In this document: in pieces, positions 1 through 32,144 of the stretch | Numbering within the stretch: the first letter of the stretch is position 1 | Layout of the letters: every line of letters begins with the position of its first letter | Program-made: the position numbers and the translations under genes | The notes under the pieces: generated by a model | What the model was told of the DNA's origin: nothing | Databases searched by the model: none | The model's input: the letters and a program-made list of their open reading frames with translations, nothing else | IMG/VR virus record: IMGVR_UViG_3300010885_062216 | Span: 1 to 32,144 of that record | DNA length: 32,144 nt | Direction: 5' to 3' (one strand) | Source of the DNA: a virus

Positions 1-1665
1 ACCGAACCCGAATCCGGCACCTGCAGTGGCACCGGCCTGCTCATTGTCTTGACCGATGGTCAGTGGCAGCATGGCGATGGAACCTGCCACACCTCCCTCG
101 GCTGCGGCACCGGCAAGGCGGGAGGCACCCGTCAGGATCGGGTTGTTGGCCTTGGCCGCAACACGCCGCACCCATGCAGGGTAATCTGGCGAGTTGGCAA
201 TACGACTCGGCGTAGAGTCGAGGGCACCCATTCCTCCGGATGAGACCGCGTCACCGGCTGCTATCCGATAGGCCGCAGGGATTTCTGGGTTTGAGGCGAT
301 GGCACCGAGTGCATCGGTCCGGAGGGGGCCCATCACATCGCTTGCTTCGCGCAGGATTGTTCCGGTGATTTGCGCACCCTTGCCAAATGTTCGCACCACG
401 GCTGCACCCTTGCGCAGCGCCAGATATCCTAGCACCGGGCGCATGGCACCCCACAGAGGGTTGGCTTCATCCTCATTGTGGTAGTTGCTCCACCCCATCA
501 GTCCTGCCCCTCCCAGGGCGGCCTTGCCGACCAGTTCACTCCCGTCATAGACCCTGTCTCCGATCTTTAGTGACGGAATCACCGCGTTGACCCGGTCGAT
601 GGCTGACTTGGCCACCGCATCCAGGGCATCGTTGGCCACGATGGTAGTGTTGCCCAGACCCTGCAACACACGACCGGAAGCGTACTTCACCATGTTCCCG
701 ATCGGGGCACGGGCAACGAGCGCTCCTGCCGCACCTGCCACCAAGTTCTCCGGGGCCGCCGCCATGGCAGAAAGTTCCGTCAGATCCTTCAGCGGGGCCG
801 TTGCGGGGTTGTTAAAGGATGCCGAGATAGCCTTTTCCACCGTTTGGCCTGTTGCATCGTCGGGGGCCAGCATCGAGACGATGTGCGGCACCGAGGTGAT
901 GGTCGGGTGTTCGATTTCCCGTTTGAATGCATTATTGTCGAGATAGTTTCCGTACCCTGCATCGGCACCCGCCTTGAGTTGCTCGGGTGTGGCGTTGGAC
1001 AGACCCGCGTCGGCGGAACCGTCCTGCAGCCCGCGGAAGAATTGACCTGCCTGCTTGAGTCCCAGCGTGGTTTGCATCCCGGCATTGCGAACCCCTTGCA
1101 GCCACGAATTGGCCACGGCAGTGGTATGTTCCGCCTCTTTGGAAATGTAATCGCTTAAATCTCCCTGGTAACTTGGATCATCGAGCATGTTCTTGATCCC
1201 GCCGTAAGTGGTTTGGATCAGTCCCCCGATGGCACCGGTGATGCTGCTGGCCGCGGTGCCGAGGAAACTGCCCCCCACCCGCTTACGGGCGGCCATGGCG
1301 GCATCCCACTGGTCGCGGGTCAGATCCTGTGACGGATCGTTCAGGGAATCGGCTTCGAGGTGGTCAAGCTCGGAAGTAGAATATGTCTTGGGCTGGGTTG
1401 GGCCCAGGCCGGTTTGACTGTAGGGATCGGGAGAGGCTGGACCAGTTCCTGGTCTGCTGGGAAGAGTTGCCGCCGCAGCTCCGTTCAGAGCATCGACCGC
1501 ACGGGACTGATCCTCCATTGCAGCGATCTGTGCATCGCTAAAAGTTCCGGCAACCTGACTTGCATCAGGAGCAGCTACGGTCTCGGGGGATGGTGATGAA
1601 TCGGAAAGGGCGGTCGCGGCCAAGCCATTGAGATCCGCGTCGCTGACGATATCTCCGATGGCCAT
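1..1665 (-). CDS. Large internal/ejection virion protein (partial, C-terminus off the left edge)
   Basis: The frame is open from an ATG at 1665 to the window edge (555 codons), so only the N-terminal part is present. It starts MAIGDIVSDADLN. The product is rich in Ala and Gly, with hydrophobic stretches such as SSITGAIGGLIQ and LVAGAAGALVA, and an acidic, Pro/Ser-rich first 100 residues. This composition and its place at the distal end of the structural operon suit a podoviral internal core or DNA-ejection protein. No enzymatic motif was seen in the visible part. It lies 12 nt downstream of the preceding gene. Function is inferred from position and composition only. Confidence 0.75.
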   Translation of the reverse strand, partial: MAIGDIVSDADLNGLAATALSDSSPSPETVAAPDASQVAGTFSDAQIAAMEDQSRAVDALNGAAAATLPSRPGTGPASPDPYSQTGLGPTQPKTYSTSELDHLEADSLNDPSQDLTRDQWDAAMAARKRVGGSFLGTAASSITGAIGGLIQTTYGGIKNMLDDPSYQGDLSDYISKEAEHTTAVANSWLQGVRNAGMQTTLGLKQAGQFFRGLQDGSADAGLSNATPEQLKAGADAGYGNYLDNNAFKREIEHPTITSVPHIVSMLAPDDATGQTVEKAISASFNNPATAPLKDLTELSAMAAAPENLVAGAAGALVARAPIGNMVKYASGRVLQGLGNTTIVANDALDAVAKSAIDRVNAVIPSLKIGDRVYDGSELVGKAALGGAGLMGWSNYHNEDEANPLWGAMRPVLGYLALRKGAAVVRTFGKGAQITGTILREASDVMGPLRTDALGAIASNPEIPAAYRIAAGDAVSSGGMGALDSTPSRIANSPDYPAWVRRVAAKANNPILTGASRLAGAAAEGGVAGSIAMLPLTIGQDNEQAGATAGAGFGFG

Positions 1666-1677
1666 AGGGCTACTGGG

Positions 1678-2799
1678 CTACTGAATCTGCTTCCACTGGC
1701 CGTTTCCAATCGACTGAAAGGTTCCTCGGCCAGGAATCGTCTTGATCACGGAAGCTGCGGATGAAGCGGTTCCTGAAACTGATGCACCCGATGCGGCAGC
1801 CGGTGAGTAGGAGAATTGCTTGAGCAGGTCCTGATTGACTCCCGGCATCCTTGCCACTTGCGCCTGCTTGGCGGCGATGGCGCGGTCGAGGATTGAGGAA
1901 TAGGAAGCAATCGCGTTGCGATAGTCATCCGGGGACTGGGAACGCTTCAGGCGGTTGACCGAGTCTTTAACAGCCAGTGCCTCCTGCTGAGTGATCCGGA
2001 AGTTTAGAGGACTACCAGGGACAGAGGACTCGTTCTTGATCTTGTTGATTCCATCGATCAGCTTTTGCCCATCGATCTGGTCGAAATATGATTTCAGGTT
2101 GCGCTGGGAGTCTGTGAGGCCGGGGTTGTACTGACCTGCTGCACCCACCATGGAGGGCAGCGCCGGGTGGTTGGCGATGGCCGTGAGGTTGTCGCGCTGG
2201 CTTTGGAGTTCCGTGATCTGGCCGGTGGCCGTATCCATGGCATTCTGTTTGGCGAGTTCCCCTGCAATGACTTTGGATTGCGACTCAGCGGTCTGTGCCT
2301 GCAGGTTCTGATCCTTCATCGGCGCGACGGAGATCTCGTGCTGCAGTTGTTGGATCTTGAGGCGCTTCTCGGGGTCTTGCTGTTTGAGTAATTCTTTCTG
2401 GTATTCGTTGTGAAGCTCCAAGAGCTTGAGCTTTTCCTGTACGGTGATTTGCTGACCACGTTCCAAACCATAGTTGTCTTTAGCCCATTGGTAAAATCCC
2501 ATGCCAGTTGGCGTGGAATTGTTAGGGGAGGCCGTAAATTCAGTTGCTGGTATACCCCCGAACGTATTGGCAGAGCCCGGGTTGGGCGGCAGGGCCAGCG
2601 GTTGGCCGTCGGGGCCGATGGCTTCAGGGTCGGCAATCGGGGCAGCCGTGCCCGGTGGCATCAGCAATCCACCTTGTTGTATCGGAGCGCTTCCAGGTTG
2701 AGCATTAAGCGCGGAAAGATCCCCACCAGTGATGACGGGGGTGGTGGCCTGGGCAAATTCCGCAGGATAACCAAGCAATGAAAGTTCCTCTGCGGTCAT
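1678..2799 (-). CDS. Coiled-coil virion protein, hypothetical (ejection/internal protein candidate)
   Basis: A 373-residue protein with a Pro/Gly-rich N-terminal third. A long charged helical region (about residues 110-220, with runs such as VQEKLKLLELHNEYQKELLK) probably forms a coiled coil. The Ser/Ala-rich C-terminus ends near GTFQSIGNGQWKQIQ. It begins three nucleotides after the stop of the gene before it and ends 12 nt before the next, so it is co-transcribed with the other left-end virion genes. I do not recognise a family. By analogy with podoviruses, proteins in this position are internal virion proteins ejected with the DNA. Confidence 0.75.
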   Translation of the reverse strand: MTAEELSLLGYPAEFAQATTPVITGGDLSALNAQPGSAPIQQGGLLMPPGTAAPIADPEAIGPDGQPLALPPNPGSANTFGGIPATEFTASPNNSTPTGMGFYQWAKDNYGLERGQQITVQEKLKLLELHNEYQKELLKQQDPEKRLKIQQLQHEISVAPMKDQNLQAQTAESQSKVIAGELAKQNAMDTATGQITELQSQRDNLTAIANHPALPSMVGAAGQYNPGLTDSQRNLKSYFDQIDGQKLIDGINKIKNESSVPGSPLNFRITQQEALAVKDSVNRLKRSQSPDDYRNAIASYSSILDRAIAAKQAQVARMPGVNQDLLKQFSYSPAAASGASVSGTASSAASVIKTIPGRGTFQSIGNGQWKQIQ

Positions 2800-2802
2800 G
2801 GA

Positions 2803-3198
2803 TCAAAAAGAGGTCATGCCCTTGTTCCCCTGATTGGCATCATTTTTCTGATTTAAGAAATTCTGTTTATAATCAAGCAGGGAATTCCGGTATTCAGAAT
2901 TCTGTTGGATACCTATCAGCGGCGCTAGTTGCTTCATGGCTCCAACCCTTGAGGATCGGTCCAAAGAAGAGTAATGGTCGTAGGCCATATCATCCATGAT
3001 GCCTAAATCATGTGCCAGTGAGGCAGTGCCATCAGCCGATTTCGTCTCTTGGTTCCGAGTGGCCAGCATTTGCAGCGCTTTGGAAATTCCATCACCCGCT
3101 TGAGAAATTCCACCAGAGATTCCTTGAGCATAAAGTAGATTGTTCTGGGCGGCAATCTGCCCGCTTCTATCCTGTTCTCCGGGGTTATATGCTTGCAT
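2803..3198 (-). CDS. Small hypothetical virion-region protein
   Basis: A 131-residue protein starting MQAYNPGEQDRSGQ, rich in Gln, Asn and Ser and without cysteine. It lies immediately downstream of tfuA (12-nt gap). A strong promoter-like site inside the 3' end of tfuA would start transcription only a few nucleotides before its ATG. Because it follows the ycaO-tfuA pair it could be considered as a modified substrate. However, it has no Cys, no obvious leader/core layout and ends in a plain KGMTSF, so an internal virion protein is more likely. Confidence 0.7.
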   Translation of the reverse strand: MQAYNPGEQDRSGQIAAQNNLLYAQGISGGISQAGDGISKALQMLATRNQETKSADGTASLAHDLGIMDDMAYDHYSSLDRSSRVGAMKQLAPLIGIQQNSEYRNSLLDYKQNFLNQKNDANQGNKGMTSF

Positions 3199-3207
3199 GA
3201 TGCGCTT

Positions 3208-3246
3208 ATTTTATGATTTTGGGGCAACCACCTTAATGGGGGGATT
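3208..3246 (-). promoter_or_regulatory. Late-type promoter inside the 3' end of tfuA
   Basis: On the minus strand, C6 (3243-3238) precedes TTAAGG (3236-3231), then exactly 17 nt, then TAAAAT (3213-3208). The ATG of the next gene follows 9 nt later at 3198. This matches the layout of four other sites in the window. The -10 element overlaps the tfuA stop codon. It would let the three left-most virion genes be expressed independently of ycaO-tfuA. This is a prediction from sequence pattern only. Confidence 0.6.
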
Positions 3247-4227
3247 GAATAGTTGGTGCCTTAGGGTCACGGGAATGAGTTCACACCCGCATGAGGCCGA
3301 GTCGAACCAGTTGCGTGCAGCTTGGATGACAGCTTCACGCACCGCAGCGCGCCCCCACTGTTCTTGGGTGATTCTATTGTTGATCATCCACTGATCGGCC
3401 AGCAACGTGTCCGTGATGCCAAGATTCCTCCAAAGCCGGGCGGAAGCCTCCACCACTTCCCTGTCTGTTGCTTTGATCCCAACCGCGCTGGCCAGTTCAA
3501 AAAGCATCATGGCATCGACAGCGGCATGGCGATCGGTGGCCATTTGCCAAGGTCGGATGGATCCGCTCTTGGCGGCTAGGATCGGCATCGATTCCAGCAC
3601 CGGAGAGGCGGTAGGTATTTCCGGTTGGGTTGTACGCCGGGGCGTGGCGGACAGTTTGATGGCTGCCATGGCGTCGATGGCTTTCTGGTCGACATAGTGC
3701 TTTCGTAACAGGGTAGCATCCGCGCCGATAAAATGGGTCAAAGCCGACCAGTTTCTTTCTGCATAGAAAATGGCCCTACACCGATCCAGCACGTTGTCTG
3801 AAATTTGGACACCGAGATACCCAAGCCGTTTTACTGTGGCGATCAGATTGACCATGGGAATCGTGATTGCTGTATATCCATCTTCAGCGTGCCGATGGGC
3901 AACTGCAACATCGCCATCATCTGTACAGGTTCCGTCCTCATACCATGTGGAAATCAATCCCGCGGATTCCATGCCATAGCGGCGGCACTCCACGGCCCGC
4001 AGGGCTCCGAGAGATCCAGCTCCGATGACGCGGCATCCTTTGGAGATCGCAAATAGGATCTCTTTGTGCCACGGCGCGAGGTGTTGGGAAAAGTAACCGT
4101 CGATCAAAATCAATGTATCCGGGCCCTCCATGGCCGCCGCAGCAATGTTGCCTTGCTCGGCGGGTGGGAGAACTTCGAGTCCGGATAGATCAAGGCCGAC
4201 TCCAGTGGGTCCAATAAAAATCTTCAT
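3211..4227 (-). CDS. tfuA: TfuA-like protein (YcaO partner)
   Basis: A 338-residue protein with the TfuA core in its first 120 residues: GPTG (6-9), PPAEQGN (21-27), IDGYF (42-46), WHKEIL (53-58), GAGSLGALRAVE (69-80) and an acidic DDGDVAVAH (103-111). The remaining 200 residues are helical and less conserved. TfuA proteins work with YcaO enzymes in thioamide formation, as in methanogen McrA glycine thioamidation and thiovarsolin-type peptides. They are proposed to supply or release sulfide, or to recruit YcaO. The ATG overlaps the ycaO stop as ATGA, so the pair is translationally coupled. Its 3' end doubles as a promoter. The family call is firm; the substrate is unknown. Confidence 0.93.
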   Translation of the reverse strand: MKIFIGPTGVGLDLSGLEVLPPAEQGNIAAAAMEGPDTLILIDGYFSQHLAPWHKEILFAISKGCRVIGAGSLGALRAVECRRYGMESAGLISTWYEDGTCTDDGDVAVAHRHAEDGYTAITIPMVNLIATVKRLGYLGVQISDNVLDRCRAIFYAERNWSALTHFIGADATLLRKHYVDQKAIDAMAAIKLSATPRRTTQPEIPTASPVLESMPILAAKSGSIRPWQMATDRHAAVDAMMLFELASAVGIKATDREVVEASARLWRNLGITDTLLADQWMINNRITQEQWGRAAVREAVIQAARNWFDSASCGCELIPVTLRHQLFNPPIKVVAPKS

Positions 4228-5387
4228 GACGTTCTCAGCGCACGGGATCCCAGGGCAGTGTATTTGTTCATATACCCCTCAAGGGTAGGGATTAGCACTC
4301 GAACAACAGAGCATGGATAGGGGTGGCTGAACTCATGGACTAGCGGCTCGGGAATTCCCGCTGATTCCAGTTTGGAGAGCAGGATATCGATGTCACCGGC
4401 AAAAGTCGCAGTGCTGGCATCAGGATGATGCGTGCTTGGCACTAGCACTCGAGAGGACATAAGGCGCGTAACTGTTTCCAGAGTGTCGCCCTTTTTAGCC
4501 ATGGTGTAATTTTCATGGGTGATATCGTCCCTGCTTCCTGCAATCCAGACCGCACGGGCTTGTACGGCCTCACAAATGGCGCGGCACTGCGCGACCACTG
4601 GATCGAGGTGGGCGGCATATCCCCGGTAGATCCCGGTGCCTCGCTCGTGGTCGCAAAGGTAGGCAATATAAGTAGGAACGCCGACATCACCGGTCACATC
4701 GCAAAGGATGGGCATAATGTCTTGGCTCCGAATGCGCTCGATGAGGTGGCCCAGCGTCTCGTCACGGATACTGTCCGTGTCTACCCGAGGAACCTCACCT
4801 GAGGTTTCCACTAAACAAGTAACCTGATCGCGCTCGATGACTTCGTATAATCCTCCAGCGATGGCTTCATCAATCGTGTTTCCGCTGGAAAGGCCATTGG
4901 ACGAAGAGGAAAAGCATGAAGCGATGATTGGTGAAATTGATTGGCGAGGAATGAGTCGCACCATTTCGGTCGGAACATGGCTAATGATCCCTGAACCAAT
5001 TCCGGAAACCGGGGTCCAGTGGCGGATCATGTGGGGAAGGTAGACGGACCCGCGCCACAGCGGGAGACGGGTTTCTGCGGCAACAACGTCCAGACCCGAA
5101 CCAAAAATTGACGGAACCGGAAACGCTTCGCCCACATGGCGTTCAAACCCTTCCATCATCGCGCTGCACAGCGCGGACGCCCTGGTAGCACCTTTACCTG
5201 AATCTACTGAAAGGATCAGTGCCGAGGGGCGGACGCATTGGGCAATTGGAATCCCAATTCGATCAAGTCCGGTAATTTCTGCGAGGCGCGTGATGCCCGC
5301 CGCGTGAAAATGAGGACGCAGTCGAGCGAGTGTCTCTTCCGGAGAGTTTGCGCGGTGCGCGCCCTCCAGACGGACTTTCAGCTCCAT
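4224..5387 (-). CDS. ycaO: YcaO-family peptide-backbone cyclodehydratase/thioamide synthetase
   Basis: A 387-residue full-length YcaO domain. The ATP/Mg-binding helices are intact: SALCSAMMEGFERH (71-84), SNGLSSGNTIDEAIAGGLYEVIERD (about 163-187) and QCRAICEAVQARAVWIAGSRDD (267-288), followed by the HPYPCSVVRVLIP strand (355-367). The family activates a peptide-bond carbonyl with ATP, so that a Cys/Ser/Thr side chain (azoline) or sulfide (thioamide) can attack it. The C-terminus ends GSRALRTS and lacks the Pro-rich tail common in azoline-forming members, which fits a TfuA-dependent thioamidation type. The start overlaps the upstream virion gene by 10 nt and the stop overlaps tfuA by 4 nt. No E1-like or dehydrogenase partner is nearby. 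Confidence 0.95.
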   Translation of the reverse strand: MELKVRLEGAHRANSPEETLARLRPHFHAAGITRLAEITGLDRIGIPIAQCVRPSALILSVDSGKGATRASALCSAMMEGFERHVGEAFPVPSIFGSGLDVVAAETRLPLWRGSVYLPHMIRHWTPVSGIGSGIISHVPTEMVRLIPRQSISPIIASCFSSSSNGLSSGNTIDEAIAGGLYEVIERDQVTCLVETSGEVPRVDTDSIRDETLGHLIERIRSQDIMPILCDVTGDVGVPTYIAYLCDHERGTGIYRGYAAHLDPVVAQCRAICEAVQARAVWIAGSRDDITHENYTMAKKGDTLETVTRLMSSRVLVPSTHHPDASTATFAGDIDILLSKLESAGIPEPLVHEFSHPYPCSVVRVLIPTLEGYMNKYTALGSRALRTS

Positions 5388-6478
5388 GCTGACTGGAGTG
5401 ATCCAAGGATCAAACGACCCGGGCGCTTAGCCCATTGGTTCCCCTCGATCCCTGCCGCAATCCATGGCCCATACTTGCAATAGGTACGAATAAAACGATC
5501 CGAGGCCGAGCGGAGCATTGCTCTCCGAAATTCTTTCCACCGGTCGGTGGCAGTGCCGAAAACCGCACGAGCCACCCAGCACGCTGCTGCTGCAGCGCCG
5601 ATCACGGCGCTTGCACCCATAGCCGCACCTTGCATTTGTCCATTTGCGGCGTTCCTTGAGGTTGCTAGGGATGTCTGATTGTTGTTGTAATTATTGTACA
5701 TTCCGGACGCCATATTGGTATTGTATGATGCCACATCACCGGCAAGCTGTTGAGCGTTTTGGAAGGCACCTCCAATCATCTGTCCGGACTGTCCTTGGAT
5801 CCCGCTGCCTAATTGTATTCCTTGGCCAAGCGCCCTTTGGTATGGGTCGAGATTCACCAAAGCATTAGCCCCGGCAAAGCCTAGGTTGGCCGCATTCTGG
5901 TAAGCGCCGCCAGCTTGACCGTAAAGGTTGGCCGTGTTGCCCATCATTCCCTGCGCGGCACCGGCATTGGAAAGTCGCTGTTGGTAGCGTTGCTGACCAT
6001 AGGAATAGCGGTTGAGGAGATCGGCAGCAGCCGCGGAGTTTCCGGTGCCTAAACCTCGCATGGAGTAGGCGCTGGTAGCTTGTTGGGAAGCGGCACGTTC
6101 CTCCTCGGGGTTAAGCGAAGTGCCAAGTGCCAGTTCGGAGGTAGCACGATCACCGGCCAACTTGGATAGGACTGAGGCTTGATCGCCTTGGGCACTAATT
6201 CTGTTCCCTGTATCGATCAGCGCGGAAGCACCCGATTTGTAGGTCTGATCGATGACTCCCTTGGCTTCTTTTGTATAGTCGTTGTTAAGATTACCAGCAA
6301 TCTTCCTGATCGTGCCAAGCTGGAGACCTTCAAGTTTTGGGTAAGCAGCAATTTGAGCAGCCAGCTGATCCCTGTATGACTGCGCGCCATACTTGGACGA
6401 TTCAGCCATGAGCTTTTCATAGTCGATTTGCTGCGGTGTCGATGGCTGTTGCTGATTTGTACCGGAAGATCCGCCCAT
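5378..6478 (-). CDS. Virion protein with a CFI-box-like C-terminal cysteine tail; candidate YcaO substrate
   Basis: A 366-residue protein. Residues 1-285 are rich in Gln, Asn, Gly, Ala and Tyr, as in phage internal or tail-associated proteins. A hydrophobic Ala-rich stretch (about 284-299) leads into a tail from Cys300: C-W-V-A-R-A-V-F-G, then WKEFRRAML and RTYCKYGPWIAAGI. This resembles the C-F-I-A-x-A-x-Y-G C-terminal box known from many bacterial proteins and, from memory, similar C-W-V-A-R tails in other phage proteins. Cys300 and Cys334 are the only cysteines. The stop lies 10 nt inside ycaO. Modification by YcaO/TfuA is inference, since similar tails probably exist in phages without ycaO. 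Confidence 0.8.
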   Translation of the reverse strand: MGGSSGTNQQQPSTPQQIDYEKLMAESSKYGAQSYRDQLAAQIAAYPKLEGLQLGTIRKIAGNLNNDYTKEAKGVIDQTYKSGASALIDTGNRISAQGDQASVLSKLAGDRATSELALGTSLNPEEERAASQQATSAYSMRGLGTGNSAAAADLLNRYSYGQQRYQQRLSNAGAAQGMMGNTANLYGQAGGAYQNAANLGFAGANALVNLDPYQRALGQGIQLGSGIQGQSGQMIGGAFQNAQQLAGDVASYNTNMASGMYNNYNNNQTSLATSRNAANGQMQGAAMGASAVIGAAAAACWVARAVFGTATDRWKEFRRAMLRSASDRFIRTYCKYGPWIAAGIEGNQWAKRPGRLILGSLQSAWS

Positions 6479-6496
6479 GATATTAGGTTGTAGTGG

Positions 6497-6874
6497 TTAA
6501 GTGATGGAATCTAGGCGCTTGGCAAAACGCTCCCACTTGTAAGCATGGATCCTGAACCCATTGTTCCGACGGAAAAGGATCCAGTCGCGGGGATGGGGAG
6601 CAATATGAAGGAATGTGGCTATTGGGCCATTGCGGACGGTCGGCGAAATAACTGCCAATTCTATGAACCAAGCATTTATGGAAGGTGGGTGACGACAAAT
6701 AGAAGTTGGGATGATTTCTGATTGATCCGCATTCCATGACACTTCGCTCGCCAGCATGAAGGCTGACGGTGTGGAATAGACAAGCCCAAGCGACAAATGC
6801 CATCCCAACAGTTCCTCGAAGGAGCGAGTGCTGTGTTCGAGCTGCCATTGTCGTGCGATTTCCCATGCGAGCAT
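6497..6874 (-). CDS. Conserved-looking small phage protein, hypothetical
   Basis: A 125-residue product beginning MLAWEIARQWQ. I chose the ATG at 6874 because it overlaps the stop of the tail fibre gene as TAATG. A longer upstream frame would overlap that gene heavily. It contains NAWFIELAV in the middle and an aromatic, basic C-terminus (WILFRRNNGFRIHAYKWERFAKRL). Podoviral genomes often carry a small gene of this type between tail and internal-core genes, but I cannot name a function. A GNAT-like fold was considered and is not supported by a clear acetyl-CoA loop. Confidence 0.75.
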   Translation of the reverse strand: MLAWEIARQWQLEHSTRSFEELLGWHLSLGLVYSTPSAFMLASEVSWNADQSEIIPTSICRHPPSINAWFIELAVISPTVRNGPIATFLHIAPHPRDWILFRRNNGFRIHAYKWERFAKRLDSIT

Positions 6875-7734
6875 TAGGAATTTAGAACCAAGACACTCCC
6901 GGCAGTGTCTAATGCTGTAGCATTGGCTCCCGCCCCGTAAGTGTGCACAATCCCGATGGCCGAACTTGTCTGGGTTTTGATTTGGATTGTCCTGGCTGCA
7001 GAATTTGCGGCGGCGGCTCCGGAATTGTAGACTGATGTTAGTGTTGCATAGGTTGCAGTGGTTAATGCCCCGGATGTCAGGTTGACCGTGTAACTTCCTG
7101 TGGAATTCCAACTTACCGTGTTTACGTTGTAGCTTGCGTTGATTTTTACTGGGTAAACAGTGGTCGTCAGGCCAGAAGAAGGTGTTGAAGCTACGTTGAA
7201 ATAAAATGTGTTAGCGGAAAGGTTGGCCGCAAGTACCGCCCAGGTTCCATTGTAATTGACCGCACCGCCGGTTGCTCCGCTGATTGTAACGGAATCGCCT
7301 GCGGCCAAACCGTGTCCGGTTTTGTTGGCTTGTATGAGTATTCCAGAGGAGACACTCAATGCGGTGGACGCCAATGGTGAGAGTGTTGCATCAAAATAGA
7401 CCCATGCCTTTGCCAGACCGCTGGAAGCCGGTGAGGATAGGCCTGACGCTGTTCCTGTGACATTTCCGGTCACCGCGCCCGTAACGGCACCGGTTAGGGG
7501 GCCGTTAAACCTGCTGGCAGTTAGCGCTCCGGATCCGTCACGCAGGGCTATGGTCGAGGCCGCGGCGGTTGTATCGGGAGCCCCTGCCAGTTTGGAGTTT
7601 GCAATTGCAGCCGATGCCGAGAGATCTGCATCGACGATGCCAGATACGGTGGCGCTTCCCGCGAGGCTATTCAGCTTGGTCGGGGTGACCGTTTCGTTAT
7701 TGGTGAACGTATAGCCGGTGGTGATTGTTGCCAT
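6874..7734 (-). CDS. Tail fibre / tail spike-like protein
   Basis: A 286-residue product opening MATITTGYTFTNNETVTPTKLNSLAGSATVSGIVDADLSA. This N-terminal layout is typical of phage tail fibre proteins. A low-complexity GPLTGAVTGAVTGNVTG repeat (about 78-95) follows, then a module of the GHGL-AAGDSVTISG type (about 138-185) also found twice in the nozzle-like protein. The C-terminus is Thr/Ser/Ala-rich. An AGGAG Shine-Dalgarno sits 11 nt before the ATG, unlike most structural genes here. A promoter-like site lies about 55 nt upstream. It probably contacts the host surface. Confidence 0.8.
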   Translation of the reverse strand: MATITTGYTFTNNETVTPTKLNSLAGSATVSGIVDADLSASAAIANSKLAGAPDTTAAASTIALRDGSGALTASRFNGPLTGAVTGAVTGNVTGTASGLSSPASSGLAKAWVYFDATLSPLASTALSVSSGILIQANKTGHGLAAGDSVTISGATGGAVNYNGTWAVLAANLSANTFYFNVASTPSSGLTTTVYPVKINASYNVNTVSWNSTGSYTVNLTSGALTTATYATLTSVYNSGAAAANSAARTIQIKTQTSSAIGIVHTYGAGANATALDTAGSVLVLNS

Positions 7735-7787
7735 GAATCAGTGCGCTCCTAGGAATGCTAAAACTTGAGGGAATTCCGCATGCGTGG

Positions 7788-7824
7788 ATTCTAGCGCCGA
7801 GGAGTGGTTAGCTTAACGGGGGAA
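7788..7824 (-). promoter_or_regulatory. Late-type promoter upstream of tail fibre gene
   Basis: On the minus strand, C5 (7822-7818), TTAAGC (7816-7811), 17 nt and TAGAAT (7793-7788). About 45 nt here are nearly identical to the site at 14681-14717. The first downstream ATG (7781, 6 nt after the -10) opens a seven-residue mini-ORF (7758-7781). The fibre gene starts later with its own Shine-Dalgarno. Confidence 0.6.
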
Positions 7825-7825
7825 G

Positions 7826-9970
7826 TTAGCTTTCCGTCCGTGCAATCCTCGATGTGTCGCCCGGCAGCGTGGCATCGACACCAACTGCACGGATCGTAGG
7901 TCGTCCAGCAGTGGATCGGATCGTGAGATCAACGTAGGTACCAGCCCGACGGATTGGGGCGCGAACAGTGTAATCGTTGGCGGATCCCGCGTTGCTCACG
8001 GAAGCTGCCGTGGTGGTATCATCAGGGTCAGTCGTGATGGCGTCTACTTCTAGGGAGCTTCCCGAGGGAAGCAGGGCCGAGACGGCAACATTGCCAATCC
8101 GCTTCCGCCCCAAGGTTCCGTAGAAATACCGTCGTGTCGTGATTGATCCCGTCACGGCCGAACTGGAGGTGGCTGTGTCGTCCGAGGCAGATTCGTTTTC
8201 CTCAAGGAGGTAGATGGCCCCGGAATTTGAAGCGGCAAAGAGTCGGCGTGAGGTTCCCTCGGAGGTAGTGTAATCGCTGATTACGAGACGATCGAGTGCT
8301 GGCATGTTCGTATCCACACTCTCCCAAGCTTCGTTCAGTTGATTGTAGATCAGCAGTGTGTTTGGCGAGGTTGCTTTGCCAGTTGGAATCGCCAGATAGT
8401 AGCGGTTGTTGAAATAGACCGCGTTGGAGGTCGAGACGGCGGACGCATTGACGGTTGCCATGATGTCGGCAATCGGTTCGCTCAGTGGGAGGGTGTTTCC
8501 ACGCAGCGCTAGGTCGATCTGGGAATTGTCCAGCCGATAAACCCCGTTGTCCGAAAGGAAATAAACGTACTGGCCCGCCGTGGCCACCGTCATTCGGGCG
8601 TTGCAGCCGATCTCGTTGGTTAGCAGTTGCAATTTGCTTTGGGTGATGTCGATGGAAACTCCATCGGAAGTCGAAATCACGATGTTGCCGAGATAAATCG
8701 ATTTTCTCAGGAAGGCCAGTATCTGGCCCAAGGAATAGGGGTGCAGGGCGGTGATGTAGTCGTTGGAGCCCGTGTTGGTTCGGAACGATTTGAGCGCCGG
8801 GTCGTAGGTGTCGGGATCGAGCACGTCGGATACCAGCACCGTGTCGCGGCCGCTGCAAAGCACCACCTGGTTGTTGTAATAGGCCGCCACCCCATTAGTC
8901 GGGGCAACCATGCGGGAATAGGTCGGTCCGAGCGGCGAAGTTCCGGTAGGCACTCTCACAAATCCGGACGTGACACCATCCCATACCAGGGGGCAGCAGA
9001 CCCGCTGCGCAAAGAGCGAGGTCGAGGTGTTGGAGGAGGTTCCCGTTGGAACTGACACCGTGAATGTGGAAGGGGATCCTCCGACCGTTGGGCTGGATGG
9101 AACGCTGGCAATGACCGCATCCAGGTTGAATCCGCTTTGATCACTTCCGGAAAGTCGTACCACCTCACCAACTGAAAATCCGTGGGCGGCCGAGGTGGTC
9201 ACCGTGGCCGTTCCGGTAAGCTGGGTGATTGAACTCACCTTTTGCTGTTGGTCGCTGGCCCTCCAGCGGAAAAGGAAGAGCCTGTCGAACGCCTGAAGGG
9301 TGGAGACCGCGTCTCCAACCTTGATGGTCTCGCTGATCGGGGAAACAGGATAGGACAGGGTCAGCAGGGAAGACCCCTGACGGTATAGGAATGCCGAATT
9401 TGGCCCGCAGAGAACGATGTACTCGTTGGAATAATCGTACCGAGGCGAGGAATACGTTCCTGCCCCAAAAACTCCCCCGGAATAGGTGTCGAGGATCACG
9501 GGCCACGCCCAGGTAATCGTGCCTGGAGGGTTGCTTGCCGGGGACCCGCTGACGGAATAGGTGAAGGTAGACGCTCCGGTGATTGTGACCGTCACGGTGC
9601 CGTTGTAGGCCGAGGCCGTGGCTCCGGTCACCCCGGCGATGTTGACCAGGAACTGATTTCCCGTGGATCCAAGCCCGTGAGGGGTAGAGGTGGTCACCGT
9701 GGCCACGTTGGCAGCTTGTGTGATGGAGGTCACCGCATCCCCTGCGTGAAGGACGAACGGTATGGTGACCGGAGTGGCCCCCACCGAGATCCCCGACGCG
9801 AGGCGGGAGGCACCCTTCCTGGTTTGGGCTACCCCCTTGTCGAGGCGTATGTTCTGCGCAACCTGCAGATACCCGGACGGAATCGTCAGAGGGTTACGGC
9901 GAGATTGGAGCCCCAAAAAGGAGATGTCACCGTCACGGACGATCGGCGAGGAAAGCGGTGTGTTTGCCAT
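7826..9970 (-). CDS. Tail nozzle/stabilisation-like protein (T7 gp12-type or P22 gp10-type)
   Basis: A 714-residue product. I chose the ATG at 9970 (MANTPLSSPIVRDGDISFLGLQSR), because the longer upstream frame overlaps the neighbouring gene and looks non-native. The N-terminus NPLTIPSGYLQVAQNIRLDKGVAQTRKGASRLA is characteristic of phage stabilisation or tail-nozzle proteins. Two inserted modules carry ATVTT-(T/A)xHG-L/F...VG/GN...YNG/FN motifs (about 75-145 and 245-310). The remainder looks like beta-propeller repeats (YSNEYIVLCG, YYNNQVVLC, YFNNRYYLA). Together with the adaptor at 14719-15489 it indicates a short tail. Confidence 0.82.
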   Translation of the reverse strand: MANTPLSSPIVRDGDISFLGLQSRRNPLTIPSGYLQVAQNIRLDKGVAQTRKGASRLASGISVGATPVTIPFVLHAGDAVTSITQAANVATVTTSTPHGLGSTGNQFLVNIAGVTGATASAYNGTVTVTITGASTFTYSVSGSPASNPPGTITWAWPVILDTYSGGVFGAGTYSSPRYDYSNEYIVLCGPNSAFLYRQGSSLLTLSYPVSPISETIKVGDAVSTLQAFDRLFLFRWRASDQQQKVSSITQLTGTATVTTSAAHGFSVGEVVRLSGSDQSGFNLDAVIASVPSSPTVGGSPSTFTVSVPTGTSSNTSTSLFAQRVCCPLVWDGVTSGFVRVPTGTSPLGPTYSRMVAPTNGVAAYYNNQVVLCSGRDTVLVSDVLDPDTYDPALKSFRTNTGSNDYITALHPYSLGQILAFLRKSIYLGNIVISTSDGVSIDITQSKLQLLTNEIGCNARMTVATAGQYVYFLSDNGVYRLDNSQIDLALRGNTLPLSEPIADIMATVNASAVSTSNAVYFNNRYYLAIPTGKATSPNTLLIYNQLNEAWESVDTNMPALDRLVISDYTTSEGTSRRLFAASNSGAIYLLEENESASDDTATSSSAVTGSITTRRYFYGTLGRKRIGNVAVSALLPSGSSLEVDAITTDPDDTTTAASVSNAGSANDYTVRAPIRRAGTYVDLTIRSTAGRPTIRAVGVDATLPGDTSRIARTES

Positions 9971-9993
9971 GGGAGGGTAAGTAGGAAGCTGGA

Positions 9994-10653
9994 TTAAGTG
10001 AAGAGCGGCGTGACGCGGCCGTGCCAGTTGGCTCCGGTGGGAGAGATGACGGAATCCAAGTGCCATACATCCAGCGGGAGCATGATTCGGCGGTTCTCGT
10101 CCCAGAGCAGCGTCAGCTCGAGGTCACCGTGGCCGTTGGTCAGCGCGGGCGGGTGGCCGTCGGGCCTGCCGTTTGATTTGTGAAAAAGTTGGAAGAAACC
10201 TATCGGAACCGGCACTCCGTCGACCGTTTGGTGTCGCATGAGCGGGAAGTCCGTGCGGCCTGCCTCCAGTTCAGCCAGTTGTTCCGATCCTACGACCCGC
10301 CGACGGCTGCAGCCGTGAATGCTTTCCTGGTCTAGAGGGAACGGTGAGAAATCTTTCGGCAGGAGGATGTCGGCATCGAGGAGCAGCACCCAACCCTCGG
10401 GCAAGGTACGGAGCACCGTGTCCAAAGCGCGTCCCTTGTCGAACGGTATGCGAGCTCCTTCATGGAATTCGTTGGAAATCACCGGATCAATTCCATTCTG
10501 GCGGCAGACCTCCCGCGTCTGGGAATCCTCCGGGGTCGTGATGACCGTGACCGATTCCAAAAGGGACAGGGCGCGGGGAAGTGTGACCGTCAGGTAGTCG
10601 TGGTAGAGCACGCTGACCATCACGGCGCGGATTGGTAGTTTCTGCGTGCTCAT
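9994..10653 (-). CDS. Glycosyltransferase-like protein (GT-A fold, family 2-like)
   Basis: A 219-residue soluble protein. RAVMVSVLYHDYLTVTLPRAL (9-29) looks like the nucleotide-binding first strand and helix, and PEGWVLLLDADILLP (85-99) holds the DAD (93-95) expected to bind metal and nucleotide sugar. A histidine near the end (DVWHLDS) is typical of GT-A enzymes. It sits between the tail nozzle and endolysin genes, overlapping the latter by ATGA, so it is expressed late. Donor and acceptor are unknown. A virion protein or a host surface glycan are both possible. Confidence 0.75.
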   Translation of the reverse strand: MSTQKLPIRAVMVSVLYHDYLTVTLPRALSLLESVTVITTPEDSQTREVCRQNGIDPVISNEFHEGARIPFDKGRALDTVLRTLPEGWVLLLDADILLPKDFSPFPLDQESIHGCSRRRVVGSEQLAELEAGRTDFPLMRHQTVDGVPVPIGFFQLFHKSNGRPDGHPPALTNGHGDLELTLLWDENRRIMLPLDVWHLDSVISPTGANWHGRVTPLFT

Positions 10654-11228
10654 GCTGAAACTTCCTTCTTGAGCATGTCGATGCGCGCCAGCCAGCCGTG
10701 GAGAAACTTCTCCTGGTCAGGTCTGGAAGCAACGCGCTCCATGTAGCGGCGGCGTGATTTTGACAGAAATGCCATGGCAAGGCCGTCGCTGTCGGGCACC
10801 ATCCATGCGGACTGCAGCGTGTTCTGGCCAATCACCCCGTCGATGGTCAGCCTAGAACCATAATCGTTGAGCGCTTCCTGCAGCAGGTGCGAGCATGCCG
10901 ATACCCCTTGGTTGCAACCCTGAACGAAAAGCACCAGAGCCACAATGGAAGGCAATTCCATGCAGCGCAGGGGCCTCCAGTAATGATCAAGGTATGCCTG
11001 CCAAACTTGAAATGGTTTTGGGGCATCATACGGAAAATCGGGGTGAGATGCCTGGTCAATACCGGCAAAAGTCAACCCGCCGGAATCACCCGACACCCGC
11101 TCATTGCGTATCGTTACCCCATCTGCGCCGTACTCGCACTCGGCATTTAGCACAATGGCCAGGGCTTTGCGAAATACCCCGGTCTGGTTGGCTGCATTGG
11201 CGCTGGCCAGAATATCGGAAATAGTCAT
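10650..11228 (-). CDS. Endolysin, glycoside hydrolase family 108-like
   Basis: A 192-residue protein with the GH108 N-terminal pattern. VLNAECEYG (27-34) supplies the likely catalytic Glu30, and RVSGDSGGLTFAGID (44-58) corresponds to the family's D-x-GG-x-T-x-x-G-I loop. The second half (SHLLQEALNDYGSRLTIDGVIGQNTLQSAW) matches the associated peptidoglycan-binding half of these muramidases. It has no signal peptide, so release would depend on a holin. It overlaps the holin candidate upstream and the glycosyltransferase downstream, both as ATGA. The role is cleavage of the peptidoglycan glycan strand at the end of infection. Confidence 0.87.
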   Translation of the reverse strand: MTISDILASANAANQTGVFRKALAIVLNAECEYGADGVTIRNERVSGDSGGLTFAGIDQASHPDFPYDAPKPFQVWQAYLDHYWRPLRCMELPSIVALVLFVQGCNQGVSACSHLLQEALNDYGSRLTIDGVIGQNTLQSAWMVPDSDGLAMAFLSKSRRRYMERVASRPDQEKFLHGWLARIDMLKKEVSA

Positions 11229-11503
11229 GGCTTTTCTGGATTGATGGTAGGCCGGTTTTCGATTGACGTTTCACCAAACTTTGACGCGGCCTTGGCACCA
11301 GCCAGCACCGAGACGGTCCAATTCACCACCGAGACGACACCTGGGGGGAGGTCGATCAGCTTACCCGTCAGAAAGTGGGAACAGAGGATGTAGGCCACGG
11401 CCCCGATCGCGCAGAACGTCGCCGCCCCAAGCAGCAGGCGCACGCTGGATGGCACCCCGTTTGCCTCGCTGAAGGTGGCGCGGGCCCATTCGAGCATTTT
11501 CAC
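11225..11503 (-). CDS. Holin candidate
   Basis: A 92-residue protein with two hydrophobic segments, about 22-46 (VRLLLGAATFCAIGAVAYILCSHF) and 53-70 (PPGVVSVVNWTVSVLAGA), and a charged C-terminus (SKFGETSIENRP). Size, topology and direct overlap with the endolysin start support a holin. The first codon is GTG at 11503, overlapping the upstream stop as GTGA. An ATG two codons later (11497) is an alternative start. No Shine-Dalgarno is visible. Confidence 0.75.
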   Translation of the reverse strand: MKMLEWARATFSEANGVPSSVRLLLGAATFCAIGAVAYILCSHFLTGKLIDLPPGVVSVVNWTVSVLAGAKAASKFGETSIENRPTINPEKP

Positions 11504-11931
11504 GGGATGAAATGCGACAGGTAAACCAACAGTATCCGTCCAAAAGTATAGGCCCCGGCAAAACCTACGGCAAAAAACCCGAGCTCAATAAGCCATTTCC
11601 AAGGCGGGTGAAGGGGGATCTGAAAGTCTTGGTATCGATTCAACAACCAGAATCCAAAAATCACACTAAATACATAAACCAGCACATCCCGTTGTTTGGC
11701 GTTATCATGGGCTGCCATCCGCCATTTATTTGCACTTTCTGTCACTTTTTGTAGAGCAGCGCCCTGCGCCTCGTAATCAGCCTGAGCTTTGGTTAGATCA
11801 ATTTGCTGTTGGGCTGAGAGCGCTTGAATGTGACGAACCGTCGCGATGATATCCGCTTTGGATATTTCTTGCGCTAAGCAAAGTTGCGATCCGCTTAACG
11901 TAAGCGCCGCCATGAAAAGCAGGGTTTTCAT
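11500..11931 (-). CDS. Membrane protein with periplasmic coiled coil; lysis/spanin-like candidate
   Basis: A 143-residue product starting at ATG 11931, which overlaps the upstream lipoprotein stop as TAATG; a longer upstream frame is rejected. A signal-like segment (MKTLLFMAALTLSGSQLCLAQ) is followed by a helical, Gln-rich coiled coil (about 24-85) and then two membrane segments (about 86-104, VLVYVFSVIFGFWLL, and 115-140). Presence beside a small lipoprotein and the holin/endolysin suggests a role in lysis, possibly as the inner-membrane partner of a spanin-like pair. The two C-terminal membrane segments are unusual for an i-spanin, so this is inference. Confidence 0.65.
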   Translation of the reverse strand: MKTLLFMAALTLSGSQLCLAQEISKADIIATVRHIQALSAQQQIDLTKAQADYEAQGAALQKVTESANKWRMAAHDNAKQRDVLVYVFSVIFGFWLLNRYQDFQIPLHPPWKWLIELGFFAVGFAGAYTFGRILLVYLSHFIP

Positions 11932-12137
11932 TAGTTGGCTCGGAGCCACTGCTCCACGATGACGGCTTTGTCCTCTATGTGCCGACCCGTGAGGGCCGCG
12001 GATGAGAGGGAGGGGTTGGAAGGAGAAGCCGCGGGGTGTCGGGTGACGCATCCGGTGCAAAAGAGCAAAAACGAGAGCGAGGCCAATAAAAGAAGGATGG
12101 TCAGGAACCATCCTAAAATTAATCTTTGGAAATTCAT
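11931..12137 (-). CDS. Small lipoprotein, o-spanin candidate
   Basis: A 68-residue protein. A hydrophobic N-terminus (LILGWFLTILLLLASLSFLLF) ends in a lipobox-like LLFCTGC, with the likely lipidated Cys at about residue 30. A short Pro/Ser-rich mature part follows (VTRHPAASPSNPSLSS). Rz1-type outer-membrane spanins have this size, lipobox and proline content. It overlaps the following membrane/coiled-coil gene by one nucleotide (TAATG). It implies a Gram-negative-type envelope in the host. Confidence 0.68.
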   Translation of the reverse strand: MNFQRLILGWFLTILLLLASLSFLLFCTGCVTRHPAASPSNPSLSSAALTGRHIEDKAVIVEQWLRAN

Positions 12138-12143
12138 GGCCCG

Positions 12144-12380
12144 TTATTTTGCAAACGCCTCCACCTTGGATTGCAGGGCAATGACATCCTGGGAGAGGCG
12201 GTCGAGCATCTGAGTTTTCTGACCGGCGATATAGACCGACATGACGATCTGCAAGCAAACCGCTCCAGCCACAGCCCGGAGCATCGTGGAGTTACCCTGG
12301 GCCGACCGGGCCCGCTCGTTCATGATCGCCCGCAGCTCGGCAATGTCTGATCGAAGAGCGGAAATTTCGTCGGCGCTCAT
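12144..12380 (-). CDS. Small membrane protein, coiled coil-TM-coiled coil (XhlA-like)
   Basis: A 78-residue protein with a helical, charged N-terminus (EISALRSDIAELRAIMNERA), one membrane segment (about 34-53, LRAVAGAVCLQIVMSVYIAG) and a second amphipathic helix (MLDRLSQDVIALQSKVEAFA). This resembles small hemolysin/XhlA-type lysis-associated proteins in layout, though similarity by eye is weak. It is the first gene of the lysis cassette in transcription order, one nucleotide after the preceding gene and 6 nt before the lipoprotein. Confidence 0.65.
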   Translation of the reverse strand: MSADEISALRSDIAELRAIMNERARSAQGNSTMLRAVAGAVCLQIVMSVYIAGQKTQMLDRLSQDVIALQSKVEAFAK

Positions 12381-12381
12381 T

Positions 12382-12705
12382 TCAGAATCCTAAGGCGCTT
12401 TTGATCGAACCGATCAGGCCCGGGGTGTCAGTTGATAGATTTGGAGTAGAAACCGGAGTTGTCTCGGTGATCCAATCAGGAAGGAGCGTGTCGGCAGGGT
12501 CAAGAAGGGCAGACCATGTGTAGGAGATTGGTTCTCCGATTGGAACTTGGAACCCTATTTCATCCATTGTATATTTTGAATATTGAGCTTGCGGAACAAT
12601 ATGTTCTCCCCAAACTGGAATTGCCGTGGGTATCGGAGGCAATTCATAGACCCAAGGAAGACTTGAGGCATCTTGTAATGGAGCAGAGCAAGAAAATATT
12701 CTCAT
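12382..12705 (-). CDS. Small hypothetical phage protein
   Basis: A 107-residue product starting MRIFSCSAPLQDASSLPWVYELPPIPTAIPVWGEH. The ATG at 12705 lies one nucleotide after the stop of the LamG gene, so the longer frame reaching into that gene was not used. It is Pro-rich and ends GLIGSIKSALGF. I do not recognise it. Its position between the LamG protein and the lysis genes suggests a tail-associated or adhesin-linked role. Confidence 0.6.
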   Translation of the reverse strand: MRIFSCSAPLQDASSLPWVYELPPIPTAIPVWGEHIVPQAQYSKYTMDEIGFQVPIGEPISYTWSALLDPADTLLPDWITETTPVSTPNLSTDTPGLIGSIKSALGF

Positions 12706-12706
12706 A

Positions 12707-14185
12707 TTAAGGCAATGACAATCCTTGACCGAGGGTGTTCTTGTAGACGGAATAAAATGAGGACACTTGAGTGGCAGAAGATGCTGCACGAATGATAAAC
12801 ACAAAAGATACTGTTCCAGAAAAAACGCTTATATTTTGTTGTCTTCCAAATTTAGTAGCATCAAATATGCTAGACATGGATGTTGGAGTTCCTCCGCTTG
12901 CTTTTAATGTAGTGTTTAAATATGCAGCAGTTCCATTGCTTGAACCAGACCACATATTAAATGTATTTGCACTAGCCGCTGCTGGTGCATTAATTCTTCC
13001 AGCACCAGTAGTTAAGCAATCAAAGTATATGTTTCCATCTGAATATGGAGACCACAACCCACCAACCTGACTACCAACCGTTGATTCAATGCTTAACCCA
13101 CGGTTTTGTGCAGAGACTGAATTTACCAAGTGAACTGATCCAGCAAATAACCCTGAGCTAAAATCACTCATTGTCGGAAATGTCAACCACCCGACATTGT
13201 TTGGAATTGCTATTCCTTTGCTTTCCCATGAAGCAGCAGTCAAACCAGATACTAGAGTTGCCGTTGAACTTGAAAGTCCTCCCAGATTGTATGCAGACAA
13301 TGTTCCTACATTTTGACTGCTCCTCAAAGGCCAACACACCATACTGCTCCACAGTCCAAGTCCCTTGACCTGCTTTACAAACGAGTTGATCAGTTGCCGA
13401 GCCGAAGCAGTTGAAGTGGCTATGGGGCTAAGAACAGTTGCCGTGACTGTTCCGTTGTTTGTAAGTGTATTTGATCCTGCGGAATCTGCCGTGACGCTGG
13501 TTTGATTCAATGCCCAGTAACTTTGAATATTTGAAGTTAATCCTGCGGAAACAATACTAGAATAAGTGAGGCCAATACCTTTATTGTAGAGGGTTGTAAT
13601 CTCTGTTGCACTTAATGCTCTTTTCCAAATGGCACATTGCGACAGTAAACCTAACCACAAGCCGTTTCCTGCAACATTCCCATATTGTCCAATCGAAAAA
13701 TCCGAAGTTGTTTGGTTTGCCACCCCAGAAGGCAAAGTTGCTGCTGATCCCGATGCGGTGCCGTTAATATAAAACTGCAAAGATAGGCTTGAAACAGTAA
13801 CGGCACAATGTACCCACTGGTTGAGTGGTATTTTAGCAGTGGTGTTAGTTACAAACCACGACCCATTGTAACGAGCAAACTTTAGTTCTCCGGTAGGTAA
13901 AATCGAAAACGAATAATCCCCTGCCGATGCATTTGATTTTGCAAAGATGATTCTATCTCCAGCAGCATAAGAGGTTAAATTTACCCATGCTGAAAATGTA
14001 AAATCAGTACCCCCTAAATATAGAGTAGTATTTGAAGTAACACTCAAATACTGACTCGTACCGTTAAAACTTGCAGCGTTGTCGTAGGAAGTCGGAGTGA
14101 CTGTTCCTGATCCAATCCCTGCCGAGGCAAAGTATGCCTGGGCGTCCGGGTCAGTTCCTGCCCGTCTAATGTAGGGGGCGGGCAT
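12707..14185 (-). CDS. LamG/concanavalin-like jelly-roll protein, probable receptor- or glycan-binding
   Basis: A 492-residue protein. Residues about 38-215 form a LamG-type domain: SFNGTSQYLSVTSN, DFTFSAWVNLTSY, NQWVHCAVTVSSLSLQFYING and CAIWKRALSATEITTLYNKG follow the usual strand order. The last 230 residues (LINSFVKQVKGLGLWSSMVCWPLRSSQN onward) are another beta-rich domain of the kind found in phage tail-associated proteins. The gene is clearly more AT-rich than its neighbours, suggesting recent exchange, as is common for host-range genes. It starts 8 nt after the preceding gene. Confidence 0.8.
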   Translation of the reverse strand: MPAPYIRRAGTDPDAQAYFASAGIGSGTVTPTSYDNAASFNGTSQYLSVTSNTTLYLGGTDFTFSAWVNLTSYAAGDRIIFAKSNASAGDYSFSILPTGELKFARYNGSWFVTNTTAKIPLNQWVHCAVTVSSLSLQFYINGTASGSAATLPSGVANQTTSDFSIGQYGNVAGNGLWLGLLSQCAIWKRALSATEITTLYNKGIGLTYSSIVSAGLTSNIQSYWALNQTSVTADSAGSNTLTNNGTVTATVLSPIATSTASARQLINSFVKQVKGLGLWSSMVCWPLRSSQNVGTLSAYNLGGLSSSTATLVSGLTAASWESKGIAIPNNVGWLTFPTMSDFSSGLFAGSVHLVNSVSAQNRGLSIESTVGSQVGGLWSPYSDGNIYFDCLTTGAGRINAPAAASANTFNMWSGSSNGTAAYLNTTLKASGGTPTSMSSIFDATKFGRQQNISVFSGTVSFVFIIRAASSATQVSSFYSVYKNTLGQGLSLP

Positions 14186-14193
14186 TGTGGCCC

Positions 14194-14667
14194 CTAGCTG
14201 ATGGACTCAACCTGCATGGCGACCCTCAACCGGATTGCGTCAGCCGCACTAAATGTTGGCGTTCCCGCGGTAGTCGCCGCAACGTACAAGTTGCCCCCAG
14301 GAAGATCGAACGGGATCACGAGCCCGGTCACCTCACCATAACGGGAATTCACCAAGTCAACCGACGTGGTAACGGCGACCTGACCGATCACCTCAAGGGC
14401 ATCGGTGTTGGTGATGCTGACAGAAGCATTCAGCGTTCCGAGCGCCACGTTGGATCGTAGGAACGTCAGCGTGATCGTCTGGGAGGCCGTCCTGACGCGG
14501 TCAACAATTCCGACGGCCAAAATGGTACCCCGGGAAGCACCGGCAGTGACGGAGATCGGAATCGCCGTGGTGGCAAATAGCACGTTGCCAGCGGTGTAGG
14601 CGCTGGTAGAGACGGTCGGTGTGATCCGGACGGCCTTGGTTTTGAAATTGTTGATGGCGACGTTCAT
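14194..14667 (-). CDS. Small beta-rich structural protein (decoration or tail-associated), hypothetical
   Basis: A 157-residue product (MNVAINNFKTKAVRITPTVSTSAYTAGNVLFATT) rich in Thr, Val and Ala with alternating hydrophobic residues and no cysteine. This is typical of a beta-sandwich head-decoration or tail-associated protein. A promoter-like site sits immediately upstream, with its -10 only 13 nt from the ATG, so the transcript would have a very short leader. This gene and the LamG gene could thus be driven from their own promoter. Family not identified. Confidence 0.75.
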   Translation of the reverse strand: MNVAINNFKTKAVRITPTVSTSAYTAGNVLFATTAIPISVTAGASRGTILAVGIVDRVRTASQTITLTFLRSNVALGTLNASVSITNTDALEVIGQVAVTTSVDLVNSRYGEVTGLVIPFDLPGGNLYVAATTAGTPTFSAADAIRLRVAMQVESIS

Positions 14668-14680
14668 GTGATGTTGTTGG

Positions 14681-14717
14681 ATTCTAGCGCGGCAGGTTGG
14701 TCAGCTTAACGGGGGAA
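14681..14717 (-). promoter_or_regulatory. Late-type promoter upstream of small structural protein
   Basis: On the minus strand, C5 (14715-14711), TTAAGC (14709-14704), 17 nt and TAGAAT (14686-14681), then ATG 13 nt later at 14667. Both hexamers, the C block and much of the spacer match the site at 7788-7824, and both sit directly after the stop codon of a tail gene. Confidence 0.62.
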
Positions 14718-14718
14718 G

Positions 14719-15489
14719 TTAGCGGTGGAGCGAACTGAACCGGCCCTGCTGGCCCTGTTTCATTTCCAGCTTGTCCCACTCGATTTGGAGCCGCTCCAAG
14801 GCGTTCTGATCATGCGCGGCAGCTTTGTCGAACTGGCCGTCCTCACGTTGCGCTTCGGCGCAGATTCCGAATTTTACGGCCTCGCTCAGGACGTAGGGTA
14901 CCGTGTCCCCGTTGGAATAGCTGTCGGTGGTGAAAACGGTTGGTACCGTGGTGAATTTTACCCAAACTTTGGCAGGAGCCTGTGCCGTCGCATTGGAATT
15001 TACAGCGACAACGATGCCGTCATTGGTCAGCGACCAACTCAGACGAGTTGCATATCGGCTCACTCTCGGATCAGACGAATAAACATCCAGAACCTCCCCG
15101 ATTTGAGTTAAATATCCATACTGGAGCGGGATGGCGGTTACTGGAGCACCGTTTGGGGCGTAAGTATCTTCCCTCATCCAGTAGGTTCCATCATCCGTTG
15201 TCGGATCCACGCCCTCGGACGATATGACCGGAAAATAATAAGCTCCATCGCTGGCAAGCACCCCGAGTCCCGGGGAGTAAATTTCTCCCGCGGCCCAATC
15301 GGGCCATGCCTGGCGTTGCTCGTAACGTACAAAATCGGGCCACGGGTACATTTCCTGTGCGGAACGGATGGCGCTGTTGGCGTACTCGGTAAATGCCGAA
15401 AGCGTGTTTGACGCTGGTGTCACCACAGGATCCAAACCCATCCTGGCAAGGGCCCCGTCGATCACTGATTTGAAGGTAACGGTTCTCAT
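14719..15489 (-). CDS. Tail tube/head-tail adaptor protein (T7 gp11-like)
   Basis: A 256-residue protein starting MRTVTFKSVIDGALARMGLDP at ATG 15489; an upstream extension overlaps the previous gene and was rejected. The N-terminal helices (ALARMGLDPVV...FTEYANSAIRSAQEMYPWPDFVRYEQRQ) and the helical C-terminus (YVLSEAVKFGICAEAQREDGQFDKAAAHDQNALERLQ) are typical of podoviral adaptor or tail tubular A-type proteins that bridge portal and nozzle. Order relative to capsid and nozzle genes agrees. The call is by pattern, without alignment. Confidence 0.75.
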   Translation of the reverse strand: MRTVTFKSVIDGALARMGLDPVVTPASNTLSAFTEYANSAIRSAQEMYPWPDFVRYEQRQAWPDWAAGEIYSPGLGVLASDGAYYFPVISSEGVDPTTDDGTYWMREDTYAPNGAPVTAIPLQYGYLTQIGEVLDVYSSDPRVSRYATRLSWSLTNDGIVVAVNSNATAQAPAKVWVKFTTVPTVFTTDSYSNGDTVPYVLSEAVKFGICAEAQREDGQFDKAAAHDQNALERLQIEWDKLEMKQGQQGRFSSLHR

Positions 15490-15494
15490 GGAAC

Positions 15495-15980
15495 TCAGGC
15501 AGCAACGGCCTCCGTGCCATCCACGACCCCGCAAGTATTCGGGGCAGGCAGCTCATTATCAGCAAAGGTGTGCTGGGAGATGATGGCGTTAGCTGTTTCT
15601 TCGGAAACTTCCGACCTTTTACCTTGTACTTTCTCACCTTGCTCCTGCTTGGCAGGAGCAAAACTCATGATTTTGTCAGAAATGCCTTTAACCCGTACGA
15701 TTACTCCCTCCCTCTCAAGAAGGTCGGTAAAAGAAGGATCTTTCCAACAATCGGGACCGAAGAGGGCTTTCATGTGGGCATGAAGGTCGGCGTCCACGCG
15801 GTATTTAAGTTGGCCAATGCCATCCATCAACTTGGAGGAATTTTCCAAGCGGGCCGAATACGCATTGATCTTGTCCTGACGAATAGCAGCCTGCACCGCA
15901 TGAGCTCGGAACCCCTTGCGGAATTCAGCCAGGACGGCTTCGGAAGTCTCAATCGGGGCGATAAGTGAGTCGGAAGACAT
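15495..15980 (-). CDS. Small head-region protein, hypothetical
   Basis: A 161-residue protein directly after the major capsid gene and 5 nt before the tail adaptor. Residues 15-75 are helical and charged (FRKGFRAHAVQAAIRQDKINAYSARLENSSKL). KALFGPDCWKDPSFTDLLEREGVIVRVKG in the centre resembles a short conserved block. The C-terminus is acidic and Ala-rich. A strong hairpin separates it from the capsid gene. It may be a minor capsid or head-completion protein, but I cannot name a family. Confidence 0.7.
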   Translation of the reverse strand: MSSDSLIAPIETSEAVLAEFRKGFRAHAVQAAIRQDKINAYSARLENSSKLMDGIGQLKYRVDADLHAHMKALFGPDCWKDPSFTDLLEREGVIVRVKGISDKIMSFAPAKQEQGEKVQGKRSEVSEETANAIISQHTFADNELPAPNTCGVVDGTEAVAA

Positions 15981-16018
15981 GTGGCTGATAATTGGGTTTC
16001 CAGTTTGGAGCGTGAAGG

Positions 16019-16046
16019 GGTGACCCTGCCCTGCGGCAGGATCACC
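16019..16046 (-). terminator. Strong hairpin after the major capsid gene (terminator/attenuator or processing site)
   Basis: On the minus strand, GGTGATCCTGCC pairs with GGCAGGGTCACC around a four-base loop: 12 bp with one G-T wobble. It lies 17 nt after the capsid stop and about 40 nt before the next ATG. No U-tract follows, so a rho-independent terminator is not certain. A 3' stabiliser or partial terminator that raises capsid dosage is equally possible. Confidence 0.55.
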
Positions 16047-16063
16047 AGTTTCACGATCCGGCG

Positions 16064-17095
16064 TTAGGAAGCCGAGATCTTGGCGTGTGCCTGTGGGTTC
16101 GTTGGAACCAGGGCGACGATCGCCTCGACAATTCCGCGACGGCCTGCGCCGAGGTCGGGAAGCTCGGTGAAGTAAGGAGCCGTGTGGGTCCTCATCTCCA
16201 TGAACTCCGGGTCGATGATGTAGCCGGTCTTTGTCGTTGGAACAAAAGCCGACAGGTGCAACTCTACATTGCCATAATCACCGCTGTAGATATCCACGGC
16301 GGTGGAGATCGTTTTGTCGGCGATCTCGGCGTTGTAGAAACGCACTGCGGATGCAGTGGCGCTGCTGATGGTTTTGGCTGGGAGGTAACGGCTGAAGTCG
16401 CTAATCGCGTTCTTCACTTCGCTTCCAACGATGCCGAGGAGATCTCCACCGCGGCCAGTCACGCTCCAGCGCTGCTGGAGGACGGCACGGAGGGAATCCT
16501 CGGTGAATGCTGCCATGGTTCCGCTGTAGATCTGCGCAGAGTTCAGAAGAACATTGCTCTGACCAAGGGCAACAGAATCAGCCGAGGCACTGAGCCAGGC
16601 TCCGAGCCCACGAGTCTGATAAGCAACCGAGCTGCCGTCATCGGCTTTTGCTCCGTTGGCGCTGAGGAACGTGCTCTCGATGTCGCGCTTGACCATGACG
16701 GTAGCCTTGGCCTTGGCCCGGCCGAATTCGGTGGCTCCTGCCACGCCCTGCGGGTCGGGGTTGTTGATACCGGCCACCGTTGCGACAACCTCCTCCAAGC
16801 GGGATACGCCGGGGATGCGGCGGAACTGTTGGATGTAGGTACCGATGCGGGCACGGGTCGAAGCGAAGTCTGCCGCGCTGGAGTAGCTGACCTCGGTGCC
16901 GTCCACGGTGCCCGTGGTGACCGCACTGGGATAGCTGTCCACAAGCCACTCGACGTAAGCGTTGGAAGGCTTCTTGCTGCCCTTTTTGATGCTGGATGTC
17001 AGGACTGTCTCCTTGGCATCCACCACCGCGATGATGTCGGATAGGTCTTCCCTGCGGCCGACTGTAGACGATGCTACATAACTTGTTGCTGCCAT
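16064..17095 (-). CDS. Major capsid protein, SU10/DUF5309-like
   Basis: A 343-residue protein. The N-terminus (SSTVGRREDLSDIIAVVDAKETVLTSSI) resembles the start of SU10-type capsid proteins, which open with an RxDLxDxI...VDAxxTP-like segment. This is followed by NAYVEWLVDSY, the long helix region around FGRAKAKATVMVKRDIESTFL, and the late SGDYGNVELHLSAFVP and GYIIDPEFMEMRTHTAPYFTELPDLG strands. Position after the scaffold gene and the length fit an HK97-fold shell protein. There is no Shine-Dalgarno before the ATG (CTCACTAAAATTATG). A strong hairpin follows the stop. Confidence 0.82.
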   Translation of the reverse strand: MAATSYVASSTVGRREDLSDIIAVVDAKETVLTSSIKKGSKKPSNAYVEWLVDSYPSAVTTGTVDGTEVSYSSAADFASTRARIGTYIQQFRRIPGVSRLEEVVATVAGINNPDPQGVAGATEFGRAKAKATVMVKRDIESTFLSANGAKADDGSSVAYQTRGLGAWLSASADSVALGQSNVLLNSAQIYSGTMAAFTEDSLRAVLQQRWSVTGRGGDLLGIVGSEVKNAISDFSRYLPAKTISSATASAVRFYNAEIADKTISTAVDIYSGDYGNVELHLSAFVPTTKTGYIIDPEFMEMRTHTAPYFTELPDLGAGRRGIVEAIVALVPTNPQAHAKISAS

Positions 17096-17166
17096 AATTT
17101 TAGTGAGATGTGCCGCGAGCTGGTTGGGTTATGCCGCGGCGTTGTTTGAGTTGTTGACGCGCCCGG

Positions 17167-18183
17167 CTAGGAGGACGCGAAGTAGTTGGCCAGGGCGTCG
17201 ATGCCGCCGCCCGCGATCACGCGATCGAGGTTGCGGCTCTTCTCCTTGCCGGTTGAATTGGGTGGTCTGCTGGGCGTGGCCCGTGGAATCGCTGGTGCAA
17301 TCCGGGGTCGTTCCGTGACCGTGGGTGCTGATTTTCCGTTTGCGGCGGGTGCCTTCGACTTGGCGGTGGCGCGCTCCATGCGGAGCTGCATCCCTGCAAT
17401 GGCGTCGCCGATCACCAGCTCGTAGCCGGGCAGCTTTTTTAAAAGCGGCACGCGTCGGAGGGTGTCGATGAGCACTTCGTGCTGGGCTGTGCCAGGCTTG
17501 AAGAGATCGGGGTAGGTGGACTTGGCTTCCGGAAGCAGAGACTCTCTCTCGCGCAGGTACTCCCTGCGGGTAGGCGCGTGGTCGGTGAGGAGGGCATCGG
17601 TCTGGGCCACGAAGCGCGCAATTTCCGAACGCTCGACGTACCGCTCGGTGCCGTCGGGGTTGGTCACCGTGGCCCCGTCGGGGTTGGCTAGTGCCCATGC
17701 GCGGACTTTCTTTGCCGCACTGACCTTGGATTCCAGGTCGTGTGCACTCTCGATGTCTGCCAACGGGTCCTCGGGGCTAGGTTCCAAACGGATCGCGCTT
17801 CGGCTCTCGACCTCGCCCTTGAGGCGGGTGTTCTCGGCCTTGAGATCCTCGGCGATAGCCTCGGCCTCTTTCCGGCGGCGGGTGAGCTTGTCGATCCTCT
17901 TTTCTAGCTTCTCGAGTGCCTTGGGGCTTTCCTCCTTGGCGCTGTCGTCATTCTGCTCCTCGTCTGCTGCGTCCTCTTCCTCGCCGTCAGCGGATTGCTC
18001 CGGCTCGACGGCCTCGGTCTTTTCAAGTTCATCCGTGCTTTCCTCCTCGCTTGCGTCCGTCGGATCAGGCGTGCTGTCCTTGGGCAGTTTGCCAAGGGCG
18101 GCCGCCACTTCGGGAGGCAGATGGGATAGGATGTCGGATGCGCTGCTGTCGTTGGTGCTTTCGCTCATAGTGTTTTCGGCCAC
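17167..18183 (-). CDS. Scaffolding protein
   Basis: A 338-residue, strongly acidic protein. Residues 1-90 are Asp/Glu/Ser-rich (EEESTDELEKTEAVEPEQS). A coiled coil follows (about 90-128, ALEKLEKRIDKLTRRRKEAEA), and the C-terminal part is Pro- and Arg-rich and ends in RNLDRVIAGGGIDALANYFAS. This layout and its place just upstream of the capsid gene are those of podoviral scaffolds. The frame opens at GTG 18183, which overlaps a small upstream ORF's stop as TAGTG; an ATG five codons later (18168) is the alternative. Confidence 0.82.
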   Translation of the reverse strand: MAENTMSESTNDSSASDILSHLPPEVAAALGKLPKDSTPDPTDASEEESTDELEKTEAVEPEQSADGEEEDAADEEQNDDSAKEESPKALEKLEKRIDKLTRRRKEAEAIAEDLKAENTRLKGEVESRSAIRLEPSPEDPLADIESAHDLESKVSAAKKVRAWALANPDGATVTNPDGTERYVERSEIARFVAQTDALLTDHAPTRREYLRERESLLPEAKSTYPDLFKPGTAQHEVLIDTLRRVPLLKKLPGYELVIGDAIAGMQLRMERATAKSKAPAANGKSAPTVTERPRIAPAIPRATPSRPPNSTGKEKSRNLDRVIAGGGIDALANYFASS

Positions 18184-18254
18184 TAAGCGGCCATGATCAG
18201 CACTTCATTTTCCCCGCAGGTTGCGGAGATGACGGAAATGCAGGAACGTCCCAT
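18183..18254 (-). CDS. 23-residue leader ORF upstream of the scaffold gene
   Basis: An ATG 7 nt after the -10 of a promoter-like site opens a 23-codon frame (MGRSCISVISATCGENEV..., ending IMAA). Its TAG overlaps the GTG of the scaffold gene (TAGTG). It contains two cysteines. It may serve only to deliver ribosomes to a scaffold gene that lacks a Shine-Dalgarno. A real peptide product is possible but unproven. Confidence 0.4.
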   Translation of the reverse strand: MGRSCISVISATCGENEVLIMAA

Positions 18255-18261
18255 GCGGGTG

Positions 18262-18299
18262 AGTATCCGGGCCGAAAGCGGCGACCTTAATGGGGGAAA
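18262..18299 (-). promoter_or_regulatory. Late-type promoter upstream of the scaffold/capsid genes
   Basis: On the minus strand, C5 (18296-18292), TTAAGG (18290-18285), 17 nt and GATACT (18267-18262), then ATG 7 nt later at 18254. It matches the other late-type sites in layout and is well placed to drive scaffold and capsid expression. Confidence 0.55.
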
Positions 18300-18317
18300 T
18301 GATGGGACAGGGCAGAA

Positions 18318-18781
18318 GGCTGAAACTTCTAAGCTGAAAGCTGAATGCTTCCGCGCAGAGGCGCAGAGAGGAGGGACGGGTGAGAGGCTTTGATGAATTG
18401 GCTTGTGGGCCGTCATCATCAGTTTTGAGCATCACCCTTTTCAGTTTGGACTTAGACTACTTGATCCAGCGTGCACGCTGCTCCTCGATGCCATCCTGCC
18501 TAAATTGGAGTCAGGGGATCAGGTCGCTACATCCGGAATTTTCCAGACGCCCCTCATTGCCCCCGACATGATTCGCTGGTCAACCGTGTGACGGGTTTTC
18601 AGCAAATCAGCCGGACGACGAATCGAACCGGCGAAATTCTCCCGCCCCGGATCGTCATCCGGTTACTGGCTCGCGGGGCGGCCATGCCTTGGCCTTCACG
18701 CAACCTTTCGATCACGGAGAGGGAGTGGGGCAAATATGTAAAAGATTAGTTCCTTCAGCCTTCAGCCTTCAGCCTTTAGCC
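18318..18781. repeat. Non-coding interval bounded by inverted 7-nt repeats; possible host-derived insertion
   Basis: The left end carries GGCTGAA/AGCTGAA units (18318-18347). The right end carries four tandem units, TTCAGCC three times and TTTAGCC (18754-18781), which are the inverted complement. Between them I find no convincing gene. There are several hairpins, including CCGGAT-CGTC-ATCCGG (18647-18662) inside a CCGCC/GGCGG stem (18642-18681) and GCCGG/CCGGC (18610-18632). Such heptamer runs and the nearby CGCAGAGGCGCAGAG sequence resemble dispersed repeats of verrucomicrobial genomes (from memory). It interrupts an otherwise compact head operon. Confidence 0.5.
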
Positions 18782-18785
18782 TTTC

Positions 18786-19100
18786 CTACCTTTGCCGCTG
18801 CCGCATTGCTTCCGCGCGGAGGTTAAGAAGGTACTCCTCGAGCTTGTCGAGGCCGTTTTCCCCGCCGAGCGAGAAGATGGTCTCCCGCTCGCTTTTGATG
18901 ATGGCTTTAGCTTCGGAGCGTGCTTCCACGCGCGCCCGGTCGATCACTTCAAGGACGGCCTGCAGGATCGGGTGATCCGCATCCACTGCCAGCGCGCTGA
19001 CAAGCTGCGCATCGTCCATGCGAGTCGCCCGAAGGACGTAAGGGCGGGGCTTAAAGAAGGATGAAACTTGAAACCTGATACCTAAAAGAAATTTGATCAT
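18786..19100 (-). CDS. Small helical protein after portal, N-terminus possibly repeat-derived
   Basis: A 104-residue frame that starts 6 nt after the portal stop. Residues 28-104 (MDDAQLVSALAVDADHPILQAVLEVIDRARVEARSEAKAI) are helical and charged, like a small head-assembly protein. Residues 1-27 (MIKFLLGIRFQVSSFFKPRP) read through a GGTTTCAAGTTTCA-type repeat and look like translated repeat DNA. The native start may therefore be the ATG at 19019. It ends 5 nt after the TTCAGCC repeats. Function unknown. Confidence 0.65.
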   Translation of the reverse strand: MIKFLLGIRFQVSSFFKPRPYVLRATRMDDAQLVSALAVDADHPILQAVLEVIDRARVEARSEAKAIIKSERETIFSLGGENGLDKLEEYLLNLRAEAMRQRQR

Positions 19101-19106
19101 GGCCGG

Positions 19107-21287
19107 TTATTGCTGCGGGCCTTGCGGCCCCTGCAGAACGGGCTGGGTACCGACCCTGCCGATCTGGGCATTCCCTTGTTGCTGTAACTGAAAGTTCAGG
19201 AACTTGATGCGGTTCTCGACCATTTTGGAAAGCACTGGACGGGCCGTGATCATCTGCTGCAGCTCAGGGTTTGCTTGGATGCTCTGCTGAAGTGTCTGAA
19301 GCCTAAGCTGATAATTCATGCCTGGCTGCGGCTGCATCGGCGGTTCAATGCCAGCCACCATTTGCGTCAACGCGCTCTGCTCGTCCGCCACTTGACTCTG
19401 GGTGGCTTGATCCATGGGCTGTAGCACGGCTCCGGCCATGCAAGGGTCGATGGCGCGGAACATGAGTTCGGTAAACTTGGAATAATCGACCCGTCCAAAG
19501 CGGTCATTGGCAAGGACGATCTGAAGCAGGCCAAACTTTTCTTTGAGCAGTTCGTGGTTGAGGTCTCGGATGTCAAATTCAAGACTGATGTCGAACATGC
19601 CCTGAACCTCGCTGCGCCCGGCATTCCAAGGGCGGGAAAGATCTCCTACGATCCGGACGACGTGCTCTTCGGCCATGTATTGCTGGCAGAGTTGCAGCGT
19701 CTGGCCGACTACCTGGCGCATTTCCAACAGCCAGCCGTCCACGAGATCCTGCTGGTGCAGCTGGGAAAGCTGTGGAGGGCAGTTGGCAGTCATGCGACCG
19801 AGGTATTGATCAAGCGTGGTCTGGCTCGCCTTTTCAATCTCAATGGAGGATCCGTCCCCCGGCGGAATCTGCATCCAACTGATTTCCTCGCCACGTCGGG
19901 CTGGCCACTTCGTGCCGGGCCCAAAGGTTAGGTTCATTGCGCCACGAGACGCGGGGACGAGAATCGGCGGGAGGACGGAAATACTGGTTCTATCGGTGCG
20001 CGCGTCGCGCTGGACCTTGATTTCGTTCTCCCAAGTATCGGCTACCGTCGGGATGCCACGCGATTCAAGGATGGTCCGTGAAATTTGTTCCCGCTGGTGG
20101 ACGACATACGGATATTGGCCGTGTTCGTAGGGAAGCGCTTCGTCAAGGCCGACACAGTCGTGCACGCCCAAGCACAAAACAGTGTTCCAGACGTTGGGGA
20201 TACCATCGTCATCGACCGATTTGCGATGAAAGTGAAAGATTTCGATCAGGTCGCGGCGCTCGTAATCAAGAATGCCCCAAAAGTTTCTGCGACTTTCGGA
20301 AAGCAGCAAAAGATTGGAAGTCAGTGTATCGACGACAAACCCCTTCCTCTTGACGGCGGCTTCTACCCAATCCACGTCATAACCGTGGGTATTGATGCGG
20401 TCACGCAGTTCACTCTCGGTGAGTCGCTCGCGATGCGCCACCCAAGGTGCGCGCTGGATGTCGTCGGTGATGCAGGGGAAAAACACATCGACCATGGGGA
20501 GTAGTGCGCTCCATCGTGGCATGGCGGCAAATACCTCGGGCACGGGGATTTCGGTTTTTCCGTTAAGCTGCAACTGGCGCAGGCACGCGCGGGCCGGTCC
20601 CTTCCTCAAAATGGGCGACAGGGCCATGAGCTGGCGAAGATTTTCCTCCTCGCGCAACGGGTCCATGACCTGTTCAAGAACTTGCGATTTTACCTGAGCC
20701 AGCCTTTGCGGGTCTTCGGTGGCGGCCAACATGGTGGCCAGTCCATCGAGGCTCACCTCCTGCACGGTGCGTCGCAATTGCTGATCCCACATGATGGCCG
20801 TGACGCTGGATCCGTAAGTTTGCCTCCAATTAGCGGCAAGTTGCAGCTCCCGGCGGATCTGGGGGCGCATCTGATTCCAGAGGACGTATTTCAGCAATGT
20901 GGAAACCTTCTCGGCATACTCCAAATCGTCCGAATCCATGGCGAGGGCCTGAGGGTTGGCCTTTGTGAAGGATTGCATCATCAACATGACTTGCTCGTTG
21001 ATGGCGGAATCGATGATGCGCGGGCGCATGTCGCTGGCTCCTTCCCAGGGGAAGGGCTGGGCATTCAAATCTGCACCGTGCTTTCGGCCGTCGGAAGATT
21101 GTCCGTTCCAAAGGTTAAGGCGGGTATGGTAGGCCTGTTCGCTTCTGTTGTAATACCAGAACGCATCGCGCGTGGACTGAATCAGCTCGGTGGAAAGGAT
21201 CGCAAGGTTGTCGGAAAGTTCCCCTTGGGCATCAAGTGCTCCGATCCGTTCGATCTTCGATCCGTTTCCGGTGTTAGCAATGGACAT
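19107..21287 (-). CDS. Portal protein
   Basis: A 726-residue protein. The N-terminal third has FWYYNRSEQAYHTRLNLWNGQSSDGRKHG, then PFPWEGASDMRPRIIDSAINEQVMLMMQSF and LLKYVLWNQMRPQIRRELQLAANWRQTYGSSV, which is the usual start of large podoviral/siphoviral portals. The C-terminus is Gln-rich (LQTLQQSIQANPELQQM and a Gln/Pro tail). Size and position immediately after terminase support the call. A promoter-like site is 9 nt upstream of the ATG and no Shine-Dalgarno is visible. It forms the DNA entry ring of the head. Confidence 0.87.
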   Translation of the reverse strand: MSIANTGNGSKIERIGALDAQGELSDNLAILSTELIQSTRDAFWYYNRSEQAYHTRLNLWNGQSSDGRKHGADLNAQPFPWEGASDMRPRIIDSAINEQVMLMMQSFTKANPQALAMDSDDLEYAEKVSTLLKYVLWNQMRPQIRRELQLAANWRQTYGSSVTAIMWDQQLRRTVQEVSLDGLATMLAATEDPQRLAQVKSQVLEQVMDPLREEENLRQLMALSPILRKGPARACLRQLQLNGKTEIPVPEVFAAMPRWSALLPMVDVFFPCITDDIQRAPWVAHRERLTESELRDRINTHGYDVDWVEAAVKRKGFVVDTLTSNLLLLSESRRNFWGILDYERRDLIEIFHFHRKSVDDDGIPNVWNTVLCLGVHDCVGLDEALPYEHGQYPYVVHQREQISRTILESRGIPTVADTWENEIKVQRDARTDRTSISVLPPILVPASRGAMNLTFGPGTKWPARRGEEISWMQIPPGDGSSIEIEKASQTTLDQYLGRMTANCPPQLSQLHQQDLVDGWLLEMRQVVGQTLQLCQQYMAEEHVVRIVGDLSRPWNAGRSEVQGMFDISLEFDIRDLNHELLKEKFGLLQIVLANDRFGRVDYSKFTELMFRAIDPCMAGAVLQPMDQATQSQVADEQSALTQMVAGIEPPMQPQPGMNYQLRLQTLQQSIQANPELQQMITARPVLSKMVENRIKFLNFQLQQQGNAQIGRVGTQPVLQGPQGPQQ

Positions 21288-21295
21288 ACGCCGGA

Positions 21296-21334
21296 AGGTT
21301 ATCTTCGTAGGGCGCAGAGCTTAACGGGGGGAAT
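21296..21334 (-). promoter_or_regulatory. Late-type promoter upstream of portal
   Basis: On the minus strand, C6 (21331-21326), GTTAAGC with TTAAGC at 21324-21319, 17 nt, then TAACCT (21301-21296), and ATG 8 nt later. The -10 hexamer is the weakest of the five sites, but spacing and upstream block agree. Confidence 0.5.
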
Positions 21335-21344
21335 TCATCGATAC

Positions 21345-22271
21345 TCAGTAGCAACCGCCCGGATGTTGGGTTGGGCGAAGGATGTCCCCCTCGACGTAGA
21401 GCAGCTCCGGCTCAGCGGTCACGGCATAGCGGATACAGTCAAGCGGGTCCTTGGTGGCGGCCTTATTTCCATCCGCACCCGTCCACTCCTTCAGGCTGTA
21501 GATGACATTGGCGCAGTCCTTGGAGACAAAGAGACGCGGCTCGTTCCCGGTGCCGATTGGCTTGTCGGGATCGTAGGCCAGGGCATTGTTGATCAAATCG
21601 ACCCCCTCGTCGATGGCCCTGCCCGAGGTGGGGCTGAACTCCATGCCGATATCGGCGCATTCATCCAAAAGCGTGGTGACGCCATCCCTGAGGATGGTGG
21701 CGCTGGAAGCGTAGCGGCTATCCATGAGGCGTTCGCGTATGACCTCACCCCCCTCGAGTCGGGCGATCTCCTCTTTGTACTCTTGCAGGCCCCACCCAAA
21801 AGTTTTCTGGGCATCACCCATGTCACCGTCGGCCTTGCTGGCACTCGGCACCGCCCAAGGGCCGACTACTCCAACCCCGGTAATATAGCGGTTGCTGTCA
21901 GGCCATTCCCGGTAGACGAAGAGCCTTCCTCGGATGTCGACCCTGACCCAGATCATGAACCAGTTCCGACCAGAACAGGGGTCGACGATCTGGTAGTTGC
22001 TCCCATCCTTGGGAATGGATTCCGGATCGATAACATGCACGTCGTCGCGGAACCGTGGGAAACGGCTGACTCGTGACTTTGTGGCCACGCCGTAGGCGCG
22101 GCAAAGGATAGTCTCCTTGTTCTTCCCCTCGAGCACGACCTTTAGTGAAGGGTAGTTGCCGTATGGATTTTCCGCGGTGTGAAAATAGATGATTGCGGCA
22201 TTCCGCATGACCGGCTGCTGGATCAGGGGGACTTTCTCATACCCGATTATGCGGCGCGTCAAATTGTCCAT
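21345..22271 (-). CDS. terL-C: Terminase large subunit, C-terminal nuclease part (split gene)
   Basis: A 308-residue protein. VDPCSGRNWFMIWVRVD (96-112) gives the first RNase H-like catalytic Asp (D97). The C-terminal SLKEWTGADGNKAATKDPLDCIRYAV holds the late acidic residues. The first 20 residues (MDNLTRRIIGYEKVPLIQQP) correspond to the linker that normally follows the ATPase domain, so this is the back half of a large terminase. It starts inside a 65-nt tandem duplication that also contains the end of the ATPase ORF. It should cut concatemeric DNA and needs the ATPase half. Confidence 0.83.
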   Translation of the reverse strand: MDNLTRRIIGYEKVPLIQQPVMRNAAIIYFHTAENPYGNYPSLKVVLEGKNKETILCRAYGVATKSRVSRFPRFRDDVHVIDPESIPKDGSNYQIVDPCSGRNWFMIWVRVDIRGRLFVYREWPDSNRYITGVGVVGPWAVPSASKADGDMGDAQKTFGWGLQEYKEEIARLEGGEVIRERLMDSRYASSATILRDGVTTLLDECADIGMEFSPTSGRAIDEGVDLINNALAYDPDKPIGTGNEPRLFVSKDCANVIYSLKEWTGADGNKAATKDPLDCIRYAVTAEPELLYVEGDILRPTQHPGGCY

Positions 22272-22356
22272 GACAGATTACGCAGCCTCCCGAGGACTTT
22301 CTCATACCCGATTATGCGGCGCGTAAAATTGTCCATGACAGATTACGCAACCTCCC
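22230..22356. repeat. Imperfect 65-nt tandem duplication at the terminase split
   Basis: Two 62-nt copies (22230-22291 and 22295-22356) with a 65-nt period differ at only two positions: GTCAAATT versus GTAAAATT, and CGCAGCC versus CGCAACC. Each copy carries the same TAA and the same ATGGACAATTT start context on the minus strand. Because 65 is not a multiple of three, the duplication shifts the frame. The sequence differences argue against a simple assembly artefact. Confidence 0.9.
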
Positions 22357-23188
22357 TGATTAACTCGTCGGGTTCCTCCACCACGGAAACCTCGGTGATG
22401 GGCGGGCCGTATTTCGGAAGGAGTTCTGCATCGGTCGATTCGGTAGTGACGGCCCCGTTCAGGACGCTGGCCACGGTCGGGGTGTAACCGGCCACGGGGG
22501 TGAATGTGATGTGGAGGATCCCGTTTCGGGTAAGGAGACGATACCGAAGGGCCTCCAGCCAATCGGGGGTCACCAGCTCGTCCGCCCAAGCACAGTCGAG
22601 TTCCGCCCCTTCCACAGATTTCACATCCATTGAGTAAAACTTAAAGACGCACATCGAGCCATTCGGAAGCACCAGCTTGTTCTCGGTGAATCCTCCGCTC
22701 ACCGAATAGTTGATTTTTGTAGTTGTTCCCTGGCGCAGCTTTCCGGTCTCGGTCTTGTACTCCGGCGGGAGGTATTTGTAGACGAGGCCCTGTTGGTTTT
22801 CGATGGAGGAAGCCTCGGTCGACTGGAGGCACCAAACCTTTGCAAAATCCTTGGCAATCATTAATTCCACAATGCGCTTTGCCGCCCGCTCCGATTTTCC
22901 AGCTCGGTTACCGCCTAGGTTCCACTCCTCAATCACGCCGACGGGGAATTTCTCCCGCAACCGCTGGCGTTCCCGGTCGGCCCTAGCCCAGGAGACCGGC
23001 TCGTGGCCATAACGCAAAGGGTCGGCCTTTTCCAGTCGAATCCCCTCCTCCCGCTGGGTGATGTAGGCCGCAAGCTGCTCGCGGGTAAAGATCCGCTTCC
23101 TATCCCCCACCCTTGCGGCAATCGTGCCGTCGGCGTTGCGGCCCAGCATCTCGACAAAAGGATGTACCGGGTGCGGAGTCTGTATCAT
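22343..23188 (-). CDS. terL-N: Terminase large subunit, N-terminal ATPase part (split gene)
   Basis: A 281-residue protein. Walker A is GGNRAGKSE (92-100) and Walker B is ELDCAWADEL (196-205), followed by the coupling motif region LLTRNGILHITFTPVAGYTP. It ends ELIREVA* inside the tandem duplication, whereas related proteins would continue into the nuclease domain. With one duplicate copy removed, the frame continues into the nuclease half, interrupted only by this TAA. It should power DNA packaging at the portal. Confidence 0.87.
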   Translation of the reverse strand: MIQTPHPVHPFVEMLGRNADGTIAARVGDRKRIFTREQLAAYITQREEGIRLEKADPLRYGHEPVSWARADRERQRLREKFPVGVIEEWNLGGNRAGKSERAAKRIVELMIAKDFAKVWCLQSTEASSIENQQGLVYKYLPPEYKTETGKLRQGTTTKINYSVSGGFTENKLVLPNGSMCVFKFYSMDVKSVEGAELDCAWADELVTPDWLEALRYRLLTRNGILHITFTPVAGYTPTVASVLNGAVTTESTDAELLPKYGPPITEVSVVEEPDELIREVA

Positions 23189-23392
23189 TCAGGAAGGTAG
23201 TGAAACGAAATCAGATTTCCCCCTTAACGGACTCGAAATGCTCTTTTCAGTTTGAGTTTTAAGTTGGTTTGAAAGTGAGTGGGCAAGTTCCTGTTCAAGT
23301 TCACGGCATAGATTCACCATGTCGTCGTGGGTATGGAATTTCCAAAACACAGCATCCGTGCGTGGTGTTTCTGTGTTCATTTTTTGGTTCAT
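23189..23392 (-). CDS. Small hypothetical phage protein (TPRTDA type)
   Basis: A 67-residue product, MNQKMNTETPRTDAVFWKFHTHDDMVNLCRELEQELAHS. TxTPRTDA followed by an N-x-CRELExEL helix is a recurrent pattern in small phage proteins of unknown role. Its TGA abuts the terminase ATG directly (TGAATG) and its own ATG overlaps the upstream stop (ATGA), so it is tightly coupled between the alpha-CTD-like gene and terminase. Confidence 0.7.
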   Translation of the reverse strand: MNQKMNTETPRTDAVFWKFHTHDDMVNLCRELEQELAHSLSNQLKTQTEKSISSPLRGKSDFVSLPS

Positions 23393-23835
23393 GATTTGGC
23401 TTTGAATTCCCCGCAGAAATCCTCGTCAAAAACAACCGGCCACCAGGCATGAGGCATCAAAGTTGGATTGTTGAAATTTGCTTCTCCGTTAACAAAATCA
23501 TTGCCACCTCGCGGGGCGTAACGGCGGCACTCAAATAACCCAATGTGCTCTGTTTTTGGTTTTGACCATGCGCAATTAAAACATTGCGGTTTAAGTGGAA
23601 GCTCGACTATTTCCCCCTGAAAACACAATCCCAACCCAGCCAAAGCATTTCCAATTTCTCTAAAAGTTCCTTTTCCAAGATTTCTGATTTTGAGTATTTC
23701 CTTGGAACTTTTGTTCACTAATTGTCCAACCCCATCGATATTAGCCTCGGAAAGGCAATTGACCGCCCTGGCTGATAAACCCAACTCATAAATACTGAGT
23801 TTTAAGGAATCTTCCCGTTTTTTTAGGATGCACAT
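23389..23835 (-). CDS. RNA polymerase alpha-CTD-like domain fused to a four-cysteine domain
   Basis: A 148-residue protein. Residues 11-70 (LSIYELGLSARAVNCLSEAN...LVNKSSKEILKIRNLGKGTFREIGNALAGLGL) match the C-terminal domain of the bacterial RNA polymerase alpha subunit, which contacts DNA upstream of promoters. The residues equivalent to E. coli Arg265 and Asn268 are kept (R23, N26) and the LGK turn is present (53-55), but the Lys298 equivalent is Gly56. Residues 85-141 carry Cys85, Cys88, Cys103 and Cys141 in a CxxC...C...WCGEF-like pattern (here DFCGEF), probably a zinc-binding or rubredoxin-like fold. It sits between the early and packaging modules, a fitting place for a transcription regulator. 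Confidence 0.8.
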   Translation of the reverse strand: MCILKKREDSLKLSIYELGLSARAVNCLSEANIDGVGQLVNKSSKEILKIRNLGKGTFREIGNALAGLGLCFQGEIVELPLKPQCFNCAWSKPKTEHIGLFECRRYAPRGGNDFVNGEANFNNPTLMPHAWWPVVFDEDFCGEFKAKS

Positions 23836-23845
23836 GGCTAAATTT

Positions 23846-24205
23846 TTACCAGGGAATGTCGTCGGCTTGTTCCATCGCTAGGACTGTGTCTTTGATCGCA
23901 GTAGAATCTTTCGGGACGTAGACAGTCGGTCCAGTTCCACTGGGCCATTGCGATTTTGCCTGAACCTCGACTTTTTGCTGAGGAACCCATGGGTCGGTGA
24001 CCTCGCCCTTGATGTACTTTTTGCCCTCCATCTTGGTTCCGGCCCTTCCGTCGTTGATCCATCCAGCCAAATCAAATTTCGTGCCGTCAGGCAATTCGAT
24101 CGATCCGGAGTAGACCGGCTTGCGCGGATGATCGCCTTCACGGCGTTCATTTTTGAAAAGCACAAAGGATCCTTTGCTGGGTTTTGGTTGTTCGGTTGGC
24201 GTCAT
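23846..24205 (-). CDS. Small protein with an SSB-like acidic tail (DUF736-like body)
   Basis: A 119-residue product. The body (GSFVLFKNERREGDHPRKPVYSGSIELPDGTKFDLAGWIND) is beta-rich and resembles small phage/plasmid proteins that keep a KxNxxKxxxxxPxYxGxxxxxGxxxxxAGW pattern. The C-terminus MEQADDIPW closely resembles the DDDIPF tip with which single-stranded-DNA-binding proteins recruit replication partners. It lies in the replication-associated cluster, overlapping the HExxH gene by ATGA. Role in replication is inferred. Confidence 0.7.
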   Translation of the reverse strand: MTPTEQPKPSKGSFVLFKNERREGDHPRKPVYSGSIELPDGTKFDLAGWINDGRAGTKMEGKKYIKGEVTDPWVPQQKVEVQAKSQWPSGTGPTVYVPKDSTAIKDTVLAMEQADDIPW

Positions 24206-24510
24206 GTTCGGTTGGGTGTTTGTTTTGGTTGTTTTGGTTGAATGTCGGCCATACGCCTATAACCAGCCCTCCAGAGCAGGTCGCGCAAACGTGTCTCAAT
24301 ACCTCGTATCCTCATTTCGCTTTCTGCGGGTAAGCAGAGGTGCAATCCCTCGTGAAGATAAGTTCCGAGCATTTCCCGGGGGCTGCCATGGGGTGCAACC
24401 CTAGGGTCGATCTCGATAAGGCCCGATTCCTCACAGGAAAGGCCCCGTGCCCGGTGGCGACCCAGCTTTCGGACGCAGATTTTAATCTTTTTTGGTAGCG
24501 TAGAACTCAC
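24202..24510 (-). CDS. Small HExxH zincin-like protein
   Basis: A 102-residue protein with LHEGLH giving H53-E54-x-x-H57, inside a helix (EMLGTYLHEGLHLCLPAESE), and acidic residues 6-8 positions later that could be a third ligand. This is the minimal signature of SprT/ImmA-like zinc metalloproteins. Many small phage proteins share it without proven protease activity. It overlaps both neighbours by four nucleotides. Confidence 0.7.
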   Translation of the reverse strand: MSSTLPKKIKICVRKLGRHRARGLSCEESGLIEIDPRVAPHGSPREMLGTYLHEGLHLCLPAESEMRIRGIETRLRDLLWRAGYRRMADIQPKQPKQTPNRT

Positions 24511-24707
24511 AATTCCGGATGGGGCGGGACAGTTCGGCCAAGTAATTTGCAGTGGAGATTGTTGTCGTCAGGCTCTTCCCGAATGATTCTTTCGATCTCA
24601 ATGGTGATATCGGCATCGGGGTTTTTCTTAGCGAAAATGATGTCGTAATTTTCCCTGAACCGAGCGCTGAAACAATTCCTCGGCACCGATCCCTTGCCTG
24701 CGCTCAT
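24507..24707 (-). CDS. Small conserved-type phage protein (MSAGKGSxPRN)
   Basis: A 66-residue product. I chose ATG 24707, overlapping the upstream stop as ATGA, since MSAGKGSVPRNCFSARFRENYDIIF matches a recurrent phage protein opening. It is a short acidic/helical protein of unknown function. Confidence 0.7.
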   Translation of the reverse strand: MSAGKGSVPRNCFSARFRENYDIIFAKKNPDADITIEIERIIREEPDDNNLHCKLLGRTVPPHPEL

Positions 24708-24991
24708 TGCCCTGCCTCCTGATGATCGGTGGAATTTTCGATTTTCCTGCAAGCCATGTAGCCCAGTTCAAATGCCAGGCGAAAGCGCTCCATCTGGTCG
24801 GTGATGATGGAGCCGTCGGAATTGACCTGGCGGATCCCTTCGGTCTTCCAGTAACGCTTCCATACCGGGTCCTCAGCGTAGCTGCCTGGATGGAATATCG
24901 GGTCAAAGTCAAACGGCATGGTGGAACGGTCAAGGGTGATGGTTTCCTTGCGACGCTTTTCTTCAATGCGGTCGTATGGTGTTGTGCTCAT
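24704..24991 (-). CDS. Hypothetical phage protein
   Basis: A 95-residue product (MSTTPYDRIEEKRRKETITLDRSTMPFDFDPIFHPGSY) with a helical C-terminal half (MERFRLAFELGYMACRKI). It overlaps the kinase gene upstream and the MSAGKGS gene downstream, both as ATGA. No family recognised. Confidence 0.7.
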   Translation of the reverse strand: MSTTPYDRIEEKRRKETITLDRSTMPFDFDPIFHPGSYAEDPVWKRYWKTEGIRQVNSDGSIITDQMERFRLAFELGYMACRKIENSTDHQEAGQ

Positions 24992-25608
24992 GCTGCGTGC
25001 TGGTGGGTAGAGAGTCCCTCAAGGATGGCCTCGAGCTTTCTGGAGAGGTCGGGAATGGTTCCGTCGTTGACGAGGACACGCTGGCTGAAAAGGTGATGCT
25101 CCTCGCTCGAATGTGATTCCACCTTGGGGGCGTCGGGCCGGGTGACGCGGATGACGGTGCCTCCATTACGCAAGACGGCATCGAGTTCGTTGGGATACCT
25201 GAGATCGTCGCAGATGATTCCAACATCAGGCATGAATGCGGCGACCTCCTCGAGGCGGCGTTGCCATGCCTTGACCCAGATATCCTTGCCGATCAATTGG
25301 CGGCCCCATTCTTCTCCCAAGGTTTGCATTGCTCGGCGCGGAGTACGACCGCAGAGCAAGTCGCTGGGGGTTTCCTTGAGCGCTCCGTCCAGCTGCTCAA
25401 AGGTGAGGCCAAAGTCTCGCAGCATGTCTTTGATGGGGTCGGCAAAACGTATTCTGCGGTAGCCCCTGCGCTCCATGAGGTGTTTTGCGGCCGTGCTTTT
25501 GCCACTCCCAGCAGCTCCGGTAAAAGCGATAAGATGCGGCCAACAGACCTCGGAAGTAGGCTGTGGCACGGGGCGGCGGTCGTTACGCGGCTTGAACGTC
25601 AAATTCAT
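24988..25608 (-). CDS. Deoxynucleoside monophosphate kinase-like P-loop protein
   Basis: A 206-residue protein from ATG 25608. The N-terminal Walker A is GAAGSGKST (31-39), followed by GYRRIRFADPIKDMLRDFGLTFEQL. It then has a GRTPRRAMQTLGEEWGRQLIGKDIWVKAW block and a Walker B-like DVGIICDDLRYPNEL, with TVIRVTRP after it. This is the pattern of T4 gp1-like dNMP kinases, which supply dNTP precursors. The start codon lies 26 nt inside the previous gene; an upstream in-frame ATG exists but overlaps further. Confidence 0.82.
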   Translation of the reverse strand: MNLTFKPRNDRRPVPQPTSEVCWPHLIAFTGAAGSGKSTAAKHLMERRGYRRIRFADPIKDMLRDFGLTFEQLDGALKETPSDLLCGRTPRRAMQTLGEEWGRQLIGKDIWVKAWQRRLEEVAAFMPDVGIICDDLRYPNELDAVLRNGGTVIRVTRPDAPKVESHSSEEHHLFSQRVLVNDGTIPDLSRKLEAILEGLSTHQHAA

Positions 25609-26068
25609 CGGAGGTAGTAGGGTCGGCGACGTTCTGATCGGTATTGTAAAGCGGGATAGCATCAAGGGAGCTTCCGTCGGCCGCTAGGCGCTGACGTTCC
25701 ATCATGTGTGATGGGGTCATGATCCAGTAGAGGTCGCCCCTTGTTAATAGGGAGGATGCTCCAGGCGTGAGGCCTAGCCGCTGGCGAAACCTCCATGCCT
25801 GCCAGTGGCACTCATCAGTGGAAACGTAGTCGCAGAATTTCTCGAAATAGGGCCCCATGAGGAATTCAATCAATTCGGCGACCATCCGTGGCGATCTGTA
25901 ACCAAGCGGTCCATAGCGCCAGTCGAGACCGATCTTGTAGCGCCATTTTTCCTTCACCACCTCTGTGCCTATAATGCAACCCAGCTCGCGCAATGTTACG
26001 AAATCCTCGATGGCCTGCTCTAGCATGGAAATCGTGAGGGATCTGACGGGGTTTTCGACGCGTTGCAT
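25583..26068 (-). CDS. Hypothetical phage protein
   Basis: A 161-residue product starting MQRVENPVRSLTISMLEQAIEDFVTLRELGCI. I chose the ATG at 26068, which overlaps the upstream stop (TGATG); a TTG one codon earlier is less likely. It contains VAELIEFLMGPYFEKFCDYVSTDECHWQAWRFRQRLGL, a helical aromatic stretch. No family recognised. It is part of the overlapping middle-gene string. Confidence 0.7.
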   Translation of the reverse strand: MQRVENPVRSLTISMLEQAIEDFVTLRELGCIIGTEVVKEKWRYKIGLDWRYGPLGYRSPRMVAELIEFLMGPYFEKFCDYVSTDECHWQAWRFRQRLGLTPGASSLLTRGDLYWIMTPSHMMERQRLAADGSSLDAIPLYNTDQNVADPTTSDEFDVQAA

Positions 26069-26328
26069 CAATTTTTTGGGTTAGTGGACGTGAAGGTGGC
26101 GGTGGGATTGTCAGTGGATTCGACGGGAAAACATTTTTGGAATGCCGCAGCAATTTGAGCGTCGGAAGAATCGTAACTGGCGCGCAAAAGCAAAATTTTG
26201 GAAAGGTTCGCCCAGGCCATGCTTTGGCCCATGACCTCGTAAAGTTTTTCGAGCAAGGCATCGACGATGGCCGGGGAGATGAATTCCCTCTGTCTGCCCG
26301 AGGAGTATGGGGTGAGTAGGTTGCTCAT
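26068..26328 (-). CDS. Small hypothetical phage protein
   Basis: An 86-residue helical protein (SPAIVDALLEKLYEVMGQSMAWANLSKILLLRASYDSSDAQIAAAFQKCF). Its ATG overlaps the upstream stop as ATGA and its stop overlaps the next ATG. Function unknown. Confidence 0.65.
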   Translation of the reverse strand: MSNLLTPYSSGRQREFISPAIVDALLEKLYEVMGQSMAWANLSKILLLRASYDSSDAQIAAAFQKCFPVESTDNPTATFTSTNPKN

Positions 26329-26567
26329 GGTGCCTGGGTAACTACAGGAACAGGTCCAGCAACCGGCGGAAGGTTCCTCCTGCGGTTAGAAAAGGATCCA
26401 AAGCAAAACCCTGAACTCGGCGTGTAGCTTGGGTCGTTCTTTAAAAGCCATTTTTCGCACGCGACCTTCATTGCGAGAGCATCTCCGCGGGATATCTCCG
26501 AGGTTCCCTCTGCAATATGCATGCGAAGGGATTTCCCATTCATGGTCGGGTTGGTGGAATTATTCAT
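26325..26567 (-). CDS. Small hypothetical phage protein
   Basis: An 80-residue product (MNNSTNPTMNGKSLRMHIAEGTSEISRGDALAMKVACEKWLLKNDPSY), ending in a Pro/Val-rich tail. It is coupled by ATGA overlaps at both ends. Function unknown. Confidence 0.65.
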   Translation of the reverse strand: MNNSTNPTMNGKSLRMHIAEGTSEISRGDALAMKVACEKWLLKNDPSYTPSSGFCFGSFSNRRRNLPPVAGPVPVVTQAP

Positions 26568-26824
26568 GCGTTGCTCTTGGACGGGTTGAGGTCGATTTTA
26601 AGAAATCTCTCCGGCTCTCGCTCCCAGGAGGAGCGGACGAGTTCTTTGCTGAGTCCGAACGCAAGGAACGTACGCTTGAACATGGACCCATTCTCGGCCA
26701 GCACCCTCACATCCACGGCCGGGATCATGACCGAATCCGGTTGCTGGATGATGTAGGGCTGACCGAGAAGGATTCTGCTGATCAAAAGGGATTTTCCGGG
26801 CGGGTCGGTCGGGGAACTGCTCAT
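26564..26824 (-). CDS. Small hypothetical protein downstream of the helicase
   Basis: An 86-residue product from ATG 26824 (MSSSPTDPPGKSLLISRILLGQPYIIQQPDSVMIPAVDVRVLAENGS). It begins 13 nt after the helicase stop; a longer frame reaching into the helicase gene was rejected. The C-terminal half (FLAFGLSKELVRSSWEREPERFLKIDLNPS) looks like a compact alpha/beta fold. Function unknown. Confidence 0.65.
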   Translation of the reverse strand: MSSSPTDPPGKSLLISRILLGQPYIIQQPDSVMIPAVDVRVLAENGSMFKRTFLAFGLSKELVRSSWEREPERFLKIDLNPSKSNA

Positions 26825-26837
26825 GGTGAAGAAAGTG

Positions 26838-28265
26838 TCAGGCGGCCTTTTTGCTGTAGCCCTTCTGCCGGTGCTCGGAGGAGTTGCTGTACGCACGGTC
26901 CGTGCAGTCACGGAAGCGCGTGGTTTCACCGTCAAAGAGCAAAGAAAACGAACCGACGGGGCCGTTACGCTGCTTGGCGACATAAAGTGTCGGTACTCGT
27001 CGGCGAAACTCCTCGTCTGATTCACCCTGTTTTTGGGGCGTCAAGTTGTCCTCGTCCTTGTTCCTATGCAGGAGCAGAACGATGTCGGCATCCTGTTCGA
27101 TGGATCCCGACTCGCGCAAATCGCTCAGCTTTGGCTCGCCCCTGCGCTCGGCCTCGCGGTTCAACTGCGCCAAAGCGATGACTGGGATGTCGAGCTCCTT
27201 GGCCAATGTTTTCAACCCACCGGTGATGTCGGCAATCTCTAGCGCCCGGTTGGCGTCACCGCGCCTGGATGGGCACTTCATCAACTGAAGGTAATCAATG
27301 ACGATAAAACTGATCTTGTGACGCGCTACTAACCGACGAGCCCTGGCTCGAAGCGCGGTGAGCGACAGACTTGCAGTTTCGTCAATCCAGATGTTCTGCT
27401 TGGAAACTTTGCTTCCCGCGGTTGTGATCCTCGGAAAATCCTGTTTGTTCAAAAACCCATCTCGGACGCGCTGCAAACTGACATTTGCATCAGAGCAAAT
27501 CATGCGCTGAGCCATCTCAATTCCAGGCATCTCAAGGCTAAATAGCGCAGATCCGTGGCCCTTTCCCGCGGCATGCTGGAGGATGTTCATGGCCAGAGCG
27601 CTCTTCCCCATCGATGGACGGGCTGCCAGGACAATGAGCTGCCCTCCCTTAAAACCGTTGCACATGCGGTCGAGGTCAACAAATCCGCTGGGTACTCCGA
27701 GAACTCCGGTTCCGCGGGCCTTGTAGGCGCTCTCAAACTGGTCGATGGCCAAATTGACGAAATCCTTGGCTGGTTTGAGAAGTTCGTCTTGCTTTTGGAA
27801 AGTGGATCGGAGGTTGAAAAACGCAGACTCAACATCATCAAGCAACTGATCCGGATTACCCTCATCCTGATGATTGGCCGCAAGGGTGAGCGCGTCATAG
27901 CCGGTCTGCCAAATTCGACAAAGCGCCCATTTCCTCCTGACCTCGTCCAGCGCCCTGGGCATGTCCATGACGGTAGGTGCCGACATAGCTATCTCTGTCA
28001 GGTTTGCAATGCCTCCAACCGCATCGATCTGCCCGGCATCAATGAGGTGCTGTTGAACTCCAAGGAGGTCGCACCCCTGCTTTTGATGGTAGCGCTCGAT
28101 GATTGCCTCGACCAGGACTCGGTGGCCGCTGCCCCGGAATGCATCCGGCCCCAAGGACTCAATAACAATGGCAATACAGTTGGACGGATCCTGAAGCATG
28201 CAGGAGATGACGATCCTCTCATGCTCCGGAGACGCATTAGGAAGGCGTGCCAATGGGTCGCTCAT
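26838..28265 (-). CDS. dnaB-like: Replicative DNA helicase, DnaB-type
   Basis: A 475-residue protein with the DnaB layout. The N-terminal helical domain (PEHERIVISCMLQDPSNC..., 12-115) precedes a RecA-like C-terminal domain with Walker A ARPSMGKSA (215-223), SLEMPGIEMAQRMI (H1a region, 243-256), Walker B FIVIDYLQLM (320-329), and the VIALAQLNREAERRGEPKLSDLRESGSIEQDAD H3/H4 stretch. It unwinds DNA at phage forks as a hexamer. A GAGGAGG Shine-Dalgarno lies inside the end of the preceding gene, which overlaps by ATGA. Confidence 0.95.
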   Translation of the reverse strand: MSDPLARLPNASPEHERIVISCMLQDPSNCIAIVIESLGPDAFRGSGHRVLVEAIIERYHQKQGCDLLGVQQHLIDAGQIDAVGGIANLTEIAMSAPTVMDMPRALDEVRRKWALCRIWQTGYDALTLAANHQDEGNPDQLLDDVESAFFNLRSTFQKQDELLKPAKDFVNLAIDQFESAYKARGTGVLGVPSGFVDLDRMCNGFKGGQLIVLAARPSMGKSALAMNILQHAAGKGHGSALFSLEMPGIEMAQRMICSDANVSLQRVRDGFLNKQDFPRITTAGSKVSKQNIWIDETASLSLTALRARARRLVARHKISFIVIDYLQLMKCPSRRGDANRALEIADITGGLKTLAKELDIPVIALAQLNREAERRGEPKLSDLRESGSIEQDADIVLLLHRNKDEDNLTPQKQGESDEEFRRRVPTLYVAKQRNGPVGSFSLLFDGETTRFRDCTDRAYSNSSEHRQKGYSKKAA

Positions 28266-28462
28266 GCGGCCTCCTCGGGCTCAGGCAGGTGGCACCAGCT
28301 AGTGATGACGGAGTCGATCTCCGCTTCGAGGTGGGCATTCCACCACTTGCAATCCTCCCAGACAGCGATGAAGTGAGCCTCTCCATCCCATGCCAGGACA
28401 CAGATCGGCCGATCTGGCTGAAACTCGGACGAGTACCACTCTATGGGCTTTTGTTTTTTCAT
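28262..28462 (-). CDS. Small hypothetical protein between initiator and helicase
   Basis: A 66-residue product from ATG 28462 (MKKQKPIEWYSSEFQPDRPICVLAWDGEAHFIAVWEDCKWWNAHLEAEI), rich in Trp. Its C-terminus PEPEEAA is encoded by the Shine-Dalgarno of the helicase gene. A GGAGG lies 9 nt before its own ATG, inside the end of the upstream gene. Function unknown. Confidence 0.72.
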   Translation of the reverse strand: MKKQKPIEWYSSEFQPDRPICVLAWDGEAHFIAVWEDCKWWNAHLEAEIDSVITSWCHLPEPEEAA

Positions 28463-28463
28463 A

Positions 28464-29411
28464 TTATGCGGCCTCCTTGCAGCTATCTGCTGATTGGATC
28501 GAACCCCTGATCTCTCCCACAAGGGCCGCATATTCCCTGATCTCGGCCTGCTCGCTGGCTGGCAGAAGGCCGAAACTGGTCGGGAAATTTCCACTGCTGA
28601 TCCCGTCAGGGAAGTTCTCTGGCCAGCGGTCAATGAGGATCTCCCTCCAGTTGGATGGAACAGACCCACCGGTCATTTCTTTTTTTTGTGCGTATTTAAG
28701 CTGATCCTCCCAGCATCCGGCTGAGAGCCAGGTGGCGGGATTCTTCCACTCTGGGTAGAACTCATTGCGGCTTCGAGCCTGAGCCCGATCCACTTCCTGC
28801 ATCCTCACCGCATCGATCAGAGCCTCCGTCATCGGACGATGTTTTAGCCTTCCCCATGCTTTCCACGCCGCGCGCTTTTCTTTTTTTTCAGGGTAGGCTT
28901 TCCAGAAGGCAAGAAAGTCTGCGGATAGACCTTGATCGGGGGATCTGTCGGAATCTTCGCAGTCAGCAATAGAATCGTCCCCACCGGGGACTATAGGGGT
29001 ATTATTCTTACTCTTATCTTTCTCTTTCTCTGGTCCCACTTCTGCGTGGACTGAATCAGGACGCTTGTCCGCTTGTCGTGCGGACATTTTGCGGACTGAA
29101 TCCTGCGCGCGCTTTTTTGCAGAGGTTCCATTGTTCTCGTCGTAGTCCTTCATGCTGAGAGAGTTGTCATTAACGGACAACCATTCGACGGAGATCATGG
29201 CGGTCGAAAACCCCTTCCATCCGATCATTTCGTCCAAGATCTCAGGACTGTAGCCAACAAGCATACCATCCTCGGAATGGGTATCGAATAGCGACCAGAC
29301 GGCGTGCAAGGCTCCGACGGTGCGAAGTCTGTCCGCTTTCAATGCGGACGAAATGCGGACAACTTTCGGGTTGGTGGAAAGATCCACTTTCATTTTGATC
29401 CAGTGGCTCAT
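28464..29411 (-). CDS. Replication initiator / helicase-loader-like protein
   Basis: A 315-residue protein. The N-terminal winged-helix-like segment (MSHWIKMKVDLSTNPKVVRISSALK...MLVGYSPEILDEMIGWKGFSTAMISVEWL) resembles phage replication proteins of the lambda O/DnaD type, including the MKDYDENNGTSAKKRAQ junction. A disordered charged linker (about 100-170) leads to a C-terminal helical block (FWKAYPEKKEKRAAWKAW... EWKNPATWLSAGCWEDQ) common in such proteins. It lies two genes upstream of the helicase, which fits origin recognition and helicase loading. Two A8 tracts lie in the coding strand. Confidence 0.78.
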   Translation of the reverse strand: MSHWIKMKVDLSTNPKVVRISSALKADRLRTVGALHAVWSLFDTHSEDGMLVGYSPEILDEMIGWKGFSTAMISVEWLSVNDNSLSMKDYDENNGTSAKKRAQDSVRKMSARQADKRPDSVHAEVGPEKEKDKSKNNTPIVPGGDDSIADCEDSDRSPDQGLSADFLAFWKAYPEKKEKRAAWKAWGRLKHRPMTEALIDAVRMQEVDRAQARSRNEFYPEWKNPATWLSAGCWEDQLKYAQKKEMTGGSVPSNWREILIDRWPENFPDGISSGNFPTSFGLLPASEQAEIREYAALVGEIRGSIQSADSCKEAA

Positions 29412-29413
29412 GA

Positions 29414-29947
29414 TCAGATCCTCCCCTTGAACCGTGGCCGCGCCTCACACGTGGCAATCTGTGGGTTACTTGAAATAACGCACTCCGGCATGGTCATCCC
29501 CTTGCACCAGAACTCACTATCAGCTACCCGAACGCGGATGATATCTGCTGAGCCAGCACGACGCGCCAAAACCAGCTTGGGATTAGGCAATCTGGAGGCG
29601 ATGCAGAGCAATGTGGATCCCTTGGCGATCTCCGCAGCCATCTTCTCAATCCCTGCAGCCGCAATGGTGATGCAACCATTTCCACGGATGAAATCTTTTC
29701 CGGCCTCGAGAATCCCCTTGCGCAGCCAGGAGACCTCCTCTTCCGAGATCCTGAGCTTCTCAGCAGCACCGGCCTCGGTGACGCCGCCCTCCAATTCCGC
29801 GGGGGGTTTTTTTTCACGACCCTCCGTGGATATATGAAGCGCCAATGGAGTGCTCAGGTTGACCTGTGGCTCGGTTTTATTGCTGTTAACGGGCGATGCA
29901 GCAGACGCCGATGCCCCTTCTTTTTTTTGCGGGTTTTTTTTGGTCAT
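29414..29947 (-). CDS. Hypothetical early protein with A8 tracts
   Basis: A 177-residue protein. The first 50 residues are Lys/Ser/Pro-rich and likely disordered. The remainder (VSWLRKGILEAGKDFIRGNGCITIAAAGIEKMAAEIAKGS... LVLARRAGSADIIRVRVADSEFWCKGMTMPECVISSNPQIATCEARPRFKGRI) looks folded. Three exact A8 runs occur on the coding strand (two within the first 12 codons, one at about codon 46). Family not recognised. It is two nucleotides upstream of the replication protein gene. Confidence 0.7.
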   Translation of the reverse strand: MTKKNPQKKEGASASAASPVNSNKTEPQVNLSTPLALHISTEGREKKPPAELEGGVTEAGAAEKLRISEEEVSWLRKGILEAGKDFIRGNGCITIAAAGIEKMAAEIAKGSTLLCIASRLPNPKLVLARRAGSADIIRVRVADSEFWCKGMTMPECVISSNPQIATCEARPRFKGRI

Positions 29948-30024
29948 GAGTAATTAGGAGGAAGTGAGAGGAATCGAATCCGAGGTGGGATGGGTTAATT
30001 GAAATAAAATTTCTGAGCGTCCTA

Positions 30025-30825
30025 TCAGTCGCCGTTTTTGGCCAGTGGCCCGGTAGCAGACCCCCTCCCCCCCTCAGTGATCCCAATCAGATTTTCGGAA
30101 TGTCCGGGCGATTTCCCCTGGTCAAAAGTAGCACAAGACGTAGCAGTTATCCCTTCAACAGAGTAGGAGCCTGATACAACATCTGATTCCCCATCAGGTG
30201 CCGCATGTATGTCAAATTGATCGGGTTCGATTTGACATACAGAATCACTATCCGGATCTACAGTTTCGATGGCCGCTATTGCCTGAGTTTTCTCGGCCGC
30301 CAGATTGATCTGGGGAGCAACTTCCCAATCGCCTTCGATGACCGGCAGCTCGTCGAGCATCCTCTCCAGCCCAGCGGCCACCTGACTCTGCTCAATCTTC
30401 TCCACCCTGGCCGTCACTCCTCCAGTCAGCACTTGTCCCTTATCGATGAGGATCCCTACCGCCATGGAAAGCTCCCCTGGCTTGATCGCTCCATCGGCAA
30501 TGATCTCCTCAAGGCGCTCGACTCCTAACGCTGCAACCTTCAATGCTCGGGCACCTAATTCCTTTCTATGTGTGTCAATGGTCGCGCCCTCTCGGATCAT
30601 GACCGCCTCAATCGTACGATGATGAAGTCCGGTAAGCCTTTTGATCTCCCTGATGCCTGTTCCCTGCCCCAGCAACTGAACTGTGATCCGATACAGGTCG
30701 GGACGTTGTACGATCAATCGATCACCAGTCGATGCCCCGGTAAAGACAGGACTTCCCATTTTTTCCAGTGCCATCTCATCTTCAGAAAAAAGAGAAGGCG
30801 GCGGATTTGATTCCTTGGAAATCAT
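30025..30825 (-). CDS. HTH DNA-binding protein, early regulator candidate
   Basis: A 266-residue protein. Residues 43-78 (DLYRITVQLLGQGTGIREIKRLTGLHHRTIEAVMIR) form a homeodomain-like HTH. A helical region follows (KELGARALKVAALGVERLEEIIAD..., 88-160), then a long acidic, low-complexity C-terminus. Terminase-small-subunit-like and transcription-regulator roles are both possible; no small terminase was found near the large one. A GGAGG lies 11 nt upstream of the ATG. A perfect 12-bp inverted repeat lies inside the acidic coding region. About 75 nt without a gene separate it from the next. Confidence 0.7.
   Translation of the reverse strand: MISKESNPPPSLFSEDEMALEKMGSPVFTGASTGDRLIVQRPDLYRITVQLLGQGTGIREIKRLTGLHHRTIEAVMIREGATIDTHRKELGARALKVAALGVERLEEIIADGAIKPGELSMAVGILIDKGQVLTGGVTARVEKIEQSQVAAGLERMLDELPVIEGDWEVAPQINLAAEKTQAIAAIETVDPDSDSVCQIEPDQFDIHAAPDGESDVVSGSYSVEGITATSCATFDQGKSPGHSENLIGITEGGRGSATGPLAKNGD
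30206..30241. repeat. Perfect 12-bp inverted repeat within the HTH gene
   Basis: TGTATGTCAAAT (30206-30217) and ATTTGACATACA (30230-30241) are exact inverse complements around a 12-nt spacer. The codons involved encode CQIEPDQFDIH. It could be an operator for a dimeric regulator or an RNA hairpin. Confidence 0.8.
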
Positions 30826-30852
30826 TACAATCTAGACCTCCAGCACCCGTAT

Positions 30853-30894
30853 AAAAAAAAGAAAAGGGCCGCGCAGAAAATGAGTTCCAGCGCG
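30853..30894 (-). terminator. Weak terminator-like element between the early HTH genes
   Basis: On the minus strand CGCGC pairs with GCGCG across a 15-nt loop, followed by GCCC, a TTTTC and a T8 run. The stem is short and the loop long, so this is only a possibility. Confidence 0.25.
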
Positions 30895-30901
30895 TCGTGA
30901 C

Positions 30902-31090
30902 TCATGCCAGACGAGAGTTAATGAACGAGTTGATCGCCGATTCTTTCACCCTCTTGTCCTTCGAGGAAAGGATCAGAACCTGCCCGAAATCTCCTCGCTT
31001 GATGTAATTGGCAACCGTGTGGATATGAACCGAAAGGCGGTCTGCCACCTCTCGGGTTGTTACCCATCGATCTTGGTGGGCCGTACTCAT
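30902..31090 (-). CDS. Excisionase-like small HTH protein
   Basis: A 62-residue protein, DRWVTTREVADRLSVHIHTVANYIKRGDFGQVLILSSKDKRVKESAINSFIN. It has the short winged-HTH (MerR/Xis, HTH_17) pattern: W-x-TxxEVADxLxVxxxTVxNYIKxG followed by a basic K-x-x-R-V-K segment. Such proteins act as excisionases or simple promoter switches. No integrase is visible in the window. Its ATG overlaps the upstream 36-residue gene's stop (ATGA). Confidence 0.8.
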   Translation of the reverse strand: MSTAHQDRWVTTREVADRLSVHIHTVANYIKRGDFGQVLILSSKDKRVKESAINSFINSRLA

Positions 31091-31197
31091 CGTCTTGGGT
31101 AAACCGTTGAACGAAACTGGGGGCCTTGACTATTTGCGCGAACCCGATAACCGACGGCTTCGCAGTACCAGTTCCAGAACCGCTTTATAGCTTTCAT
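31087..31197 (-). CDS. 36-residue basic early peptide
   Basis: The ATG at 31197 follows a clear GGAGG Shine-Dalgarno, and both ends overlap neighbours as ATGA. The product (MKAIKRFWNWYCEAVGYRVR...) is basic and aromatic. The coupling and the Shine-Dalgarno are the evidence that it is real. Longer upstream starts overlap the neighbouring gene and were rejected. Confidence 0.6.
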   Translation of the reverse strand: MKAIKRFWNWYCEAVGYRVRANSQGPQFRSTVYPRR

Positions 31198-31436
31198 AGA
31201 AGAACCTCCGCAGTGGAAACGTGCCCGGTGCGCAGCCACCGCATGCACCCTCTCCAAATTGCCTGAGCTTCCTTTGGATCCGCAGTCATGCACCTCATCG
31301 CCCCGTCCAACGTGACTTTATAAAAAAAAGAAGCGCCGGAATGCAGCGATGCTAGGATCGGCCCCGCGGATACCTTTTCGAGGCGAAGCAGACTCCGACC
31401 CTGCTTAATTTCCAGAGACATGATCTCGCGCGACAT
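31194..31436 (-). CDS. Small hypothetical early protein
   Basis: An 80-residue product from ATG 31436, two nucleotides after the stop of the 33-residue gene; an ATG five codons later (31421) is an alternative. Sequence MSREIMSLEIKQGRSLLRLEKVSAGPILASLHSG... ends with a helix (PKEAQAIWRGCMRWLRTG). It contains a T8-encoded FF on the coding strand. Function unknown. Confidence 0.6.
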   Translation of the reverse strand: MSREIMSLEIKQGRSLLRLEKVSAGPILASLHSGASFFYKVTLDGAMRCMTADPKEAQAIWRGCMRWLRTGHVSTAEVLL

Positions 31437-31438
31437 CT

Positions 31439-31540
31439 TTATCGGCGAAAAAAGGAGATTGCTGACGCAATCATTTCCGCAAACTCGATCCTTCCAATGA
31501 TCAGAACCGCGGTAAAAACCGCGAGGAACGGAACGATCAT
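31439..31540 (-). CDS. 33-residue single-membrane-segment peptide
   Basis: The ATG at 31540 is 5 nt after AAAGGAGG and overlaps the upstream stop as ATGA. The product begins MIVPFLAVFTAVLIIG, a membrane segment, and ends SFFRR. The excellent Shine-Dalgarno and coupling support translation. It could be a small membrane effector. Short length keeps certainty moderate. Confidence 0.55.
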   Translation of the reverse strand: MIVPFLAVFTAVLIIGRIEFAEMIASAISFFRR

Positions 31541-31716
31541 GCGGCCTCCTTTGTGGAGTTTTGCAGCTGCGATTCAGACTCCTCAGCAATCCGTTGAGTG
31601 ACGATTTGCCGAATGATCGTCGACCGATTCGTGCATTGTTGTTTTGCCTTCTCATCGATCCACTGAACTAGATCCAGTGGGACTCCGGAGGCCGCGATGG
31701 TGGTTGTATTTGCCAT
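31537..31716 (-). CDS. Ribbon-helix-helix (CopG-like) regulator
   Basis: A 59-residue protein from ATG 31716. TTTIAASGVPLDLVQWIDEKAKQQCTNRSTIIRQIVTQRIAEE follows the RHH plan: N-terminal beta-strand, helix with LVQWIDEKAK, NRS-TIIRQIV turn and second helix. It is transcribed away from another RHH gene, with tandem dyads between them, suggesting self- or cross-repression. Its last codons form the Shine-Dalgarno of the next gene. Confidence 0.8.
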   Translation of the reverse strand: MANTTTIAASGVPLDLVQWIDEKAKQQCTNRSTIIRQIVTQRIAEESESQLQNSTKEAA

Positions 31717-31738
31717 AAGTGATTTGCTTATGCGGCGA

Positions 31739-31787
31739 ATCATTAAATGACATTCAATGATCTTGCAACAAAAATCATTCAATGATT
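31739..31787. promoter_or_regulatory. Tandem dyad operators in the divergent intergenic region
   Basis: Three dyads of the type TCATT-N-AATGA are centred at 31745 (TCATTAAATGA), 31755 (CATTCAATG) and 31780 (AATCATTCAATGATT, perfect 15 bp). Half sites AATGAT recur at about 31791 and 31824. An 18-nt near-direct repeat, CATTCAATGAT(C)TTGCAA, covers two of them. Small dyads in tandem are the usual binding arrays of RHH repressors. Confidence 0.6.
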
Positions 31788-31843
31788 TGCAATGATGCAA
31801 AATAAAGACTTTGAAAATCCTTTAATGATGCTATTGGTTACCT

Positions 31844-32140
31844 ATGCCAAAAGTTCAAAACAGCAACATGGGAAAAGATTCCAAACTCATCGCAACTGCG
31901 GTTGAGAAAGATTTGGTTGCCCGGATTGACCAACTAGCCAAGAGAGATCGCATCACCCGATCCACCTGGATGAGGGAAGCGCTGATTTCCGCCTGGAGAA
32001 GATCCGAAGAGTTTAAAAGAACCCCGCTGCACGGATACCTAGATGGCCCCACAGACATAACGCATGTAGTTGATAATCAACTACATGGGGGGGGGGGGGG
32101 GGGAAATAGTATTATAAAACACCACAAACAAACAGCATGA
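31844..32140 (+). CDS. Ribbon-helix-helix regulator, plus strand, with G17 tract near its end
   Basis: A 98-residue frame. DSKLIATAVEKDLVARIDQLAKRDRITRSTWMREALISAWRR (12-53) is a clear RHH domain. The tail runs through a 25-bp palindrome and a 17-G homopolymer, giving GGGGGG followed by NSIIKHHKQTA; by frame arithmetic a change of one G in either direction would stop translation within a few codons. It is the only convincing plus-strand gene and lies divergent from the other RHH gene, so the pair resembles a regulatory switch. No Shine-Dalgarno is evident. Confidence 0.75.
   Translation: MPKVQNSNMGKDSKLIATAVEKDLVARIDQLAKRDRITRSTWMREALISAWRRSEEFKRTPLHGYLDGPTDITHVVDNQLHGGGGGGNSIIKHHKQTA
32063..32087. 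repeat. Perfect 25-bp palindrome adjoining a G17 tract
   Basis: CATGTAGTTGAT and ATCAACTACATG are exact inverse complements around a single A. The last base starts a run of 17 G (32087-32103). It may be an operator, a terminus-related structure or the end of the plus-strand gene's regulated tail. Confidence 0.85.
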
Positions 32141-32144
32141 TTCT

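Follow-up and report, generated by a model that had tools for sequence, protein, structure and literature searches.

A putative YcaO-TfuA thioamidation pair coupled to a CFI-box-like virion protein domain in environmental phages

In a 32,144-base IMG/VR virus record, analysed over its whole length and referred to here as the window, we identified a complete ycaO-tfuA gene pair within a late virion operon, directly behind a gene whose product ends in a conserved domain resembling the NCBIfam family CFI-box-CTERM (NF041770). On balance we favour, with somewhat better than even confidence, the explanation that YcaO and TfuA install a backbone thioamide in this C-terminal domain of the upstream virion protein. 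The domain, called the box in the following, is the likely target of the enzymes because box and enzymes come and go together in evolution. Both the enzyme family and its chemistry are already known; what appears to be new, as far as we checked, is the occurrence in a phage virion context, together with the candidate substrate. The initial annotation had called phage virion-linked thioamidation undescribed, and indeed no earlier report of a phage-borne, virion-linked YcaO-TfuA pair was found in our literature search, nor any YcaO relative among 50,697 GenBank phage records at an E-value of 1e-5.

Organization of the locus

The genes of the locus lie on the minus strand and are listed in Table 1. 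The ycaO and tfuA genes overlap by ATGA, and the start of ycaO overlaps the 3' end of the upstream virion gene, including its stop codon, by 10 nt. Neighboring genes encode virion proteins, among them an SU10-type major capsid protein, tail proteins and a member of the P22-type 'released upon infection' family. A full-length pair with intact YcaO ATP-binding motifs and TfuA core had been described before, and coordinates, Pfam matches and alignment agree with this; both overlaps and the virion-operon setting are likewise borne out by the coordinates and neighbor annotations. The CFI-box-like end of the upstream gene had been missed. A search with the portal protein matched only phages without a named host.

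Table 1. Features of the ycaO-tfuA locus in the window.
Feature	Coordinates	Strand	Description
373-aa ejection-type protein	1678..2799	-	phrog_2534 'released from the phage upon host infection', E 1.6e-5; L079 homologue E 7e-19
131-aa protein, next operon gene	2803..3198	-	homologue follows this site in L079 (34% to L079:7212-7610)
tfuA	3211..4227	-	338 aa, complete; predicted partner delivering sulfide to YcaO
ycaO	4224..5387	-	387 aa, complete; predicted ATP-dependent backbone thioamide synthase
366-aa virion protein with C-terminal box	5378..6478	-	ejection-cluster position, between tail genes and ejection-type genes
Variant CFI-box-like C-terminal domain (AAACWVARAVFGTATDRWKEFRRAML...)	5381..5590	-	proposed substrate or recognition domain
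A-V-F-G, end of box helix 1	5555..5566	-	Phe 5558-5560, Gly 5555-5557; candidate modified site, weakest-supported guess

Family assignment of YcaO and TfuA

The window YcaO matches Pfam family PF02624 above the cut-off and over the full profile (1-325/325, E 2e-54). Inspection of an alignment for lost ATP-binding residues had been proposed earlier; across 15 phage YcaO sequences the ATP/Mg motifs SGKGAT, MMEGFERH, SNGLSSGN, GLYEVIERD and HLDP..AQ.RA..E..Q.R are intact and largely invariant. The AF2 model (pLDDT 84.5) reaches a TM score of 0.83 to the M. jannaschii YcaO structure 6peu, and the best PDB sequence match is MJ1094 (E 1.9e-39), so that domain, motifs and fold all place the protein in the YcaO superfamily. 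The best NCBIfam model is TIGR03266, the YcaO of McrA-glycine thioamidation, with 186 bits, which is below the equivalog cut-off of 365. In the tree, which had also been suggested in the initial annotation, the 15 phage sequences group in a single clade (100/99) within the TfuA-linked part, separate from LynD and MusD, in a set that contained no macroamidine enzymes. The YcaO of L159, a very distant phage described below, forms a long branch of uncertain placement. The assignment of the window YcaO to the TfuA-linked (thioamide) branch, away from the azoline enzymes, is thus supported at the sequence level, and an azoline-type YcaO was ruled out by the tree together with the model scores. Relatives found in a scan of cellular genomes are all distant, the best one being from Micromonospora andamanensis (34%).

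The tfuA product belongs to the TfuA family, with 108 bits against a cut-off of 30 for PF07812 (E 2.4e-31); with NF033432 it scores 112 bits (E 2.2e-32) and does not reach the equivalog cut-off of 235. Its PDB relative is 6xp8 (E 1.7e-19). In 13 related loci a ThiS-like protein with a C-terminal GG (PF02597, E 3.5e-8) is encoded between ycaO and tfuA, a gene that is absent from the window. For thioamide YcaOs of this kind, TfuA together with a thiocarboxylated ThiS homologue tends to be the route of sulfur delivery (PMC13063428). The TfuA protein, the tree branch and the ThiS-like protein in the 13 loci all speak for a predicted function in sulfur transfer, and the idea of a phage-borne, virion-linked pair of the thioamide type gains support from family models, structure match and tree.

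The loci with a ThiS/MoaD-like carrier include L016 (7149-7412), L009, L062 and ten more. The distance between ycaO and tfuA is longer in L009, L036, L062 and L064, and in L009 and L062 this gap includes a further ORF of 72-102 aa. The initial statement that there is no room for a precursor gene holds for the window; in the 13 related loci the gap contains the ThiS-like carrier. A free-standing precursor peptide was considered and rejected, as the small ORFs in these 13 gaps are ThiS-like and no precursor-like ORF is conserved beside ycaO-tfuA.

The CFI-box-like domain

The box is a conserved domain of about 70 residues at the C-terminus of the 366-aa virion protein. With NF041770 the window box scores 18.4 bits (E 0.0014), below the curated 40-bit cut-off; since canonical phage boxes score below this cut-off as well, we use the wording 'CFI-box-like'. 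The structure model of the box consists of four helices (pLDDT 88). Canonical boxes carry the motif CWVAREVYG, whereas the variant linked to YcaO reads CW[VIL]AR[AET][ACTV][FY]G. Both types share C-W-x-A-R, W15 and R19. They differ mainly at positions 6-13 (EVYGExNP in canonical boxes, A[AC]FGTxTT in YcaO-linked ones), a stretch that the model places at the end of helix 1 and in the loop leading to helix 2. The Cys-Trp of the box is invariant, with the Cys equally invariant in boxes without YcaO, and a run of Ala precedes the YcaO-linked boxes. In McrA, the thioglycine follows Phe in LGFF-G-FD (PMC5589413). By analogy, the [FY]-G that is conserved in the loop between helices 1 and 2, perhaps as part of an A-x-F-G loop, could be the modified site; this is a weak guess, because the box of L066 is without Phe-Gly, for which reason the box Gly was not accepted as a proven site.

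The canonical tail CWVAREVYG..NP.W..FR is very common at the C-terminus of virion-operon proteins in environmental phages (L178-L256; HMO-2011 GU557055.1 ORF25, L168:7102-9222). One segment of an uncultured phage protein with the annotation 'intramolecular chaperone auto-processing' is matched by the box model, too.

Box and YcaO in related phages

A scan of IMG/VR with the window YcaO as query, a search of related phages that the initial annotation had recommended, yielded 70 loci, and in 63 of them the gene directly upstream of ycaO ends in the same box. The order box-ycaO-tfuA is also found in the 67-kb phage L159, where the box is 41%, YcaO 27% and TfuA 31% identical and the remaining virion protein is unalignable. 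Among the exceptions, L045, L054 and L060 have a differing neighborhood. The enzyme genes of L054 are not next to the virion gene, and the contig carries a box of the canonical type elsewhere, the only box found when the whole contigs of the exceptions were searched. In the near-identical L046, L048 and L050 and in L069, ycaO-tfuA follows a virion protein at the same position but without a box, which shows that the enzymes can persist without it. A small virion-operon protein with the conserved sequence SP[FY]GNDG.[IV]P.YSSIP...CLPC..CGNS (L048:4547-4792, L069:2028-2315) may be an alternative partner in this box-less subgroup.

Canonical-type boxes gave at least 595 matches, and none of 50 contigs tested carried a YcaO. 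A general link between CFI box and TfuA in cells was dismissed: they occur in 15 and 13 of 398 bacterial genomes, with one overlap, and are unlinked, and no box was found beside 19 bacterial TfuA loci.

Box type and enzymes change together at one site

The protein most similar to the upstream one (L079, 75% identical) aligns with residues 3-294 only. This phage has neither the box nor ycaO-tfuA and carries a PAPS-reductase-like gene in their place. Searches with the box-less bodies of the virion protein gave 137 and 96 hits (groups I and II), of which the 80 with the best scores were taken in each case and then freed of duplicates and truncated contigs. Among these unique best-scoring bodies, group I contains 29 with no box and no YcaO, 1 with a canonical box and no YcaO, and 26 with the variant box and YcaO; for group II the respective numbers are 31, 15 and 10. 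Taken together, a YcaO accompanies none of the 60 box-less proteins, adjoins none of the 16 with a canonical box and is present with all 36 (plus the window) that end in the variant box, and not a single discordant case exists among the unique bodies of both groups (best 80 of 137 and 80 of 96 hits). When 112 bodies, that of the window among them, were arranged in a tree, the variant box changed at least 10 times, and YcaO changed with it in 10 out of 10 independent contrasts (sign test, p=0.002).

A similar picture was obtained in a count at the site itself, for which at least 1.5 kb of downstream sequence was required and duplicates were kept. A PAPS-reductase-like gene, called by the motif SGGKDS and confirmed with PF01507 for five of these genes, is located close downstream in 50 of 59 box-less sites; all 18 canonical-box sites contain neither this gene nor YcaO, and YcaO is present at all 40 variant-box sites. 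No box, usually with the PAPS-reductase-like gene, canonical box without enzyme, and variant box with YcaO are mutually exclusive states at one site in this set. The PAPS-reductase-like gene (L079:5932-6777 and 49 other loci) begins where the box-less virion gene ends or close to that point, and represents an unexplained second sulfur-related enzyme.

Regarding the target, the initial annotation had considered the phage's own virion, a host protein or a small peptide. Co-occurrence, co-variation and dN/dS point to the virion, and more narrowly to the box of the adjacent virion protein. Purifying selection acts on the box much as it does on the enzyme, with a median dN/dS of 0.18 for the box, 0.158 for ycaO and 0.45 for the body (pairs not independent).

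Proposed mechanism and alternative explanations

If the box is the substrate, YcaO and TfuA would be made late in infection, the box protein and YcaO being produced from overlapping genes. YcaO would then activate a backbone amide in the box with ATP, and TfuA would release the sulfide, which in some relatives would come from a thiocarboxylated ThiS-like carrier encoded by the phage and in the window presumably from a carrier of the host. A separate precursor would be unnecessary because the target domain is fused to the virion protein. After packing of the modified protein into the virion, the thioamide (amide O to S) would make the tail stiffer or shield it, perhaps to help assembly or the entry of the protein into the cell envelope when DNA is ejected. 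A role of the box protein in assembly or ejection is plausible because the gene order resembles podovirus ejection clusters.

Several observations speak against the box as substrate, namely the four enzyme loci without a box, the separate enzymes and canonical box of L054, the canonical boxes in hundreds of phages without YcaO, the missing Phe-Gly in L066 and the unlinked occurrence of CFI box and TfuA in the 398 bacterial genomes. The box could be a passenger, because ycaO overlaps the 3' end of its gene: YcaO-TfuA might help infection by acting on a protein of the host, such as a ribosomal protein or metabolic enzyme, with the box co-carried by recombination through the overlap. Short gene overlaps in many loci, the box-less enzyme-bearing phages and L054 would fit this, as would the precedent of the large cellular proteins uL16 and McrA as YcaO targets (PMC13063428, PMC5589413). 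We nevertheless consider it unlikely in view of the enzyme-like constraint on the box, its own variant sequence when linked to YcaO and its recurrence with a 27%-identical YcaO in the otherwise unalignable virion protein of L159; moreover, no loss of the box was seen in the 37 unique YcaO phages of groups I and II, among the best-scoring hits.

Systems based on YcaO yield several types of product, and their recognition and modification sites are often separate. The enzymes might hence form an azoline on the conserved Cys or an amidine, or the box might only serve as a docking site for modification elsewhere in the virion protein, e.g. in the preceding Gly/Ala-rich segment. Although the invariant Cys-Trp and the Ala run before YcaO-linked boxes would agree with such a scheme, TfuA, ThiS and the tree favor thioamide chemistry and the Cys is just as invariant in YcaO-less boxes, which makes it distinctly improbable. 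That the pair is cargo at a swap site, making a small thioamidated peptide (RiPP) whose precursor is encoded elsewhere, by the phage or by its host, appears very improbable: most bacterial ycaO-tfuA pairs are regarded as RiPP enzymes (PMC8120280) and a PAPS-reductase-like gene at the same site in relatives is expected of a cargo slot, but the genes have no conserved precursor-like ORF beside them, and the presence of the enzymes tracks the box type, contrary to what would be expected of cargo.

Building on thioamidation of the box, a broader proposal, which we put at slightly below an even chance, is that viruses thioamidate the protein backbone of their own virions. In this view, a transferable cassette of variant box, ycaO and tfuA, sometimes with thiS, would replace either a canonical box without enzyme or the absence of a box with a PAPS-reductase-like enzyme at one ejection-cluster site, giving three interchangeable finishes of one virion protein, two of them sulfur-linked.

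Comparison with known systems

Thioamidation of McrA glycine by the methanogen YcaO-TfuA (MJ1094/6pe3; PMC5589413) shares with the phage pair the two enzymes, a large protein as target (here a candidate) and an aromatic-Gly motif, and it provides the best-matching NCBIfam model and solved structure for the phage YcaO. The phage pair differs in its virion operon, its non-McrA target, scores below the equivalog cut-offs and a separate clade. The E. coli YcaO acts on uL16 (PMC13063428) and thus, like the candidate case here, on a whole protein; it has no TfuA, and the phage YcaO scores only 36.7 bits with the uL16 family model. Adjacent ycaO-tfuA genes, sometimes with ThiS, are shared with the clusters of thioamidated RiPPs such as thioviridamide and thiovarsolin (PMC6511847, PMC8120280). 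Unlike in those, no small precursor gene was found beside the phage enzymes, the upstream gene being that of the box virion protein, to which the candidate target is fused.

The YcaO-linked box resembles NF041770 and canonical phage boxes (e.g. HMO-2011 ADW08438) in its C-terminal position, in CW.AR...G and W..(F/Y)R and in the expected fold, and differs in its sub-cut-off score and at positions 6-13, bacterial boxes being unlinked to TfuA. The gene order, with tail genes followed by the box protein, a 131-aa protein, a phrog_2534 protein and, in relatives, a giant protein, resembles that of podovirus ejection clusters (T7 gp14-15-16, P22 gp7-20-16; PMC8954989), in which tail genes precede small protein(s), a mid-size and a giant protein. 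In contrast to these clusters, a backbone-modifying enzyme pair is inserted in the window and its box protein has no sequence match to any known ejection family.

Only two thioamidated proteins, McrA and uL16, have been characterised, and the role of the thioamide is debated in both (PMC13063428). If true, thioamidation of the box would be the first known case both of such a modification in a virus particle and of a sulfur-modified backbone in a virus. The phages would offer a compact model for how YcaO-TfuA selects a folded protein and what the thioamide does, as a single operon encodes the enzyme, its partner, in some cases a sulfur carrier, and the candidate substrate of 70 residues, and natural relatives lack the enzymes. 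The widespread, unexplained CFI-box-like phage tail would thereby gain a testable connection.

Other features of the window

Between the endolysin and a tail gene lies a 219-aa ORF (9994-10653, minus strand) that resembles nucleotide-sugar glycosyltransferases (LLLDADILLP) and has no Pfam match. A 492-aa protein (12707-14185, minus strand) contains a laminin-G/concanavalin-like domain (PF13385, E 2e-30) and is possibly a receptor-binding virion protein. The ORFs 22343-23188 and 21345-22271 resemble two halves of a large terminase, which could mean that the gene is disrupted, that the assembly is faulty or that the terminase is split; between them a 63-nt direct repeat (97%) was noted at 22229-22291 and 22294-22356.
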